Assembly: GCA_910573755.1 (NCBI GenBank)
Contig: CAJTBO010000004.1
Location: 62,001-126,000, forward strand
DNA: 64,000 nt
Origin: Lachnospiraceae bacterium
GTDB lineage: Bacteria > Bacillota > Clostridia > Lachnospirales > Lachnospiraceae
Direction of reading: 5' to 3'
Part shown: positions 1 to 64,000 of the stretch, piece by piece
Position numbering within the stretch: the stretch's first letter is position 1
Layout: each line of letters begins with the position of its first letter
Program-made: the position numbers and the translations under genes
Notes under the pieces: generated by a model
Databases searched by the model: none
Told to the model about the DNA's origin: nothing
The model's input: only the letters and a program-made list of their open reading frames with translations

Positions 1-2421
1 CGTGGAATACTTTGAGCCATGATGCGCCACCTTCAGCACCGTAAGCGGCTCTCTTCCCTCCAGTTCCAAAAGCAGTTCATCTTCCGACGCTCCGGTCACA
101 TCCCCCGTCAGCAGCATGCGGAATTCTTCATATTCCATATAAAGTACGATCGATATTTCATTGACCTCATCAGTCATAATTTCCTTTTCAGGACCGAGAC
201 AGGTAAATTTCAGTTTTTTATCCTCCAGAACATCCCCTCTCCCGATATAGTAAACCGGAATTCCGTATGCCGCCGCCTGTCGTCTCAGTTCCAGAAGCTT
301 TCCCTCTTTGATTTCCTGTGATGCATCCGGCAGGATCAGGCTGTTTATCTTTACCCCGTAGCCTGACTGTTCCATCAGTTCCAGAACCCCGGATATATGG
401 TCCTCGTCCGGATGGGTCAGAAAGACCGCTTCCAACTCCCCGATCCCCTCGCTCTCCAAAAAAGGCAGTATCTGATATTTTCCAACTTTTGACTTACTGG
501 TGGAACCGCCGTCCACCATATAGCAGTTTCCGTTTTCTCCCCGCATGACAATACAGTCCCCCTGTCCCACATCCAGAAATGTAACCGTAAATCCACTAAA
601 AGGACGCTGCACAAGCAGCCAGATCATTCCCAGCACAAGCAGCCATTGACCGACCGCAGGTATTGCAAAAGCGATAATCCCTGCTTTCCCGTTTCCGCCC
701 TTTGCCGTTTCTTTTCCCGCTCCGCACCGGTTCTCTTCTTCGCTGTTTCTGCTCAGCCTTTTTAAGCCCTCTTTTGTCTGCCTCTGCCGGTTCATTTCCT
801 CCTGCGTCCGGTCCCGACGTTTTATCTCCTCTCGCATCAATCCCTGACGTTTTATCCCCTCTTGTATCCGGCCCTGACGTTTCAGCCCCTCCTCCCGGCT
901 CCGCCACTTCAAATTCTCCCGTACCCGACAGTCCCATATAACAAGAAAGAACAAAATACCATAATAAACTGCAATCTGCCAGACCTCAGGCTTTCCGCCG
1001 ACCTTTATGCCGTTTGGCAGTTTCAGCGCCAGATTACAGACAGTTTCATAAAACCATAAGATCACTCTGTCCGGTACTCCCATAAAACCTGCCGCCGCGG
1101 GCAGGAAAAAACCAAAGATCAGAGAGACTATCCCGAATCCCAATACAAAACCCGCCAACGGGATCACAAACAGATTTAAAAGAAGCGAATAGACCGGATA
1201 CACATAATAGAAGGTAAGCAGAACCGGCAGTGTGGCAAGAGTTATCGCTGTGCTCAGATAACATCCTTCCCTGACCAATCCCGCCGCCTTATACCCTGCC
1301 TTTTTTAATTCTGCCTTCTCAAATTCTGCCTTTTTCCGTTCTGCTTTCTTATGCCCTGCCTTTTTCTGTCCTGCTTCCCTATGTCCTGCTTCCTTATGTC
1401 CTGCTTCCTTATGTCCTGCTTCCCTATGTCCTGCTTCCTTATGTCCTGCTTCCTTATGTTCCGACACCCCTGTCATTTCTTCCAATATCTCTTTCCACCA
1501 TGGAAGCACTGTCCCTATCCCGAGCACCGCTCCGAAAGACAGTAAAAATCCGCTGTGCAGAACAAGAAGCGGGTTGCCCGCCAGCATAAGCACTGCTGCC
1601 AATGACAATGCTGTCAGCATATCGTAGGTCCTGCCGAGCAGCTCTGCCGCCAGATGCAGGGAAAACATAAAAACCGCCCGCCGGGTGGACACCCCCATTC
1701 CCGTCATAATCCCGTAGCACCACATGATCCCTATAGCCGCCGGCGCCCTCAGCCAGAGAGGAATCCTGCATTTTTTCAAAAAGCCCGACACTGCCATTCC
1801 AAGAAGGGAAATATGCAGCCCCGATATGGAAAGGATATGGATCAGCCCGTTTAACTGATACAGCTCCTTTATTTCTTCCTCCAGACCGTTTTTATCTCCC
1901 AGAAGCATCGCTTTTAAAACCGAAGCTTCTTTTTCCGGATATATTTTCTCCAGTATTTCGGAACATCTGCATCTGAATCTAAATAAAGTTTCTTTTAATG
2001 GAAAGCCGGAGCCTGATCGCTCCAGAATTTCTGTCTGATTTAATTTATAAGAAATGTTTAAGATCTGATAATACGCTTTAAGATCAAATTCCCCCGGATT
2101 GGAAGCCTCCCGAAAGAGTGCTGCCTTTCCGGAAACTCTGACGGTTTCACCGATATCGGGAAGCATCTCCCCGCCTCCCGGATCCTTCATATAACACATG
2201 ACTTGTCTGTCATTCCCCGCTTCTGCACTGCTGACATATAAAACCGGAACGCTGCTGCCGTACATGACACGGCAGTCTTTATTTTCGACCACACCGGTCA
2301 ACACTATTTTTTCTCCTTCTTCCGGCAGATAAGCCTTTTCCGGTTCCTTACCGTATACACAGCATATCACCAGCAGCACAAACACAAGAGAAAGCAGACT
2401 GAGCGGCCTTCTCATCTGCAT
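1..2421 (-). CDS. comEC: ComEC/Rec2 DNA-uptake channel, C-terminus cut by window edge
   Basis: An open frame of 807 codons runs from an ATG that directly abuts the stop of the upstream GerMN gene to the left edge of the window without a stop. ComEC forms the membrane channel through which transforming single-stranded DNA enters the cytoplasm. The translation shows a short N-terminal membrane segment, an OB-like extracellular part, the competence-domain signature 'LIHILSISGLHISLLGM' (about residues 190-210), further membrane helices, and a C-terminal metallo-beta-lactamase-like domain with 'FLDVGQGDC', 'LTHPDEDH' and, at the very edge, 'KVAHHGSKYST'. Two hydrophilic loops carry tandem repeats (annotated separately), making the protein longer than usual. 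It ends a minus-strand operon starting with comEA. Identity is secure; only the last part is missing. Confidence 0.93.
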   Translation of the reverse strand, partial: MQMRRPLSLLSLVFVLLVICCVYGKEPEKAYLPEEGEKIVLTGVVENKDCRVMYGSSVPVLYVSSAEAGNDRQVMCYMKDPGGGEMLPDIGETVRVSGKAALFREASNPGEFDLKAYYQILNISYKLNQTEILERSGSGFPLKETLFRFRCRCSEILEKIYPEKEASVLKAMLLGDKNGLEEEIKELYQLNGLIHILSISGLHISLLGMAVSGFLKKCRIPLWLRAPAAIGIMWCYGIMTGMGVSTRRAVFMFSLHLAAELLGRTYDMLTALSLAAVLMLAGNPLLVLHSGFLLSFGAVLGIGTVLPWWKEILEEMTGVSEHKEAGHKEAGHREAGHKEAGHKEAGHREAGQKKAGHKKAERKKAEFEKAELKKAGYKAAGLVREGCYLSTAITLATLPVLLTFYYVYPVYSLLLNLFVIPLAGFVLGFGIVSLIFGFFLPAAAGFMGVPDRVILWFYETVCNLALKLPNGIKVGGKPEVWQIAVYYGILFFLVIWDCRVRENLKWRSREEGLKRQGRIQEGIKRQGLMREEIKRRDRTQEEMNRQRQTKEGLKRLSRNSEEENRCGAGKETAKGGNGKAGIIAFAIPAVGQWLLVLGMIWLLVQRPFSGFTVTFLDVGQGDCIVMRGENGNCYMVDGGSTSKSKVGKYQILPFLESEGIGELEAVFLTHPDEDHISGVLELMEQSGYGVKINSLILPDASQEIKEGKLLELRRQAAAYGIPVYYIGRGDVLEDKKLKFTCLGPEKEIMTDEVNEISIVLYMEYEEFRMLLTGDVTGASEDELLLELEGREPLTVLKVAHHGSKYST
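755..900 (-). repeat. 30-bp tandem repeat inside comEC (charged loop)
   Basis: Four to five imperfect 30-bp units encode a 10-residue repeat of the type EGLKRQGRIQ / EGIKRQGLMR / EEIKRRDRTQ / EEMNRQRQTK. They sit in a cytosolic, highly charged loop between the last channel helices and the beta-lactamase-like domain. The frame is kept through all units. Confidence 0.8.
1290..1458 (-). repeat. 15-bp tandem repeat inside comEC (KEAGH repeat)
   Basis: About eleven 15-bp units encode pentapeptides: near-identical KEAGH/REAGH copies at the high-coordinate end, decaying to KKAGH, KKAER, FEKAE and LKKAG. The repeat lies in a hydrophilic loop between two membrane segments of the competence domain. 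The unit length is a multiple of three, so copy-number change would not break the frame. Confidence 0.88.
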
Positions 2422-3363
2422 TTACTCATTCTCCTCTATAATATCCAAATCTCTCTCAAATACCGTAGTCAGGCTGACACTGTCCCGGAATGTAACGTCC
2501 GTGTTGCCGTCGATGGAAATCTGCACCTTATTTACTCCCGGCAGTTCCACCAGCGAATTCACGATTGAATACAGAGCAACCTGAGATGTCACATCATAAA
2601 CCGGCGTTAAGAACTCCTCACTCAGATTGACATAACAGACTCTGTCCCGGACAGTCACACTCAGAATCGTTACCGCCGGATTAACCGTAGGATAGCCTGC
2701 CTCATAGCCGGCGATATCATCCTGCCGGGGCCCCTTGATCAGCTCTTCCACTACCTGCTGTTCCATGGAAATATTACTGTTATAGATCACATTCCTGCTC
2801 ACCTCTGTCAGCGCATCGCCTGTCTCATTGGCAAAATAAAGCCTGAATTCCGTATCCACATAGGCGTTGATCTCCGTCCCCGCATTATCAATAAAGGAAT
2901 CCGCCGTCATTGCACCTACCGGTATACCGATAGCATCCACCAACGCCTCCCCCTGCACGGAAAACGTAACCGTATCAATCCCGTTTATCTGCGTCACCGT
3001 CCGCACCACCGCCGCTCTGCCAAGCACCTCGACAATGTGCCCCTGCTTTGCATAATCCTCGCTGAAATCCAGATTTACCTGCCCCTCATTCAACGCATAA
3101 CCCTGATAGGAATCAGACAGCGGCGAAAGATATTCCGGCCTGTCCGACGTATCCTTCAAAAGCCCGATAAACTCCTGCAGCAGTTCCTCTTTATCTTCCG
3201 ATGAAGTATCTGTCACATATTCTTCGGAAACCACACGGGTTCCCTCTTTATTTACATAATAAATTTGATAACTGTAACTGCCCTCCTGCTTTCCCCTGCC
3301 GCAGGCACACAGCCCTGCCGTAACAAGCAGCACGACGACAGCCAAGATCATTCTTTTTTTCAT
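2422..3363 (-). CDS. GerMN-domain lipoprotein
   Basis: 313 residues. The N-terminus is a lipoprotein signal (MKKR, hydrophobic stretch, lipobox LCAC with the lipidated Cys near residue 21). The rest is two GerMN modules: one around 'FIGLLKDTSD...LNEGQVNLDFSEDY' and one around 'VEELIKGPRQ...CYVNLSEEF', as in Bacillus GerM and in lipoproteins next to LytS/PhoR-type kinases. GerM itself acts in spore envelope and germination; the role here is unknown. It lies 6 bp after the sensor kinase gene and its stop touches the comEC start, so it is translationally coupled to both. Likely an envelope-exposed partner or sensor for the adjacent two-component pair. Confidence 0.82.
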   Translation of the reverse strand: MKKRMILAVVVLLVTAGLCACGRGKQEGSYSYQIYYVNKEGTRVVSEEYVTDTSSEDKEELLQEFIGLLKDTSDRPEYLSPLSDSYQGYALNEGQVNLDFSEDYAKQGHIVEVLGRAAVVRTVTQINGIDTVTFSVQGEALVDAIGIPVGAMTADSFIDNAGTEINAYVDTEFRLYFANETGDALTEVSRNVIYNSNISMEQQVVEELIKGPRQDDIAGYEAGYPTVNPAVTILSVTVRDRVCYVNLSEEFLTPVYDVTSQVALYSIVNSLVELPGVNKVQISIDGNTDVTFRDSVSLTTVFERDLDIIEENE

Positions 3364-3369
3364 ATTGCA

Positions 3370-4848
3370 TTACCCTTTATACGTGAGCGGTATCTTTACG
3401 ATAAAAGTCGTCCCTTCGTCGGGTATACTCTCCAGCTGAATGGAACCCCTGTGCATCAAAACCGCACTCCTTGTAATCGCAAGCCCGAGGCCTGTTCCGC
3501 CGATCTCCCGGGAATGGGATTTATCCACCCGGTAAAATCTTTCATAAATATGGGCGACCGACTCCTTCGGAATCCCGATACCGGAATCACTGACAGTCAA
3601 TGTAAAGAACTGATGATCCGCATCCAGCACCACCTTGACCCAGCCGTTTTCCTTATTATACTTTATAGCATTTTCCACAAGGTTGGAGATCACAAGAGAT
3701 ATCTTCACCTCATCCACCGTCGCCTTGACCGGGCGGATGCTCTCAAAAGTCACCTCAATATCCCGTTTTCTCGCAATAGGCCGCAGACGCTTTAATATCA
3801 CCTCCGTCAGCTCATTCATGCTGACTTCCGTGATATTCATATCCGTCACCTTTTTATCCATCTTCATCAGAGACAACAAGTCTGTGATGATCTTGTTCTC
3901 CCGGTCAATTTCCTTCGCGATATCCTCCATAAACTCCCTGTACAGCTCCACCGGCACATCTTCCTGCGCAAGCAGGGAATCCGCCAGCACTTTCATGGAA
4001 GTGATCGGTGTCTTCAGCTCATGTGAGACGTTTGACACAAACTCCTGCCTTGACTCATCCAGCACCTTCATCCTGCTGAGCAGTTTATTAAAGGCATCAA
4101 TGATATGTACCGTCTCGGCGTAATCCGGCACACTGATCGCCTGATCGGAAAATCCCTCCGATACCTCATTGATCGCCAGCGTAACCCTGTTTAACGGATT
4201 TACCATGAAATTTGCCAGAAGCAGCGCGAATCCCAGAATGATCAGCAGCATAATAAGCATAAGTATATTCGCCTTATTGCTCAAGATGTCCATCGTCTTA
4301 TGGATCGTATCACAGGAAATGCCGATCAGCATCACACCCCTGACTACCTCTTTTACCTCCTCCGCCCCCGCTTCCGGCTCTCCGATGCCGACCTTCTCCG
4401 AAATGGGGATCGTCATCTCGATATAGCCCAGTTCCGCGTCATAATTGGACATGCTCTCCCCTCTGAAGCATTTTACCACTTCTTCGGATATGATCGTTTT
4501 CCCTTCGCTGATGCCATAGGTATCCTTTATAACCTTCAGATTTCCGGAAATGATCAGAACGCGCCCGCCATACAGATTGGAAAGCTGCTCTAATTCCGCA
4601 TTGATAACAGGAGAGGAGGTATCCTGCAGATAATTGTAGGTGATCAGATGATCGGCTAAGATCCTGAGCTGTGCCTGCACTTCCGAACTCCGCACCGAGA
4701 TGGCGCGGGCCTCGTAGCTCTGTAAGATGCCATACTGCATACAGCAGCCGGGAATAATCCCAGCCAGCAGTATCAGTATGAAAATTCTTGATTTCAGGCT
4801 TCTTAAAGATCTGATTTTTGATTTGAAGTCATCCCAACGATAAAACAT
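3370..4848 (-). CDS. Membrane sensor histidine kinase (PhoR/VicK type)
   Basis: 492 residues from the ATG at 4848; the frame opens further upstream but overlaps the response regulator, and an AGGAG element sits between that regulator's stop and this start. Order: N-terminal transmembrane helix (about 18-38), an extracytoplasmic sensor domain of roughly 140 residues, a second helix (about 195-215), HAMP ('NPLNRVTLAINEVSEGF'), HisKA with the phospho-accepting His in 'FVSNVSHELKTPI', and HATPase_c with N box, 'DSGIGIP' and 'GTGLGLAI'. It autophosphorylates and passes phosphate to the response regulator encoded just upstream. Signal unknown. Confidence 0.92.
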   Translation of the reverse strand: MFYRWDDFKSKIRSLRSLKSRIFILILLAGIIPGCCMQYGILQSYEARAISVRSSEVQAQLRILADHLITYNYLQDTSSPVINAELEQLSNLYGGRVLIISGNLKVIKDTYGISEGKTIISEEVVKCFRGESMSNYDAELGYIEMTIPISEKVGIGEPEAGAEEVKEVVRGVMLIGISCDTIHKTMDILSNKANILMLIMLLIILGFALLLANFMVNPLNRVTLAINEVSEGFSDQAISVPDYAETVHIIDAFNKLLSRMKVLDESRQEFVSNVSHELKTPITSMKVLADSLLAQEDVPVELYREFMEDIAKEIDRENKIITDLLSLMKMDKKVTDMNITEVSMNELTEVILKRLRPIARKRDIEVTFESIRPVKATVDEVKISLVISNLVENAIKYNKENGWVKVVLDADHQFFTLTVSDSGIGIPKESVAHIYERFYRVDKSHSREIGGTGLGLAITRSAVLMHRGSIQLESIPDEGTTFIVKIPLTYKG

Positions 4849-4867
4849 CCGCTTGTTTCCCTGCTCC

Positions 4868-5557
4868 TTACTCTTTGAAGTAGTAGCCCACGCCCCACTT
4901 GGTCTGCACAAACTTTGGCTCGCTGGGACTGTTTTCTATTTTCTCGCGCAGACGCCTTACATGCACATCCACAGTCCGCACATCTCCCGGATAATCCACT
5001 CCCCAGACAGCTTTCAGCAGATTCTCCCTGCTGTACACCTTGCCCGGATTTGACATCAGAAGTTCCAGCACCTCAAACTCTTTGGATGTCAGATTGATCT
5101 CCCGGTCTCCGATATATACCCGGCGGTCTTCCCGGTTCACCCGCATATCACCGCTTTCCAGCATCGCACTTTTATCGTCTTTAACATCCTTCGGCGCAGT
5201 CCGGCGCATAATGGCTTTCAGCCGTGCCTTTACTTCGAGAATGTTAAAGGGCTTCGTGATATAATCGTCCGCACCGTACTCCAGTCCCAGAATCTTATCC
5301 ATATCATCGCCCTTTGCGGTCAGCATCACCACCGGCACGCCGGAAAATTCCCGGATCTGCTGACAGACCTCAACCCCGGTCAGCTTCGGCAGCATCACAT
5401 CCAGCAATATAATGTCATATGTATTATTCCTTGCCTTTTCCAGCGCTTCCTCGCCGTCGTAGGCACAGTCCACTTCCATACCGTCCTGTTCCAAACTGAA
5501 CCGGATCCCTTTTACGATCAGTTTTTCATCGTCTACAACCAAAACCTTCTTCGCCAT
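4868..5557 (-). CDS. OmpR/PhoB-family response regulator
   Basis: 229 residues from the ATG at 5557, which gives the canonical start MAKKVLVVDDEK; the longer open frame upstream is repeat-containing leader. Receiver domain residues 1-120 with acidic pocket DDE, phospho-Asp in 'YDIILLDVMLP', Thr in 'MLTAKG' and Lys in 'YITKPFN'; winged-helix DNA-binding domain at the C-terminus ending 'TKWGVGYYFKE'. A DNA-binding partner of the sensor kinase that follows 19 bp downstream. Resembles WalR/PhoP-type regulators, but the target genes cannot be told from the sequence. Confidence 0.93.
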   Translation of the reverse strand: MAKKVLVVDDEKLIVKGIRFSLEQDGMEVDCAYDGEEALEKARNNTYDIILLDVMLPKLTGVEVCQQIREFSGVPVVMLTAKGDDMDKILGLEYGADDYITKPFNILEVKARLKAIMRRTAPKDVKDDKSAMLESGDMRVNREDRRVYIGDREINLTSKEFEVLELLMSNPGKVYSRENLLKAVWGVDYPGDVRTVDVHVRRLREKIENSPSEPKFVQTKWGVGYYFKE

Positions 5558-5639
5558 ATCCTGCCTCTCATATTCATTATGTCTCAGCGACAGTTCGATC
5601 TTTGCCGGATCTCTGTCTCTCCTGCCGTAAATCGTTTTC

Positions 5640-5770
5640 TGCTTCCTTCTGTCTCTCCGAATCCGCCGCAGATGCACTCTGCGGGCTCCTTTATCTGCCT
5701 CAGATGCATTCCGCATTCTCTCTTTATCCGCTTCAGGCGTACTCCGCAGGCTCCCTCTATCCGTCCCCGC
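5640..5770 (-). repeat. Degenerate ~33-bp repeats in comEA-response regulator intercistronic gap
   Basis: The 219-bp gap between the comEA stop and the response-regulator start holds about three imperfect 33-bp units (plus strand, each starting near GCAGATGCA/TCAGATGCA/TCAGGCGTA). A 63-codon frame crosses them (5584-5775) but encodes only repeated RIK/CG residues. One unit includes GTGCATCTGCGGCGG, close to the 3' motif of the intercistronic hairpin family seen at 9 kb and 61 kb. Confidence 0.5.
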
Positions 5771-5776
5771 GCCATC

Positions 5777-6679
5777 CTACTCTACGGTCAGATATTCCTC
5801 CATCCTTGCGTACATTTTCTCTCCTATGCCGGAAACCTGCATGATATCCTCTTTCTTCTGAAAACCGCCCTGTTTCTCCCTGTACTCAATGATCGCCTTC
5901 GCACGCCCTTCTCCGATACCGGGCAGCGCACAGAGCCCCGCCATATCTGCCGTGTTGATATTGACAAGTCCGCCTCCGGCACTTTCAGCGCTTTCCTTCT
6001 CTGCCGCAGGCGCTTCCGGAACCGTATAATAATGATGCTCCGTTTCTTTGCCGCTTTCACCGGACTGTCCGCTTTTATATTCCGCCGTCTCTCTCTCCCG
6101 GATCACCTGCAAGGTCGGGATCTCCAGTCTGCTCCCGTCCGCAAGAAGCGCCGCCATGTTCAGATAATCCTGACAGGCATCCTCCGAAAAACCGCCTGCC
6201 GCCTCCACCGCCTCATAAAAACGGCTTCCCTCCGGCATCCCGTAAACTCCCGGCTTTACCACAGCGCCGCAGACATGGACATAAATCATTTCCGTTTCTT
6301 CCGCATTGCCTGCTGCAGCCATCTGCCCCGTGCCCTGTGCATCCGCACTGCCGCTCTCTGCTCCTGCGCTTTTGCCTGCACCTTCGTCCGCGCCCTCTCC
6401 GGTTTCCCCGGCGGCTTTATCCGCGGCGCCTGCTTCTGCATCCCCGCCGCTGTCCGAAGTGTTTTCCGCAGCGTTCCCGCCGTCCTGTTTCCCGTCTGCT
6501 TCCCCGTCACTCTCCGTACCGGGAAAAGCACCGGTGCCCTCCTGCCTCAGTTCGGAAAGCAGCCTGCTGTCAGTTCCGCAGCCCGCCAACAGGCACACAA
6601 CGCCCAGAAAGCATGCCGCTGCCAATAAGCCTGTCCGCAGGCTTTCTTCCAATCGTATTATCTTATGTTGTAATTTCAT
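5777..6679 (-). CDS. comEA: ComEA DNA receptor (SLBB + helix-hairpin-helix)
   Basis: 300 residues from the ATG at 6679, preceded by AAAGGA; an upstream open extension lacks coding character. The N-terminus is a lipoprotein/anchor signal ending in the lipobox LAGC, then a long Ala/Gly/Glu-rich linker (about residues 40-125), an SLBB domain ('IYVHVCGAVVKPGVYGM'), a second short linker and a C-terminal tandem helix-hairpin-helix domain ('VNINTADMAGLCALPGIGEGRAKAI' region). ComEA binds incoming double-stranded DNA at the cell surface and hands it to ComEC. First gene of the minus-strand competence operon. Confidence 0.93.
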   Translation of the reverse strand: MKLQHKIIRLEESLRTGLLAAACFLGVVCLLAGCGTDSRLLSELRQEGTGAFPGTESDGEADGKQDGGNAAENTSDSGGDAEAGAADKAAGETGEGADEGAGKSAGAESGSADAQGTGQMAAAGNAEETEMIYVHVCGAVVKPGVYGMPEGSRFYEAVEAAGGFSEDACQDYLNMAALLADGSRLEIPTLQVIRERETAEYKSGQSGESGKETEHHYYTVPEAPAAEKESAESAGGGLVNINTADMAGLCALPGIGEGRAKAIIEYREKQGGFQKKEDIMQVSGIGEKMYARMEEYLTVE

Positions 6680-6852
6680 TCTTTTTCCTTTCCGCATTTT
6701 CGCTGTAAGGGAAATGTACAATATCAAACCTGTCATGCCTTTTATTTCATCTTGCACAATTCCCGCTTTACGTTTCATGCCCTGATTGGACATTCTGATC
6801 TCTCTGCGGAAAAGAAGCCCCTCCGCCGCAGCCCGAAACCGCAGCATAAATT

Positions 6853-6881
6853 TATTGTATGTCAAAGCCCGCTTTTTTACA
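6853..6881 (-). promoter_or_regulatory. Sigma-A-type promoter for the comEA operon
   Basis: On the minus strand TTGTAA and TACAAT are separated by exactly 17 bp, about 170 bp upstream of the comEA start and immediately after the end of the DMT gene. This would give comEA its own transcript with a long leader. Confidence 0.55.
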
Positions 6882-6887
6882 AGTGCT

Positions 6888-7316
6888 TTATTCCCATTTG
6901 AAAATAATAATTCCGACAATGGCAAGCGCCATCCCGATCATCTTCTTAAACTCAAACTGCTGCTTTTCCGCGCCGAAAATACCAAACAGCTCGATCAGAT
7001 AAGCCACCAGGATCTGCGCCACAACAATAAACAGCACCGCTTTGGCAGGCCCTAAACTTTTCATGCTCTGGATCACCGTCCAGGTAATCGCAGCCCCCAT
7101 CACGCCGCCAAGAAGCATATACTTCGGCTCTACCTTTGCCAGTTCCATAAAAGAATGCCGCTCCATCGCCGCCCATGCCCCAAGACAGACAAGCAGCGCC
7201 GTAAACTGTACGAAGGCATTGGCGGTCCATACCCCCGTCTGGTCTGTCACTTTCGTATTAAAAACACCCTGAATGCTCATCAGGGCGCCTGAAATGACCG
7301 CAATAATCATACCCAT
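6888..7316 (-). CDS. DMT-superfamily exporter, YdcZ/DUF606 type
   Basis: 142 residues with four to five hydrophobic helices: 1-20, 33-52, 66-86, 90-110 and 122-140. Sequence features such as 'ISGALMSIQGVFNTKV' at the N-terminus and 'GMALAIVGIIIFKWE' at the C-terminus match the half-size DMT transporters of the YdcZ/DUF606 family, which work as dimers in the membrane. Substrate unknown. The start codon lies in one arm of a perfect 14-bp inverted repeat (see separate entry), which suggests translational control. No functional partner is adjacent. Confidence 0.8.
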   Translation of the reverse strand: MGMIIAVISGALMSIQGVFNTKVTDQTGVWTANAFVQFTALLVCLGAWAAMERHSFMELAKVEPKYMLLGGVMGAAITWTVIQSMKSLGPAKAVLFIVVAQILVAYLIELFGIFGAEKQQFEFKKMIGMALAIVGIIIFKWE

Positions 7317-7363
7317 ACTGAAAATCCCCCTTTTCTTTGTTTCACAGTTATTTTCAGTATGGG
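7312..7363 (-). promoter_or_regulatory. Start-codon hairpin (14-bp perfect inverted repeat) of the YdcZ-type gene
   Basis: CCCATACTGAAAAT at 7312-7325 is repeated in inverse orientation at 7350-7363 with a 24-nt spacer. In the minus-strand transcript the second arm contains the AUG (7316) and the GGGGG ribosome-binding tract sits at the edge of the loop. The hairpin would sequester the start codon. A TATAAT at 7399-7404 (minus) could be the -10 box. Confidence 0.7.
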
Positions 7364-7445
7364 CAGTTTTTATAATTCTATTCCGCTATTGATCCCATAT
7401 TATACCCATCATATCCCGCCCCAAAAATGACAGCGGATTATAAAC

Positions 7446-7492
7446 AAAAATCAGGCAAGCCCTCCCCGCATGGAAAACTCTCCTGATTTTTT
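7446..7492 (-). terminator. Intrinsic terminator after the solute-binding protein gene
   Basis: AAAAATCAGG and CCTGATTTTT form a 10-bp stem with flanking T/A tracts, so it can act in both directions. It lies 19 bp past the stop of the minus-strand gene at 7511 and ends the arginine/solute-binding transcript. Confidence 0.8.
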
Positions 7493-7510
7493 ATTATTGC
7501 CCGTCTCCGC

Positions 7511-9013
7511 TTACTCCTCCGTAAACGCTTCTTCCTCCAGCACTTCCTCCACCGGCAGTTCAATATACTCCTCCGTATATTCCTCGCCCGTCACCTGACT
7601 CATTATCTGCTCGGAAAGACCTTTTAACAGGGCGTTCACATCTCCGCCCTCCCAGATATTCGTAAAGGCGATCTCCATCTGCACCCAGAAGTTTCCAGTG
7701 GTCATCATCTTCGGAATCGGCATGGATTCATGATACGAGCCGATAAACGTATAATTCTCATCATGCTCCGGAAAACCGTATACCGGCATCTTGCCTGTGC
7801 TTTCCTGCAGTTTCAATCCGTTTGTCCAGTCATTGATCAAAAACCACGCAAAATCGTTTGCCTGTTCTTTGAATTCCGTATAACCGTTTATCGCAACACA
7901 GGTAGTGATAGATAAAGAACGGCTCTTCAATTCCTCCGTCATATCCGGCATACTGTAAAAACCATACTCATAGGCAAAGCTTCCATCCTCCTTTGCCTGT
8001 GCCATACGGTTTACGGCTTCCGTCCCCGCCACGGTAAATACGATCTTCCCGTCCAGAAAATCCTGCATGACGCTTTCATAATCTACATCCCTTGTCTCAA
8101 TGGAAAAGAACTGGTTCAGGTTCTGAAAAGTTGTCAGGCACTGCAGCGTCTCCAGATTATAAATATCGATCCGGTCCGGGTTATCTCCGTTTTCTCCGCC
8201 CACGATCAAATGGTCGCCGGCAAAACTGTAATTGTACAAAATATCCGACACATCCCACTTAAAGACAGCCTCCACCTGTTCCGGCGCATTGTAGGAATCC
8301 GCAAACTCCTCCAGTTCCGCTATCGTATCAGGCAGACATTCCCATACACGCTCAGCGATCTCCTCCTCCGAAAACTCATGTAAAGCCTCCTCACCGGAAG
8401 CCTCCTCTTCCACATTGCCCTCGTCAGCCTCCGCCTGCGCTGCCTCTCCCGCCGCCTGATCTGCCTCCGCCTCCAGCTGCAGCCTTGCATAATCCTCCAG
8501 ATATGACTTATTATAAAGCAGGGCGCATGCCTCATAATAAAAAGGATAGGCAGCCACTTTCCCGTCATAGGTCACCGCCGCCTCTGCGCCGCTGTTTTCA
8601 TATTCATCGACCCGAAACATATCATGATGCGTGATCTCTGTGGCAAGCCCCGCCAGATATGCCTTTTCCAGACAATCATTGGTGATCAGATACAGATCCG
8701 GCCCCGGCCTCTCGCTCCGTCCCAGAGACGCCTCATTGACAGCCTCCACATACTCGCTGTCGTCCACAAGCACCGCCTCCACACGGATATCGTTCTGCTC
8801 ATTATAGGCAACCACAGCCGCATTTAAATAATCCGTCAGGCTTTCATCCGTATACCACAGCCGCAGCGTATCCTTTTTTCTTCTCAAAAAGTTTTCCTGC
8901 TGCGCCTCTTCCTGTTCGGTCTTCATCTGCATCCCGCTCTTTCCAACACCGAACACACCTGCCAAAAGACAGATACTTAAAAGCACCGCATAAACTCTTT
9001 TTTTATAACTCAT
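7511..9013 (-). CDS. Extracellular solute-binding protein (family 1 type), orphan
   Basis: 500 residues from the ATG at 9013 (MSYKKRVYAV; GAGAGGA upstream). The N-terminus is a signal/anchor helix (about residues 5-25) without a lipobox Cys. The mature part reads like ABC solute-binding proteins of the sugar type: 'LRLWYTDESLTDYLNAAVVAYNEQ', 'GPDLYLITND', 'YPFYYEACALLYNKSYLEDY'. An acidic insertion (Glu/Ala-rich, about residues 180-215) interrupts it. No permease or ATPase gene is adjacent; it is the last gene of the argC-argD transcript, separated from argD by the 108-bp structured repeat. Ligand unknown. Confidence 0.78.
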   Translation of the reverse strand: MSYKKRVYAVLLSICLLAGVFGVGKSGMQMKTEQEEAQQENFLRRKKDTLRLWYTDESLTDYLNAAVVAYNEQNDIRVEAVLVDDSEYVEAVNEASLGRSERPGPDLYLITNDCLEKAYLAGLATEITHHDMFRVDEYENSGAEAAVTYDGKVAAYPFYYEACALLYNKSYLEDYARLQLEAEADQAAGEAAQAEADEGNVEEEASGEEALHEFSEEEIAERVWECLPDTIAELEEFADSYNAPEQVEAVFKWDVSDILYNYSFAGDHLIVGGENGDNPDRIDIYNLETLQCLTTFQNLNQFFSIETRDVDYESVMQDFLDGKIVFTVAGTEAVNRMAQAKEDGSFAYEYGFYSMPDMTEELKSRSLSITTCVAINGYTEFKEQANDFAWFLINDWTNGLKLQESTGKMPVYGFPEHDENYTFIGSYHESMPIPKMMTTGNFWVQMEIAFTNIWEGGDVNALLKGLSEQIMSQVTGEEYTEEYIELPVEEVLEEEAFTEE

Positions 9014-9025
9014 ATGATCCTCTCT

Positions 9026-9276
9026 ATTCCAGTTCCGCAGATGCACCCGCAGTACACTTTAGCCTAAGACAATTTCCAGCCGCTCTGCGTCTGTAAATCG
9101 TCTTGTGCACTTCCGGTGCATCTGCTGTTTTTTATTCCAGTTCCGCAGATCCACCCGTAGTACACTTTAGCCTAAGACAATTTCCAGCCGCTCTGCGTCT
9201 GTAAATCGTCTTGTGCACTTCCGGTGCATCTGCTGTTTTTTATTCCAGTCCCGCAGATCCACCTGCAGTACACTTT
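9026..9276 (-). repeat. 108-bp tandem intercistronic hairpin repeat, 2.3 copies
   Basis: Units begin at 9026, 9134 and 9242 (period 108 bp); the first two differ at about two positions, the third is partial. On the minus strand each full unit folds into one long hairpin: outer stem GCAGATGCACC with GGTGCATCTGC, then GTGCAC with GTGTAC, then AAGACGATTT with AAATTGTCTT, and an apical CAGACGC/GCGGCTG stem with an AGA loop. After the outer stem comes GGAACTGGAATA. It separates argD from the next gene. A related copy lies at 61017-61122. Confidence 0.85.
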
Positions 9277-9283
9277 CCCCCAC

Positions 9284-10495
9284 CTACTGATCTGCCAACA
9301 CCGTCCGCAGGATTTCCGCCATCTCATCCACATGTTCCTTTTCGATCACAAGCGGGGGTACAAACCGAAGGATATTACTGCCCGCATTGATCAGCACAAG
9401 CCCTTTTTCGAGACAGCCGCTGATCACGCCTCCCACCGGCACACTGCATTCCAATCCCTGCATCAGCCCCAGTCCGCGCCGCGCCTTCACAAAATCAAAC
9501 TCAGAGACAAGTTCATTCAGGCACTGTTCCAGACAGGGCGCAATTTTCTGCACATGCCCTATTATATCATTTTCTTCAAATAAGTCCAACATTTTTGAAA
9601 CCGCCTGACAGGCAAAGGGATTTCCGCCATAGGTTGTGCCGTGATCGCCCGCCGCAAGGGATTTTTCCGCCACCCGCTCCGTCATCAGAAAAGCGCCCAC
9701 CGGCACACCGCCGCCGATGGCTTTGGCGCACGCCATGATATCCGGCTTTATCCCGTAATGCTGCCATGCAAACATCTCTCCGGTACGTCCCATGCCGCAC
9801 TGGATCTCATCCAGTATCAGCAGGATATCTCTTTCCTCACACAGAGCCTTCACCTGCTCCATAAATCCCTTTTCCGCCGGATAAATACCGCCCTCACCCT
9901 GCAGTGTCTCAAATAAAACGGCACAGGTCTTCTCCGTCACCTGTCCCTTTACCGATTCAAAATCATTCATATCCGCAAATCTGATATTCCCGATCAACGG
10001 CTCAAAAGCCTCCCTGTAGCGGGGATTTCCGGTTACGGCCAATGCCCCCATGGTACGCCCGTGAAAGGAATGGTTCATGGCGATGATCTCCCCGCCCGCA
10101 GAACCGCCTCCAAAGGATCCTGCATGCCCGTCCCGCGTATACGCATACTTCCGCGCCGCCTTGAGCGCACCCTCGATTGCCTCCGCACCGCTGTTTGTGA
10201 AAAATACCCTGTCCATCCCGGATGCCTTTTTCAGTTTTGCCGCAGCCTGAATAGCCGGTTCATTATAAAAGTAGTTGGAAATATGGAGCAGCTTATCGAT
10301 CTGTTCTTTCAGCGCTTCGTCGAAATCCTGATAATGATATCCCAACGCATTCACCGCGATCCCGGAAAAGAAATCCAGATATTTCTTTCCCTCCTTATCA
10401 TACAGATATACGCCTTCCCCTCTGTCAAATACGATTCCGTAACGATTATAAGTGTGCAAAAGATCCTGCTCCGCCTGTGTGATATATTCCTGCAT
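9284..10495 (-). CDS. argD: Acetylornithine aminotransferase
   Basis: 403 residues, the usual length. A fold-type I, class III PLP aminotransferase that converts N-acetylglutamate-5-semialdehyde to N-acetylornithine in the arginine pathway. Visible hallmarks: 'GIAVNALGYHYQDF', 'FFTNSGAEAIEGALKAAR', 'HSFHGRTMGALAVTG', 'LILDEIQCGMGRTG' and the PLP lysine in 'ACAKAIGGGVPVGAF'. It follows argB by 27 bp on the same strand, as expected of an arg operon. Confidence 0.96.
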   Translation of the reverse strand: MQEYITQAEQDLLHTYNRYGIVFDRGEGVYLYDKEGKKYLDFFSGIAVNALGYHYQDFDEALKEQIDKLLHISNYFYNEPAIQAAAKLKKASGMDRVFFTNSGAEAIEGALKAARKYAYTRDGHAGSFGGGSAGGEIIAMNHSFHGRTMGALAVTGNPRYREAFEPLIGNIRFADMNDFESVKGQVTEKTCAVLFETLQGEGGIYPAEKGFMEQVKALCEERDILLILDEIQCGMGRTGEMFAWQHYGIKPDIMACAKAIGGGVPVGAFLMTERVAEKSLAAGDHGTTYGGNPFACQAVSKMLDLFEENDIIGHVQKIAPCLEQCLNELVSEFDFVKARRGLGLMQGLECSVPVGGVISGCLEKGLVLINAGSNILRFVPPLVIEKEHVDEMAEILRTVLADQ

Positions 10496-10522
10496 TTAAT
10501 TTATCTCCTGTTCTGAGTTTCC

Positions 10523-11422
10523 TTAATTTAATTCCTCGTCTTCCCGGACGATCGCCGTTCCGATACCCTGATTGGTAAAGATTTCCAGCAGCAGACAGTG
10601 CGGAATCCTCCCGTCCAGAATATGCACCCTGTTTACACCGTTCTGGATTGCAGATGTACAGTTGCTCAGCTTCGGCAGCATCCCGCCGCCGATCAGGCCG
10701 CCGCTTATCAGCTCCTCCGCCTGTCCCGCCGTCAGTCTGCTGATAAAGCTGGACTTGTCGTTTATGTCTCTGTACAGCCCCTCAATATCCGTTAAAAATA
10801 CAAGCTTATCCGCCCCTACTGCTTTCGCAATGGCACATGCCGCGTCATCCGCATTGATATTGTACGTATGGAACGCATCGTCCAGCCCCACCGGCGCCAC
10901 AATCGGCAGAAAATCCTTCTCCAGAAGATCATAGAGCACCTTCGGATTCACTTCCTTAATATTGCCGACAAAACCGATCTCCTGCCCGTCCGCATATTTT
11001 TTATCCACCGACAAAAGCCCGCCGTCCTTGCCGCTGACGCCCACTGCCCGGACTCCCAGTTCCTGCACCATCGTCACAAGGCTCTTATTCACTTTATTCA
11101 ACACCATCTCCGCAATTTCCATGGTTTCCGCATCCGTAACCCGAAGACCGTTTATAAACCGGGACTCCCTGCCCACCTTGCCGACCCACCGGCTGATCTC
11201 CTTGCCGCCGCCGTGCACAATGATCGGCTTAAAGCCTACCAGTTTTAAAAGCGTTACATCCTTGATCACATTTTTCTGCAGTTCCTCGTCACTCATGGCG
11301 GAACCGCCGTATTTTACCACGATGATCTTCCTGTTGAATTTCTGAATGTAGGGCAGCGCCTCGATCAGCACTTCCGCCTTTTTCATAACCGCTTCCATAT
11401 TTTCAGGCCTGTTGTTCTGCAT
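10523..11422 (-). CDS. argB: Acetylglutamate kinase
   Basis: 299 residues, typical. Amino-acid-kinase fold: '[10 protein letters not shown]' near the N-terminus, '[13 protein letters not shown]', 'VGVSGKDGG', '[13 protein letters not shown]' and '[11 protein letters not shown]'. Phosphorylates N-acetyl-L-glutamate, usually the feedback-controlled step; the N-terminal helix [19 protein letters not shown] resembles the extension found in arginine-sensitive hexameric enzymes. Same operon as argC and argD. Confidence 0.96.
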
Positions 11423-11495
11423 TTCAATATACCTCCCGTATATGATTATATATTATTCCTTCTGTAGTCCACAGCATGAACCGGCAATATCCGAT

Positions 11496-11735
11496 TCACA
11501 TATGATAACGTATCTGCAACACGCTTTCGTAATACATACCCGCTCCGCCCGGCGCCGGCACCATATCTGTCGGCAGAATATGCCGGACTGCCCAATCCTC
11601 TTCACCAACAGGGTGATCTGTCAAAATGCGCTCCGGCTTGATCCCTGAAATCTTCCATCTGCCGGAAACCTGTTCTTCCTCATAGCATCCGTAATAAATA
11701 TTACTTCTATAAACATAAAAACCGTTTTTTCTCAT
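11496..11735 (-). CDS. Small hypothetical protein in the arg operon
   Basis: 79 residues (MRKNGFYVYRSNIYYGCYEE...). Not recognised. Composition (Tyr-rich, mixed charge) looks protein-like rather than random. It lies between the GNAT gene and argB on the same strand. There is no clear ribosome site; the AACTGGAATA motif of the intercistronic repeat family lies just before the start. Could be a real small protein or a chance frame. Confidence 0.4.
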   Translation of the reverse strand: MRKNGFYVYRSNIYYGCYEEEQVSGRWKISGIKPERILTDHPVGEEDWAVRHILPTDMVPAPGGAGMYYESVLQIRYHM

Positions 11736-11767
11736 AGTTTTTTATTCCAGTTCCGCATCCGTCTCCG

Positions 11768-12220
11768 TCAACTGATAAACGCCGTAATGTTCTCTTCATT
11801 TAACACAAAATCATAATAATTCAGATCTTCCCGCTTTGTCCAGCCTATCTGTTTCCAAAAAGCGTTTCCCACATCATTTTTCGTAAAGGCGATCAGGGAC
11901 ACCTTATTGATCTGCTCCTTCTTCAGAGCCTCCATACAAAAGACCACCATCGCCTTTCCAATCCCCTGCATCCTGTTTTTCTCCCTGACACAGACATGGT
12001 ACAGGCATCCCCGCCTGCCGTCATGTCCGCAGAGAATAGCGCCCACAAGTTCGCAATCCTGCTCCGCCACAACGCTGATGCCCGGATTTCGGTTAAGGAA
12101 ACGCCTTACACCCTCCTCGGAATCATCGATACTGCGGATGCCGAAGCCCCGGATGCTCCGCCACAGCGCTTTCACCGCCGGATAATCTTCTATTGTCATG
12201 GAACGTATTACTGTCTCCAT
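11768..12220 (-). CDS. GNAT-family N-acetyltransferase in the arg operon
   Basis: 150 residues from the ATG at 12220, with AAGGAG 10 nt upstream; a TTG one codon earlier is less likely. Single GNAT fold: N-terminal 'IRSMTIEDYPAVKALW', acetyl-CoA loop 'VREKNRMQGIGKAMVVF' (the RxxGxG-type pyrophosphate motif), C-terminal 'GNAFWKQIGWTKREDL'. Closest in feel to YpeA/RimI-type enzymes. It sits between argC and argB, where clostridial operons normally carry argJ, which is absent here; a role in acetylating glutamate is therefore conceivable but unproven. Confidence 0.82.
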   Translation of the reverse strand: METVIRSMTIEDYPAVKALWRSIRGFGIRSIDDSEEGVRRFLNRNPGISVVAEQDCELVGAILCGHDGRRGCLYHVCVREKNRMQGIGKAMVVFCMEALKKEQINKVSLIAFTKNDVGNAFWKQIGWTKREDLNYYDFVLNEENITAFIS

Positions 12221-12274
12221 CAATCTGTATCTCCTTCTTGTCCGTTCTTCATCGTTCCCCTGTCACCAAAACAT

Positions 12275-12364
12275 TTATGAAAGCCCGCCAGAACACTTTC
12301 CCCAGTTGCGCTCATACTTCCGCATGAGATCCTCCGCTTTTTTAACAGATTCTTCATCTATCAT
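12275..12364 (-). CDS. Possible 29-residue small protein between argC and the GNAT gene
   Basis: An ATG at 12364 opens 29 codons (MIDEESVKKAEDLMRKYE..., ending CSGGLS) with a weak GAGGG upstream. The amphipathic, charged N-terminal helix looks coding-like. It may instead be a remnant. The rest of the 208-bp gap has no other visible feature. Confidence 0.3.
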   Translation of the reverse strand: MIDEESVKKAEDLMRKYERNWGKCSGGLS

Positions 12365-12431
12365 ATTCACTGTCCCTCATCCTTTCCGCCGAATATCGCG
12401 GAAACACAGACACCCACTCTCCTCCCGGATA

Positions 12432-13496
12432 TCACGGAAACATCGGCATCATCATAAGCCCCGTATGCTCCGGCAGTCCGAACAGCAGATTCATATTCTG
12501 CACCGCCTGCCCCGCCGCGCCTTTTACCAGATTGTCCAGCGCCCCCATCATAATGATCCTGCCGGTGCGCTCATCGATTACAAAACCGATATCCACAAAG
12601 TTGCTGCCCTCCACCCACTTTGTCTCGGGGCATTCTCCCTGCGGCAGCAGCCGGATAAACCTTTCCGCTCCGTAATATTTCTCATATGCCGCCCGCACCT
12701 TCTCCGCATCCATGCCCTCCGGCGTCAGGTTTGCGTAAGCCGTCACCAAAATCCCCCTGTTCATGGGCACCAGATGGGGCGTAAAATTCAGCACGATATC
12801 TTTTCCCGCCGCAAGCCCGAGCTGCGCCTCAATCTCCGGCGTATGCCTGTGGCTTGCCACACCGTAAGCCTTGATATTTTCATTCACCTCACAGAACAGA
12901 TTCGGCAGCTTCGCTCCCCGTCCCGCCCCGGATGTCCCGCTCTTTGCATCGATGATCAGGCTTCCCGGATCGATCAGCCCCTCTTTTACAAGAGGATACG
13001 CCGTCAAAATCGAACAGGTTGTATAACAGCCCGGATTGGCGATCAGCCTCGCCCCTTTGATATTCTCCCGGTTGATCTCACAGAGCCCGTAAACCGCCTC
13101 CGGAATAAACTGCGGCGCCCTGTGTTCGATTCCGTACCACTTCTCGTAGACAGCCACATCCTTTAACCGGAAATCCGCGCTCAGATCCACGATCTTCACC
13201 TTCCGCAGAATTTCCTCCGTGACCACCGAAGCCAAAAACCCCTGCGGCGTTGCCGTAAAGATCACGTCCGCCTGATCCGCCAGTTCACTCAGATTATCCC
13301 CCTTACAGATATCCTCCACTACCTGAAAGAAGTTCCTGTAGACGGAAGCATACTCCTTTTCTATGTAGCTTTTCGAGCCATACCACTTAATCTCCGCCTC
13401 CGGATGCCCCTGCAGGATTCTGACAAGTTCCGCTCCCGCATATCCGGTGGCTCCGATGATGCCGACTTTGATCTTTGCACTTTTATTTCCTGTCAT
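12432..13496 (-). CDS. argC: N-acetyl-gamma-glutamyl-phosphate reductase
   Basis: 354 residues. NADPH-dependent reduction of N-acetylglutamyl-phosphate to the semialdehyde. N-terminal Rossmann motif 'VGIIGATGYAGAELVRIL', catalytic Cys in 'LIANPGCYTTCSIL', 'SGAGRGAK', and 'HRHTPEIEAQL' with the conserved His. First recognisable arg gene of the minus-strand operon, 110 bp after the DUF4026 gene, with which it may be co-transcribed. Confidence 0.96.
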   Translation of the reverse strand: MTGNKSAKIKVGIIGATGYAGAELVRILQGHPEAEIKWYGSKSYIEKEYASVYRNFFQVVEDICKGDNLSELADQADVIFTATPQGFLASVVTEEILRKVKIVDLSADFRLKDVAVYEKWYGIEHRAPQFIPEAVYGLCEINRENIKGARLIANPGCYTTCSILTAYPLVKEGLIDPGSLIIDAKSGTSGAGRGAKLPNLFCEVNENIKAYGVASHRHTPEIEAQLGLAAGKDIVLNFTPHLVPMNRGILVTAYANLTPEGMDAEKVRAAYEKYYGAERFIRLLPQGECPETKWVEGSNFVDIGFVIDERTGRIIMMGALDNLVKGAAGQAVQNMNLLFGLPEHTGLMMMPMFP

Positions 13497-13606
13497 AATT
13501 GACCTCCACCTCTTCCGAAAATTCTCTTATCACCATATTCCTCCCCCTGCTTCTCCGACCTCTATCCTGATCCCCAGTCCACAGGGCAGGACTGTCATGA
13601 TCCGTC

Positions 13607-14839
13607 TCAGACAGAAAGCCTGTAGACGTCATCCGGAGAAATCCTGCCCTCCGGCGTGTAGATCAGCCAGTCCGTCACATCCTCCGGCCCGTATTCTCCC
13701 ACAAAACCTTCGTGCATATCTTTAATATAGTAGGGCTCCTGCGTAAGCTTCGCCTGAAAGCGATCTCCGGAAACCTCCAACAATTCAAACCAGATATGCT
13801 CCCGCTCATTGTCCTGGGTTTTGTGTTCCTCATCCACCGGCAGCCCGATCTTCACCAAAATATGATTATCCTGATCCGCAGCCGCGTCAAACAGATAGGA
13901 TATCCGCTCCACCGCCTGCGCCCGCATACGGTCGGTCTCCTCATTGGAAATCATAAAGACCGGATTTTCCTTCATAAACTTATCATAGATATCCAGCGGA
14001 TAAAACTCTCCCTTATCCGCACTCTCCTGAGACGGATAAACAAAGACAACACAGGTATCCCGATCATGCCCATCCTTCCGGTCCCTTTTTCCGCCCAGCA
14101 TATCCGGCTCATACAACTCTACCGCTTCCTCCCAGTCGATCAGCGTCACCACAAGGGGCATTCCCTCCGCCACATAAGCCAGAAAATAGGGACTTCCGAA
14201 TTCAGGAACCTCCTCGTCCTCCAATATCCGGTTTGCCAGCATTTCCAGCACATTATAATGCTCCTGATAATTATCCTTCGTGGAAGCCAGCACCTCCAGT
14301 TCCGGACGGCCGCAGCGGTTCAGCCCGTGGGTATGAAGCCATACGCAGTCCTCCTCCCCCGACACAGCCTGCGCCGTGTAAAGATAGCGGGGAGCAGGCG
14401 GAACCTCGGATTCCGCCGCCAGCGCAACCCAGCGCCCGGAAAGGATCTTTTCCGAACTGTCGTCGATCACCGCCAGCGCATCCGGAAGCATCGCATGGAT
14501 CAGCTTCAGCTGCAGATGATACGAAGAAAGGGCATTTACGCCGAACACCATCTCCACTGCCAGACCGTACTCAAGCTTCTGTATCGCTTCTATATCAATA
14601 TCAGGAAAGAAATGCTGGCAGCGGTACAGCTCCGGTATACTGAAACCGGTGGGATACATCTCCATTGAAAATGACTCTTCCCCGCAGATGACTGTGACCT
14701 GCAGACACTCCTCCCCCGCTTCCGCAGATTCCACCCGGAAATCCTCCGCCTCATACAAACGCTTCACCAGGATCTCGGGATTCTTCAGATCATTGCCGCC
14801 GGCCGGAATAACCAGCATCTGAGATTTTGTCTTTTCCAT
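13607..14839 (-). CDS. DUF4026/DUF2314 domain protein
   Basis: 410 residues from the ATG at 14839, which has AAGGAG 9 nt upstream; an in-frame start at 14911 overlaps the promoter. The N-terminal three quarters look like DUF4026 ('IPAGGNDLKNPEILVKRLY', Trp/His-rich 'CVWLHTHGLNRCGRPELEV'); the C-terminal 90 residues match the DUF2314 pattern ('HIWFELLEVSGDRFQAKL', 'VTDWLIYTPEG'). Cytosolic, acidic, function unknown. Upstream of argC on the same strand, but no metabolic link is evident. Confidence 0.75.
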   Translation of the reverse strand: MEKTKSQMLVIPAGGNDLKNPEILVKRLYEAEDFRVESAEAGEECLQVTVICGEESFSMEMYPTGFSIPELYRCQHFFPDIDIEAIQKLEYGLAVEMVFGVNALSSYHLQLKLIHAMLPDALAVIDDSSEKILSGRWVALAAESEVPPAPRYLYTAQAVSGEEDCVWLHTHGLNRCGRPELEVLASTKDNYQEHYNVLEMLANRILEDEEVPEFGSPYFLAYVAEGMPLVVTLIDWEEAVELYEPDMLGGKRDRKDGHDRDTCVVFVYPSQESADKGEFYPLDIYDKFMKENPVFMISNEETDRMRAQAVERISYLFDAAADQDNHILVKIGLPVDEEHKTQDNEREHIWFELLEVSGDRFQAKLTQEPYYIKDMHEGFVGEYGPEDVTDWLIYTPEGRISPDDVYRLSV

Positions 14840-14878
14840 AAAAATTTCTCCTTGCTCTGTAAATTTTATTCTGGATTG

Positions 14879-14907
14879 ATTATACTCCTCTTCCGCATGC
14901 TTCTCAA
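14879..14907 (-). promoter_or_regulatory. Sigma-A promoter for DUF4026 gene (and possibly argC operon)
   Basis: TTGAGA, 17-bp spacer, TATAAT on the minus strand, 40 bp upstream of the ATG at 14839. A near-consensus promoter. Confidence 0.8.
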
Positions 14908-15081
14908 TCAATTTTCACATTAATATTGATCCATACCATGTTGCCAAAACAAAATTTTATAAATTCCTTCTCCTGCAATTGGTGGATAAAAATGTAACTG
15001 CGGTTATGCCTTATTTCCATTCCCGGACAATGATCTCACATACCCAAATGCTCTTTCCGGTCGTCTTTCTCACGGCCACAT

Positions 15082-15115
15082 TGCATAATAATACACCACA
15101 AATGAATATTATGCA
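15082..15115. promoter_or_regulatory. Tandem ARG-box-like sites between argC operon and argG
   Basis: TGCATAATAATACA (15082-15095) and TGAATATTATGCA (15103-15115) both approximate the ArgR/AhrC operator (TGAAT, AT-rich centre, ATTCA). Their centres are about 21 bp apart, the usual spacing of paired ARG boxes. They lie in the 565-bp divergent region between the DUF4026-argC transcript and argG and could serve both. Confidence 0.55.
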
Positions 15116-15170
15116 ATATATTTTACATTTTTTCACACAAATTCTTTTTCCAAACTGTATATTTTTACAC

Positions 15171-15199
15171 TTGCATTTCTTCCTGACATATTGTATATT
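15171..15199 (+). promoter_or_regulatory. argG promoter and structured leader
   Basis: TTGCAT, 17-bp spacer, TATATT on the plus strand. The following roughly 200-nt leader (to 15404) contains a GC-rich hairpin: GGCAGCCGC near 15303 pairs with GCGGCTGCC near 15329, followed by CCCG/CGGG. There is no T-run after it, so it is not an obvious terminator. The rest of the divergent region shows no gene; an in-frame extension of argG to 14979 is not coding-like. Confidence 0.55.
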
Positions 15200-15404
15200 A
15201 TTTCAGGTAAGGTTGAAACAGCTATTACGACACCGATACAATGAAATACCCCGCAGCAAAGCTAAATGTATCCTGAAGGACACATGGGTATTCCACCCTC
15301 GCGGCAGCCGCCGGATATCCGCACAAGTGCGGCTGCCCGGCTCGCTGCTCGCGGGAATAAAACCAATTATAATTATAATAATAAAGAAAGGTATGGTACA
15401 TATC

Positions 15405-16625
15405 ATGAAGGAAAAAGTAATTTTAGCTTACTCCGGCGGGCTTGATACCACGGCTATCATCCCCTGGCTCAAGGAAAATTTTGACTATGAAGTGATCTGC
15501 GTCTGCGCGGACTGCGGACAGGGCAACGAACTGGACGGCCTTGACGAGCGCGCAAAGCTCTGCGGCGCCTCCAAATTATATATAGAAGATATCACGGATG
15601 ACTTCTGTGACAATTACGTTGTTCCCTGCGTGCAGGCACACGCCGTATATGAGGACAAATACCTGCTCGGCACCTCTATGGCGCGTCCCGCCATCGCCAA
15701 ACGCCTTGTGGAGATCGCCCGCAGGGAAGGCGCAACAGCTATCTGCCACGGCGCGACAGGCAAGGGAAACGACCAGATCCGTTTTGAGCTGGGTATCAAG
15801 GCGCTCGCTCCCGATTTAAAGATTATAGCGCCCTGGCGGAACGATAAATGGACACTGCAGTCCCGTGAAGACGAAATCGTATACTGCAGGGAGCACGGCA
15901 TCGACCTTCCGTTCTCCGCGGACAACAGCTACAGCCGCGACCGCAACATCTGGCATATCAGCCACGAAGGCCTGGAACTGGAAGATCCCGCCAGCGAACC
16001 CAATTATGACCACCTTCTGGTTCTCGGCGTAAGCCCCGAAAAGGCTCCCGATGAGGGCGAATATGTGACCATGACTTTTGAAAAGGGCGTTCCTGTCTCC
16101 GTCAACGGTCAGAACATGAAGGTTTCCGATATCATCCGCACCCTGAACGAACTCGGCGGAAAACACGGCATCGGCATTATCGATATCGTGGAAAACCGTG
16201 TGGTGGGCATGAAATCCCGCGGCGTTTACGAGACCCCCGGCGGCACCATCCTCTATGAAGCGCACCAGCAGCTGGAAGAGTTGATCCTGGATCGTGATAC
16301 TTATGCGTTAAAACTGGATATGGGAAATAAATTCGCACAGATTGTCTATGAAGGAAAATGGTTCACACCGCTCCGGGAAGCCGTACAGGCATTTATCGAG
16401 AGCACCCAGCAGTATGTGACGGGCGAAGTGAAGTTCAAACTCTACAAGGGCAACATCATCAAGGCGGGAACCACCTCCCCCTATTCCCTCTACAACGAGA
16501 GCATCGCTTCCTTCACCACCGGCGATCTGTATGATCACCATGACGCGAACGGCTTTATCAACCTCTTTGGACTTTCCTCCAAAGTACGTGCCATGAAGCT
16601 GCAGTCGCTGGAAGAAAATAAATAA
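15405..16625 (+). CDS. argG: Argininosuccinate synthase
   Basis: 406 residues from the ATG at 15405 (MKEKVILAYSGGLDTTAI), the canonical N-terminus with the PP-loop SGGLDT; an ATG 12 nt earlier is also in frame. Further motifs: 'ICHGATGKGNDQIRFELG', 'EDPASEPNYDH' and 'YETPGGTILYEAHQQLE'. Joins citrulline and aspartate using ATP. Divergent from the argC-argB-argD operon; argH is not in the window. A 16-bp-stem terminator follows. Confidence 0.97.
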   Translation: MKEKVILAYSGGLDTTAIIPWLKENFDYEVICVCADCGQGNELDGLDERAKLCGASKLYIEDITDDFCDNYVVPCVQAHAVYEDKYLLGTSMARPAIAKRLVEIARREGATAICHGATGKGNDQIRFELGIKALAPDLKIIAPWRNDKWTLQSREDEIVYCREHGIDLPFSADNSYSRDRNIWHISHEGLELEDPASEPNYDHLLVLGVSPEKAPDEGEYVTMTFEKGVPVSVNGQNMKVSDIIRTLNELGGKHGIGIIDIVENRVVGMKSRGVYETPGGTILYEAHQQLEELILDRDTYALKLDMGNKFAQIVYEGKWFTPLREAVQAFIESTQQYVTGEVKFKLYKGNIIKAGTTSPYSLYNESIASFTTGDLYDHHDANGFINLFGLSSKVRAMKLQSLEENK

Positions 16626-16641
16626 TCCCGCAAAATAACCG

Positions 16642-16686
16642 AAACCGCTTTTGCTATACTCATTGCCATAGCAAAAGCGGTTTTTT
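16642..16686. terminator. Bidirectional terminator between argG and dacA-like gene
   Basis: AAACCGCTTTTGCTAT (16642-16657) pairs perfectly with ATAGCAAAAGCGGTTT (16668-16683), followed by a T-run; the A-run on the other side makes it work for both convergent genes. Confidence 0.92.
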
Positions 16687-18156
16687 CTATGCCCCTTCTG
16701 TTCCTGCTTCCTGCTTTTTAGCAGTTCGCAGAATCTGCTTCACTGCCGCTTCCGCATGAACAGGCAGATTTTCAGGTCCCTGATCCAAAGCCCCGTCATC
16801 CGGTTTTTCCGCCTCCCCGTAAAATGCCTGCAGGGCATATCTGGCGAGTAATTCCGAGACGCGCCCGCGTTCTATGGAATCTTCGGCGCCAAACACAATG
16901 ACAAGCAGGTCATGCTCCGAAACTCCGTCGTCCACACGCAGGGACGTGACAAGGCAGGCACCGGATCTGTTTGTGGTGCCGGTCTTCATACCGGTGGCTT
17001 CCGGCAGATTATGCAGCAGCGGGTTTGTATTGCGCACCTCAAGTTCAAGGGATTCCAGCGTGGCGCTCTCCAGGGACGTAATCTCCGTGATCTGGGGATA
17101 GACCGTCAACAGGCCGGACACCAGCCGGAACATATCCTCCGCGCTCATACGGTTCTGATGTTTTGAGGGCACCGCCCCTCCCGTATAGCAGGGCAGGCCG
17201 TTGCAGTTATAAAAAACCGCCTGAGAGAGCCCCAACTCCTGCGCCTTCTGGTTCATCCTCTGTACAAAAGCCTCCTCCGAACCGGCAACGGCTTCGGCAA
17301 GGCACAGAGCGCATTCATTGCTGGAAGGCAGAAGCGTCCCCAGCAGAAGATCTCCCACCGGAATCTGCATGCCGGCTTCCAACGGGACCACTCCGTCGTC
17401 CGTGGCCGCAAGCAGCGCTGCCGCCCCGGAAACAGTAACCTCGCTCTGCAGGCTGATCTGGCCTGCGGAAATGGCATCCATGGTAAGAAGACAGGTCATC
17501 AGTTTGGAAGTACTGGCTATCGGATAAGCGGTGTCGGACTGATAACGGTAATAAATCTCCCCGGTTGAGGCATCTCCCGCAAGCACACTGTTGACTCCGT
17601 AAAAATAGCCCTCCTGCTCCAAAACCTCCGGGGAGACGGAAAAGGGCTCCTGCAGGTTGATCTGCAGAACGCCTGCGGCGGGCACCGTGATATCCACATC
17701 CAGAATCATCGCCAGATCCGCCGCCATCATAAAACAATCGTATCCGACACCGGGCAGTTCCATGATCATGGTATAGTAATATACAACTTCCCCGTTTACC
17801 TTACATTCGTTTCGTCTCAGAGAAATCTCCCTGCCCGCGCTGTCCTCCCAGGGAATATTCTCCACCCCCACAGGCGTATAGACGCCTCCCGGATTCAGGG
17901 AAACCGTACTTTTTGTGATCTCCAGAGAAAAAGATTTTTCCGTATCCTTACAGACCATCGCCATATCCCGCAGAGAGAGATAGGTATTGCCGGCGTAGCT
18001 GTAATCCAGCGTTTTTACGGCATAGGCGGCGCCGCTGTCCGTCTGTACCTGACAGATCCCTGGAATCTCAAAGCCCGCCGCCCTGACAGGCACAGCGGAA
18101 CATATCAGGATCACGGCAAGTATCAGTGCACTTATTTTCTGCAGAATCTTTTTCAT
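16687..18156 (-). CDS. D-alanyl-D-alanine carboxypeptidase (penicillin-binding protein 5/DacF type)
   Basis: 489 residues from the ATG at 18156 (MKKILQKISALIL; GGGAGA upstream). Signal peptide with cleavage near 'VPVRAAG'. Residues about 30-165 form an extra N-terminal domain ('TYLSLRDMAMV', 'SVSLNPGG') resembling a copper-amine-oxidase-like stalk domain. The S11 peptidase follows: SxxK in 'ASTSKLMTCLL', SxN in 'LPSSNECALCLAEA', KTG in 'GMKTGTTNRSGACLV'. It trims stem-peptide D-Ala outside the membrane. No clear C-terminal amphipathic anchor is seen. It is followed by no other gene in its operon. Confidence 0.9.
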   Translation of the reverse strand: MKKILQKISALILAVILICSAVPVRAAGFEIPGICQVQTDSGAAYAVKTLDYSYAGNTYLSLRDMAMVCKDTEKSFSLEITKSTVSLNPGGVYTPVGVENIPWEDSAGREISLRRNECKVNGEVVYYYTMIMELPGVGYDCFMMAADLAMILDVDITVPAAGVLQINLQEPFSVSPEVLEQEGYFYGVNSVLAGDASTGEIYYRYQSDTAYPIASTSKLMTCLLTMDAISAGQISLQSEVTVSGAAALLAATDDGVVPLEAGMQIPVGDLLLGTLLPSSNECALCLAEAVAGSEEAFVQRMNQKAQELGLSQAVFYNCNGLPCYTGGAVPSKHQNRMSAEDMFRLVSGLLTVYPQITEITSLESATLESLELEVRNTNPLLHNLPEATGMKTGTTNRSGACLVTSLRVDDGVSEHDLLVIVFGAEDSIERGRVSELLARYALQAFYGEAEKPDDGALDQGPENLPVHAEAAVKQILRTAKKQEAGTEGA

Positions 18157-18174
18157 TGTATCTCCCTTCACGCT

Positions 18175-18921
18175 CTACTGCTCTTCTGCCGCAGGCTGCT
18201 GCTGCGCCTGCTTTAAAGTATATACCACAGGATGATCATCAAAACCGGAAGCCTCCGTTTCGGATCCCGCGATCAGGATCAGATGCTCCTCTTCCCTGAT
18301 ATAGCTCTCCGACCTTGTGACAGCCCCATTTTCATCACCGGACCGTCTGATCAGAATTCCCTCCGCCGTCTCATAGGTACCGCTGCCGTCATATTCTGCC
18401 TGCAGTTCCTCCAGAGAAGGCAGAAGCGCCGGGGCGCAGGTTCTCAGATAGGAAACGGTTGACATACCGAAGGCCTCAGCCGCAAGCGCCTCCACGGCTT
18501 CCTCCTCCGTGCTGCCCTCATACCCCGCCATGCGGAGCCTCTCGGCTGTAAGTTCCCTGAAAGCCGCGGCAAAAGCCTCGTAGGCTGCCTGATCGCAGGC
18601 ATCGTAACTGTCCTGATTGATCATACATTGGAAAGTTCCCTCCGCCTGACCGGTCTGTTCCAGCTTCATATTGACTTCAACAGTCAATTCCGGTATGCGG
18701 GACTCCACCTCCTCCGGAGAGACGGAAACTCCTTCGATATCCTGCAGCCAGATATAAACCGTGACAGCCGCCTGCTCTGACATATCCAGATCCGCGGTCC
18801 ATTCGCCGCTAAGATCCTGCTCCTTTGATCCGAAAAAATACAGATAGATCAAAAAAGCGTTGAGCGCACATAAAGAAAGGAGCACCAATGTAAATAAGAC
18901 ACTTCTAAAAAATTTTCTCAT
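18175..18921 (-). CDS. Membrane-anchored protein of unknown function
   Basis: 248 residues from the ATG at 18921 (MRKFFRSVLFTLVLLSLCAL). One N-terminal transmembrane helix, then an extracytoplasmic acidic domain with 'DLSGEWTADLDMSEQAAVTVYIWLQD' at its start; such 'GEW' openings occur in lipocalin-like and DUF-type exported domains. Not recognised. It is 18 bp upstream of the carboxypeptidase gene and likely co-transcribed, suggesting a wall-associated role. Confidence 0.65.
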   Translation of the reverse strand: MRKFFRSVLFTLVLLSLCALNAFLIYLYFFGSKEQDLSGEWTADLDMSEQAAVTVYIWLQDIEGVSVSPEEVESRIPELTVEVNMKLEQTGQAEGTFQCMINQDSYDACDQAAYEAFAAAFRELTAERLRMAGYEGSTEEEAVEALAAEAFGMSTVSYLRTCAPALLPSLEELQAEYDGSGTYETAEGILIRRSGDENGAVTRSESYIREEEHLILIAGSETEASGFDDHPVVYTLKQAQQQPAAEEQ

Positions 18922-18967
18922 AAAAAATCTCCCGGAAATTTGAAGATCGGACCAGCCGGACGCTGAA

Positions 18968-18990
18968 GGGCGAGTGCAAAGCACCCGCCC
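18968..18990 (-). other. GC-rich intercistronic hairpin
   Basis: On the minus strand GGGCGGGTGC, a TTT loop and GCACTCGCCC form a 10-bp stem with one G-U pair, stable only in minus-strand RNA. No T-run follows, so it is more likely an RNA-stabilising element between bactofilin and the downstream gene than a terminator. Confidence 0.6.
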
Positions 18991-19044
18991 GACACGTATT
19001 TATCAGTTTTCTTCGTTTTCTTTATCGTTTCCTCTATTATTTCC

Positions 19045-19521
19045 TTATAATTCCTTCGGCCTTGTCATCCTGTTTGTATTTATGCCCGCGCCGCCTGCCA
19101 TACTGTTAGCAGCAGCCGGTTTCTTGGTTTCGATCTGTTTCACCTCTTCTGCCTCAGGCAGCTTCGGCATCTCGTTTGTGTTCATAATACACTGTCCCTG
19201 GAATACCGCATTTTCATCCACGATAAGGCTCTTTGTACGGATATTGCCGATCACTTTACCGGTGGAGATCACTTCCGTCTTTCCTGTAGAAGCCAGATCG
19301 CCCTCTAACAGGCCGCCTACCACAATGCTGCTGCCTCTGATATTCCCCTTCACTTTGCCGGTAGCGCTGATGATGAGCGAGCCATCCGTTTCCACATTGC
19401 CGGTCACGCTTCCTTCCACGCGGACAGTCTCCTTCGCCCTGATATTACCCTCCACGGTCATATCCGAGCCTATGATACTGTTGATCTTTGCGCTTGTCTG
19501 TTCTGTTGATTTCTTTAACAT
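19045..19521 (-). CDS. Bactofilin
   Basis: 158 residues from the ATG at 19521 (MLKKSTEQTSAKINS; AAGGAG upstream). The body is the polymer-forming beta-helix domain, with regular repeats around 'GSDMTVEGNIRAKETVRVEG', 'VTGNVETDGSLIISATGKV' and 'KGNIRGSSIVVGG'. The proline/alanine-rich C-terminus is short. Bactofilins form cytoplasmic or membrane-bound filaments that localise wall enzymes. The upstream gene, 13 bp away, encodes an M23-like protein, a pairing well known for bactofilins. Confidence 0.9.
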   Translation of the reverse strand: MLKKSTEQTSAKINSIIGSDMTVEGNIRAKETVRVEGSVTGNVETDGSLIISATGKVKGNIRGSSIVVGGLLEGDLASTGKTEVISTGKVIGNIRTKSLIVDENAVFQGQCIMNTNEMPKLPEAEEVKQIETKKPAAANSMAGGAGINTNRMTRPKEL

Positions 19522-19534
19522 GGTTCTTCTCTCC

Positions 19535-20281
19535 TTATCCTTTGATTTCAATAATTTCCATCGGTTCCAGAAAAACATTATCCTTCGTGACACTGTATCC
19601 GATCTCCACATTATTCTCTTCTATCCCAAACAGCACAGTTCCTTTTTCCACTGTACTTCCCACAGTAACCTGCGGGGCTCCCATATTACGGTAATTGCTG
19701 ACATATCCGTTGCCATGGTCGATACTGATACCGGCAGGTTCGTCTCCCTCCGAAACGACCCCCGCGACCGTACCTGCTCCGGTGGCAATGACATTGGTTC
19801 CCGGCGCTGCGGTAAAGATCACCTCTTTCCATTCCTCCTTCGGCTGCAGCCCGGCGGCATCTTCCCCGTCCGCCTCTTTGATCTGCGCAGCCCCGCTGAC
19901 CGGAAATCCCTTCGGCATATCCTCTTCTTCCGCCGCGGTCTGGATATCCTCCTCCTGCTTCTGCACCTGTACTTCCTTCTGGCTCAGTGTCTGATTCAGG
20001 TTCGCGACCTGTTTCTCCAGATTCTCTTTCTCCTGAAGAAGCTGCTCGTTCTCCTCCTGCAGCGCGGCGATCTGCCCCGCATAGACTTCGCTCCGCTCCG
20101 TCGCTCCGTGCATCAGGATCGTAGTATATTCCGCATAACAGACCACTACGACCAGCAGCACAAAAGCCACAATTGAAAGAAGACCGGTATTGATATGGAA
20201 TTTTTTCTGATTTTTCTCAACGGAATCGGAAACGATCATGATCGTATAGCCGACTTTCCGCTTATGCCGCTTTGAAGCCAT
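19535..20281 (-). CDS. Membrane-bound M23-like protein, catalytically degenerate
   Basis: 248 residues. Cytoplasmic basic N-terminus, transmembrane helix (about 32-54), coiled coil (about 65-115: 'EENEQLLQEKENLEKQVANL'), then a peptidase M23/LytM-like domain ending in 'NVEIGYSV'. The Zn ligands look lost: the usual HxxxD is replaced in 'GFPVSGAAQIKEAD', and the expected HxH region reads 'HGNGYVSNYRNM' with Asn/Met instead of His. Probably a scaffold or activator (EnvC-like) rather than an active endopeptidase, acting with the bactofilin encoded next to it. Confidence 0.82.
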   Translation of the reverse strand: MASKRHKRKVGYTIMIVSDSVEKNQKKFHINTGLLSIVAFVLLVVVVCYAEYTTILMHGATERSEVYAGQIAALQEENEQLLQEKENLEKQVANLNQTLSQKEVQVQKQEEDIQTAAEEEDMPKGFPVSGAAQIKEADGEDAAGLQPKEEWKEVIFTAAPGTNVIATGAGTVAGVVSEGDEPAGISIDHGNGYVSNYRNMGAPQVTVGSTVEKGTVLFGIEENNVEIGYSVTKDNVFLEPMEIIEIKG

Positions 20282-20405
20282 ATTCCGTTACCTCCGCAAT
20301 GCACACCCGTTTACCGGACTGCCCACTGCCTTTTTATCATACCATATATTTTGCAAAATGAACATATCTTTCTTTCGTGTATTTATTCAATAATGTATTA
20401 TATTT

Positions 20406-21824
20406 TTATTCTTTTTTTCTTTTTTCCACAAAAACACGCTCCATCCCCCGCATCACCGCCTCCATATTCTCTTCTTTCAGAGAAGAGTAATTCATCACAA
20501 ATATATGTTCGTTCTCCTTTGCGGGATTCACATAATACTGTGCCACTGAAGAAACCCGCACCCCCTCCTCTTCCAGCGCAGCGCAGACTTCCTCATCGGA
20601 AAGGCAGGTGTCGACCTTCATCAGAAAATGCAGCCCCGCATCCTCCTCCGAAATAGCACAGCAGTCCGCGACAGGGCTTTCCGCGATCTGCCTTAACAGG
20701 ATATCCCGTTTTTCATGGTAATAATTCCGCATCCGGTTGATATGTTTTTCAAAATAGCCTTCCCTGATAAAACGTGCCAGCACATACTGTTCAAAATTGG
20801 ACACCGTACAGGAATAAAAAGAAAGCACCTCTGAAAACTGCTGTGCCAGATGGGGCGGAAGTACCATATAGCTGATCCGCACCGTGGAGGACAGGGTTTT
20901 TGTGAACGTATTCATATAGATCACCTTCTCCTGCACATCGATGCTCTGCAGGGAGGGCACAGGCTTTCCTGTCAGCCTGAACTCGCTGTCGTAATCATCC
21001 TCAATGATATAGCGCCCCTCTTCCCTTGCCGCCCAGCCCAGAAGCTCGTATCTGCGGCTCACCGGCATTACGATCCCCGTGGGAAAATGATGGGACGGGG
21101 AAATATGTACCACATCCACCCCGTTCTCCTCCAGGGATGATATCAGTACGCCCGCATGGTCCATCTGCGCGTAACTGCATGCCACCTGGTGGCTTTTATA
21201 TATTTTATATATCTTATGATAGCCCGGATCCTCCACGCCGTAACATTTTTCCATCCCCAGAAGCTGCAGCAGCAGGCCGTAAAGATACTCGGTTCCCGCT
21301 CCCACCACGATCTGTTCCGGCGCAACCTCCATCCCTCTGAAAGCTTTCAGATGTCCCGCAACGGCTTCCCGGAGAGGCCGGATTCCGGCACAGGGGGCAT
21401 TCTGCATCAGCGCCTCCCTGTCCTCCTTCAGCGCCGTCCGCATCAGCTTTGCCCAGATGGAGAAGGGAAACTGCTCCGAACAGGTCTGATTGCTGGTAAA
21501 ATCCGCCAGATACTCTCTTGGCTCCGCCCGCTCCGTTCCTTCCCTCCTGCGGCTTTTTTCCTTTCCGCCGGGAAGGCTGCTCCTGATATCGGTCACAAAA
21601 AAACCTTTTTTCGGCAGGGAATATACAAAACCCTCCGCAATCAGCTGTGCATAGGCATTTTCCACCGTGATCGTGCTCACGCCCAGATTTTTCGCAAAAC
21701 TCCGCTTCGAGGGCAGTTTCTCATCCGCCCGAAATGAGCCCTGCACTATGTCGTTTTTGATGCATTGATACAGATACTGATATAGCGGTTCCGGTCCTGC
21801 CTCTGAAAGCGCGTAGGTAAGCAT
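20406..21824 (-). CDS. pdxR: MocR/GabR-family regulator of PLP synthesis
   Basis: 472 residues from the ATG at 21824, which has GGGAGG 11 nt upstream; a TTG at 21866 would extend it by 14 residues but lacks a site. N-terminal GntR-type winged helix ('YLYQCIKNDIVQGSFRADEK', 'LPSKRSFAKNLGVSTITV'), then a fold-type I aminotransferase-like domain with 'DDYDSEFR' and the PLP lysine in 'NTFTKTLSSTVR'. Such chimeras sense PLP. It is divergent from pdxST, which identifies it as PdxR: activator of pdxST and repressor of itself in the characterised members. Confidence 0.88.
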   Translation of the reverse strand: MLTYALSEAGPEPLYQYLYQCIKNDIVQGSFRADEKLPSKRSFAKNLGVSTITVENAYAQLIAEGFVYSLPKKGFFVTDIRSSLPGGKEKSRRREGTERAEPREYLADFTSNQTCSEQFPFSIWAKLMRTALKEDREALMQNAPCAGIRPLREAVAGHLKAFRGMEVAPEQIVVGAGTEYLYGLLLQLLGMEKCYGVEDPGYHKIYKIYKSHQVACSYAQMDHAGVLISSLEENGVDVVHISPSHHFPTGIVMPVSRRYELLGWAAREEGRYIIEDDYDSEFRLTGKPVPSLQSIDVQEKVIYMNTFTKTLSSTVRISYMVLPPHLAQQFSEVLSFYSCTVSNFEQYVLARFIREGYFEKHINRMRNYYHEKRDILLRQIAESPVADCCAISEEDAGLHFLMKVDTCLSDEEVCAALEEEGVRVSSVAQYYVNPAKENEHIFVMNYSSLKEENMEAVMRGMERVFVEKRKKE

Positions 21825-21844
21825 GTTGCAAATATCCTCCCGTC

Positions 21845-21900
21845 TGGCTATTTTGATTTTCTTCAAAGTGGCTATTTAAACATGGTCAGATTGTATTATA
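21845..21900. promoter_or_regulatory. PdxR operator: direct repeats TGGCTATTT
   Basis: TGGCTATTT occurs at 21845-21853 and again at 21869-21877, with TGGTCA at 21883-21888; MocR-family regulators bind direct repeats of this kind. A TATTATACT sequence at about 21893-21901 supplies a -10 box toward pdxS. Position between pdxR and pdxS fits dual control. Confidence 0.5.
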
Positions 21901-21951
21901 CTGGATCTCAGACAGGATTGCAAGCGCGGCAGGCGGTATCCTTCCCGACCT

Positions 21952-21978
21952 GTGAGAAGTAATGAACCATGTTCTCAC
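21952..21978 (+). promoter_or_regulatory. Inverted repeat in pdxS leader
   Basis: GTGAGAA (21952-21958) and TTCTCAC (21972-21978) form a 7-bp inverted repeat with a 13-nt loop, in the leader about 90 bp before pdxS. Operator or RNA hairpin; no T-run follows. Confidence 0.4.
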
Positions 21979-22063
21979 GGAACGCGCAGTAAATTCGCAT
22001 TTCCGACCCGTGAAAAGCAACAAAGCAGCGCTGCATCCTAAACTTTATCAGGAGGTTATTGAC

Positions 22064-22939
22064 ATGTCAGAAGAAAGATATCAGTTAAACAAACAACTGG
22101 CGCAGATGCTAAAGGGCGGTGTCATCATGGATGTGACGACACCAAAGCAGGCAAAGATCGCGGAGGCGGCAGGCGCCTGCGCCGTGATGGCGTTAGAGAG
22201 GATTCCGGCGGATATCCGTGCTGCGGGCGGCGTCTCCCGGATGAGCGATCCGAAAATGATCCGCGGGATTCAGGAGGCGGTCTCCATTCCGGTGATGGCA
22301 AAATGCCGGATCGGCCATTTTGCGGAAGCGCAGATTCTCGAAGCCATCGAGATCGACTATATCGACGAGAGCGAAGTACTCTCCCCGGCGGACGACGTAT
22401 TCCATATCGATAAAACGAAATTCAAAGTGCCCTTTGTCTGCGGCGCGAAAGATCTCGGGGAGGCGCTGCGCCGGATCAGCGAAGGGGCTTCCATGATCCG
22501 CACAAAGGGCGAACCCGGCACCGGCGACGTGGTGCAGGCTGTCCGCCATATGCGCAGGATGAATCAGGGAATCGCAGGGATCACCTCCATGCGGGAGGAT
22601 GAACTTTTTGAGGCGGCAAAGGAACTGCGCGTTCCCGTTGAACTGGTGAAATATGTCAGGGAAAACGGAAAGCTTCCCGTCGTCAACTTCGCCGCCGGCG
22701 GCGTGGCTACCCCGGCGGATGCGGCGCTGATGATGCAGCTCGGCGCAGAGGGCGTCTTTGTGGGCTCCGGCATCTTTAAATCCGGCAATCCCGAAAAGAG
22801 GGCTTCCGCCATCGTACAGGCAGTCACGAATTATACTGACGCAAAACTGATCGCCGAATTGTCGGAGGATCTGGGGGAAGCGATGGTCGGCATTAACGAG
22901 CAGGAAATTCAGCTTTTGATGGCAGAGCGGGGACAGTAA
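22064..22939 (+). CDS. pdxS: Pyridoxal 5'-phosphate synthase, lyase subunit
   Basis: 291 residues from the ATG at 22064, preceded by AGGAGG; the longer frame upstream is leader. Starts [23 protein letters not shown] barrel building PLP from ribose-5-phosphate, glyceraldehyde-3-phosphate and ammonia. Active-site signatures '[19 protein letters not shown]', '[13 protein letters not shown]' and '[17 protein letters not shown]' are intact. Forms the dodecamer with PdxT, encoded 108 bp downstream. Confidence 0.97.
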
Positions 22940-23047
22940 GCCGCAGATATCCGGGCAGTATGCAGCCATCCTTAATATCTGCATAAAACGGCAGCATCCG
23001 GGTTTTCCCCGATACCTGCATAAACCGGACAACATACGGAGGTTAAT

Positions 23048-23614
23048 ATGAAGATCGCGGTACTTGCGCTGCAGGGCGCTTTTCTCGAACATGAAGATAT
23101 CCTGCACAAACTCGGTGCAGACTGCATCGAACTGCGGAAAAAAGCAGATCTGAAAGAATCCTTTGACGGACTCATCCTGCCCGGCGGCGAAAGTACCGCT
23201 CAGGGAAAACTATTGAGAGAACTGGATATGTTCCGCCCGCTGCAGGAAAAGATCAGGGACGGGCTTCCTGTGCTTGCCACCTGCGCAGGCCTGATCCTTC
23301 TGGCAGAAAAAAGCAGCAACGATGAACGGGCCTATTTTCAGACGCTGCCTGTCACGGTCCGAAGAAACGCCTACGGCAGACAACTCGGCAGTTTTCATAC
23401 CGTGCAGGATTTCGGCGGCATGAAGCATATCCCGATGACGTTCATCCGCGCTCCCTATATCGAATCCGCCCGGGAGGATGTGGAAATTTCGGCAAAGGTG
23501 GACGGAAATATCGTCGGCGTGCGATACCGGAACCAACTGGCCATATCCTTTCACCCCGAACTGGACACAGACAGGAGGATTCATCAGTATTTTCTCTCCT
23601 TCTGTAAAGCCTGA
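23048..23614 (+). CDS. pdxT: Pyridoxal 5'-phosphate synthase, glutaminase subunit
   Basis: 188 residues. Class I glutaminase: 'ILPGGESTAQGKL' oxyanion region, catalytic Cys in 'VLATCAGLILLA', and the His/Glu pair in 'ISFHPELDTD'. Supplies ammonia to PdxS. The pdxS-pdxT gap carries an imperfect direct repeat (ATCTGCATAAAACGG / ACCTGCATAAACCGG). A strong terminator follows. Confidence 0.97.
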   Translation: MKIAVLALQGAFLEHEDILHKLGADCIELRKKADLKESFDGLILPGGESTAQGKLLRELDMFRPLQEKIRDGLPVLATCAGLILLAEKSSNDERAYFQTLPVTVRRNAYGRQLGSFHTVQDFGGMKHIPMTFIRAPYIESAREDVEISAKVDGNIVGVRYRNQLAISFHPELDTDRRIHQYFLSFCKA

Positions 23615-23656
23615 CAGATCTTTTACGCCACGGCTTTACAATCCAGGACAGCAAAA

Positions 23657-23689
23657 CAGCGCCGGAATACCTGCCGGCGCTGCTTTTTT
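23657..23689. terminator. Terminator between pdxT and alcohol dehydrogenase
   Basis: CAGCGCCGG and CCGGCGCTG form a 9-bp GC stem with an 8-nt loop, followed by a T-run. Suits the plus-strand pdxST transcript and the convergent minus-strand gene. Confidence 0.9.
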
Positions 23690-23702
23690 CTATGTATACG
23701 GT

Positions 23703-24884
23703 TTAGAAGTCAACCTCTGTTCCGTAGAAGGTACATTTAAACAGTTTTGCCATCTGTTCGTTGTCGATGGCTCTCGGGTTGGAGCCTGTGCAGGCATCGC
23801 TGACAGCATTTGCGGCGATCGCGTCAAGCTTTTCAAGGAACTCATCCTCCTTCACGCCGAATTCCTGAATCGTCTTCGGAATATTCATAGCGCGGTTGAA
23901 GGATTCGATCTTTTCGATCAGCGCATTCACCTGTGCCTTTTCCGAAGTGCCGCCCAGCCCAACACGTCTTGCGATATCCGCATATCTTCTCATCGCTTCC
24001 GGTTCATGGGCGTTGTACTTGATGACATAGGGAAGATAGATCGCGTTTGCGCATCCGTGGGGGATATGTCCCGTGGAGAACGCCGCACCGGTCTTGTGCG
24101 CCATCGAATGCACGATTCCCAGAAGAGCGTTTGAGAACGCCTGCCCCGCCAGACACTGCGCATAGTGCATCTGCTCTCTCGCATCCATATCCTTCTGATA
24201 GGATGCCGGCAGGTAATCAAATACCATTTCAATCGCCTTGATCGCCAGGGGATCGGTAAACGGGCTGTTCAGCGTGGAAACATACGCCTCAACCGCATGG
24301 GTCAGCGCATCCATTCCCGTGTAGGCAACCTGTTTTACAGGCAGGCTTTCCACCAGCGCCGGATCTACGATTGCAATATCAGGAGTGATCTCGAAATCGG
24401 CAAGGGGATATTTGATCCCTTTCGCATAGTCCGTTATAACGGAGAACGCCGTTACCTCCGTAGCCGTACCGGATGTTGACGGAATCGCACAGAAGCTTGC
24501 TTTCGTTCTGAGTTTCGGGAAGTTGAAGGGTGTGCACAGATCTTCAAAAGTGGTCTCGGGATATTCATAAAATGCCCACATAGCCTTCGCCGCATCGATA
24601 GGAGAACCGCCGCCGATCGCCACGATCCAGTCCGGCTCAAATTCCCTCATCGCCTCCGCGCCCTTCATAACCGTCTCCACGGAAGGATCGGGTTCAACGC
24701 CCTCGAAAAATCTGACCTCCATACCGGCCTCCTTCAAGTAAGCCTCGGTTTTGTCCAGAAATCCGCCCTTTCTCATCGAACTTCCGCCAGATACTACGAT
24801 AGCCCTCTTTCCTGAAAGATTTTTCAGGTTCTCCAACGCGTTTTTTCCGTAGTACAGGTCTCTCGGTAATGTAAATCTTGCCAT
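23703..24884 (-). CDS. Iron-containing alcohol dehydrogenase
   Basis: 393 residues. Group III dehydrogenase: NAD(P) site 'IVAIGGGSPIDAAKAM', 'IPSTSGTATEVTAFSVI', and metal ligands in 'GMDALTHAVEAY', 'GIVHSMAHKTGAAFSTGHIPHG' (Asp, two or three His). Close in pattern to butanol/ethanol dehydrogenases of fermenting clostridia, reducing aldehydes with NAD(P)H. A single-gene transcript with a perfect-spacing promoter and a Rex operator, so presumably induced when NADH accumulates. Confidence 0.92.
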   Translation of the reverse strand: MARFTLPRDLYYGKNALENLKNLSGKRAIVVSGGSSMRKGGFLDKTEAYLKEAGMEVRFFEGVEPDPSVETVMKGAEAMREFEPDWIVAIGGGSPIDAAKAMWAFYEYPETTFEDLCTPFNFPKLRTKASFCAIPSTSGTATEVTAFSVITDYAKGIKYPLADFEITPDIAIVDPALVESLPVKQVAYTGMDALTHAVEAYVSTLNSPFTDPLAIKAIEMVFDYLPASYQKDMDAREQMHYAQCLAGQAFSNALLGIVHSMAHKTGAAFSTGHIPHGCANAIYLPYVIKYNAHEPEAMRRYADIARRVGLGGTSEKAQVNALIEKIESFNRAMNIPKTIQEFGVKEDEFLEKLDAIAANAVSDACTGSNPRAIDNEQMAKLFKCTFYGTEVDF

Positions 24885-24906
24885 GTTTCATCCTCCTTAC
24901 ATGATC

Positions 24907-24924
24907 TTGTTAATTTTTTAACAT
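24907..24924 (-). promoter_or_regulatory. Rex operator upstream of the alcohol dehydrogenase
   Basis: TTGTTAATTTTTTAACAT matches the Rex consensus TTGTTAAnnnnTTAACAA in all but the last base. It lies just downstream of the -10 box, where a bound repressor would block transcription. Confidence 0.85.
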
Positions 24925-24930
24925 AGTGAC

Positions 24931-24959
24931 ATTATACCACTTATCAGTGGGGAAGTCAA
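24931..24959 (-). promoter_or_regulatory. Sigma-A promoter of the alcohol dehydrogenase gene
   Basis: Minus strand TTGACT, 17 bp, TATAAT. The spacer holds the inverted repeat CCACTGATAAGTGG, a possible second operator. The remaining part of the gap (24960-25217) shows no gene or other structure that I can support. Confidence 0.85.
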
Positions 24960-25217
24960 CAAGCTGTTAATTCCGGTTACTGTCATGGTTACTGTCAGCC
25001 TTAATTCCCTAATTCCGTGTTACAATCCTGATCATATGACGATATTTTGCAAACCGTTTCTATCAGATGCGGGATCCTTTCTTTTTCTGTTCCTTCTTCT
25101 ATCCCTTCCTGCTTCATATCCAAAACACCTTACACATATCGTATCTCCTCTCTTCGTCTTCCATGATCTCATATTCCTTCCCGATCCGGACCTTTTTTCG
25201 CGGCATAAATCAGTCCA

Positions 25218-26141
25218 TCACTGCGAAAACAAAGATACCGGCGCATACCGCTCCACGATCCGCTTCACGGACGGCAGATAACCGCTGCCGAACATATTCA
25301 GATGATTCAGAAGATGGTACAGATTATACAGGTCACGGCGCTGCCTGTAATCCGGCTGCAAAATGCCCGCCTCCTGATAGGCGCCGTAAAACGCCGCCGG
25401 AAAGCCGCCGAACAGTTCCGTCATGGCAATGTCCGCTTCCGCATGGCCCACGGAGGCCGCCGGATCGATCAGCCACGCTCTTTTGTCATTCCCGGTCATT
25501 ACATTCCCCGCCCACAGATCGCCGTGCAGCAGGGAAGGACAGTCCGGCTCTGTCAGAAAATCCGCCAGATGGTCCAGCAGCCATGTGATCTTCCGGAAAT
25601 CCGCCGCATCAAAATAGCGGGACGCCGCCTGAAACTGCGGAAGAAGGCGGCAGTCCCGGAAAAATGTAATCCAGCTTTCATGGGGCGTATTGATCTGTCT
25701 GCGCATTCCGATATAGTTGTCACTTTTAAAGCCAAACCTTCCGTTCTGCACACAGCCCGCCGTATCCGCCCTGTGCATATCCGCCAGCTGGTGCCCCAGC
25801 ATCTCCCAGTAATCCGGCATCCTTTTTTTCGCAGCGACAAACTCCAGAAGCAGAAAAGATTTTCCCATCCTGCCCGCATTCACGCCATAGCCTAAAACCT
25901 GCGGAGTACCGACTGTCCCCGTCCGGGCAATGGCTTCGATCCCTGCCGCCTCCGCCTCAAAAAAGGACGCCTCCGCCCTGCTGTTGGCTTTCATAAAAAC
26001 ATGGCTGCCGTCTGTCAGCGTCAGGCCGTATGCCTCGTTGATATCGCCTCCGGATATCCGCTCTGTCTTCGCAATAGCGGCGCCGTCTCCAAAAAGCGCA
26101 CCTAATGCTTCTTCTAAGGAATAAAAATATTGTAACGACAT
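25218..26141 (-). CDS. Fructosamine kinase/APH-like phosphotransferase
   Basis: 307 residues from the ATG at 26141 (MSLQYFYSLEEAL; AAGGAGG upstream). Kinase fold of the FN3K family: 'ISGGDINEAYGLTLTDGSHVFMK' with the ATP Lys, catalytic loop 'LLHGDLWAGNVM', metal motif 'AWLIDPAASVGHAEADIAM' and the family-typical 'YNLYHLLNHLNMFG'. Phosphorylates ketosamines of glycated proteins or free Amadori products, priming deglycation. Divergent from the MarR/TauE pair. Confidence 0.9.
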   Translation of the reverse strand: MSLQYFYSLEEALGALFGDGAAIAKTERISGGDINEAYGLTLTDGSHVFMKANSRAEASFFEAEAAGIEAIARTGTVGTPQVLGYGVNAGRMGKSFLLLEFVAAKKRMPDYWEMLGHQLADMHRADTAGCVQNGRFGFKSDNYIGMRRQINTPHESWITFFRDCRLLPQFQAASRYFDAADFRKITWLLDHLADFLTEPDCPSLLHGDLWAGNVMTGNDKRAWLIDPAASVGHAEADIAMTELFGGFPAAFYGAYQEAGILQPDYRQRRDLYNLYHLLNHLNMFGSGYLPSVKRIVERYAPVSLFSQ

Positions 26142-26220
26142 AAGCTGAGAACCTCCTTTCATCCCGCCCCGGACTGCTACACCGGAAACATCATCAGTAT
26201 CGTCATGATAAAGGAATCTC

Positions 26221-26263
26221 TTGACAAATTTTTCTTTCCTGATAAAATAGTTCTAAAAAGAAC
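26221..26263 (+). promoter_or_regulatory. marR promoter with GTTCT inverted repeat
   Basis: TTGACA (26221), 16-bp spacer, TAAAAT (26243-26248), followed by GTTCTAAAAAGAAC (26250-26263), a 5-bp inverted repeat with AAAA centre placed at the start site: a probable MarR autoregulatory operator. Confidence 0.65.
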
Positions 26264-26285
26264 AAAACAACAGTGAGGACAACCT

Positions 26286-26726
26286 ATGATTCCATTAAAC
26301 CCCTGGGAACACCAGAACGCACTCAAAACCCTCTATGCCAGATGCATCGAGGAAGTCTGTACCGCTTATAAACTCACCCGGATGGAACTTGACATCCTGC
26401 TTTTTTTAGCCAATAACCCCTGTTATGATACCGCAACGGATATCATCGAGATCCGGTATCTGGCAAAATCCCAGGTATCATCTTCCATCAGACTGCTGGA
26501 GGAAAAGGGGTTTCTCAGAAAAGAATACGCTGGCCATAACCGGAAGACAGCCCACCTGAAGATATGCGGCGCGGCAGCAAAGATCATCCGTGACGGACAG
26601 GCGGCACAGAAAAAATTTCTCGGGATCATGCTGAACGGATTTTCCGAAGAGGAAACGGAAAACATGTGGCACTATACCGACCGCATGCGGCAGAATATCA
26701 ATCTATATTTGAAGGGGGCAGAATAA
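26286..26726 (+). CDS. MarR-family transcriptional regulator
   Basis: 146 residues, usual length. Winged helix in the middle: 'LTRMELDILLFLANNP', recognition region 'YLAKSQVSSSIRLLEEKGFL', wing 'GHNRKTAHLKI'. Its stop overlaps the start of the downstream TauE-like gene by one base (TAATG), so the pair is translationally coupled and it probably controls that transporter and itself. Confidence 0.9.
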   Translation: MIPLNPWEHQNALKTLYARCIEEVCTAYKLTRMELDILLFLANNPCYDTATDIIEIRYLAKSQVSSSIRLLEEKGFLRKEYAGHNRKTAHLKICGAAAKIIRDGQAAQKKFLGIMLNGFSEEETENMWHYTDRMRQNINLYLKGAE

Positions 26727-27493
26727 TGTTTCAGTTTATCATATGTTTTATCGCAGGGATAGGCGCAGGACTCGGCACGGGATTTGCGGGTATGAGCGCC
26801 GCCGCCGTGATCAGCCCGATGCTGATCACCTTTTTAGGGCTTCCGGCCTATGAAGCCGTCGGCATCGCCCTTGCGAGCGACGTACTGGCAAGCGCCGTCA
26901 GCGCCTATACCTACAGAAAAAATAAAAACCTTGACATCAAAAACGGCATTGTCATGATGATATTTGTCCTGCTGTTTACACTGGCCGGAAGCTTTATCGC
27001 AAGCCTTGTACCGAATACCACCATGGGCAGCTTTTCCGTCTTTATGACACTACTGCTGGGTATTAAATTTATCGTAAAACCGGTTATGACAACAAAGGAA
27101 TCCATGCAGGCTGTCAGCGCCAAAAAGCGCATCCTCCAGTCTGTTATCTGCGGTATCCTTGTCGGCTTTATCTGCGGCTTTGTCGGCGCAGGCGGCGGTA
27201 TGATGATGCTTCTGATCCTGACCGGCGTCTTAGGCTACGAATTAAAGACCGCCGTAGGCACCAGCGTGTTTATTATGACTTTTACCGCCCTGACCGGCGC
27301 CATCAGCCACTTTGCCATCGGCGGTATGCCGGATATGCTCTGCCTGTTATTCTGCGTGGTATCCACCCTGCTCTGGGCAAGGATCGCCGCCAGATTTGCC
27401 AACAAGGCAAGCGCCGTCACCTTAAACCGGGTGACAGGCATCGTGCTGGCAGTCCTCGGATGCGCCATTTTAGCAGTGAACTATCTGAAATAA
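26726..27493 (+). CDS. TauE/SafE-family membrane transporter
   Basis: 255 residues with about eight transmembrane helices. The N-terminal 'CFIAGIGAGLGTGFAGMSAAAV' and the duplicated 'CGILVGFICGFVGAGGGMMML' are the glycine-rich repeats of the TauE/SafE (sulfite exporter) family. Substrate probably a small anion or organosulfonate; not determinable. Start at 26726 overlaps the MarR stop. Confidence 0.88.
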   Translation: MFQFIICFIAGIGAGLGTGFAGMSAAAVISPMLITFLGLPAYEAVGIALASDVLASAVSAYTYRKNKNLDIKNGIVMMIFVLLFTLAGSFIASLVPNTTMGSFSVFMTLLLGIKFIVKPVMTTKESMQAVSAKKRILQSVICGILVGFICGFVGAGGGMMMLLILTGVLGYELKTAVGTSVFIMTFTALTGAISHFAIGGMPDMLCLLFCVVSTLLWARIAARFANKASAVTLNRVTGIVLAVLGCAILAVNYLK

Positions 27494-27502
27494 TAAACAG
27501 AA

Positions 27503-27546
27503 GGCTTTCCGATGCCGCACATTATGTACCCCTATGCCGGAAAGCC
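27503..27546. terminator. Possible terminator hairpin between convergent genes
   Basis: GGCTTTCCG and CGGAAAGCC form a 9-bp stem with a 26-nt loop between the TauE-like gene and the convergent hybrid kinase. No good T-run, so weak or RNA-stabilising. Confidence 0.35.
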
Positions 27547-27572
27547 GGCAGCTATTTCCGGCAAAATCCCGC

Positions 27573-29903
27573 TCAGCATCCTGCAGGCCTGATTATTTCT
27601 CCCAATATCCCAAACAGTTTGGAAACATCGATGGGCTTTGCGATATGGCCGTCCATCCCCGCTTCTATCGCCGCTTTTTTATCTTCCTGAAAAGCGTTGG
27701 CAGTCATAGCAAGGATCGGGATACAGGCAATATCCGGATTCTCCAGCGCCCTGATCTGTCTTGTCGCTTCATAACCGTCCATGACCGGCATCTGGATATC
27801 CATCAGGATCAGATCATACTGCCCCGGTTCCGCCGTTTTCATCCGCTCTACCGCAACAACGCCGTCATCCGCAACATCAACGGAAAAACCGGCTTCCTTC
27901 AGGATCTCCACTGCGATCTCCTGATTCAGTTCGTTATCCTCCACCAGCAGAATCTTCTTTCTCTCGAAAGAAATCGGCTCCTGCGGAACTTCCTCCTGAT
28001 TTTTGACTGCAAACGGCGACTCCAGCACCTCCCTGAGTTCCGATAAAAAGATCGGCTTGGAACAGAAAGCCGTGACGCCCGCTTTTCTTGCCTCTTCTTC
28101 TATATCCGCCCAATCATAGGCAGTCAGGATAATGATAGGCGTCTTTTCCCCGATCAGTCCGCGAATCCGCCTCACCACTTCCACGCCGTTCATATCCGGC
28201 ATAAGCCAGTCTATAATATACACGGCATACTCGTCATTCTGCTCTCCGGCAAGCTTTACCCGAAGCACCGCCTCCTTGCCGGATGTGGTCCAGTCCGGGC
28301 GCATGCCGATATCAGACAGCATCTTTGTCACACTGGAACAGGTATTGAAATCATCGTCCGCCACAAGCGCCCGAAGCCCCAGCAGTTCCGGAATCGTCTC
28401 CTGTCTTACCGGGCCGGAACAGGTCTTAAACTGCAAAGATACCGTAAACGTGCTCCCTTTTCCCACCTCGCTCTCCACAGAAACGCTGCCGCCCATCATA
28501 TCCACAATGTTTCTGGTGATTGCCATCCCGAGCCCGGTTCCCTGTATTCCGCTGATCGTACTTGTCCTCTCCCGCTCAAAGGGTTCAAAAACATTCTTCA
28601 AAAACTCCGGGCTCATTCCGATTCCGGTATCCTTTACCTGAAATTCATAATCGGCATAGCCTTCCGGCGCGTTTCTCTTCTGCAGAATCCGAACGCTTAC
28701 CATGCCGCCCGGCTTTGTAAATTTCATGGCATTGCTCAGCAGATTCAGTAAAATCTGGTTCAGCCTGAGCCTGTCACACATAACATGTTCGTTTATCACA
28801 TCCACCGTATCAATATAGAAATCCAGCTGCTTAGACATGATATCCGCCTGAACAATGGTCTTTAAGTCATGCAGGATCTCCGGAATGGAACACTCCTTTT
28901 CCTCGATCTTTACCTTTCCGCTTTCGATGCGGCTCATATCCAGCACATCATTGATCAGGCTCAGCAGATGATTGCTGGATGTGGCGATCTTCGTCAGATA
29001 ATCCTTCACCTGCTCCGTATTGTCGATATGCGCGGCGGCAAGCGACGTAAACCCGATAATAGCATTCATCGGAGTCCGGATATCATGGGACATATTGTTA
29101 AGGAACGTGGTCTTCGCCCTGTTGGCGTGCTGCGCCGCAGCCAGCGCATCCTCAAGATCCGCCCTCTGCGCCTCCAGCCGCGCCTCCATCTTCTTCTCGT
29201 CATCAATATCTATAAAAAAGCCTACAAAAGTGACCGGGGAACCGTCTTCCCTTCTGGAGAGCCTGCCGGCTGCATGGAACCATCTCCACCCTGCATTTTT
29301 AGTGAGAAGGCGGTATCTCACATCATAGGTCTTCTCTCCGCTGTAATCCCTTACCGTATCCCAGTATTCCTTCATCACATACGCTTTATCCTCTTCGTGC
29401 AGCAGATCCGACCAGGATTCCAGTCTGTTCGGAAAGTCCTCTTCACTCTTGTATCCAAGCATCTTCCGAAACATATCGGTCCAGATACAGGAGACGATCT
29501 CCGCGCGTTCGTTAAAATCCATACTCCATGGTCCCGAACCTAAAGCCGCCTGAATATTTTCCATCGCGGTCCGCTCCCGCTCAATCTGGGCGATAGCCGC
29601 CCTGAACCGGTCATTGTCCGCTTTTTCCTGTTCCAGGAGAATCCTTGCATTCTTTCTGGACTGATAAACCAACAGCAAAAACACCAGAAGCATCACTGCC
29701 GTTGCCAAAGCCGTCTGACTCAGGAATCTGTGCAAAACCTCCGAAGTCTCCATTCCCGCCTTTTCCGTCAAGCAGGCAACCACGCCTGTACCTATTTTTG
29801 CGCCTTGCATCAGCCATACTATCGATATCAGAAGAAACGCCGCCAGCACAATTCCGCCTCCTATAATAAAACCGGTTCTCTTCTTCTGTTTTTCTGATTG
29901 CAT
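27573..29903 (-). CDS. Hybrid sensor histidine kinase with two receiver domains
   Basis: 776 residues. Transmembrane helices at about 12-32 and 64-80 enclose a very short extracellular loop; PAS/PAC domain at about 115-240 ('VRYRLLTKNAGWRWFHAAG'); coiled linker; HisKA with His273 in 'FLNNMSHDIRTPMNAI'; HATPase with 'DTGIGMS' and 'GTGLGMAI'; first receiver with 'ALVADDD' and Asp in 'YIIDWLMPDMNG'; second receiver with 'LLVEDNELNQE' and Asp in 'LILMDIQMPVMDG'. No Hpt domain and no output domain, so it needs a partner elsewhere. Single-gene transcript. Confidence 0.92.
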   Translation of the reverse strand: MQSEKQKKRTGFIIGGGIVLAAFLLISIVWLMQGAKIGTGVVACLTEKAGMETSEVLHRFLSQTALATAVMLLVFLLLVYQSRKNARILLEQEKADNDRFRAAIAQIERERTAMENIQAALGSGPWSMDFNERAEIVSCIWTDMFRKMLGYKSEEDFPNRLESWSDLLHEEDKAYVMKEYWDTVRDYSGEKTYDVRYRLLTKNAGWRWFHAAGRLSRREDGSPVTFVGFFIDIDDEKKMEARLEAQRADLEDALAAAQHANRAKTTFLNNMSHDIRTPMNAIIGFTSLAAAHIDNTEQVKDYLTKIATSSNHLLSLINDVLDMSRIESGKVKIEEKECSIPEILHDLKTIVQADIMSKQLDFYIDTVDVINEHVMCDRLRLNQILLNLLSNAMKFTKPGGMVSVRILQKRNAPEGYADYEFQVKDTGIGMSPEFLKNVFEPFERERTSTISGIQGTGLGMAITRNIVDMMGGSVSVESEVGKGSTFTVSLQFKTCSGPVRQETIPELLGLRALVADDDFNTCSSVTKMLSDIGMRPDWTTSGKEAVLRVKLAGEQNDEYAVYIIDWLMPDMNGVEVVRRIRGLIGEKTPIIILTAYDWADIEEEARKAGVTAFCSKPIFLSELREVLESPFAVKNQEEVPQEPISFERKKILLVEDNELNQEIAVEILKEAGFSVDVADDGVVAVERMKTAEPGQYDLILMDIQMPVMDGYEATRQIRALENPDIACIPILAMTANAFQEDKKAAIEAGMDGHIAKPIDVSKLFGILGEIIRPAGC

Positions 29904-30031
29904 CGCTTTCCTCCCCGTGTCGTTTCATTCGTCCGTCTTCCGGCCGAATTTTCACTTCTTTTCCTCCGTCCGGCACCCGGACACCTTAGATATTCTACCA
30001 CATCTATATCCTTTTTTCTATTCACAATTCA

Positions 30032-30066
30032 AAAAAGAGAGATTCTTCCGGAAAACCCCTCTTTTT
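30032..30066 (-). terminator. Terminator after the LRR protein gene
   Basis: On the minus strand AAAAAGAG pairs with CTCTTTTT across a 19-nt loop and ends in T residues, 55 bp after the stop at 30121. Confidence 0.6.
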
Positions 30067-30120
30067 CTGTGCAAAACGGCCCTTTGTATCCATCGCTGTA
30101 CCGGACTGTGCCGGATACAT

Positions 30121-32397
30121 TTACCGGTTTTGTTTCTGTCTGTAAACCAGTGCATACGCATAGAACTTATCTGTTTTGATCGTGACCGTTTCAGGATCAG
30201 TGTCTAAATCATCATACATAACCGGCAGTCCGCCTTCCGTAACGCAGATCATCTTATATTCCCTGTCGTCCTTATAAATGGCTGAGGGAATTTCTATTGT
30301 AAACTGTATTTTCTCCTCCATGCTGTAGGAGATATCAGAAGGCTCGTAAATATTATAAGTCCTTCCGATCGTATAATCCCCGAGCAGCGCCTCAAAAGCT
30401 TCAAAACACAAGGGTCCCTGCATTGCATTTTCTATAACGATCTGACAGGCATTGTCTTTCGGCTGGATATAATGAACCTCTTCTTTTCCCATACAGGCAT
30501 ACCGTTTTAACTCATCGGGCGTCACAGGCTCCCATGTTTTTCCGTCCTTTTTGCCGGTATTTCCTGCAGATGACGATGATGATGACGATGTTCCATTGCT
30601 GCCGTTCCCGCCGGTATCAGGCCGGGGCGGGATGTAGTTATAATGTATCGTCGCCTTTGACACCGCAGATACCGTATCCCCTAATTTTGTTATACTGTTC
30701 CACTGCGCCTCGGTACCGGTAAAGTATATATCGGTCAGGGGACATTTTGAAAATGCGGCTGTTCCTATTGTCGTTACGCTGTCCGGAATTACGACATCCG
30801 TCAAACGGGAACAGGAAGCAAATGCCCTTTCTCCGATGCTTTCCGCTCCCTGCGGAATCTCCACTCTCTCAAGCATTATACAATCTAAAAACATCCCCTT
30901 ACCGATACAGTCTATACCGGCGTGCAATGTTACATCTGTCAGTTCATAACACCGTGTAAATATATTATCGCCTAACTTTACCTGCTTACTGCCGGACGCA
31001 AATGTCACGCTTTTCATTACTGTACATTCCATAAACGCACCGGCGCCCACCTCCCCGATACTTGCCGGCAGCGCTATAGAAGCGAGACTTGAGCAGGCAC
31101 GGAATACATTCTGCTCAATCGTTTCCACCCCTTCGCGGACCGTAACCGAACTAAGATTTTCACACTCACGAAAAGCGCTGTCGCTGATGGTTTTCACACC
31201 GGCGGGAATCACCGCGGAGATAAGCGAAGATCCGCGGAAGGCACTGCTGCCAATGGTTACCACAGTGCCGGAAATTTCCACGCTGAGAGCCTCACAATTC
31301 CAGAAAGCACAGGAACCGACGCTGGTAACGCCGTCTCCGATAATAATCTTCCGGATCTGTCCTGCCTTACTGCTCCACGGCTGCTCCCCCGCACCTGCAA
31401 AATCCGGCATAGCCCCGCTGCCGGAGACGGTCAGTGTGCCTGCTTTCGTCAGATTCCAGCCAAGCCCTCCGTCAAGCGTTCCGCTTGCAATCGATACATT
31501 GGCATCCGGATCATCCGGCGGAATATAACCCTCCGGATAGCGGGTGATATAATGGCTGGCGGTTTTCATCACCTCTTCTCTGGAGATCGCCCGTCCCCAA
31601 TGGACTTTGCCCTTGTGGTCTCCGGTGCTGATATTTCCCTCGGCAACAACCACACCCGCCTCGTTCACCTCCAGCACAATCACGGTATGGGCGTCATTGC
31701 TTACCCGCAGGATATCTCCGGCTTTTATGTCCTCATACGAAAATCCTCCCGCCGCGTACATCCTTGCCGGCAGGTTGCCGAATGCCGCATCACTGAGTAT
31801 AAAAGCAAATGCTACACAGCCCACGGCACTGATGTTTACTCCGTCAAGGGTTCCTCCCTTCCAGTGATAATATCCCTTTGAATCTGAATAAGGTTCATCG
31901 TTGGTCCAGGTCGTCCCCTCCTTATATGCATCCTGATCCTTCAGTGCGATCATCGCTGCATAGGCCTGCGCCGGAGTCGGAACCACACTGTCACGCGCAG
32001 CCACTCTGCTTATATTTTCTTCTGTAAGAACATCCTCCTGCTGCAGATCCGTTTCCTGCGGAACAGCAGCCGCATCCTCTGCAGTGTCCGTCTCATCCCC
32101 GGCTTCTTCCGCAAGGCCGTCCTCCTGCTGCAGGATCTCTTCCGCGTTTTCTCCCGTAAGGCCGTCCCCCTGCCGCGGGGGCTCTTCCGCGTTTTCTCCC
32201 GTAAGGCCGTCCTCCTGCCGCGGGGGCTTTTCCTGCGAAACAGCAGTCTCATCGCCGGCTGTATCCGTCTCCTTTCCGGTTTCTTCCGTAAAAGTATCCT
32301 CCTGCGGCAAAACAGCTTCCTGATATGCGTATACCGCCGACTGAGAAGAAACACACAGACATAAAGCCAGCGCAACTGAAAGAATTCGTTGTTTCAA
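30121..32397 (-). CDS. Secreted CHAP/amidase-like, BspA-type leucine-rich-repeat protein
   Basis: 758 residues, starting at a TTG with AGGAGG 8 nt upstream. Signal peptide ('LSVALALCLCVSSQSAVYA'); acidic repeat linker (about 25-130); a papain-like domain (about 140-290) with Cys in 'SAVGCVAFAF' and His in 'SNDAHTVIVLEV', as in CHAP/NlpC-type domains; a 'SGTLDGGLGWNLTKAGTLTVSG' bridge; then about ten BspA-type LRR_5 units ('VTSVGSCAFWNCEAL', 'VETIEQNVFRACSSL'); a Ser/Gly linker; and a C-terminal beta domain. Secreted, with no LPXTG or SLH anchor seen. Probable surface interaction or wall-modifying protein; substrate unknown. Confidence 0.85.
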   Translation of the reverse strand: MKQRILSVALALCLCVSSQSAVYAYQEAVLPQEDTFTEETGKETDTAGDETAVSQEKPPRQEDGLTGENAEEPPRQGDGLTGENAEEILQQEDGLAEEAGDETDTAEDAAAVPQETDLQQEDVLTEENISRVAARDSVVPTPAQAYAAMIALKDQDAYKEGTTWTNDEPYSDSKGYYHWKGGTLDGVNISAVGCVAFAFILSDAAFGNLPARMYAAGGFSYEDIKAGDILRVSNDAHTVIVLEVNEAGVVVAEGNISTGDHKGKVHWGRAISREEVMKTASHYITRYPEGYIPPDDPDANVSIASGTLDGGLGWNLTKAGTLTVSGSGAMPDFAGAGEQPWSSKAGQIRKIIIGDGVTSVGSCAFWNCEALSVEISGTVVTIGSSAFRGSSLISAVIPAGVKTISDSAFRECENLSSVTVREGVETIEQNVFRACSSLASIALPASIGEVGAGAFMECTVMKSVTFASGSKQVKLGDNIFTRCYELTDVTLHAGIDCIGKGMFLDCIMLERVEIPQGAESIGERAFASCSRLTDVVIPDSVTTIGTAAFSKCPLTDIYFTGTEAQWNSITKLGDTVSAVSKATIHYNYIPPRPDTGGNGSNGTSSSSSSSAGNTGKKDGKTWEPVTPDELKRYACMGKEEVHYIQPKDNACQIVIENAMQGPLCFEAFEALLGDYTIGRTYNIYEPSDISYSMEEKIQFTIEIPSAIYKDDREYKMICVTEGGLPVMYDDLDTDPETVTIKTDKFYAYALVYRQKQNR
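32147..32236 (-). repeat. 45-bp tandem repeat in the LRR protein linker
   Basis: Units encode the 15-mer EEPPRQGDGLTGENA, two near-identical copies and more degenerate ones on both sides (QQEDGLAEEAGDETD and similar). In-frame, acidic, between signal peptide and papain-like domain. Confidence 0.8.
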
Positions 32398-32497
32398 TTT
32401 TCTAACCTCCTGCTTTTTATTGACAGCAAACTCTTAACTGCCAATATCTTCCATATGATTATATTATAACACTGGAAGCCAAAAAGTTAATAAAAAA

Positions 32498-32871
32498 ATT
32501 TCTCACTTAAAGCAAGCATATCTTCGCAACCATCTTACCGCTATTTTAAATATTCTTTATTTATCCCCTGACCTGATGCCCTCTAAGACCATATCTCCAA
32601 TTTTATATGTACGACGAGAGCCATCCATAAAATAACTAAAACCAGAATATGTTCGATCTTCGCTTATCAAATCAAGAGAACGTATTTTCTTCGACTCATC
32701 GGTTTCAAATGGTTTGCCCATTTCTTTGATTTCATCGTTTTCATCCTGATAAGGTTCCTGATAATAGTGATCCAGATCAAGACTTTCGTTCTGATAAAGG
32801 AGAATTTTCCGTTTATCAAATATCTCACTTAACGTAGGCATATCTTCGACTCCATCTTTACCTAAGTATTT
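32498..32871 (-). repeat. Direct-repeat pair bracketing the NurA-like fragment
   Basis: About 52 bp around the start of the 94-codon ORF (32818-32871; AAGATATGCCTACGTTAAGTG on the minus strand in part) recurs imperfectly at 32498-32548 downstream of its stop (GAAGATATGCTTGCTTTAAG). The second copy has a start codon followed by ten codons and a stop. This looks like duplication of the same gene start with loss of the body. Confidence 0.55.
32557..32841 (-). pseudogene. N-terminal fragment of a NurA-like nuclease (tentative)
   Basis: 94 residues, MPTLSEIFDKRKILLYQ at the start and 'GFSYFMDGSRRTYKIGDM' near the end, then a stop. The 'DGSRR' element resembles motif I of NurA-domain nucleases, in which that Asp is a metal ligand, but the remaining several hundred residues expected of NurA are missing. 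I therefore read it as a truncated gene at the edge of the AT-rich island. The partner ATPase HerA is not nearby. It could instead be a small protein of unknown function. Confidence 0.4.
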
Positions 32872-32931
32872 TTGATACGAAACTGGTTAATTTTACACTC
32901 ATATTTGAATGGCATAATTTCAACCGTTCCT

Positions 32932-34266
32932 TTATTTATTCTCGTAGTATCGCAGGTTTTTAGTCCGTCCTTTTTTAATCAGCACGCCCTCGTCAGTTAG
33001 TTCTCGCAAAAGCAGGATTGCAGTAGATTGGGACACACCCAGTTCCATTTCTACATCACTACGAACAATAAAACCTTTACTGCGACACAGTTCCAAAACA
33101 GTATTAATTCGTTCTTCCTTTTTTGTCGCACTGGTAGTTCCACCCGTTCTAAGGATATTTTGAACTTTTTGTTCTTCTGCATGGAAGTTTGTATTGGGAA
33201 GCGTAATCTTAAAAGCATTACTTGTTGTTTCGATCACAGGTTTCACAACATAATCATCGTAACATTCCTTAATCTTAAGAATCCCTGTGCCATATGCTTC
33301 AATCAATCTCAGACGATAAAAAATATTCGCTAAATGCTGATTGCGCAACGCGGACACTCCCAGCATCACGTCATCCAATGCAATACCTTTCACCAAACCA
33401 CCAATGCTTACAAATTCAATTCGGTCTTCAAAAATACTGATAAGCGTAGCACCGCTAAAAGAATAGTCTCGATGGACGATTGCATTCAGTAGTGCCTCAC
33501 GGATTGCTTCCGTGGGATAATCTCTCATGTCTAACCGGTCCAGTCCTGAGAATTCTGCACGGGTACGATTGTAACGATCAATATAATTGAAAGCTTCCTC
33601 CATCTGATTTAAAAGGGAACCCGACAATTCCTGTCGATCCCTGAATACAGATTTCTTACTCCCCTCAAAAGCAGCCAGTTTGATCATATGTGTACACTGT
33701 TCAGACAGCAAAAATGCCAGATTCGTGTACATACCATCTTCGCCAATCAGGTGAAGTGAACGCATCTGAGTTCTTCCAAACTCTACTTTCCGTTTACTAA
33801 AGAAATCGACAGCTTTGTTAAAAGTAAGATGCTGATCGAGAGAGCGAGCCGCCTCATAACTGTCACCACTGGTATCCTTGATCATATTCAAGATAGCGGT
33901 ATCTGTTGCCGGAACTGTCGATGCTCCCTGACGAACATAAACACCCTCCGGACGAATTCCTTTTCCTTGCAGATAATACGGTCTTGCCGTACCGCGCTGG
34001 ACAATTACACATACAATTGCCTTTTCGTCCATTACATCATTACGGCATTCCACAAACATAGTAATATCTGGCCGCACAGCATCTCTGATTGCATTGGTTA
34101 CACGCAACATAGTATCATCAACATTACCGACACCACAAGCTGTTCCATCATCGTTCACCCCGATATAAAGTGTACCACCATCACAGTTTGCAAATGCAAC
34201 AATAGTATTTTTTATATCCTCAACATATTCTCGCTTGAATTCGGTTGTTTTATTTTCTACGAACAC
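32932..34266 (-). CDS. AlbA_2/Schlafen-type ATP-binding regulator with winged helix
   Basis: 444 residues. I place the start at the GTG at 34266, 7 nt after GGAGG; the frame continues six codons up to a TTG. N-terminal AlbA_2 (Schlafen AAA_4) domain: 'NKTTEFKREYVEDIKNTIVA', 'FANCDGGTLYIGVNDDG'. Middle: GHKL-like domain of RecG-C type ('PTEAIREALLNAIVHRDYSF', 'EAYGTGILKIKECY'). C-terminal winged helix ('MELGVSQSTAILLLRELTDEG'). Such proteins are annotated as putative transcriptional regulators and are frequent in mobile and defence islands. AT-rich like its neighbours, it lies upstream of the NurA-like fragment and about 600 bp downstream of the large NTPase. Confidence 0.85.
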   Translation of the reverse strand: MFVENKTTEFKREYVEDIKNTIVAFANCDGGTLYIGVNDDGTACGVGNVDDTMLRVTNAIRDAVRPDITMFVECRNDVMDEKAIVCVIVQRGTARPYYLQGKGIRPEGVYVRQGASTVPATDTAILNMIKDTSGDSYEAARSLDQHLTFNKAVDFFSKRKVEFGRTQMRSLHLIGEDGMYTNLAFLLSEQCTHMIKLAAFEGSKKSVFRDRQELSGSLLNQMEEAFNYIDRYNRTRAEFSGLDRLDMRDYPTEAIREALLNAIVHRDYSFSGATLISIFEDRIEFVSIGGLVKGIALDDVMLGVSALRNQHLANIFYRLRLIEAYGTGILKIKECYDDYVVKPVIETTSNAFKITLPNTNFHAEEQKVQNILRTGGTTSATKKEERINTVLELCRSKGFIVRSDVEMELGVSQSTAILLLRELTDEGVLIKKGRTKNLRYYENK

Positions 34267-34284
34267 AAAATATCCTCCAACCAA

Positions 34285-34879
34285 TTCTAATCATTTTTAA
34301 ATCTAATAATTATTATAATCATTTTTTTATTATTTACAAGTAGAATCTGATTTTTTGTGAGAAAGTAAGCCAATTTTCTTTATGATATTGCACACATTTA
34401 GTTGACTCTTTATGCTTAAATATTTATAACACTCTAAAAGAACCAATGGTACAAGTCACAATGGCAAAAATATATCATAAAAGCACTTTATTCGGCACCA
34501 TATACGAAGAACAAAGTGCTTATTTCCCTAAAAATCTACTCTCTTTTACACAGGCAAACTATTTTCAACACAAAGCGCCCCCCGCGTATGTCAAGTTAAT
34601 GTCACAAACTTTTTTCACTTTTTTGAATGAAAATCGCTGAAACCCGCATAACCTCGTGGGGCGTATGGTTCGCTAATGCTAAGTTAGGGCAAAATTGACG
34701 GTGAATTAGTGTCAAGTGGCTAATCCAAAATTACTTTGCGAAAAATTTTTGACACTATTTCAAAGTACATCTAATCACGCAAAATCCAGACTCTGTATTC
34801 TAAATAAACAACGAGGGAACACTGCTTAACAACTATATTAATCAGTTATTTTGCGATGCTCCCTACAAAGAAATACTTT
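34285..34879. other. AT-rich spacer with possible IS-end debris
   Basis: No convincing gene. The sequence near 34579-34600 (CGCCCCCCGCGTATG) and its imperfect inverse near 34645-34664 (CATAACCTCGTGGGGCG) form an inverted pair, and TGTCAA/TTGACA words recur (34589, 34710, 34748), reminiscent of the multiple-repeat ends of IS21-type elements. There is no transposase. A 64-codon plus frame at 34446-34640 is AT-driven and lacks a ribosome site. Confidence 0.3.
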
Positions 34880-37800
34880 TTATTTGCGAACACTAATCAC
34901 AGAATTGTCCAAAGCCATACTCCCCTGGAAACTGTATAGCATTTTAAATTTCACTGTTTCACCTGGTCTATTTTGTGGAAATAAATGTTGCGTATTTACA
35001 TTAAAATAAACGGGTATACCTTTACAATCTATCTGTGGTTTTCTGGATCTTAATTTTCCACTGTCAACAATTCCCTCTAATATCATAGCTTTTTCTCTGA
35101 CATTCTCATCTATACAGGTCACTACCATTAAGTCCTTAAGTTGTGTTCCTTGTCCGGTCAACACCCTTCTTGGAATATTATTTCCTTTAAACATAGACGT
35201 TAGCGAGTTCATTTTCCTCACAATATCTCGAATACTTACTGAATAACTGCTATGTCCCCCTAATGCCAAGAGCGAATCAATCAAAAAGAGATAATAATAT
35301 AGTTCTAATATTTCAGAGTCTCTTTCTATCCATCCTCGAAGTTTAATATCTTTCTCCATCAAATAGTTGTAGTCTCCATCCTGATGTACCATAGTAATTA
35401 GTTCAAACCAATCATTTAAATCAGAATAACGGTACATATAATCTAAGTTCTTTTCCATATAATCTACGCATTGTTCAAATTCCTTTTTTTCTATATCTTC
35501 TTTTTGGCGATGAAGCATTGCTTGAACCCATAGGCTTCGATCAATAACCAACTTCCCTTTGTTTTTCTCTCGTTGAATCTGATACGCCCAATAATTAATA
35601 GTTTCTTCTAAATTCAGTAACAGCAGTTCAACCTTGCTTCCAATTTCCAAAAGTTTATCATCCATATTGCCTTTGTCGATGATAAATACTTCATTAGAGC
35701 GAATTGTACGACACAAAGCCAGCGCACGTTCGTAATATTTATGATATTCGCTTTTTTCATTTTTAATAATAATCTTATAGTCAGAATGCGCGTTTTTTTG
35801 CACCCCAAAATCCACTAACATTATGCAGAGTTCAATATCCGATATATATCCAGCCTGACTTTTATTTTTTCTTGAAAATTCATAATATTTGGAAGCTTCG
35901 TCAGCATATTGCAATATCTCAACTTCTTTGGATTCTTTCTCGCCCTCTGCAGCTTGTTTATATTGAGATATTAAAAATCTTATATGTTGTCTTATTCTTG
36001 TCGCCAGAATATGGTATAAAACTTCATCTTCCTTTTCAGCAATTTTGACAGCATTACGCGCATGCTCCATTCCTTTCAATGAATTGCGAGCTATAATCCC
36101 ATAATATCGACCATAATGCGCTTCAAAATGAGGATTATCAGGATAAGCTTCTGTCAATTTTTCAAATATACGTCCAATCAAATATACTCTGGTTTGCAAG
36201 TTATCTATTTCTTCACGCAAATTATCTACAATAACTCCAAAGTATCGTTTTCCTTCTACTTCTATCAATTCATCCTTATTTTTTGTAATAAAAAGAATCC
36301 CCAGAAGATTTATTATGTATGTGCTATTTTTTGTCTCCGGCCTTGCACAAAATGCAATCAAATCACAAATACAATCTACCAAATTACTATAAAATTGTGT
36401 ATTAGTATTGCTATTTCTTTTTAATAATTCATCTATAATTTGTCGTGAAAACTGTGGATGCTTTATCTTCGAAAAAATTCCATTGACTTTTTCTTCAAAA
36501 ACAAATAATTTATCCGAGACAATTTCACCATTAGTTCCATTAAACAAATAATATCTTTTGTCATTGCCATATTTAAATTTTTCTTCGTGCCTTTCAGTAA
36601 AAAAGTCTATCTTTAGCATTTCTCCAGCATATTCGTCAATAATAGCTGCATATAATAGTTCTTTCTTTTGTGGATCACTTAAATCTTTCAAGAAATTATG
36701 AATATAGCTTTTAGTTCCTTTATATTCATCCTCAAAAGCATATAACGACATAATTAACGGCATTCGATCTCTCAATCTATCACTACTTGATACAATAAAT
36801 TCAATGTCTGTTTTACGTTCTTCTTTTGACCGTTTTATATTATGTTCATCCACTTGTTCCATCAACTCAAACAGTTGTTTCTTCATATTTCTAAGTGTAT
36901 CATCTCGCAGTTCAGCGATTACGCATATAGAAGATACCTGTATCCCTTGACGATGGACATAAATGAAATCATGTACTAAGGATAACGCATCAATAGCATC
37001 CTTTAATTCTAAACATTGTTCAAAAGACAAGTCACCACTATCAGCACAGATACAAATAGGTACCTTATCACAAGCTAAATAAAACCTCTCGATTTCTGCT
37101 GCAGTTTGCGTTAAAGAATACTGCTCCAGCATAATTGTTGGCTGTCTTTTACTTCTTTCATACGCATACATTCTCAAAAAAGTACTTCCCCCGGCTCCCG
37201 GCTCATGAAGGATGACCTTCAACGGACTTTTTACTGCACCCAATGGTTCTTTATGAGTATGCAGAACATCATAATACTCGGTCCATTCAACAGGGAACTG
37301 ATGTTGCACACCATACCAACTAAGCTTTGTCTCTCCCAAATAAAACTTCATTTTATTAACTTTGTCATAATCATTTTCTTCTCTTTTAGAAATGTCAAGA
37401 TCTAAAACAGTCAACGTATTATACACCCCAGTATCTATTTTACGGGGTATTCCACGTACTGGAACCTTATATTCTGTTTCACTCCTCTGTTCTAAAGTTA
37501 TAATATTTAGCTTTATATAATTAGCCAAATCAGATATTTTCACATCATAATATGAATACAATTCTTCACCTTGAATTGTTTTTAACTTTTCTTGTCCGTG
37601 TAAGACATTATTGCTGAGAGAAACAATATCTATATTGTTTCTCTCACATTGGCCCTGATATTCATCAAAAAAGTCCAATAAGAGTTCTCCCGTTCTCTCG
37701 GCATATGTTTTATTTAAAACAAGTATTTTAAGAGGCATGTCCACCTTTTGATGATATTCCTCTATCAATTTTTGAAAATTCCTTCTAGCAATCCTTCTCC

Positions 37801-38755
37801 ACTGATTATCATTACACACCAAATATTGAGGTTCCTCCTGCCTACCGTTTGGAAAAACCCAAAAAGTATCAATAACAGATATATCAAATTTGTTAGTTGC
37901 TGATGGGGTAAGAATAATTGGACTTTTTCTACACCCCATATATGCCTTCAATAAACCACTCTGCTGAGAAGAAATATCAAAGTCAATTACCATTGCCCAC
38001 GGCAAAGAAGCCAATATTTCTAGCTCAGATTGAGATAGTTCCATATTATCAACCATCAACACATATTTGTATATAGAATGCGGAGTCCATGCATTGAACC
38101 GCTTATCAATTTCATGGATACCTGAATAAATGGTAATTCCATATTTCTTAATAGCGCAATTATCCCCTACATATCTTGTTACCATTCCTTCTATATGTGG
38201 AAAAATCTGTCCACAAATCTGAAGCAACTGTGCATCAGCTGAATAATCAAATTTATGCTTATTATTATTGTGAGCATCACCTGCATAATTCTGTAAAAGA
38301 ACTGTATCTATTTCAGTTTTGGGTATGAGCACTGGTGTACTGGGAAGACGAGATGAAATCTGATTCCCATTCCCATCGAAAACCTGGAGTTGTGGATTCG
38401 CATATTCTGCCATCCATTCGCATAATGTTTTAATAGTTAATCTTGTATTAAATAAAGAAGATTTCGAACCTTTATCTAAGGGATATACTACTTGTTGTTC
38501 AAAGTCATTAAACGTCATACTTCCATCTTGTGTCTTTTCATAATATGTCTTAAAAATTACATATTTCATAGATTTTTCATATATTTCATATAGACTTTCC
38601 CCAATAGCAACTAGCTTTCTTAAATACTCATCAGTTAAAGTATGATTTCTACAATAATTATAAACATCATTATAATCATCTACCGTATTATTGTATTCTC
38701 TAATGATTTCACATTTTCCAATATTGATTCTATCTATAGCATCTTGCGTATTCAA
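34880..38755 (-). CDS. Large P-loop protein, SAMD9-like predicted STAND NTPase
   Basis: 1291 residues from a TTG with AGGAGG about 9 nt upstream. Visible parts: helical N-terminus (1-170); an alpha/beta region with 'LASLPWAMVIDFDISSQ' (about 249-265); P-loop NTPase with Walker A 'HEPGAGGST' (517-525; Gly-Gly-Ser-Thr in place of the usual GKST/T) and a Walker B-like 'VPICICADSGD' (565-575); a long helical, TPR-like region (about 830-1160, 'AHYGRYYGIIARNSLKGMEHA'); and a C-terminal beta-rich module ('AMILEGIVDSGKLR', 'IPVYFNVNTQHLF') resembling an OB-fold. This order (alpha/beta unit, unusual GGST/GGTT P-loop, TPR, OB-fold) recalls SAMD9-family proteins and their bacterial relatives, predicted STAND NTPases. 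AT-rich, single gene. Defence function is inference. Confidence 0.7.
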   Translation of the reverse strand: MNTQDAIDRINIGKCEIIREYNNTVDDYNDVYNYCRNHTLTDEYLRKLVAIGESLYEIYEKSMKYVIFKTYYEKTQDGSMTFNDFEQQVVYPLDKGSKSSLFNTRLTIKTLCEWMAEYANPQLQVFDGNGNQISSRLPSTPVLIPKTEIDTVLLQNYAGDAHNNNKHKFDYSADAQLLQICGQIFPHIEGMVTRYVGDNCAIKKYGITIYSGIHEIDKRFNAWTPHSIYKYVLMVDNMELSQSELEILASLPWAMVIDFDISSQQSGLLKAYMGCRKSPIILTPSATNKFDISVIDTFWVFPNGRQEEPQYLVCNDNQWRRIARRNFQKLIEEYHQKVDMPLKILVLNKTYAERTGELLLDFFDEYQGQCERNNIDIVSLSNNVLHGQEKLKTIQGEELYSYYDVKISDLANYIKLNIITLEQRSETEYKVPVRGIPRKIDTGVYNTLTVLDLDISKREENDYDKVNKMKFYLGETKLSWYGVQHQFPVEWTEYYDVLHTHKEPLGAVKSPLKVILHEPGAGGSTFLRMYAYERSKRQPTIMLEQYSLTQTAAEIERFYLACDKVPICICADSGDLSFEQCLELKDAIDALSLVHDFIYVHRQGIQVSSICVIAELRDDTLRNMKKQLFELMEQVDEHNIKRSKEERKTDIEFIVSSSDRLRDRMPLIMSLYAFEDEYKGTKSYIHNFLKDLSDPQKKELLYAAIIDEYAGEMLKIDFFTERHEEKFKYGNDKRYYLFNGTNGEIVSDKLFVFEEKVNGIFSKIKHPQFSRQIIDELLKRNSNTNTQFYSNLVDCICDLIAFCARPETKNSTYIINLLGILFITKNKDELIEVEGKRYFGVIVDNLREEIDNLQTRVYLIGRIFEKLTEAYPDNPHFEAHYGRYYGIIARNSLKGMEHARNAVKIAEKEDEVLYHILATRIRQHIRFLISQYKQAAEGEKESKEVEILQYADEASKYYEFSRKNKSQAGYISDIELCIMLVDFGVQKNAHSDYKIIIKNEKSEYHKYYERALALCRTIRSNEVFIIDKGNMDDKLLEIGSKVELLLLNLEETINYWAYQIQREKNKGKLVIDRSLWVQAMLHRQKEDIEKKEFEQCVDYMEKNLDYMYRYSDLNDWFELITMVHQDGDYNYLMEKDIKLRGWIERDSEILELYYYLFLIDSLLALGGHSSYSVSIRDIVRKMNSLTSMFKGNNIPRRVLTGQGTQLKDLMVVTCIDENVREKAMILEGIVDSGKLRSRKPQIDCKGIPVYFNVNTQHLFPQNRPGETVKFKMLYSFQGSMALDNSVISVRK

Positions 38756-39061
38756 ATTTACAATTCCTCCTCTACATATGTTAATGCTCCTGCATTATGC
38801 ACAATACCTTTAAATAATTTATGGTGTTAGTCAGTAAATGGGGCAATAATCATATTTGTCCCATAAGAAGACCAGTATTTATGCAAATCGTCTACCAACC
38901 AAATGTTAACTAATACCTAATTTATTTATTATAATTCCCCTTCATTCCAACTATAACTATTTGTATCAAACATTTGGTATAAACTTTTCACTCACCAGTC
39001 ACCCATTTCCACAAATATATATTCTGCATTCTTCAACATTCAAGTTTGTATGAACAATGCT
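38756..39061. other. AT-rich intergenic stretch
   Basis: Upstream of the large NTPase gene; contains its ribosome site (AGGAGG near 38765-38770) but I see no clear promoter match, gene or repeat in it. Confidence 0.5.
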
Positions 39062-39180
39062 TTACAATTTCTTACTATTTATGGTTAATCCGATCACTTC
39101 ACAGCCAAGATTTTTTACAACATGAAGCGATTTGGGAGAAAAAAACAACTGTCAAAAAGGACATACTTTGCAGGAATATC
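39062..39180 (-). pseudogene. IS4-type transposase remnant
   Basis: A minus-strand fragment reads IPAKYVLFDSCFF, then after a frame change at a run of seven T, SPKSLHVVKNLGCEVIGLT...KKL and a stop. 'YVLFDSWF' plus 'SPKSL...VKxLG..VI' is the region around the second catalytic Asp of IS4-group transposases. About 38 codons survive, with both flanks lost. Confidence 0.6.
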
Positions 39181-39184
39181 AAAA

Positions 39185-39222
39185 AATCAAGAAAATGCTT
39201 TTAAAAAGTCATTTTCCTGATT
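39185..39222 (-). terminator. Terminator after the Rpn-type fragment
   Basis: On the minus strand AATCAGGAAAATG pairs with CATTTTCTTGATT (13 bp with one G-U pair), followed by TTTTT. The G-U pair shows that the minus-strand RNA is the functional one. Confidence 0.8.
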
Positions 39223-39252
39223 CCTAACTATAACCAAATACCTACGCTCCTT

Positions 39253-39966
39253 TTACACCATCTGAAGCCCTGCCAGCAACTCCACTTCTGCAATATCAAG
39301 TCCTGAATATTTCGCAACCTTATCAATCGACAATTCACCATCCTTCAACATTCTTAGTGCTGTCTCCTTTTTAGCTTCATCTTTCCCTTTATTCAAAATC
39401 TTTCTTGCTTCTGTCTCAAGTAACGCTCCGCTCATCATTCCACCTATCCCTTTCTGCACATTCTCATACTTCTGTGCAATTTCTCTGACCACATCCCTGG
39501 AAAGTTCTATAATTGTACGTTTGTCAAACGCCCCAATAATCCCTTCCTGTTCTAGTTTATCAAGCCTTTCCAAAATATCCTGATACTCTGCTTTCAGTTT
39601 TGTCAATTTCTGCTCATTATTATTATACACCTGAAAGTTCTTTTCATGTGAAAAAATATAAAATGGAATTAACAGTAACAGCCCTTTTGAAAAAATATCT
39701 TCCAGAGAATATTCCTGTACTTTCATAATCGGCACATCATACTCTACGCTTCCGCCAGGCGTTTTTATCACATACCTCATTTTATCAGGTGTCTTTTTAT
39801 AATTCCTCAGATATAACACCGCCGTATTAGGCCACTTATCAATGATTTTTAACGCAAAATGGCAAAATTTCTGCATAAGAAAAATACTTATGCCAGCGCT
39901 GGTATAAGCACAAGATTTCTTACAGCAAGTCCTGCGGCGGGTTTTAAACACTTTTAAGTCATTCAA
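39253..39966 (-). pseudogene. Rpn/PD-(D/E)XK nuclease-family transposase, N-terminus removed
   Basis: An open frame of 237 codons whose first codons come from the end of the adjacent insertion sequence. Homology-like sequence begins near residue 43 ('KWPNTAVLYLRNYKKTPDK', 'YDVPIMKVQEYSLEDIFSKGL', C-terminal 'LSIDKVAKYSGLDIAEVELL'), which is the C-terminal two thirds of Rpn-family proteins. The N-terminal PD-(D/E)XK nuclease core is missing, so the product is most likely inactive. Family members promote recombination or move DNA. The flank 39887-39908 holds a near-perfect palindrome (CTTATGCCAG/CGCTGGTATAAG). Confidence 0.75.
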
Positions 39967-42042
39967 ATTTTAAATAATCCTTTATACAAGCCTTTTGCGG
40001 CTTATTTTTTTGTCAAATTTTAAAATAGTTACGTTGTACGGAGTTGTATATAGTTGACTTCTACATTAAAATCGGTTATAATAAAGTATGAAACTTAATT
40101 ATGATAAAAAATCAAAAGATCCCACATATTTTATTCAGAAAGGATTCCGAAACGGTTCCAAGACAACAACCAAAAATGTTGCACGGATCGGAAAACATTC
40201 TGAGCTGCTTATGATCACCGATGACCCTCTTTCCTATGCAAGGGAACAGGTCGCCAGATATAACCGGGAAGAAAAAAATGGCAGGGTTTCTATGGAGGTT
40301 AAAATTGATTTTAACGAGAAAATTAAAATCTCTAACGTCCCTGCTTCCTCCAGCACCAGCTTAAACATAGGCTACTTGTTTCTCCAGCAGCTTTACCACC
40401 GGCTTGGCATCAGCCCGTTTTTTAAGGAAATCACATCAGCTTCCAGAATTACTTTTGACCCTGACCTTGTGAACCGTTTCCTGACCTATGACCGTATCCT
40501 GTATCCCGGCTCAAAGCTTAACAGCCTCAAACACCTTAACCGTTATTATGAGCAGCCTTCTTTCGACTACCAGCACATCCACCGTACGCTGGATATTATG
40601 GCAGGCTGTTACGATGAATACATTTCCCATCTGTATGAAACCAGCTGCAGTATCGTCAGGAGGAACACCTCAGTATGCTATTATGACTGCACCAACTTCT
40701 ACTTTGAAACGGAATCGCCGGATGAAGATTATCTTGACGAAGTTACGGGTGAACTGGTAAAAGGCTTCCGTAAATATGGGATTTCCAAACAGCACCAGCC
40801 GGCGCCGCTGGTGGAAATGGGACTGTTCATGGACGCGGACGGGATCCCCCTTACGATGTGCCTCACATCCGGATCTGATAATGAACAGACCACAGTCGTC
40901 CCGCTGGAAAAGAAACTCTCAAAAATGCTGCATAACAGAAAGTTCATTTACTGCGCCGATGCAGGACTTGGTTCCTTAAACATAAGGAATTTCAACTCCA
41001 TGGGGGGAAGGGCATTTATCGTTACCCAGTCAGTAAAAAAGCTCTCTGCCGGTTTAAAACAGGCTGTTTTTAACGACTATGACTACCGCCTTTTATCCGA
41101 CGGCTCCCCTGTATCCATCCAGGCATTGAAAGAGTTTGACAGATCAGATCCCGGCCTGCGGCATCTCTATCTTGACAGGGCATATAAGACAATCCCCGCT
41201 GACAAAGCTGTGGATCTGGGATTTTATGAAGAAAAGACCTTAAAGAATGGCAAAAAGCAGAGAATAAAATCAACTGCTATGGTTCCCCAGTCTATTATCA
41301 TTACCTTTTCACGTAAAATGATGGAATATCAGAGAACTGTCAGGAACCGACAGATAGAACGTGCGAAACAGCTGTTAAAAAACATGGATCCGGAAACCTA
41401 CAAGAAAGGACCTAATGATGTAACACGATTTATTAAGAAGATTGAAAACATTTCTGATGAAGGAAAGGTGAAGAAATCATACGCCATTGACCAGGCGGCT
41501 ATCGATGAGGAAGAAAAATATGACGGCTACTATGCCATAGCCACAAACCTTGATGAAAGCGCAGAAGAGATTGTAAATATCAGTTCACAACGCTATAAAA
41601 TCGAGGACTGTTTCAGGATCATGAAAACAGATTTTTCCGGAAGGCCCGTGTTCCACCACACAAGGGAGCACATCACGGCACACTTCATGATCTGCTATAC
41701 GGCACTTTTGATTTACCGTCTGCTGGAGAAGAAACTGGATGATAAGGGGACGCATTTTACCATTGGGAATATCATAGAAACGCTGCAAAACATGAATGTA
41801 ATCAATATTGGGGATATGTGTTACAAATCCACATATACGGGATCGCAGGTACTTACTGCCTTAAACGCAGTATTTGATCTGCAGTTAGACAGGCAGTATT
41901 ACCAGCCGAAGGAGCTGAATAAAAAGATCAAAAAAATTTCGGGATAAAGTTTCCGTACAACAAACCTTAGAAAACAGAAGTGGCTGAAGTTCCCACAAAC
42001 AGGGAGATTCAGCCATTTTGCTTTTCGATAAGTGTTTAAAAC
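39941..42042 (+). mobile_element. IS1634-family insertion sequence
   Basis: About 2.1 kb bounded by 13-bp inverted repeats GTTTTAAACACTT (39941-39953) and AAGTGTTTAAAAC (42030-42042). A second, internal inverted pair GTTGTACGGA (40033-40042) and TCCGTACAAC (41952-41961) hugs the transposase and could be the real ends instead. No clear target duplication is visible. Intact transposase, with an outward-facing terminator at 41981-42015 (TGGCTGAA/TTCAGCCA stem). Probably still active. Confidence 0.8.
40088..41947 (+). CDS. IS1634-family transposase
   Basis: 619 residues, full length. DDE transposase of the IS4-like supergroup: first Asp in 'SVCYYDCTNFYFET', second in 'FIYCADAGLGSLNIRNF', and the Glu in the 'SSQRYKIEDCFRIMKTDF' Y-(2)-R-x-x-E-like region. 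The N-terminus binds the ends. Promoter-like TTGACT...TATAAT lies just upstream (about 40052-40085). Uninterrupted, so transposition-competent as far as can be seen. Confidence 0.93.
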   Translation: MKLNYDKKSKDPTYFIQKGFRNGSKTTTKNVARIGKHSELLMITDDPLSYAREQVARYNREEKNGRVSMEVKIDFNEKIKISNVPASSSTSLNIGYLFLQQLYHRLGISPFFKEITSASRITFDPDLVNRFLTYDRILYPGSKLNSLKHLNRYYEQPSFDYQHIHRTLDIMAGCYDEYISHLYETSCSIVRRNTSVCYYDCTNFYFETESPDEDYLDEVTGELVKGFRKYGISKQHQPAPLVEMGLFMDADGIPLTMCLTSGSDNEQTTVVPLEKKLSKMLHNRKFIYCADAGLGSLNIRNFNSMGGRAFIVTQSVKKLSAGLKQAVFNDYDYRLLSDGSPVSIQALKEFDRSDPGLRHLYLDRAYKTIPADKAVDLGFYEEKTLKNGKKQRIKSTAMVPQSIIITFSRKMMEYQRTVRNRQIERAKQLLKNMDPETYKKGPNDVTRFIKKIENISDEGKVKKSYAIDQAAIDEEEKYDGYYAIATNLDESAEEIVNISSQRYKIEDCFRIMKTDFSGRPVFHHTREHITAHFMICYTALLIYRLLEKKLDDKGTHFTIGNIIETLQNMNVINIGDMCYKSTYTGSQVLTALNAVFDLQLDRQYYQPKELNKKIKKISG

Positions 42043-42087
42043 GGGATTATTCTACACACTTTAGGCAGATCTGTCAATACCTATTTT

Positions 42088-43263
42088 TTATTTTTCTCTC
42101 TTTTTTCGCGAAAATTTTTCCTGCATGCCCTGAATGCCTTCCTGAATCCTGCTCTGGATCTCCTTCTTTGTCATCTGTCCGGTGATCTCAAACAGTTCTT
42201 TGATGATCTCCTCTATCTCGTTTTTTGTTTCATCATCCACTTCCCGCAGTTCCTGCAGAATACCGGTCAGGCTTTTCTTCCAGTCCGCCTTGAAATCGAT
42301 CAGATTATCCGCCTCCGACGCCGCAAGCACCCGGAACAGCACGTCGGAAAACCGGCTCACCTGCTCGTCATCCAGACTGAGTATCCAGTCCGTCACGGCA
42401 CTGTCCATAAACTTGGCGCCGTTTTTCAGATCATCCATAGGCTGGAACGCCCCGCTTCTCATATTGACGGTCCAGGTATAGGGATTATGCTGCCAGAGCC
42501 CGTAAGAACTGCTCTCCACCACATTATAGGAACTCCCCCGCTCCAAAAGCATCCCGACCAGCGAAGATCCCGGCAGGATCTTTCTCACCTTATCCGCGAT
42601 CCTTCCATACTCATACCGCTCCATTACCTGCGGTTTAAAACCCGGACCGTCGTGGCTGTACACCCGCAAAATCCGCTCCTGCAGCGCAGTGGAACTGCTC
42701 ATCGCCGCAAACACCGCCAGATTTCCGCCTTTGGAATGGCCCCCCAGATAAAAATCCCCCGGCAGATGCCCCGCCGCCTTCCGCATATACCTTGCCGCAT
42801 AGAGCTGTCCCACCACAGGTTCGGAAAATGCCAGCGTAAAATCTTCCTTCCAGCCCACCAGGTTTTCATCAGTCCCCCGGTAAGCGATATAATACATCTG
42901 CCTTCCTTCCGCATTTTCCCCCAAAAGATACGTGACCGCGGAAAACTGTATCTCCATCTCCTTATCCAGAATATCGATATAATAATTTAACCGAAGACCC
43001 TCAAACCGCCTGCTCTTTATCACCGCCTCCGCCAGCCTCCGGTTGTCCTCCCGGTATCTCTCGTCCGCGAAGACCTGTTCCTCATGCGCCTTTCCTGCAA
43101 CGGCCTCAAAGGACACAAATTCCTGTCCGTCCTCCAGACCGGGAACCAGCCCTTTCATTTTCAGATAGCTAAGTTGACATAACACCAGGGAATCCACATC
43201 GCTAAAGTCTTTCTGCGCAAAAGTATATTGAAAATTGTTTACATAATCTATAATATTCTCCAT
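42088..43263 (-). CDS. DUF2974 alpha/beta-hydrolase (Mbeg1-like)
   Basis: 391 residues, cytosolic. N-terminal 'MENIIDYVNNFQYTFAQKDFSDVDSLVLCQLSYLK' is the signature opening of DUF2974 proteins. Lipase-type nucleophile elbow 'LGGHSKGGNLAVFAA' with Ser, then 'SHDGPGF' holding a candidate acid. Function unknown; presumably an esterase or lipase. The C-terminus is a charged helix. Next to the DUF3810 gene on the same strand but separated by a repeat array. Confidence 0.85.
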   Translation of the reverse strand: MENIIDYVNNFQYTFAQKDFSDVDSLVLCQLSYLKMKGLVPGLEDGQEFVSFEAVAGKAHEEQVFADERYREDNRRLAEAVIKSRRFEGLRLNYYIDILDKEMEIQFSAVTYLLGENAEGRQMYYIAYRGTDENLVGWKEDFTLAFSEPVVGQLYAARYMRKAAGHLPGDFYLGGHSKGGNLAVFAAMSSSTALQERILRVYSHDGPGFKPQVMERYEYGRIADKVRKILPGSSLVGMLLERGSSYNVVESSSYGLWQHNPYTWTVNMRSGAFQPMDDLKNGAKFMDSAVTDWILSLDDEQVSRFSDVLFRVLAASEADNLIDFKADWKKSLTGILQELREVDDETKNEIEEIIKELFEITGQMTKKEIQSRIQEGIQGMQEKFSRKKREK

Positions 43264-43369
43264 GCAGCGATCCGCTTCCTTCCATCATTCCCGTATTTTT
43301 CTGCTTCCTGCTTTATTTCCCCCGCCGCCATACCAGACAGGAAACGAACTATAGTTCACCATTATAAAT

Positions 43370-43528
43370 ATACCGAAAAACGCTTAACCACAGCCCACCG
43401 CCTTAATATACCGTAAGCCACTTAATAAGCCCATTGCCATAATATACCGGCAGCCACTTAATAACCCCATTGCCATAATAAGCCGGCGGCTCCTAATATA
43501 ATTCACCGTCATAATAAACCAGAAGCCT
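43370..43528 (-). repeat. 36-bp tandem repeat spanning and passing the DUF3810 stop codon
   Basis: Four units of 36 bp starting near 43409 (AATATACCGTAAGCC, AATATACCGGCAGCC, AATAAGCCGGCGGCT, AATAAACCAGAAGCC) with a degenerate fifth before. In the reading frame of the DUF3810 gene each unit encodes a 12-mer like WLPVYYGNGLIK; the last unit is the gene's own C-terminus (LLVYYDGELY) and the others lie after its stop. Confidence 0.8.
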
Positions 43529-44764
43529 TTCCACCACATCTCCGTAGCTGGCTATCCCCTCTTCTATGCCGTTTACCTGCAGATTCGTTTCCAGAAAGCT
43601 GCGGGACGCCTGTTTTACGGTTTCCATACTGATCACGGCATTGCTCTCCACCTCTTCCCACGCCTGCCTTGTCAGAAAGATATTATCGCTTTCCACCAAA
43701 GGACTGCATGTTTCATAAGTCAGATAAGCTTCCCTGGACCTTCCCAGATTTTCATACAGATCCCTGTTCAGATAATCCAGCACACTTAAATAACCGCTGT
43801 AGCGGATAAAGGCATCCTCCGAAGTCGTACAGGCAAGATCCCCGATAAAATTGGCGTCGTCTTCATAAATAAACCCTTTTACATGGGAAAGTTCATGACA
43901 GATTGTCGACGGCACGTTGGCTATATACATTTTTCCATTGTAATTTGCTTCCATTGAAAACGGAAAATAATATCCCATGATATACTGCTGGCTGAAAAAT
44001 CCGGAAAACGCGAATTCTTTCGGCACAGGATAATAACCGTCCAGCAGCGGATATTCCTCTCCGAGCCTTTCCATCTCCGATACGGCACGCTGCCCGATAT
44101 CCCCCTGATAAACAATAAATCCGTTTTCGTCCCGCTCCATCATCTCAGCCAGTTCATTGCACTGCCGTACCACATGATCCCTGACAGCCGCCAGCTCCCC
44201 GACATGATATTCCCGCCCTTTCTTAGGCATATAATTCTCCTGAAAGCTGCTGCAGTGATACAAAGCAAAACAATTGATTGACATAATAACAGAAACAACT
44301 CCGATGATCCATAGCAGCCCGTAAAAATATCCGCCCGCGAATCGAAGAATCTTTGACCTTCCGCTGCATCTGCTCCGCTTTCCATGATTTCCACCTACCT
44401 TTTCATGGCCTCTGCCCGCAGTTTCTCCGCCTACCTTCAGAACGCCCGCAGTTTCCCCGCCTACCTTTTCATGGCCTGCGCCCGCAGTTCCCCCGCCTAC
44501 CTTCAGAACGCCCGCCACCCATACCGATAACAAAACCGCAGCCAGAACAAGCGCTCCCGCCGCCAGTATCACTGCCAGAATCAGTAAAAATTCTCCCAGC
44601 GAAAAAGGAAACAGACTGCTGATATGCCCCTGTATATATTGTGTCATATAAAATACACTCCGGCGAACCCGATTGCCAAAGCCTCTGCTGTACCGCGACA
44701 GCACATTTATTATAACCACCAATACATAGATCCCAAGCAGAAACCAGTTTTTTCTTTTTTTCAT
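43493..44764 (-). CDS. DUF3810 membrane metalloprotease-like protein
   Basis: 423 residues. Transmembrane helices at about 8-28, 55-85 and 150-172; between the last two is a cytosolic loop with a 22-residue repeat. The large extracytoplasmic domain carries the HExxH zinc motif in 'STICHELSHVKGFIYEDDANF' and 'FSGFFSQQYIMGYYFPF', typical of DUF3810. A membrane-bound zinc peptidase is likely but unproven; no substrate is known. The last codons lie in a tandem repeat array (separate entry). Confidence 0.85.
   Translation of the reverse strand: MKKRKNWFLLGIYVLVVIINVLSRYSRGFGNRVRRSVFYMTQYIQGHISSLFPFSLGEFLLILAVILAAGALVLAAVLLSVWVAGVLKVGGGTAGAGHEKVGGETAGVLKVGGETAGRGHEKVGGNHGKRSRCSGRSKILRFAGGYFYGLLWIIGVVSVIMSINCFALYHCSSFQENYMPKKGREYHVGELAAVRDHVVRQCNELAEMMERDENGFIVYQGDIGQRAVSEMERLGEEYPLLDGYYPVPKEFAFSGFFSQQYIMGYYFPFSMEANYNGKMYIANVPSTICHELSHVKGFIYEDDANFIGDLACTTSEDAFIRYSGYLSVLDYLNRDLYENLGRSREAYLTYETCSPLVESDNIFLTRQAWEEVESNAVISMETVKQASRSFLETNLQVNGIEEGIASYGDVVERLLVYYDGELY
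44392..44517 (-). repeat. 66-bp tandem repeat in the DUF3810 cytosolic loop
   Basis: Two copies of a 66-bp unit, itself made of related 30- and 36-bp halves, encode VLKVGGETAGRGHEKVGGETA-like 22-mers. In frame and glycine-rich, inserted between membrane helices. Confidence 0.8.
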
Positions 44765-44796
44765 TTACACCGCCATTGTTTAGCCTATGCAAATAT

Positions 44797-45585
44797 TTAA
44801 TATGCATTCATCAGATTCGCCAGTGTCTCTTCGCCCCAACTGTAATCAAACAGATAATCGCCCTGAAACATCTTCCCGTTTATCTCAGGTTCTACCAGAT
44901 ACGTATAATAATCACACTCTACTTCATCTTTGCTGATGTGGCAGCTTCCCCTCGCCGTCTGGAAAAGTTCCGTGATTCCCTTTTCCCTCAGTGTTCCCTG
45001 CAGATTCATAACCGCTTTTCTGTAAAGTCTTTTTACCTTTTCATCATAAGCCCTCTCCGGCCACAGTTTATCGATCACTTCTTCCATAGATACGATACCG
45101 CCGCACCTGTCCATGCACAGGGCAAGCAGTTCCTTCGACTTCGCATTCTTAAAGTGAAGAACCTGTTCGTCCAGAAATACATCAAACCGTCCGAACATCT
45201 GCGCCCTCAAACGCTTTTTCTGCCGCCTGCACAACAGTATCGCCCGCTCTGCAGCATCTTCGATATCATATTTGTCATAAGGCTTTATGATGCAGTAATC
45301 TGCTTTCATTTTTAAAATTTCCACAAGCCGCTCACATTTTTTTGTTGTATAGATCAGTACAATCCCCGGATATATATTCTTTAACGCTTTCCCTAACTCC
45401 ACTCCGTCCATTTCCGGCATCTCAGTATCTAAAATTGCGAATTCCACTGTATTTCTCTCTGCATATCCCAATGCTTCTTTTGAACTTCCAAAGCTTCCTA
45501 TAACGTCAACTACTTTGATGTCTCCCACCATCTCTTCCAGTTTCCGCCTCATTAGTGGTTCTTTATCCACTAATATCGTTTTCAT
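44797..45585 (-). CDS. Response regulator with SARP/BTAD-like output
   Basis: 262 residues. Receiver domain 1-120: acidic pair in 'ILVDKEPL', phospho-Asp in 'FAILDTEMPEMDG', Thr 'IYTTKK', Lys 'IIKPYDK'. The output domain is an OmpR-like winged helix with SARP flavour ('RFDVFLDEQVLHFKNAKSKELLALC', 'MEEVIDKLWPE'), here without a full BTAD repeat. No kinase gene is adjacent. The VDK start in place of VDD weakens one acidic position, so phosphorylation is uncertain. Confidence 0.85.
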   Translation of the reverse strand: MKTILVDKEPLMRRKLEEMVGDIKVVDVIGSFGSSKEALGYAERNTVEFAILDTEMPEMDGVELGKALKNIYPGIVLIYTTKKCERLVEILKMKADYCIIKPYDKYDIEDAAERAILLCRRQKKRLRAQMFGRFDVFLDEQVLHFKNAKSKELLALCMDRCGGIVSMEEVIDKLWPERAYDEKVKRLYRKAVMNLQGTLREKGITELFQTARGSCHISKDEVECDYYTYLVEPEINGKMFQGDYLFDYSWGEETLANLMNAY

Positions 45586-45761
45586 CCCCTATTATATTAT
45601 CGTTCTCTTACCCCGTTTTTCGCAAATACCATTGTCCTGAAGTCCCGATTTATATCCTCCCATGCAATATATATTCTGGACGGTTAATAGATCGTAACAC
45701 TAGTGGATAAACAAATAGGAAAACTTTTTATCGGATTCATTTTTTCATTCTGATATTTTCT

Positions 45762-46400
45762 TTACTTCTCGTTTTTCTTTTTCTGTTTTTCCAGCCCTTT
45801 CTGAACTTCAAGCTCTGATATATTATCTATCATTTTCTCTATCATCATCTTTTTCAGATACACGTCAAAACATAACTGGCAGATAAACGAGAACATTTTC
45901 AGGAATTCCTGCCCCTCCTCAGGCGCCTCTTCAAATGTGCTCTCGGCTTTTCTGAATTTCTTGATCACATCCTTTTTCAGTACGTCGATCTCCTCCCTTT
46001 CCATACTGAAAACCTCCCGGTAGATATCCTCCAGTTTAAAAGCCTTATCCGCCCCGAAATACCGCTCTGTCAAAGGCTGCATCAGTGTCTGAATATCCCC
46101 GATCGACATAAATCCCTTAAAATAATAGATAAAAATGAGGAGCAGCATATGCTCCCTGGAATACTTCTTTTTATCCGGCGGCGGCATCAGGCGGTTTTTT
46201 ACATAATTATTGATCATGGTCTTTGTCATGATCTTATCGTCCTCCGGATTACGGCTTGTCATTTTCAGGCGCTGCTCCATAAACGTTGTCACCTGATCCA
46301 TATACAGCTCAATATTCGGCAGTTCCTCCGGCTTGATATATTCTACCCTGTCCAGACTCTTAATGATACTGTTCAGCAAATCATGCATATCTATCGTCAT
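45762..46400 (-). CDS. DUF1836 protein
   Basis: 212 residues, cytosolic, helical. The pattern 'MTKTMINNYVKNRLMPPPDKKKYSREHM' is the DUF1836 hallmark and resembles a MerR-like helix-turn-helix; a role in transcription is probable but unproven. Lys-rich tail. Divergent from yerC-type gene across a 309-bp region with an inverted repeat. Confidence 0.85.
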   Translation of the reverse strand: MTIDMHDLLNSIIKSLDRVEYIKPEELPNIELYMDQVTTFMEQRLKMTSRNPEDDKIMTKTMINNYVKNRLMPPPDKKKYSREHMLLLIFIYYFKGFMSIGDIQTLMQPLTERYFGADKAFKLEDIYREVFSMEREEIDVLKKDVIKKFRKAESTFEEAPEEGQEFLKMFSFICQLCFDVYLKKMMIEKMIDNISELEVQKGLEKQKKKNEK

Positions 46401-46531
46401 TCAAATATTCCTCCCCGGGCGTACCCTGATTAATGTTGATCCTTCGCTTGCAAATCCGCGCTTTCGCGCTCCCTGTTCGGTATTGATGAACACTTGTCCG
46501 TCAATGATACAGGAAAACAATGCTCTTTCGT

Positions 46532-46571
46532 AAAACCATATAAATTTCCCATGTATTCATTATATGGTTTT
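46532..46571. promoter_or_regulatory. 12-bp inverted repeat in DUF1836-yerC divergent region
   Basis: AAAACCATATAA (46532-46543) and TTATATGGTTTT (46560-46571) are perfect inverses with a 16-nt spacer. In a divergent promoter region this is more likely an operator than a terminator, though the A/T tails also allow the latter. The rest of the 309-bp gap holds no gene. Confidence 0.5.
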
Positions 46572-46628
46572 CATTACTAGATGACAAGATATTTTGTACA
46601 AATTTTAGAATTTTCTGAGAAAATTTCC

Positions 46629-46658
46629 TTTACGAACCCCCTTCGGATATGCTAAAAT
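46629..46658 (+). promoter_or_regulatory. Putative promoter of the yerC-type gene
   Basis: TTTACG, 18-bp spacer, TAAAAT, about 50 bp before the ATG at 46710, which has GAGGAAG as ribosome site. Confidence 0.45.
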
Positions 46659-46709
46659 AAAGGCTGTTTAGGACTTTAAAATTTTATTGCATGAAAGTGT
46701 GAGGAAGTT

Positions 46710-47003
46710 ATGAACAACAAACTGAAAAACGATGCTGTAGATTACCTTTTTGACGCGGTCCTGCAGCTGCAGTCAAAAGAAGAATGCTATAATTTTTTTG
46801 AAGACTTGTGTACTGTGAACGAACTTTTATCTCTTTCCCAGCGTTTTGACGTTGCCGCCATGCTGCGGAATAAAAAAACCTATCTGGAGATCGCGGAAAA
46901 AACCGGCGCTTCCACCGCCACCATCAGCAGGGTAAACCGCTCCCTGCACTATGGCAACGACGGCTATGAACTTATTTTCCAGCGGCTGGAAAATAAGAAA
47001 TAA
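46710..47003 (+). CDS. TrpR-like protein YerC/YecD
   Basis: 97 residues, usual length. All-helical TrpR-type DNA-binding fold: 'CTVNELLSLSQRFDVAAML', recognition segment 'TYLEIAEKTGASTATISRVNRSL'. The C-terminal 'YGNDGYELIFQRL' is typical of YerC. Targets are unknown in most species. Single gene followed by a strong terminator. Confidence 0.92.
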   Translation: MNNKLKNDAVDYLFDAVLQLQSKEECYNFFEDLCTVNELLSLSQRFDVAAMLRNKKTYLEIAEKTGASTATISRVNRSLHYGNDGYELIFQRLENKK

Positions 47004-47014
47004 TACACTGACAA

Positions 47015-47050
47015 CGGGCAGTCCGTTTCCCGGACTGCCCGCTTTATTTT
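47015..47050. terminator. Terminator after yerC-type gene
   Basis: CGGGCAGTCCG and CGGACTGCCCG form an 11-bp stem with a 5-nt loop, followed by TTTATTTTT. It also closes the convergent kinase operon ending at 47054. Confidence 0.9.
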
Positions 47051-47053
47051 TCC

Positions 47054-48151
47054 TTATCTCTGCACTCTCGCGCCTGCGCCTCCCATGACAGCTTCCACTT
47101 CCTTTCTGCTCGCCATAGTCGTATCGCCCGGCGTCGTCATCGCCAGCGCGCCGTGCGCCGCACCGTAATTTACCGCCAGTTCCGCATCCGCCGTAGTCAT
47201 CAGCCCGTAGATCAGCCCGGAGGCAAAGGAATCACCGCCGCCTACGCGGTCCATGATCTCCAGCCCCTTATAATCTTTCGCCTTATAGATCTCTCCGTCC
47301 GCCCAGCAGATCGCGCTCCAGTCGTTGACCGTAGCAGTCTTTACTTCGCGCAGCGTGGTTGCCACCGCCTTAAAATTAGGATAGGCCTTTGCCGCCTCGT
47401 TGATCATCTTCTTATAACCGTCCAGATTCAGTTCCTTCAGGTTTTCATCATTCCCTTCGATCTCAAATCCGAGACAGGCCGTAAAGTCCTCCTCATTCCC
47501 GATCATCACATCCACATACTTCGCCACTTCCTTATTGACTTCCTGCGCCTTTTCCCTGCCGCCGATGGCGCTCCACATGGAAGGACGGTAGTTCAGGTCA
47601 TAGGATACCACCGTGCCGTACTTTTTCGCCGTTTTGATCGCCGCAAGGATCGTCTCGCAGGACTGCTCGGAAAGCGCCGCATAAATGCCGCCGGTATGAA
47701 GCCAGCGTACGCCCAGTTCACCGAAAATATGATCGAAATCAAAATCCTCCGGCGCTGCTTTGGAGATTGCGGTATTGGCTCTGTCAGAACATCCCACCGC
47801 CCCGCGGATGCCAAAGCCCCGCTCCGTAAAGTTAATACCGTTTCTGCACACACGCCCGATACCGTCCGTCTTCATCCACTTGATCAAAGATGTATCCACA
47901 CCGCCCTGCAGAATGAAATCCTCCATCAGCATGCCCACTTCATTATCCGCAAAAGCAGTGATCACGCCCGTCTTCATGCCAAAGCATCTGCGCAGGCCGC
48001 GCACCACATTGTACTCTCCGCCGCCCTCCCAGGCGCGAAACTGCCTTGCCGTCCGGATCCTTCCCTCACCCGGGTCCAGCCGCAGCATGACCTCTCCGAG
48101 AGAAACCGCGTCATACCTGCACTCGCTTTCCGGCCTTAAATTCAAATCCAT
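47054..48151 (-). CDS. PfkB-family sugar kinase, probable 2-keto-3-deoxygluconate kinase
   Basis: 365 residues. Ribokinase fold: 'SLGEVMLRLDPGEGRIRTARQF' and 'WEGGGEYNVVRGLRRCFG' at the sugar site, 'VSYDLNYRPSMW', 'NEEDF', and the anion hole with the catalytic Asp in 'DRVGGGDSFASGL'. Phosphorylates KDG to KDPG, inferred from the adjacent KDPG aldolase (79 bp upstream) and the IlvD/Edd dehydratase. A second, divergent paralogue is at 59981-61003; both end in the same RVQR tail. Confidence 0.85.
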   Translation of the reverse strand: MDLNLRPESECRYDAVSLGEVMLRLDPGEGRIRTARQFRAWEGGGEYNVVRGLRRCFGMKTGVITAFADNEVGMLMEDFILQGGVDTSLIKWMKTDGIGRVCRNGINFTERGFGIRGAVGCSDRANTAISKAAPEDFDFDHIFGELGVRWLHTGGIYAALSEQSCETILAAIKTAKKYGTVVSYDLNYRPSMWSAIGGREKAQEVNKEVAKYVDVMIGNEEDFTACLGFEIEGNDENLKELNLDGYKKMINEAAKAYPNFKAVATTLREVKTATVNDWSAICWADGEIYKAKDYKGLEIMDRVGGGDSFASGLIYGLMTTADAELAVNYGAAHGALAMTTPGDTTMASRKEVEAVMGGAGARVQR

Positions 48152-48162
48152 ACTTGTCCTCC

Positions 48163-48225
48163 TGTTCCAGTTTTGTAAGTTCCCCTCACTGCACCGTCAA
48201 ATGCAGCGCAATTTACAAGAACAAT
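48163..48225 (-). other. Intercistronic hairpin ending in AACTGGAACAGGAGG
   Basis: Minus-strand RNA pairs TTGTAA with TTACAA and CTGCA with TGCAG, then reads AACTGGAACAGGAGG directly into the kinase start. It shares the AACTGGAACA tail with the element before the second kinase (61 kb). Confidence 0.55.
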
Positions 48226-48229
48226 CATT

Positions 48230-48865
48230 TTATGCTTCGTTTGCCAGTGACACCGCTTCCTTTGTCAGCTCTCTGATCTTATCAAACTCTCCCGCCTCGA
48301 TCAGATCCTTTTTCACCATCCAGCTTCCGCCGCAGGCCACGATCGGCTTGCACGCCAGATATTCTTTCAGATTCTTTGCACTGACGCCGCCGGTAGGCAT
48401 AAATTTCAGTCCCACATAAGGCGCCGACAATGCCTTGATCGTAGCGACGCCGCCGAACTGCTCCGCCGGGAAGAATTTCACAACCCGAAGCCCTCTCTTC
48501 ACCGCCTGTGCCACTTCCGAAGGCGTAATACAGCCGGGGAATACCGGAATCTCTTTTTCCAGACAATAATCCACGATCTCCGGATCAAACCCGGGGCTCA
48601 CGATAAACTTCGCGCCCGCTTCCACAGCGCTGTCCACCTGCTCCTTTGTAAGGACCGTGCCCGCGCCCACCAGCATCTCCGGATAAGCCTCGCTCATCGC
48701 CTTGATGCTGTCCTTTGCCGCCGCTGTCCTGAAAGTCACCTCCGCACAGGGAAGCCCGCCCTCGCAGAGCGCTTTCGCAAGCGGCGCCGCATCCTTCGCA
48801 TCCTCCAGCACCACCACCGGAACCACCTTCAGTTCCGCAATCTTCTCTTCCATCTGTCTGCTCAT
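48230..48865 (-). CDS. eda: KDPG/KHG aldolase
   Basis: 211 residues, usual length. Class I aldolase of the Entner-Doudoroff type: 'VPVVVLEDAKDAAPLAKALC', 'GLPCAEVTFRTAAA', 'LVGAGTVLTKEQ', Schiff-base Lys in 'RVVKFFPAEQFGG', and 'KFMPTGGVS'. Splits KDPG to pyruvate and glyceraldehyde-3-phosphate. In one operon with the KDG-type kinase and the IlvD/Edd dehydratase. Confidence 0.92.
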   Translation of the reverse strand: MSRQMEEKIAELKVVPVVVLEDAKDAAPLAKALCEGGLPCAEVTFRTAAAKDSIKAMSEAYPEMLVGAGTVLTKEQVDSAVEAGAKFIVSPGFDPEIVDYCLEKEIPVFPGCITPSEVAQAVKRGLRVVKFFPAEQFGGVATIKALSAPYVGLKFMPTGGVSAKNLKEYLACKPIVACGGSWMVKKDLIEAGEFDKIRELTKEAVSLANEA

Positions 48866-48917
48866 AACTTAACTCCTTCTCCTCTTATTATTTATATTTC
48901 CAAATTAAATATCTTTA

Positions 48918-49239
48918 TTATTCACACATCATAACGATTTTCAGCTCTTCTCTTTTTACCTGATCTGTATCGATACCGTCCAAAATTTCCGACACCGGTT
49001 TCTGTACTTCCGGCGCCTGTTCCCGCACCGCTTCTTTTAACGCCGGAAAGGATTCTTCCGCCAGAAGCCACTGCACCGGAAAATGCCACCCGTGAAATCT
49101 CCTCCCTGTGCACTCTACACAAAAAGTCAATCTTCCCAGCCGCCCCCATCATCAGGTAATCACCGACTCTGTAATCCTGAGTCTCTATTTCCACACCTCC
49201 GACATTATCATTACACCACAGCTTTTTTGGTCTTTTCAC
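48918..49239 (-). pseudogene. Small unknown gene with an internal frameshift
   Basis: Two overlapping minus frames each hold half of a plausible ~108-residue protein. The 5' half reads MKRPKKLWCNDNVGGVEIE..., 'GDYLMMGAAGKIDFLCRVHREE' up to about 49105; the 3' half continues one base shifted as 'FHGWHFPVQWLLAEESFPAL...' to a stop at 48918. After the joint the first frame turns into low-quality Ser/Gly/Arg sequence. So this is a frameshifted gene or a sequencing error at the GGGAGGAG tract. Family not recognised. It lies 4 bp after the dehydratase gene in the same operon. Confidence 0.55.
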
Positions 49240-49242
49240 GAT

Positions 49243-51030
49243 TTAATCCATATAAGCGCCTTTCATCGCGCTCACCGCATGCTGCGCATACAGTTTCAGA
49301 AGCCCTCTGTCATACTTGGAAGTAAACCCTTTCCAGTTTTTCTTTCTCTCTTCCAGCACTGCCGCCACTTCCTCCTCGGACATTTCCTTTCCCTTTATGC
49401 CGATGATCGCCAGCTTCCTTGCCTCCACATCCAGTTCGATGATATCGCCCTCTTCCACAAGAGCGATGGGGCCGCAGGCAGCCGCTTCCGGGGACACATG
49501 CCCCACCACCGGTCCTCTGGAAGCGCCGGAAAACCTTCCGTCGGTGATCAGCGCTACGCTCGCCGCAAGCTCCGGATCGGAACAGATCGCCTCGCCGGTA
49601 TAGAACATCTCAGGCATGCCTGAACCTCTGGGCCCCTCATAGCGGATAAAGATCGCATCGCCGGGTTTGATCTTTTTCTTCAGCACCGCCTCGATCGCCT
49701 CCTCCTCACTGTCAAAGGGCATCGCGTTCAGTTTCGCCTGAAACATAGCCTTCGGGCATGCCGTATGCTTGATCACAGCCCCTTCCGGAGCCAGATTGCC
49801 GCGCAGGATCGCGATACTGCCATCCGTCCCTAATGCATGATCAAAGTCACGGATGATATCCGTACTTTTGATCTCCTTGCCGATCACTTTGCTCTTTTCC
49901 TGCAGGATCGCATCGCAATGCCCGTAGAAGCCGTTCCGCTTCATCTCCTCCAGATTTTCGCCCAGCGTCTTGCCCGTCACGGTCATCACATCCAGATGCA
50001 GCACTTCCTTAATCTCTTCCATCACTCTCGGCACGCCGCCCGCATAATAAAAATACTGTGCAGGCCAATCGCCCGCAGGGCGGATATTGAGCAGGTAGTG
50101 CGCTCCCCTGTGCAGTCTGTCAAAGGTATCCGCATCAATCTCAAAGCCGAATTCATGAGCGATAGCCGGAATATGCATCACCGCATTGGTGGAGCCGGAG
50201 ATTGCCGCGTGCACCATGATCGCATTCTCAAAACTCTTCATGGTCACGATATCGCCTGCCGTCACGCCCTTTTTCACCAGTTCCATCAACTGTTTTCCCG
50301 CTTTATAAGCCGCCTCCTTCAGTTCCGGGGCGGTAGCCGGCATCAGCGCCGTTCCGGGCAGCATCAGCCCCAGCGCCTCCGCCATGATCTGCATCGTGGA
50401 CGCCGTTCCCATAAAGGAACATGCGCCGCAGCTCGGGCAGGCGTTCTGTTTATAATAGGTAAGCTGTTTTTCGGGAATCTCGCCCCGCTCAAACCGGGCG
50501 CTGAATTTCCCGATCTGCTCCAGCGTCAAAAGTTCGTTGATCTTACAGCCCGGATCGTTCTCCACATATTCCGGCGTGACAACGGTGGCTTCCATAACGC
50601 CCCCCGTCACCACAATGGCGCTCATATCCTTATTGCGCCCGATGCTCATCAGCATCGCCGGCATCGCCTTGTCACAGCTTGCCACAAAAACGCCGCCGTC
50701 AAAGGTGGTCGCACCGATCTGCGCCTCCACCAGATTTACGATCGCATCCCGGTGTGCCAGAGAATAATTGATCCCGTCATGTCCCTGTGCCATGCCGTCG
50801 CACATATCCGTTGCAAAGTAGCGCGCGGCTTTTCCGCCGTTGTCATCCACTCCCCTGACCGCTTCCTCCACAAAGGTATTCAGATGTCCGGAACCCGGAT
50901 GGCTGTTCCCGTAGGTGCTCTCCACGATGATCTGAGGCTTTTCCAGATCCTCCACCTTCCATCCCATCCCCATTCTCAAAGGATCCATTTCCGGCGCGAT
51001 ATTCCTTACTTCCTGACTCTTATACATCAT
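49243..51030 (-). CDS. IlvD/Edd-family dehydratase, probable sugar-acid dehydratase
   Basis: 595 residues; two adjacent ATGs after AGGAGG. Fe-S enzyme with Cys ligands in 'MCDGMAQGHDG', 'ASCDKAMPAML' and 'ACPSCGACSFMGTASTM', plus 'TDGRFSGASRGPVVGHVSPEA' with the catalytic Ser and 'PEGAVIKHTACP'. Family members act in branched-chain amino acid synthesis or on aldonates. Context (KDPG aldolase, KDG kinase, GntR regulator, no ilv genes) points to an aldonate such as gluconate, giving 2-keto-3-deoxygluconate. Exact substrate unknown. Confidence 0.88.
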   Translation of the reverse strand: MMYKSQEVRNIAPEMDPLRMGMGWKVEDLEKPQIIVESTYGNSHPGSGHLNTFVEEAVRGVDDNGGKAARYFATDMCDGMAQGHDGINYSLAHRDAIVNLVEAQIGATTFDGGVFVASCDKAMPAMLMSIGRNKDMSAIVVTGGVMEATVVTPEYVENDPGCKINELLTLEQIGKFSARFERGEIPEKQLTYYKQNACPSCGACSFMGTASTMQIMAEALGLMLPGTALMPATAPELKEAAYKAGKQLMELVKKGVTAGDIVTMKSFENAIMVHAAISGSTNAVMHIPAIAHEFGFEIDADTFDRLHRGAHYLLNIRPAGDWPAQYFYYAGGVPRVMEEIKEVLHLDVMTVTGKTLGENLEEMKRNGFYGHCDAILQEKSKVIGKEIKSTDIIRDFDHALGTDGSIAILRGNLAPEGAVIKHTACPKAMFQAKLNAMPFDSEEEAIEAVLKKKIKPGDAIFIRYEGPRGSGMPEMFYTGEAICSDPELAASVALITDGRFSGASRGPVVGHVSPEAAACGPIALVEEGDIIELDVEARKLAIIGIKGKEMSEEEVAAVLEERKKNWKGFTSKYDRGLLKLYAQHAVSAMKGAYMD

Positions 51031-51123
51031 TTTCCTCCTGCCCTGACCTCATTTTCTTTTCCTTCTTCTACTATCATCTTATATGATCTTATCATTCAGT
51101 TGACGCCACGTTCAGTCCGGCGC

Positions 51124-51828
51124 TCACCCGTCATATATAACCCCTCTTCTGATCGCTTCCCTTCTGATCTCCTGACTGTTATAGGTCAGATGCATCAGCA
51201 TCATGTCCTTCGCCCACTGAGGATCATGGGCCTCCAGCGCCTCCAGAATATCCCGGTGCTTCGCCGTCGACTCCGGCGTTGCCTCCCTGTGGGTATACTT
51301 GATAAACAGTTCCACACCCTGACGCAGCACGGGGATCAGCTTCGGCATCACCACATTCCCGCAGCTCTCCGCCAGACAGACATGAAACTCCACATCCAGA
51401 GGCATCCGTTCCTTCCTCTGGGCAGAGAGGCGCTCCATCTCGTCACACATCTCCCGCAGTCTGTCAAGCTGCTGCTCCGTAATATTCCTCGCAGCCATAT
51501 AGGCGATCTCCGGCTCCAGCAGCATCCGGATCTCATGCAGATCCCAGGTCAGTTTAAACTGATCCTGAATCAGTTCCAGACCCAGAGGATCTCCTACCGG
51601 CGGCGTTTTTTCATCCGATAGATAGGTCCCGGACCCCTGACGCACCTCCAGTACATTTCTCGCCACCAGAATTTTGATGGCACCGCGTATCGTCCCGCGG
51701 CTGACGCCCAGACGCTTTGCCATTTCCATCTCCGTCCCCAGACGGTCCCCCGGCTGCAGACGGTTTTCCCTGATATACTCCATCAGTTCTTCCAGTATCT
51801 GCTCTGTTAATGTCGCTGCTCCGTTCAA
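51124..51828 (-). CDS. GntR regulator, FadR/FCD subfamily
   Basis: 234 residues from a TTG start with GAGGTGA upstream. N-terminal winged helix ('LQPGDRLGTEMEMAKRLGVSRGTIRGAI'), C-terminal all-helical FCD ligand domain with metal-binding Asp/His positions ('DLHEIRMLLEPEIAYMAARN', 'DVEFHVCLAESCGN', 'KHRDILEALEAHD'). Such regulators sense sugar acids. Upstream of the IlvD/Edd gene on the same strand; matching TNGTnnnACNA sites lie at 58221-58231 and 58367-58377. Confidence 0.92.
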   Translation of the reverse strand: MNGAATLTEQILEELMEYIRENRLQPGDRLGTEMEMAKRLGVSRGTIRGAIKILVARNVLEVRQGSGTYLSDEKTPPVGDPLGLELIQDQFKLTWDLHEIRMLLEPEIAYMAARNITEQQLDRLREMCDEMERLSAQRKERMPLDVEFHVCLAESCGNVVMPKLIPVLRQGVELFIKYTHREATPESTAKHRDILEALEAHDPQWAKDMMLMHLTYNSQEIRREAIRRGVIYDG

Positions 51829-51929
51829 ATTTTCTTCACCTCTGCCTTACCTGCTGCTGCCTATCCTGCCTGCCAATCTGTATCTGCAGATCTGTTTCCG
51901 TCAGTTCTGCACCTGATATATCTGCACTG

Positions 51930-53036
51930 CTAAATCGTGATCTTCCTGTTTCTTGCCGTCACCTGCCACCAGCCTTCCAGCTTCCCGCCGGACACCACCG
52001 GTACCTCGGGATAAAGGGCGCTGGTCGGACATACATGCATCGGAACCGCAAACATAACCGTTCCCACTTCCGGGATATCCCCCGCATGCTCCGCAGGCAC
52101 CTCCACCACCCAGTGCTCCTCATTCTGCAGCACTGTTTTTGCATATTCCATTCCCGCAAGCACAGCCCGCTCCGGATTCGGATCGGTCGCCACCGCTTTG
52201 GTACCCATATCCAGTGTAAACGTATTATTTCCGGGCACGCTGACTACTCTGGTCAAAACTGCCGCTCCGGGCACAAAATCCAGATCCCGGTAAGCCGCCT
52301 CGTATCCCGCATCCTGAATGATGCAGGTTCCCGGACTTAAATATTCCTTATTCAGCTTCTGATGACACGGAAAAGAGGGCGTTCCCCCCATGATCAGGAT
52401 CGAACAGTCATACCCTGCCCCCTGCAGCCTGCCCTTGATCCCGGCTATTTTTTCATCCGCCGCTGCCACTTCACGGTTTCGAACTTCTATATCCGACTCA
52501 TGCCGGTGCCCGTCATAACAGTGCAGTCCCCGCATCTCGATCCCCTCTATGGCAGCCCATGCCCGATAGCATTCCTCCACCCGCTCCGGCAGAACGCCCG
52601 TTCTGTGCTGTCCGGTATCCACATCCATCAAAAGCTGCACTTTCCTTCCTTTTTCCTGCGCAGCCTTTCCGATCATCTCAACCTGCTTCGTACAGTCGGA
52701 AACCGCAAAAAACTCCGTCTGCGGATAAGCCTCCATCAGACACAGAAAACGCGCGATATTCGGTCCCACCAGCGGATAGGCAAGGGCCACCCTCGACGCT
52801 TTCGCCTCCCCGCACATCTCCGCCTCGGCAATGGTGGCACACTTGAACCTGTCGATCCCCTGCGCCATCATCATCTTCACGACCTCTATCATCTTGTGGG
52901 TCTTCACATGGGGCCAGAGGCGTTCGGTCCCTCCCGCCAATGCGATCATCTTCTCTATATTGTCAACTATGATATCCTTATAATATACAAGCTGAGGAGA
53001 TATCACAGCATCCTGCCCCTCAAACGCATATGTCAT
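51930..53036 (-). CDS. D-threonine-aldolase-family PLP enzyme
   Basis: 368 residues from the ATG at 53036. Fold-type III alanine-racemase-like barrel: PLP Lys in 'RLWPHVKTHKMIEVV', 'CATIAEAEMCGEA', 'LLMDVDTGQHRTGV', 'GLHCYDGHRHESD' and a C-terminal metal-binding His/Cys region ('VPAEHAGDIPEVGTVMFAVPMHVCP'). Members are D-threonine aldolases or D-serine dehydratases, with a divalent cation near the PLP. Placed among sugar-acid genes beside RidA and an N-acyl-D-amino-acid deacylase, it may act on a D-configured 2-amino acid such as an amino-sugar acid. Confidence 0.88.
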   Translation of the reverse strand: MTYAFEGQDAVISPQLVYYKDIIVDNIEKMIALAGGTERLWPHVKTHKMIEVVKMMMAQGIDRFKCATIAEAEMCGEAKASRVALAYPLVGPNIARFLCLMEAYPQTEFFAVSDCTKQVEMIGKAAQEKGRKVQLLMDVDTGQHRTGVLPERVEECYRAWAAIEGIEMRGLHCYDGHRHESDIEVRNREVAAADEKIAGIKGRLQGAGYDCSILIMGGTPSFPCHQKLNKEYLSPGTCIIQDAGYEAAYRDLDFVPGAAVLTRVVSVPGNNTFTLDMGTKAVATDPNPERAVLAGMEYAKTVLQNEEHWVVEVPAEHAGDIPEVGTVMFAVPMHVCPTSALYPEVPVVSGGKLEGWWQVTARNRKITI

Positions 53037-53149
53037 TGCTCTTAACCATATCCTTTCCAAAGTCTGTAAAGGCGTAACAGTCCGGCCGCTTTGCCGAACT
53101 GTTACGCAAGATCTTCACGGGTATCCCCTGCGCATTGCGCAGGCATGGA

Positions 53150-53611
53150 TCATTCGTATTCCACCAGTACCTCGATCTCCACGGCAATACCGCCCGGCGT
53201 TGCGTTGGTGCCGATCGCCGTGCGGGCAGGCAGTCCCTTTTCTTCTCCGAACAGATCCAGAATCAGCTGGGAGCCGCCGTTGATCACCTGGGGCTGCTGT
53301 GTGAAATCATCGGCGCTGTGCACAAATCCGAGCACCTTCACGAACCGTTTGATCTTATTGAGATCCCCCAGTTTTGCATCCAGATTAGCCAGAAGATTCA
53401 ATACACAGTTATAAGCCGCCTTCTGTCCCTCCTCCAGCGTCAGGTCTTTTCCGACCTTGCCGATCACATTTTCACTGCCGATGGCAGGACCGCAGCCGCT
53501 GCAGTAGAGCAGCCTGTCGCCGAACTCCATGACCGGTGTGTAGATCCCGCCCTTTGCCGGCGGCTCCGGCAGTGTGATACCCATTTCCTTTAATTTAGCA
53601 TATACGTCCAT
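53150..53611 (-). CDS. RidA/YjgF-family protein
   Basis: 153 residues, somewhat longer than the 125-130 of RidA. 'LLYCSGCGPAIGSENVIGKVGKDL', 'GQKAAYNCVLNLLANLDAKLGDLNKI' and the C-terminal 'ARTAIGTNATPGGIAVEIEVLVEYE' carry the fold, but the key Arg of enamine-hydrolysing RidA lies in 'PARTAIG'. Hydrolyses enamine/imine products of PLP-dependent dehydratases. It precedes the PLP enzyme on the same strand and may clean up its intermediate. AGGAGG ribosome site. Confidence 0.9.
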   Translation of the reverse strand: MDVYAKLKEMGITLPEPPAKGGIYTPVMEFGDRLLYCSGCGPAIGSENVIGKVGKDLTLEEGQKAAYNCVLNLLANLDAKLGDLNKIKRFVKVLGFVHSADDFTQQPQVINGGSQLILDLFGEEKGLPARTAIGTNATPGGIAVEIEVLVEYE

Positions 53612-53700
53612 TGTTTTGTCCTCCTGATAATATGATATATTTTATTTACTTTTTAAATTACACCGCGGCGGACAGTCACGCCGCAAGTTGTAACTGTCCT

Positions 53701-54837
53701 CTACTCCGTAAGCCATTTCATGGCTTTGCGCAGGCGTTCCGCCTCCTCCGGGCAGTCCTTTACAAAGGGGCTGTGGTACAGATCCTGATAAAGCTTCTCC
53801 ACATTTTCCGCAGTCGGCTCGATACCGATATCCTTCAGCGTCATCGGCATGCCGAAGGTCTTCATCATCTCCCTGAGCGCCGGGATCTGATCCTCCTGCC
53901 CGTTAAAGGAAAGCTGCATGCACTGCCCTACGGCAACGATCTCGCCGTGGATAAAGTCCTTCGCCTCCTGTGTAAAATGGGTACGAATCAGTTCGTAGCA
54001 CTCATGTCCTAACGCCGTCTGCCCGAAACCCTTGCTGCAGCCGCTGATAATACCTGCCACCGCAATATTCAAGTAGGCAATATCCTCCACCGCTTTCGTC
54101 AGTTTCCCTTCCGCCACATCCTTTACCGCCTGCATCCCGCGGTTTTTGTAGGTTTCCATCGTATACTTCGCCAGCGTAAACGCCGTCACGAGCCCCACGT
54201 CAAACTCTTCGATATCGATATGGTCATGCCCGTTCTGCATCTCCACCATCTTGGACATGCCGTCCAGAATACCGCTTGCCACATATCTCGGCGGTTCCTT
54301 CGCGATCACGTCCATATCCACCAGGATCGCATCCATCTCAAAGTTATGGCGCAGGCTTCCCAAAGACGCGCCCTCCTCCGTATACATCACGCTCAGCGGC
54401 GCAAAAGCCGCGCAGGTGGCAATGCTGGTAGGTATCTGCACCACCGGCATATGGCCTCTCGGCAGGGCCAGCGTCACACCGCCGTAATAAGCCGCCGCTT
54501 TGGACTGATCCATGATCCTTCCGCCGCCCACGCCTATGATCACATCGCAGCCAAGCTCAATCGCCTTTGCCGCATGCTCCTTTGCCTTCTCATAGGTATT
54601 CTGCCCCGGATAAACGGACAGTTCAAAATCCATGCCCGCTTCCTTCAGTGTCCTCTCGATCCTGCCCTCCGTGGCTTCCCAGGCTCTCGGGCCCGCAATA
54701 ATGAACGGCTTTTTCCCCAGCCTGCCCGCTTCCTCAGCCACCGTCTCCAGCGCCTGTCTCTGCTGGATATAACGCCCTGCCCCGAACTTATAGGCATTAT
54801 CCAGTTTGATCTCTTCCAATGTTCTTGCTTCTGCCAT
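53701..54837 (-). CDS. Glycerol-dehydrogenase-like, iron-containing dehydrogenase
   Basis: 378 residues. GldA-type: 'YKFGAGRYIQQRQALETV', NAD site 'IIGVGGGRIMDQSKAAAYY', 'VQIPTSIATCAAFAPLSVMY', metal ligands in 'ASGILDGMSKMVE' and 'FGQTALGHECYELIRTHF', 'IHGEIVAVG'. The substrate is likely a hydroxy acid or polyol. Part of the symporter-deacylase-RidA-PLP enzyme run of genes (gaps 47-90 bp). Confidence 0.88.
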   Translation of the reverse strand: MAEARTLEEIKLDNAYKFGAGRYIQQRQALETVAEEAGRLGKKPFIIAGPRAWEATEGRIERTLKEAGMDFELSVYPGQNTYEKAKEHAAKAIELGCDVIIGVGGGRIMDQSKAAAYYGGVTLALPRGHMPVVQIPTSIATCAAFAPLSVMYTEEGASLGSLRHNFEMDAILVDMDVIAKEPPRYVASGILDGMSKMVEMQNGHDHIDIEEFDVGLVTAFTLAKYTMETYKNRGMQAVKDVAEGKLTKAVEDIAYLNIAVAGIISGCSKGFGQTALGHECYELIRTHFTQEAKDFIHGEIVAVGQCMQLSFNGQEDQIPALREMMKTFGMPMTLKDIGIEPTAENVEKLYQDLYHSPFVKDCPEEAERLRKAMKWLTE

Positions 54838-54883
54838 TTCTTATCTCCCTTTGTCTTATACGAAATACATCCCCGCAGGTTCA

Positions 54884-56491
54884 TCACTCCGCCGTCAGCA
54901 GTACTCCGTTATGCGCTTCTTCCACCCATTCATCCTGCCGGATCGTCAGCTTTCCGTTCACAAACAGATAGTCCACGCCCGCCGCCATCTGTGCCGGGTT
55001 CTGAAACGTAGCGTGATCCCTGAAGCGCTTCGGATCGAACACCAGAATGTCCGCATAACTGCCCTCTTTCAGCACGCCTCTTCCTGCCAGCTTCATCCGC
55101 GCCGCCGGAAGGCCCGTCATCTTATGGATCGCTTCCTCCATCGTATAGAGCCCCCGCTCTCCAACATATTCCCGGATCACCTTCGGAAAAGCGCCGTACA
55201 TACGCGGATGAGGCGTATCGGTAGCCGCATAGATCGCATCTGAGATCACATTGGAATATGGAAGCTTCGCCACCGTGTCGATATCCTCCTGACACATACT
55301 CATATTGATGATGGCTGTCTTGCCGTTTTCCTCGTGCATCAGTTCCGCCGCCAGAGCCTCCGCATCCGTATAGCCGAACTTCCCGGCTGCCTCCGTTACC
55401 GTCATGCCCAGCATGGGTTTAAATTTGTCTTTTGTTACACCACTGATTATAATACGTTCCCATCCCAAAGTCACGCAGAAATTGTCCCAGTCGTCATAGG
55501 GCCTGCGGCTGCTTTCCCGGAACGCTTCAACGCCCTCCGGCGTGCCTAAACGCTCCAGCGCCTTCGTCATATCGCCCGCCACAAACACCGGCGGAAGCAT
55601 CGTGGTCAGCGCCGTGCTTCCTCCCTCATAGGGATAGAAGTCACAGGTCACATCCTGCCCCTCGGATCTCGCCTTCTCGATCAGCGCGATCGCCTCATGG
55701 ATCTGCTTTTTCCAGTTGTGCACGCCGCAGCTCTTAAAATGGCTGATCTCCAGCGCACAGCCCGCCTTTTTCGCGATCTCGATCACTTCCTTTACGCTCT
55801 CCACCAGAGAGTCGCCCTCTCCCCGGATATGGGTGGCGATCACACGCCCGTATTTTCCCACCGGCTCCAGAATATAGGCAAACTCATCCGTGCTCGAATA
55901 ACACTCCGGCAGATACATAATGCCAAGAGATACGCCCACGGCGCCCCGCTTCATGGCATCCTCGATCAGCGCCCTTGCCGCGTCCAGCTCCTCCTGTGTA
56001 TAGGGTGTGTCAGCAAAAGCCTTCACCGTGATCTTTACGGCGCCTGTGCCGATCATCGTGGCAAAGTTCACCGCCAGCGGCGTCTTTTCCAACGCCTCCA
56101 GATAATCCCCGTAGGTTCTCGGCAGCCCCAGCTCCATCGGCCCAAGCACCGCCTCGTCAAAATCATACATCTCCCTCGCCCCTGCGTCCGTCTCCGGGCA
56201 CGGCGTCAGGCTGATGCCGCAGTTCCCCACCACCGTCGTGGTGATCCCCTGTGCCAGCTCCCTTTTCCCGAAAGCCGGATCATTGAAGGGCTTTGCGTCA
56301 CAGTGTCTGTGGATATCCACAAAACCGGGACAGATCACTTTCCCTTCCACATCGATCACCTGATCCGCCCCGGTGCCTTCCGGAGAACCCACCTTTTCGA
56401 TCTTATCGTCCTTTATCAACACATCCCCGGCTTTTCCCGGGTTGCCGAGTCCGTCATAAACAATGCCGTTTTTTAACAATATCGTGCCCAT
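54884..56491 (-). CDS. N-acyl-D-amino-acid deacylase (D-aminoacylase family)
   Basis: 535 residues. Amidohydrolase with a small N-terminal beta domain ('LLKNGIVYDGLGNPGKAGDVLIKDDKI'), metal motif 'CPGFVDIHRHCD', the family-specific Cys in 'VVGNCGISLTPCP', His in 'ATHIRGEGDS' and 'LEISHFKSCG', and the C-terminal 'ADILVFDPKRFRD', 'DYLFVNGKL'. Hydrolyses N-acyl groups from D-amino acids. Next to the symporter and the D-threonine-aldolase-like gene, suggesting import and deacylation of an N-acyl D-amino compound. Confidence 0.9.
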   Translation of the reverse strand: MGTILLKNGIVYDGLGNPGKAGDVLIKDDKIEKVGSPEGTGADQVIDVEGKVICPGFVDIHRHCDAKPFNDPAFGKRELAQGITTTVVGNCGISLTPCPETDAGAREMYDFDEAVLGPMELGLPRTYGDYLEALEKTPLAVNFATMIGTGAVKITVKAFADTPYTQEELDAARALIEDAMKRGAVGVSLGIMYLPECYSSTDEFAYILEPVGKYGRVIATHIRGEGDSLVESVKEVIEIAKKAGCALEISHFKSCGVHNWKKQIHEAIALIEKARSEGQDVTCDFYPYEGGSTALTTMLPPVFVAGDMTKALERLGTPEGVEAFRESSRRPYDDWDNFCVTLGWERIIISGVTKDKFKPMLGMTVTEAAGKFGYTDAEALAAELMHEENGKTAIINMSMCQEDIDTVAKLPYSNVISDAIYAATDTPHPRMYGAFPKVIREYVGERGLYTMEEAIHKMTGLPAARMKLAGRGVLKEGSYADILVFDPKRFRDHATFQNPAQMAAGVDYLFVNGKLTIRQDEWVEEAHNGVLLTAE

Positions 56492-56677
56492 AGCTTTTCC
56501 CTCATATTTATTTGCATTTCTTCTATCGAAATGGGGATGAAGAAAGCCTCCACCCCCGTTTATATGGTTATTTTTTTATATTCTGTCTGCGGTTCCTGTC
56601 AACAGTACGGGAACCTCCCCTGTCAGCCCGGCATGATATAAAGCGGCTGACCTTATGATCCTTCGATCTTAACCTTC

Positions 56678-58165
56678 TTATTTACCTGCGCGTGCATCAA
56701 ATACAGCTTTCACACGTTCTTCGTCCGGTGTTGTGTCCGCCGGTGTAACAAGGCTTACTACAACGCCGCAGATCAGGGAGATGACCGTTGCCGGAACGGC
56801 TGCACCGCCGAGTGCGGAATCCACCCAGCCGCTGAGAGACGGAACGAGCAGGTAAAGAAGCCCGAAACCTGTACCGGAAATGATACAAGCCATACCGCCC
56901 TGCCATGTTGCGCGTTTCCAGAAACGTCCCATGAACATACAGATCGCAAGACCCGGAAGAAGGGAACCTACCACCTTCTGGATATATGTAATAACGTCGT
57001 TTACAAACAATGTGATCAGAAAAGCAACCCCCAGCGTTACCACCAGAGCGATTCTGGAGTACTTCGGATAATCTTCCTCTTTGATGGTCTTGCCTGTTAC
57101 GCTCGGATATACGTCCGTCAGAAGGATTGTGATACCGGAAATGGCATCGGAGTCACCTGAGGACATCGTAGCGGACAGACCCGCGATCATCAGCACCAGG
57201 CCGAATACAGGACCAAGTACATGAGTTGCCATGAAGGAGAACGCATAGTCAGCGGATTCCAGTGTCACGCCCTGGCCGTTTGCGATCGTGAACGCGCTCA
57301 TACCGATGATAGCCGTCACAAAGCTCCAGAAGAACAGCATGATACCGGAAGAAAGGAACGCTTTGCGCGCAGTGCCTTCGTTAGCGGACGTATAAATACG
57401 GGTACGGTGTGTCGGTGTACCGATAACGCCCATGTAAGTGGAGAGAACCAGTGCAATGGCAGGCATAAGGCCGTACTGTGCCAGACCGTAAAAGCCCATA
57501 GCGCCGGGTTTTCCGACAGATTCAAAAGTAGCCGCGATGTTCGCATAGCCCCCTGCTGCCGGGATAGCCTTGATCGCGATCAGCGCGAAACCTGCAACGA
57601 TAACACAGAACTGCACCGCGTCAGTAACAACTACCGCAAGATAACCGCCGATAAATACGTAAACCGCGAAAGCCAGCACGGTGATAACCTTACATAAAAC
57701 ATCACTCATACCCGTGATATAAGCCAGATACTTGGAACCGCCGTTCATATGGTTGCCCAGCCAGATGATCTCCACCACGAACATCATGAATCCCATCGTC
57801 TGACGAACGATCTTTTTACCGCCGTAATAATACTGCGCCTCCTCTGACATTGTCAGGAATTTCTTATCACGGATCTTAACGAACAACAACATGGAAAGGA
57901 TACCTGTGGAAGCACCCAGACCATAAATAGCGCCTGCCCAGCCGCTGTTATAACCGTTGGCGATGGCGCCCATGGAAGAACCTGTACCGATCATCGTTGC
58001 GCCTACGGTACAGAAGATGAGGAAGAAGCCCAGATTCGCACCACCTGTCAGGAAGTTGGAACCGCTTGATTTTCCTCTTGTTGAGATCACGCCTATCAGG
58101 ATCATAATACAAATGTAGGCGAGAAAGCCGCCGATAAAAAGCGGCACATACCTGGAATCTAACAT
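56678..58165 (-). CDS. Sodium:solute symporter (SSS family)
   Basis: 495 residues from the ATG at 58165 (MLDSRYVPLFIGGF; AAGGAGG upstream); an upstream in-frame extension covers the operator region. About 13 transmembrane helices; 'GSNFLTGGANLGFFLIFCTVGATMIG' in TM1-2 and 'LMIAGLSATMSSGDSDAISG' with the Ser/Thr Na+ site in the LeuT-like core. Imports an organic solute with Na+. First gene of the minus-strand catabolic unit, so its substrate is presumably the substrate of that pathway. Confidence 0.92.
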   Translation of the reverse strand: MLDSRYVPLFIGGFLAYICIMILIGVISTRGKSSGSNFLTGGANLGFFLIFCTVGATMIGTGSSMGAIANGYNSGWAGAIYGLGASTGILSMLLFVKIRDKKFLTMSEEAQYYYGGKKIVRQTMGFMMFVVEIIWLGNHMNGGSKYLAYITGMSDVLCKVITVLAFAVYVFIGGYLAVVVTDAVQFCVIVAGFALIAIKAIPAAGGYANIAATFESVGKPGAMGFYGLAQYGLMPAIALVLSTYMGVIGTPTHRTRIYTSANEGTARKAFLSSGIMLFFWSFVTAIIGMSAFTIANGQGVTLESADYAFSFMATHVLGPVFGLVLMIAGLSATMSSGDSDAISGITILLTDVYPSVTGKTIKEEDYPKYSRIALVVTLGVAFLITLFVNDVITYIQKVVGSLLPGLAICMFMGRFWKRATWQGGMACIISGTGFGLLYLLVPSLSGWVDSALGGAAVPATVISLICGVVVSLVTPADTTPDEERVKAVFDARAGK

Positions 58166-58220
58166 AGTAATATCTCCTCCTTGAATTTTTATAGTGCCAG
58201 ACAACTCCGCTCCGTACAAG

Positions 58221-58231
58221 TTGTCTAACCA
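58221..58231. promoter_or_regulatory. GntR (FCD)-type operator upstream of the symporter gene
   Basis: TTGTCTAACCA fits TNGTnnnACNA, the FCD-GntR half-palindrome consensus, and overlaps the palindrome ACAAGTTGT at 58217-58225. It lies downstream of a TATACT -10-like box (minus strand). Confidence 0.5.
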
Positions 58232-58360
58232 ATTTGAGTATAGAACAAATCTACCATCCCTTTACAATTTTGTCAATTGAAAAAGCCTTTTCTTTTATTT
58301 GGCAGGCATTTTTTTATGTTATGCACAATTTTAAATCTATATTTTGTGCATTTTGTCCTA

Positions 58361-58388
58361 TTGTTTTTGTTCAACAATGGTATATAAT
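58361..58388 (+). promoter_or_regulatory. dgoD promoter with internal GntR-type operator
   Basis: TTGTTT, 16-bp spacer, TATAAT. TTGTTCAACAA at 58367-58377 lies in the spacer and matches the FCD-GntR consensus TNGTnnnACNA perfectly. The remaining 340-bp divergent region is AT-rich leader without a gene. Confidence 0.6.
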
Positions 58389-58559
58389 TATCCTAAATTA
58401 TTATTTCAGACAAATCCGCCAAATGTTGTTTTTTAGGAATACATTTCCGGAACTGCCATTATTATCCCGTTTTTGTACATCAACTTTATATTTTTTTAAT
58501 TTTTTAAGATTTCTATAATTTTTAATCATACAACTCACAAATCAAAGGAGGTCATTAAT

Positions 58560-59708
58560 ATGAAAATCACCCAGGTAAACACTTACACCGTCCGCCCCCG
58601 CTGGGGTTTTGTGGAAATCATCACGGATGACGGTATCACCGGATGGGGCGAACCCGTTCTGGAAGGCCACTGCAGTACCGTCCTCGCCTGTGTACAGGAG
58701 ATGAAGGATTATCTGATCGGCGCCGATCCGATGAAGATCGAAGACATCTGGAGCACCCTCTACCGCGCAGGCTTCTACAGAGGCGGCGGCGTGCTGATGA
58801 GCGCCATTTCCGGCATCGACCAGGCCCTGTGGGATATCAAGGGAAAGGCACTCGGCGTGCCCGTTTATGAACTGATGGGAGGTGCCTGCCATACCAAGAT
58901 GAAAGTCTACAGCTGGATCGGCGGAGACCGCCCCAGCGACGTGGGCGCGGCTGCTCTGGAAAAGAAAAACGCCGGCTTCAAAGCCATTAAGATGAATGCC
59001 ACCGAAGAACTGCAGATGGTGGACACCTATGACAAAGTGGACGCAGTGCTGGAGCGCGTGGCTGCGATCCGTGAATCCTGCGGCAAGTATTTCGGCATCG
59101 CCATCGACTTCCACGGCCGTGTGCACAAACCCATGGCAAAGATCCTCGCCAAGAAGCTGGAAGAATTTGATCCGATGTTTATCGAAGAGCCCGTGCTGTG
59201 CGAAAACATGGAATATTTCCCCGAGATCGCGGCAGCCTGCAATATCCCCATCGCCACCGGCGAGCGTCTTTTCAGCAAGTACGACTTCAAACGCCTTCTG
59301 CAGACAGGCGGCGTGGATATCATCCAGCCCGACCTGAGCCATGCCGGCGGCCTTACCGAAGTAAAGAAGATCGGCGCTATGGCGGAAGCCTACGATGTGG
59401 CGCTGGCGCCCCACTGCCCTCTCGGGCCGATCGCTCTGGCAAGCTGCCTGAACGTGGACGCGACCTGCTACAACGCAGTGATCCAGGAACAGAGCATGGG
59501 CATCCACTACAACGTGGGCAAGAGCGTTCTGGATTATGTAAACAACAAGGAGGATTTCGAGTTTATCGACGGTTATGTAAACCTGCCTAAACTGCCCGGC
59601 CTCGGCGTGGACGTGAACAAAGAACTGGTTCTGGAAGAGGCGAAAGTCAACCATAACTGGAAGAATCCCGTTTGGAGACATGAGGACGGATCTATTGCGG
59701 AGTGGTGA
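58560..59708 (+). CDS. dgoD: D-galactonate dehydratase
   Basis: 382 residues, exact family length. Enolase superfamily, mannonate/galactonate branch: N-terminal capping domain ('[20 protein letters not shown]'), '[13 protein letters not shown]', barrel with metal ligands in '[15 protein letters not shown]', 'PMFIEEPVL', '[14 protein letters not shown]', and the catalytic His in '[17 protein letters not shown]'. Dehydrates D-galactonate to 2-keto-3-deoxygalactonate. Divergent from the symporter; the second kinase/aldolase pair lies convergent downstream. Confidence 0.93.
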
Positions 59709-59818
59709 TCTGCGTTTTCGTATTCTTATGGTTTTTACGGATTTTGCAGCAAGCTGTTTCTGTTGCCGCGGCAGGTTTTACGGCCTGCTGCGATCACAGT
59801 CCTTTTCTTACAAGGTAC

Positions 59819-59864
59819 AAAAAAGATTCCGGCAGATGCGGATATGCATCTCCGGAATCTTTTT
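59819..59864. terminator. Terminator between dgoD and the second kinase
   Basis: AAAAGATTCCGG and CCGGAATCTTTT form a 12-bp stem containing an inner AGATGC/GCATCT helix, with T/A tails in both directions. Between 59865 and 59980 and between 59709 and 59818 I see nothing else. Confidence 0.92.
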
Positions 59865-59980
59865 CCATCATGCGATACAGATCAGGCCCCTGCCTTCTCC
59901 GCGGGACCTGATCTGCTGACTGCTCATTTGATTTACGCCGGCTGCTTTCCGCCCATCGCACTTTCTGTCTATCGCATTCC

Positions 59981-61003
59981 CTATCTCTGCACACGTCCCG
60001 ACGCGTTGCCGCCTGCAAGGGAGAGCACTTCCGCCTCAGATACGAGGTTAAAGTCATGCTCGATGGTGTGCTTTAAGCAGGAAGCCGCCACCGCAAAGTT
60101 GATCGCATCCTGCTGATCCATTCCCTTTCTGAGCGCATGGATCAGGCCGCCGCCGAAGGAGTCGCCTCCGCCCACGCGGTCCACGATATGTACCAGATAT
60201 TCCGGCGAGAAACACGCCTGTCCGTCCTTGTAGAGCATGCCCGCCCACTTGTTGTCCGTAGCGGAGATGCTGCCGCGCAGAGTGATCGCCACATACTCGC
60301 AGCCAAAGCGCTCAGAGAGTTGCTTTGCCACACCGATATAGCCCTCACGGCTGATCTTGCCGGTATTGATATCGGTTCCTTCCGCATGGATGCCGAATAC
60401 GTCCGCCGCATCTTCTTCATTGGCAATGCATACGTCCACATAGGGCATCAGTTCGCCCATTACCTTTCCCGCCTGCTCGCTGCTCCAGAGTTTTTTCCGG
60501 AAGTTTAAGTCACAGCTGATCTTTACCCCTTTTGCCTTCGCCGCCTTGCAGGCATCCAGACAGATCTCCGGATTCTCACCGCCGAGCGCAGGTGTGATGC
60601 CTGTGAAATGGAACCAGTCAGCGCCTTCAAAGATCTTATCCCAGTCAAAGTCTTCCCGTTTTGCCAGCGCAATGGAAGAACCCGCACGGTCATAAATCAC
60701 TTTGGAAGGACGCTGGGAAGCACCCTTTTCCACAAAATAGATACCCAGGCGGGGACCGCCGGTCACGATATCCCCGGTATCCACGCCGAACTGACGCAGA
60801 GCGTTGACCGCGCTCTTTCCGATATCATTATCCGGCAGCTTTGTCACAAAAGACGCCTCATTTCCGTAATTGACAAGAGACACCGATACATTCGCCTCTC
60901 CGCCAGCATAAGATGCCTCAAATCTTCCCGCCTGCACGAATCTCAGATACCCTTCCGGGTTCAACCGCATCATAATTTCCCCAAAACATACTACTTTAGA
61001 CAT
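59981..61003 (-). CDS. PfkB-family kinase, probable 2-keto-3-deoxygalactonate/gluconate kinase
   Basis: 340 residues from the ATG at 61003, preceded by AGGAGG. 'FGEIMMRLNPEGYLRFVQAG', 'SYAGGEANVSVSLVNYG', 'KISCDLNFRKKLW', and 'DRVGGGDSFGGGLIHAL' with the catalytic Asp. Phosphorylates the product of DgoD, or KDG, to feed the aldolase encoded upstream in the same transcript. Paralogue of the kinase at 47054-48151. Confidence 0.87.
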   Translation of the reverse strand: MSKVVCFGEIMMRLNPEGYLRFVQAGRFEASYAGGEANVSVSLVNYGNEASFVTKLPDNDIGKSAVNALRQFGVDTGDIVTGGPRLGIYFVEKGASQRPSKVIYDRAGSSIALAKREDFDWDKIFEGADWFHFTGITPALGGENPEICLDACKAAKAKGVKISCDLNFRKKLWSSEQAGKVMGELMPYVDVCIANEEDAADVFGIHAEGTDINTGKISREGYIGVAKQLSERFGCEYVAITLRGSISATDNKWAGMLYKDGQACFSPEYLVHIVDRVGGGDSFGGGLIHALRKGMDQQDAINFAVAASCLKHTIEHDFNLVSEAEVLSLAGGNASGRVQR

Positions 61004-61016
61004 TTGAAATCCTCCT

Positions 61017-61122
61017 GTTCCAGTTCCGCAGATGTCCCTACGGCACACCTCTGAGGAAAAGGCTTTTTCTCTGCTGCGCATCGATAAGCCCTTTTGTGCG
61101 CCTTTATGAAACCTGCTGTTTT
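61017..61122 (-). ncRNA. Structured intercistronic element, related to the 9-kb repeat
   Basis: Minus strand starts AAAACAGCAG and ends ATCTGCGGAACTGGAACAGG, as the 108-bp units at 9 kb do. Between them the stems are kept with different bases: GGCGCAC/GTGTGCC versus GTGCAC/GTGTAC, and AAAAGGGCTT/AAGCCTTTT versus AAGACGATTT/AAATTGTCTT. It fills the gap between aldolase and kinase. Transcript function unknown; likely RNA processing, stability or coupling. Confidence 0.55.
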
Positions 61123-61783
61123 ATACATTCTTTGCGTTGGTTACAAACTCACGGGCAAGCGCCGTGATCTTATCAAACTCACCGTTTCTGATCCATTCCG
61201 CATTTACAAGATTACCGCCCACACCGGCCCCGACAGCGCCTGCACGGATAAATTCCGCAATGTTTTTCTCGTTTACTCCGCCCACTGCCAGTACGGGAAT
61301 GTGGCTCATCGGCGCCTTCACAGCCTTCACATAAGCCGCACCCAGATTCCCCACCGGAAAGATCTTGACAAAGTCCGCCCCCGCTTCATAAGCCGTCTCG
61401 ATCTCGGAGGGCGTCATTGCCCCGGGCATCGTCACCAGCCCCTGCTCCTTTGCGTAGCGAATCACTTCCGGCTTGGTGGAAGGCGTGATGATATAGAGCG
61501 CCCCTGCCTCCTTTGCCAGATCCACCTGCTCCTTGCTCAGCACGGTACCTGCTCCGACCATTACCCTGCCCGCCAGCTGCCCGCTGATGGCACGGATGGC
61601 TTTTGTCGTTGCCTCGTAGCGATCTGTACTCTTCTGATTGAAGGTGATCTCCACCATATTGATACCGCCTTCGCAGAGCGCTTCCGCCAGCTTCACGCAG
61701 TACTCAGGCTCCATCCCCCGGACAATAGCGATCAGCTTATTGTCGTACACATTCTGAATGATCTCTTCTTTCGTTGGTGTCAT
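61121..61783 (-). CDS. KDPG/KDPGal-type aldolase (second copy)
   Basis: 220 residues from the ATG at 61783 (MTPTKEEIIQNVYDN; AGGAGA upstream). 'KLIAIVRGMEPEYCVKLAEAL', 'GGINMVEITFNQKS', 'VMVGAGTVLSKEQVDLA', Lys in 'DFVKIFPVGNLGA', 'VLAVGGV'. Probably cleaves 2-keto-3-deoxy-6-phosphogalactonate or KDPG. First gene of the minus-strand aldolase-kinase transcript, with its own tandem operator. Confidence 0.9.
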   Translation of the reverse strand: MTPTKEEIIQNVYDNKLIAIVRGMEPEYCVKLAEALCEGGINMVEITFNQKSTDRYEATTKAIRAISGQLAGRVMVGAGTVLSKEQVDLAKEAGALYIITPSTKPEVIRYAKEQGLVTMPGAMTPSEIETAYEAGADFVKIFPVGNLGAAYVKAVKAPMSHIPVLAVGGVNEKNIAEFIRAGAVGAGVGGNLVNAEWIRNGEFDKITALAREFVTNAKNV

Positions 61784-61801
61784 ACCCCACTTCTCCTTTC
61801 C

Positions 61802-61835
61802 GTTCGTATTTACGAACACGTTCTTATATTGGAAC
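61802..61835 (-). promoter_or_regulatory. Tandem GTTC...GAAC operator of the second aldolase-kinase operon
   Basis: GTTCGTATTTACGAAC (61802-61817, perfect palindrome) and GTTCTTATATTGGAAC (61820-61835) lie 18 bp apart centre to centre, between the promoter and the gene. The spacing of arms differs from the FCD-GntR type sites near dgoD, so a different regulator is likely. Confidence 0.6.
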
Positions 61836-61848
61836 ATACTATGCTTAT

Positions 61849-61877
61849 AAATTACCACAAATTCCCTTGCCTGTCAA
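61849..61877 (-). promoter_or_regulatory. Promoter of the second aldolase-kinase operon
   Basis: Minus strand TTGACA, 17-bp spacer, TAATTT; start expected near 61842, just upstream of the palindromic sites. Confidence 0.65.
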
Positions 61878-62016
61878 GCAATACACGGCTTTTATTCTAC
61901 AATGCTTTTTAAAAAGAATGCGCAAACAGCGCCAAACATCTGCGTGATTTACTCACTCTTTTTTACGGCTCCCAAATTACAATACTGTTATCAAGAAGCA
62001 AAGGAGAATAAGTAAA

Positions 62017-62766
62017 ATGGCTGCATTACTGGAAGCAAAAAACGTAACTAAAATTTATGCAAAATCACAGCGCCCAAGCCTTAATAAAGTATCGTTCAGC
62101 GTAACGGACGGCGAATTTATCGCCATTATGGGGGCTTCCGGATCAGGAAAGACCACATTGCTAAATGTTCTTTCCACGATTGATACACCCACGAGCGGCA
62201 GCATTACAATAAACGGTATCAGTCTTAAAAATCTGACTGATTCCAAAGCAGCGGATTTCCGCAGGGATCATCTGGGTTTTATTTTCCAGGAATATCTGCT
62301 GTTAGACAGCCTTACTATTTTTGAGAATATCGCTGTTCCGCTGACGTTACAGAAACTCCCGCCCTCAAAAATAGAAAGCATGATACGGAGCCTGGCGAAA
62401 AGCTTTGGTATTGACGCACAGTTAGATAAATATCCAAGTGAACTTTCAGGCGGACAAAGGCAGCGTGCTTCCGCTCTAAGGGCTATTGTGAAACGTCCAA
62501 GAATTTTATTTGCAGACGAACCGACCGGGGCATTGGATTCAAGTTCCGCAACAGACTTGCTGAACACTTTAAAGGAATCAAACGAAAATCTCCATACTAC
62601 GATACTAATGGTCACACACGATGCTTATGCTGCAAGTTTCGCCGACCGCATCCTGATTTTTAAAGACGGCTGCATCATTCAGGAATTATCGAAACAAAAT
62701 GCCGGCAGGCGTGCATTCTATGAATCCATTGCACAGACAACCGCAAAATTAGACATAGAAAGGTAG
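62017..62766 (+). CDS. ABC transporter ATP-binding protein, BceA type
   Basis: 249 residues. Walker A 'IMGASGSGKTTLLNVLSTID', Q-loop 'LGFIFQEYLLL', signature 'YPSELSGGQRQRASAL', Walker B 'ILFADEPTGALDSSSA', H-loop 'LMVTHDAYA'. Ribosome site AAGGAG. MacB/BceA-like ATPases pair with FtsX-type permeases in bacitracin/lantibiotic sensing and resistance. The permease gene starts 10 bp downstream. No BceRS genes in the window. Confidence 0.93.
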   Translation: MAALLEAKNVTKIYAKSQRPSLNKVSFSVTDGEFIAIMGASGSGKTTLLNVLSTIDTPTSGSITINGISLKNLTDSKAADFRRDHLGFIFQEYLLLDSLTIFENIAVPLTLQKLPPSKIESMIRSLAKSFGIDAQLDKYPSELSGGQRQRASALRAIVKRPRILFADEPTGALDSSSATDLLNTLKESNENLHTTILMVTHDAYAASFADRILIFKDGCIIQELSKQNAGRRAFYESIAQTTAKLDIER

Positions 62767-62776
62767 GGTTGTACTC

Positions 62777-64000
62777 ATGAATCATTTATCTACGGCACTT
62801 AAGAACCTGAAAAATAATTTTTCCTTTTACGCCCTCTATTTATTATCCATTTCCTTTGTAATTACTATTTTTTTTGCATTCACTTCGTTTTCCATGAATA
62901 AAATCATGCTGGAAAAAATATCAGGCGATGGCCGGGTAGAAACCATGTGCAGCACGATTTCCATATTCCTTATGGCATTCGTTATTTTTTATATGTCCTA
63001 TTCAAACCGTTTCTTCCTGCGCCGCCGCACAAAGGAATTAGGTATCTATGCATTATTGGGATATCGGAAATCCACGATACTGTCCTTGCTTACAGCAGAA
63101 AATCTGCTCTCCTGTTTCGGGGCTTTCGTAATCGGAATCCTTTCGGGCGGTCTGTTCCATAAAGGCATTGTGTCCGGCATTACAAAATTATTGAACTTGA
63201 CAGTCAACAATTCAGAAATACCGTTTATTAACCTGAATGCCATGATAAAGACGGCATGCTTTGTTTTTGCCATTATTATCATATTATCGCTGTCCAACAG
63301 CAGATTTCTTTTTAAATCTTCCCTTATGGATTTAGTGCGGTTTGAAAAAAGCGCGGAAAAGCGGACAAAGTTTCATGCCGTTCCTTCCATAATCGGGTTT
63401 GTATCTGTCATTTCGGGATACTGTATTGCCCTTGACATCCTGCGGGGCGAAAAATCTGTCTGGTTTTCAGTCGGTTTTTATGCTGTTGGAATGCTCACAT
63501 TTACACTCATTCTTTTGGGGACAGTGCTTTTTATTGCATCGTTTCTCCCTTATATGGTACAGACCGGCAAGAAAAATAAGAAGAAATTTTATACGGAAAC
63601 AAGAATTATTACTTCACCGGGTTTTATATACCGGATGCGCTCCAATTCAAAAACGCTGATCATGCTCACATTACTGTCAGCCGCAACTCTGACTGTTTCA
63701 AGCGTTATGGCCCTGACCCTGTATTATCCTGTCGCTGCAATATCCCGTATTGCGCCGTCAGAAATCGAGTGCCGCATTGAAAAAGAGAGCGATCTGTCCG
63801 CAATCATGGAGATCGTGAACAACTATTCATCCGGAGATGATATTACATTCCTGCAGACCGATATTTATAAAGTCACTTCTACTGCCGGGCAGCTTCCCAT
63901 GGAATACAGTGTCGGAACTTCCAAGGGAGATGCCGACAACGAAAAGATTCTTCGAAATGCAGGTTTTGAATGCATCTCATATTCTGACTATACCGCCATT
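62777..64000 (+). CDS. FtsX-like ABC permease, BceB type, cut by window edge
   Basis: 408 codons from the ATG at 62777 run off the right edge with no stop. Starts MNHLSTALKNLKNNFSFY; transmembrane helices at about 18-38, 55-75, 108-135, 155-175, 205-225, 230-250 and 295-320; 'RRRTKELGIYALLGYRKSTIL' is the FtsX-family cytosolic motif. The extracytoplasmic domain begins about residue 322 ('SRIAPSEIECRIEKES'), as in the large BceB loop. Forms the exporter/detoxifier with the preceding ATPase. Confidence 0.9.
   Translation, partial: MNHLSTALKNLKNNFSFYALYLLSISFVITIFFAFTSFSMNKIMLEKISGDGRVETMCSTISIFLMAFVIFYMSYSNRFFLRRRTKELGIYALLGYRKSTILSLLTAENLLSCFGAFVIGILSGGLFHKGIVSGITKLLNLTVNNSEIPFINLNAMIKTACFVFAIIIILSLSNSRFLFKSSLMDLVRFEKSAEKRTKFHAVPSIIGFVSVISGYCIALDILRGEKSVWFSVGFYAVGMLTFTLILLGTVLFIASFLPYMVQTGKKNKKKFYTETRIITSPGFIYRMRSNSKTLIMLTLLSAATLTVSSVMALTLYYPVAAISRIAPSEIECRIEKESDLSAIMEIVNNYSSGDDITFLQTDIYKVTSTAGQLPMEYSVGTSKGDADNEKILRNAGFECISYSDYTAI

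Follow-up and report, generated by a model that had tools for sequence, protein, structure and literature searches.

What kind of protein is encoded by a 1291-residue reading frame in an AT-rich part of a Lachnospiraceae genome, and does it work together with the AlbA_2 gene that lies next to it? The window analysed here, a stretch of 64,000 nucleotides, was described in an earlier note as carrying a SAMD9-like STAND protein that, with this neighbour, might form a split SAMD9 module. In this report, we found that the first half of that proposal is supported and that the second is not. The best reading, to which we give a probability of roughly 0.55, is that the protein belongs to the bacterial branch of the SAMD9 family, that a HEPN-like domain has taken the place which the AlbA_2 nuclease occupies at the N-terminus of animal SAMD9, and that it aborts infection.

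The gene and its SAMD9-like core

The open reading frame (34880-38755, reverse strand) has the length, the TTG start and the coordinates that the earlier note had given, and AGGAGG stands immediately 5' of the start codon. Its GC content is low, as the note had it (33.0%, against 48.5% for the whole window). A 98%-identical copy is present in another Lachnospiraceae MAG; the two differ at 37 synonymous and 28 non-synonymous positions over 1202 codons, a dN/dS of about 0.18 by a simple count. Because of this ratio, and because long relatives exist at 14-25% identity, the frame is more than a chance ORF. The gene is real and under purifying selection. Its features are collected in Table 1.

Table 1. 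Features of the gene, its product and its flanks (positions in the window)
Feature	Position	Strand	Basis
SAMD9-family STAND-like protein, 1291 aa, TTG start	34880..38755	-	ORF and profile match to SAMD9
N-terminal helical domain, ~200 aa, putatively HEPN-like	38156..38755	-	Invariant residues and predicted helices
EKSMK, residues 60-64, HEPN Ex3[KR] motif	38564..38578	-	Alignment
HNNNKH, residues 162-167, at the place of the HEPN RNx3H; no Arg, Lys next to His	38255..38272	-	Alignment
SIR2-like region, ~residues 225-460	37376..38083	-	Reconstructed-sequence comparison and PDB profile match
P-loop STAND-like NTPase region, ~residues 465-640	36836..37363	-	Reconstructed-sequence comparison and PDB profile match
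Walker A HEPGAGGST with Gly for Lys, residues 517-525	37181..37207	-	Sequence
Walker B-like ICICAD, residues 567-572	37040..37057	-	Sequence
TPR-like region, ~residues 860-1000	35756..36178	-	Models, reconstructed-sequence comparison, fold search
C-terminal OB-like region, residues 1224-1291	34883..35086	-	Reconstructed-sequence comparison; strands at low confidence in model
3' remnant of S8 peptidase gene (GALCVENSLPV*), marks end of shared segment	34546..34581	-	Sequence comparison
Rpn-like gene, 237 aa, apparently 5'-truncated, shared with L005	39253..39966	-	TIGR01784 E = 4.9e-4, below cut-off
IS1634-family transposase	40088..41947	+	NCBIfam E = 2.5e-110
AlbA_2 - HATPase_c_4 gene, considered to lie outside the system	32932..34284	-	Pfam AlbA_2 E = 2.4e-21

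By sequence homology, the protein is a member of the SAMD9 family. When a profile of ten bacterial members, the window protein included, was searched against 177,635 distinct PDB sequences, the top six matches were all human SAMD9, an antiviral protein (E = 4.6e-26 to 8.5e-14), and the first unrelated protein came seventh, at E = 0.081. The best match covers residues 264-1030 of the SAMD9 chain; it would thus begin just after the AlbA_2 region, and it extends into the TPR region. One relative, L012, matches SAMD9 in the PDB unaided (E = 3.3e-7); neither the window protein alone nor a three-sequence profile found it there at E <= 1. Against a one-sequence database consisting of a reconstructed SAMD9-type sequence, five separate segments matched in order (E = 2.1e-8, 5.1e-13, 2.6e-6, 1.2e-4 and 8.8e-8), and a reversed-sequence control reached no better than E = 0.096. 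A blind fold search with a low-confidence model of residues 700-1291 points faintly in the same direction, with four human SAMD9 structures ranking first among 350,542 chains. The SIR2-like part, the lysine-less P-loop (GGS) and the TPR-like and OB-like parts are arranged as in SAMD9.

The NTPase region matches the Pfam model nSTAND_NTPase5 at E = 0.011, below the cut-off. Both the odd Walker A and the Walker B-like motif, which reads ICICADSGD with D572, are present as the earlier note described them. The Walker A lysine is replaced in all ten family members, by alanine in L012, and the window protein, with GGST, lacks the classical STAND/Avs Walker A with its conserved lysine. GG[TS] instead of GK[TS] is a trait of the SAMD9 family described by Mekhedov et al. 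(PMC5445408). Upstream in the P-loop stands a histidine (H517), which is shared by seven of the ten members and is tyrosine in the other three. Pfam PF25199 was dropped as a search handle: 240 of 245 genomes and all 14 controls contained a match (above the cut-off in 13 and 0), so that it mostly reports any P-loop.

In the TPR-like region, helical hairpins are modelled around residues 860-930 at pLDDT 67-80. In the PDB search the C-terminus was paired with the end of SAMD9, though this stretch is not significant by itself (i-E 500); its OB-like part matches the reconstructed sequence at hhalign E = 8.8e-8. No TPR, OB or SIR2 Pfam model matches fragments of the window protein. A second, S1-like OB stretch lies C-terminally in some relatives (E = 0.012 in L006); past the stop codon of the window gene, tblastn for it gave chance matches only (E >= 0.16).

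The SIR2-like region raises the question of where an effector activity would reside. It can be aligned across the ten members irrespective of the N-terminal domain they carry, and in Avs5, whose predicted fold resembles SAMD9, a SIR2 effector is needed for defence (PMC12931631). The SIR2-like domain could then deplete NAD as in Avs5, with the N-terminal helical domain only regulating or dimerising. We regard this as improbable, though worth weighing: the region sits in mid-protein instead of at the N-terminal effector position, the fragments of L012 are as devoid of SIR2 Pfam matches as those of the window protein, and a SAMD9 review names a tRNase and not SIR2 as the effector (PMC13245274).

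The N-terminal domain

At the N-terminus, a helical RNase-like domain of another kind appears to stand where the usual RNA-cutting domain would be. No AlbA_2 Pfam match was found in the seven of ten members scanned, the window protein among them (L058, L059 and L060 lay outside the scan). Helices are predicted at low confidence at residues 3-37, 42-77 and 171-196, in a model of residues 1-760 with a mean pLDDT of 39 that was used for the helix pattern only. Across this domain in seven divergent members just five residues are invariant, and four of them (E, K, N and H, each in 7/7 sequences) make up the HEPN signature Ex3K plus Nx3H. The upstream Ex3[KR] is likewise present in 7/7, with residue 60 inside the predicted helix 42-77. 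Fuller alignments of the N-terminal domains were mutually consistent on the placement of the motifs.

These motifs suggest a HEPN domain, an assignment made at the motif level. Pfam and the PDB gave no HEPN match for the domain, only weak unrelated ones, and N...H alone arises in 30% of shuffles of the first 200 residues of the window protein. The complete RNx3H occurs in L012 and L016, two of the eight members with the HEPN-like domain. The window clade has NxxKH, and in the HNNNKH of the window protein the Rx4-6H with a polar residue after the arginine, a HEPN hallmark, is absent.

This loss invites the view that the domain of the window clade gave up catalysis with its arginine and now acts as an adaptor or binds nucleic acid. 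Six of the eight members have H, N, I, T or S instead of the arginine, and HEPN families without the motif were described by Anantharaman et al. (PMC3710099). Against this stand the asparagine and histidine, which remain invariant, and a lysine before the histidine that is invariant in all six members lacking the arginine; the same source describes a family with H but no R, in which other basic residues may substitute. Such a loss of activity seems to us unlikely. In a separate observation, two other members carry a kinase-like N-terminus (L017, by a TCAD9 match, and L060, by eye).

Mobility, distribution and neighbours

A shared segment has 99.8% DNA identity over 1584 bp to the genome of another genus, which supports a recent transfer between genera. 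Together with the low GC, this bears out the horizontal arrival that the earlier note proposed. This segment stops near 34582, next to the 3' remnant of an S8 peptidase gene. The Rpn-like gene looks 5'-truncated beside its 307-residue copy in L005, and the flanking DNA also carries the IS1634 transposase. The host of this mobile gene is a gut-type bacterium.

The STAND protein occurs in 4 of 299 family genomes, its own genome and one truncated copy included; no homologues were found in phages, viral contigs or plasmids (the last searched with full proteins and also with the N-terminal part of L016). Defence genes lie near four of eight distant family loci, a count that has no matched background rate: Gabija and AIPR/AbiU at L006, LmuB at L060, a methyltransferase and DndB/DpdB at L058, and Abi_C and a HEPN-type gene at L059. 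PADLOC gave no match for the window protein and, among three relatives, only Csx16 (E = 0.017).

Could the protein instead be a host signal-transduction protein with no defence role? A part in signalling has been suggested for the bacterial proteins of the family by Mekhedov et al. (PMC5445408), and the other four distant loci have no recognised defence neighbours. The patchy occurrence, the recent transfer between genera, the TCAD9 match in one relative and the defence-gene neighbours of others speak against it, and we hold it to be quite unlikely.

The neighbouring AlbA_2 gene does exist as a separate gene 600 bp from the STAND gene. The two are adjacent and on the same strand, and the AlbA_2 gene was the only one matched by PADLOC among four window proteins (best E = 3.5e-12, to Argonaute-associated models). 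However, the transferred DNA stops about 300 bp short of the AlbA_2 gene, and tblastn found no AlbA_2 homologue at E <= 1 in any of 11 other family loci (L008 with 474 bp downstream only; L007 and L009 being one contig), which leaves the AlbA_2 part of the earlier proposal unsupported. The genes also differ in GC3 (0.35 against 0.26), and the AlbA_2 gene is common without the STAND gene: of 120 family genomes, 73 have matches to the AlbA_2 protein, many of them partial and distant. Genome G107 has a match at 97% identity and, judged by its numbering, would be among the 299 genomes surveyed for the STAND protein without being one of the four positives. That the two genes act as a split SAMD9 module is thus highly improbable.

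Proposed function

Under our preferred reading, the SAMD9-family protein with a HEPN-like domain probably acts as an RNase and halts growth when the cell is infected. The resting protein would be in a closed state. Its TPR/OB half would detect a sign of infection, which is probably a phage product or RNA. The lysine-less P-loop could then bind nucleotide without canonical hydrolysis, leading to opening and oligomerisation. The HEPN-like domains would pair and cut RNA (tRNA, by analogy), so that translation stops and the infection is aborted.

A broader and more tentative proposal is that bacterial SAMD9 proteins form an effector-swapping antiphage platform (HEPN-like or TCAD9/kinase-like, with AlbA_2 in animals) from which animal SAMD9 arose. 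The HEPN-like form would include a new type of active site, NxxKH, in which a lysine beside the catalytic histidine replaces the lost arginine. The compact form of the protein, its candidate RNase domain and its nameable catalytic residues make the idea of an antiphage RNase directly testable, as is the question of whether SAMD9 inherited RNA cutting from such a platform.

Comparison with known systems

The inactive STAND proteins with HEPN or GT4 effectors described by Kaur et al. (2021, PMC8195603) offer a parallel to the proposed architecture: they join a HEPN effector to a STAND module with eroded NTP motifs. There they form part of a STAND system of two genes, whereas inspection by eye of the ORFs around the window gene revealed no partner STAND gene. 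With Avs5 (SIR2-STAND-TPR) the protein shares the tripartite STAND plan, in addition to the fold resemblance noted above. In Avs5, by contrast, the SIR2 effector is N-terminal and the Walker A motif contains the lysine (GPAGSGKT), and the account of Avs5 used here describes no OB part (PMC12931631).

The bacterial SAMD9-family proteins with an N-terminal kinase (Mekhedov et al. 2017) have the same core, and L017 and L060 probably belong to this type or to one like it, whereas a HEPN-like N-terminus is present in the window clade and in L012/L016. That work stresses actinomycetes; two of the present loci are labelled as Lachnospiraceae and the rest are from the same phylum. Mekhedov et al. also describe the loss of the N-terminal AlbA_2 in some family members (PMC5445408). 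Compared with animal SAMD9 and SAMD9L, the window protein has a HEPN-like helical domain at the effector position, and neither SAM nor AlbA_2 was found in it; it has significant sequence homology to them and resembles them in the succession of a SIR2-like region, a Gly-for-Lys P-loop NTPase and a TPR-like region, with an OB-like end.

The STAND-like gene and its family

The open reading frame proposed in the earlier note is present as claimed, with a TTG start that the sequence shows preceded by a good ribosome-binding site. The Walker A (HEPGAGGST, residues 517-525) and the Walker B-like ICICADSGD (D572) were confirmed in the product, as was the low GC content of the gene (33.0%, against 48.5% for the window). 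The gene is single-copy in its own genome. A second copy of 98% identity is found at L008, a contig of another Lachnospiraceae MAG (JAAWBT010000095.1) that begins within the gene; across 1202 codons the two differ at 37 synonymous and 28 non-synonymous positions, a dN/dS of ~0.18 by simple count, and thus the protein is maintained.

Library scans yielded neither a PADLOC nor an NCBIfam match for the window protein, and the Pfam TPR, OB and SIR2 models did not match fragments of it. nSTAND_NTPase5 fell below cut-off (E=0.011) and exceeded it in the relative L006 (E=1.6e-8). Because these scans were nearly empty, the family was assembled stepwise from overlapping sets of genomes at E<=0.001. Matches were found in 4 of 299 genomes (counting its own and one truncated copy), in one of nine of the same genus (its own), in 2/398 and 3/392 (its own counted in each), in 2/196 (both known members), in 3/218 (one already known) and in 2/45 (no new members). 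The ten-member alignment A7 comprises the window protein, L008, L006, L007, L058, L059, L012, L016, L017 and L060. Apart from L008, the aligned members are 14-24% identical to the window protein; L006 shares 24% over 1117 aligned columns (E=1e-67). L006 and L016 are longer C-terminally, with weak S1 or cold-shock matches (E=0.012 and 0.046, respectively), and the window protein stops short of an extra C-terminal stretch found in some relatives.

Relation to human SAMD9

When a ten-sequence profile was searched against all 177,635 distinct PDB sequences, the top six matches were human SAMD9 (E 4.6e-26 to 8.5e-14), and the first match to anything else had E=0.081. The match spans chain residues 264-1030, from the SIR2-like to the TPR region; the extreme C-terminal (OB) stretch also aligns, not significantly by itself (i-E 500). 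L012 alone matches SAMD9 at 3.3e-7; neither the window protein alone nor a three-sequence profile found it at E<=1. Further, when a low-confidence model of residues 700-1291 (built from the window protein, L008 and L009 only; mean pLDDT 44.7) was compared with 350,542 chains in a fold search, the top four places went to human SAMD9 structures (E 9.9e-4 to 3.2e-3, TM 0.19-0.24).

We also used a SAMD9-type comparison stretch that departs from the PDB chain at some positions; for that reason its results are treated as supporting only. Profile A3 matched it at E=2.7e-26, the best of 500 shuffles and one reversed copy reaching 0.18. Six of seven single members matched (the window protein at 1.6e-6), L007 being the exception. 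The SIR2-like, NTPase, middle, TPR and OB segments all matched in order, with a best E of 0.096 for the reversed copy (E-values for a one-sequence database). The Walker A lysine is replaced in all ten members, and seven have the upstream histidine; both are family traits according to Mekhedov et al. (PMC5445408).

The neighboring AlbA_2 gene

The earlier note had joined the STAND and AlbA_2 genes, by inference, into a split SAMD9-type immunity module. This proposal is not supported, as the segment shared with L008 ends between the two genes: window and L008 carry the same sequence to its end and then each host's own S8-peptidase 3' end, and the AlbA_2 gene starts outside it. Nor did tblastn with the AlbA_2 protein give a match at E<=1 in any of 11 other family loci, of which L007 and L009 are one contig and L008 offers only 474 bp downstream. 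Matches to the AlbA_2 protein, in many cases partial, occur in 73 of the 120 family genomes (its own counted). One match of 97% identity is in genome G107, which judging by its handle is among the 299 genomes and is not one of the four listed with a STAND match. PADLOC models associated with Argonaute do match the gene (best E=3.5e-12), and it may thus act independently in conflict.

A HEPN-like domain at the effector position

The SAMD9 match begins at chain residue 264 of 1450, which would be just after the AlbA_2 region. None of the seven members scanned (of ten) has an AlbA_2 Pfam match. Of the ten N-termini, eight are helical and two kinase-like, L017 (Pfam TCAD9, 6.8e-14) and L060 (called by eye). 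The genome that supplied L059 and L060 has HEPN-like and kinase-like N-terminal members on separate contigs.

Seven helical N-termini were aligned, L008 being left out because its contig starts inside the region. They retain only five invariant columns, L, E, K, N and H, the last four forming Ex3K and Nx3H. Anantharaman et al. (PMC3710099) take as the hallmark of HEPN an Rx4-6H motif whose R is followed by a polar residue, usually N, D or H; an Ex3[KR] often lies upstream, in helix 2. The complete motif is present in L012 (RNDLTH) and L016 (RNQLTH); the other six helical members have lost the R and share a lysine directly ahead of the histidine. In a model of residues 1-760 (mean pLDDT 39, below 50 around the motif), E60 lies within helix 42-77 and the motif just ahead of helix 171-196, as HEPN requires. 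The domain has no HEPN match in Pfam or the PDB, N...H alone occurs in 30% of shuffles of the window protein's first 200 residues, and RN...H occurs in 2% of shuffles of the first 200 residues of L012. Given these frequencies, the missing matches and the low confidence of the model, we infer HEPN identity at the level of the motif.

When the core (1010 columns) was analyzed with FastTree, the unrooted tree united the six members lacking the arginine (0.968) and paired L012 with L016 (0.99) and L017 with L060 (0.996). The SAMD9-type comparison sequence branches with L017/L060 (0.968); in this small set, therefore, its closest kin are not the members with a HEPN-like domain.

Genomic setting

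The proposed horizontal arrival is borne out by L005, a locus from another genus that has 1584 bp in common with the window at 99.8% identity (three mismatches), and the transfer was therefore recent. This segment holds most of an Rpn-like gene, which in both genomes sits upstream of the STAND gene, and the first ~169 STAND codons. In the window, L008 and L005 the family gene is bordered by an S8 (subtilase-type) peptidase gene or what is left of its 3' end, and in the distant member L017 by such a gene about 1 kb upstream; none was found beside it in L006, L007, L012, L016, L058, L059 or L060. The peptidase gene is a possible insertion hot spot. That of L017 matches PADLOC "subtilase" (3.1e-10 over 76 residues) and was not counted as defense.

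By raw count, defense genes lie near four of eight distant loci; among the eight, L059 and L060 share a genome, L016 and L017 were scanned for one neighbor each, and L007 and L012 were read by eye only. Two genes further along L005 are NsnA/NsnB by PADLOC. L060 and L006 each have a PIN_12-domain gene immediately upstream or nearby, a possible partner.

Features of the window and of related loci
Feature	Locus	Position	Remark
STAND gene	window	34880-38755 (-)	1291 aa
AlbA_2 - HATPase_c_4 gene	window	32932-34284 (-)	
Segment matching L008	window	38489 down to 34553	
Rpn-like gene	window	39253-39966	upstream of STAND gene; apparently truncated
Rpn-like gene	L005	6706-7629	longer
Broken STAND copy	L005	8127-8657	near-identical ~169 codons, unrelated sequence beyond
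S8 peptidase 3' remnant	window	34546-34600	GALCVENSLPV*
S8 peptidase 3' remnant	L008	3909-3947	matches last 13 residues of L005 peptidase
S8 peptidase gene or 3' remnant	L005	4504-6255	
S8 peptidase gene	L017	4716-6431	~1 kb upstream of family gene
PIN_12-domain gene	L060	2113-3330	
PIN_12-domain gene	L006	5849-7129	
Neighbors	L006		GajA (E=9.5e-224), GajB, AIPR/AbiU, DpnII piece
Neighbors	L058		type II methyltransferase, DndB/DpdB
Neighbors	L059		Abi_C, HEPN-type, DUF3800
Neighbors	L060		LmuB, PIN_12

Proposed mechanism and known systems

The AlbA domain is the nuclease of SAMD9/9L, and HEPN domains pair. By analogy with SAMD9, the TPR/OB half of the window protein would sense infection, the protein would open in a nucleotide-dependent manner and oligomerize, and the paired HEPN-like domains might then cut RNA and arrest translation, in a putative defense role. 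The human SAMD9/9L proteins are tRNases that become active on viral infection, and they have been modelled as sensors of STAND type kept in check by autoinhibition (PMC13245274).

By titles and abstracts in a full-text collection that covers subscription journals and bioRxiv thinly, we found neither a treatment of a SAMD9 core with HEPN nor an experiment on a bacterial SAMD9 member. Such bacterial members have reportedly been known since 2017. A different family is already known to combine HEPN with an inactive STAND (PMC8195603).
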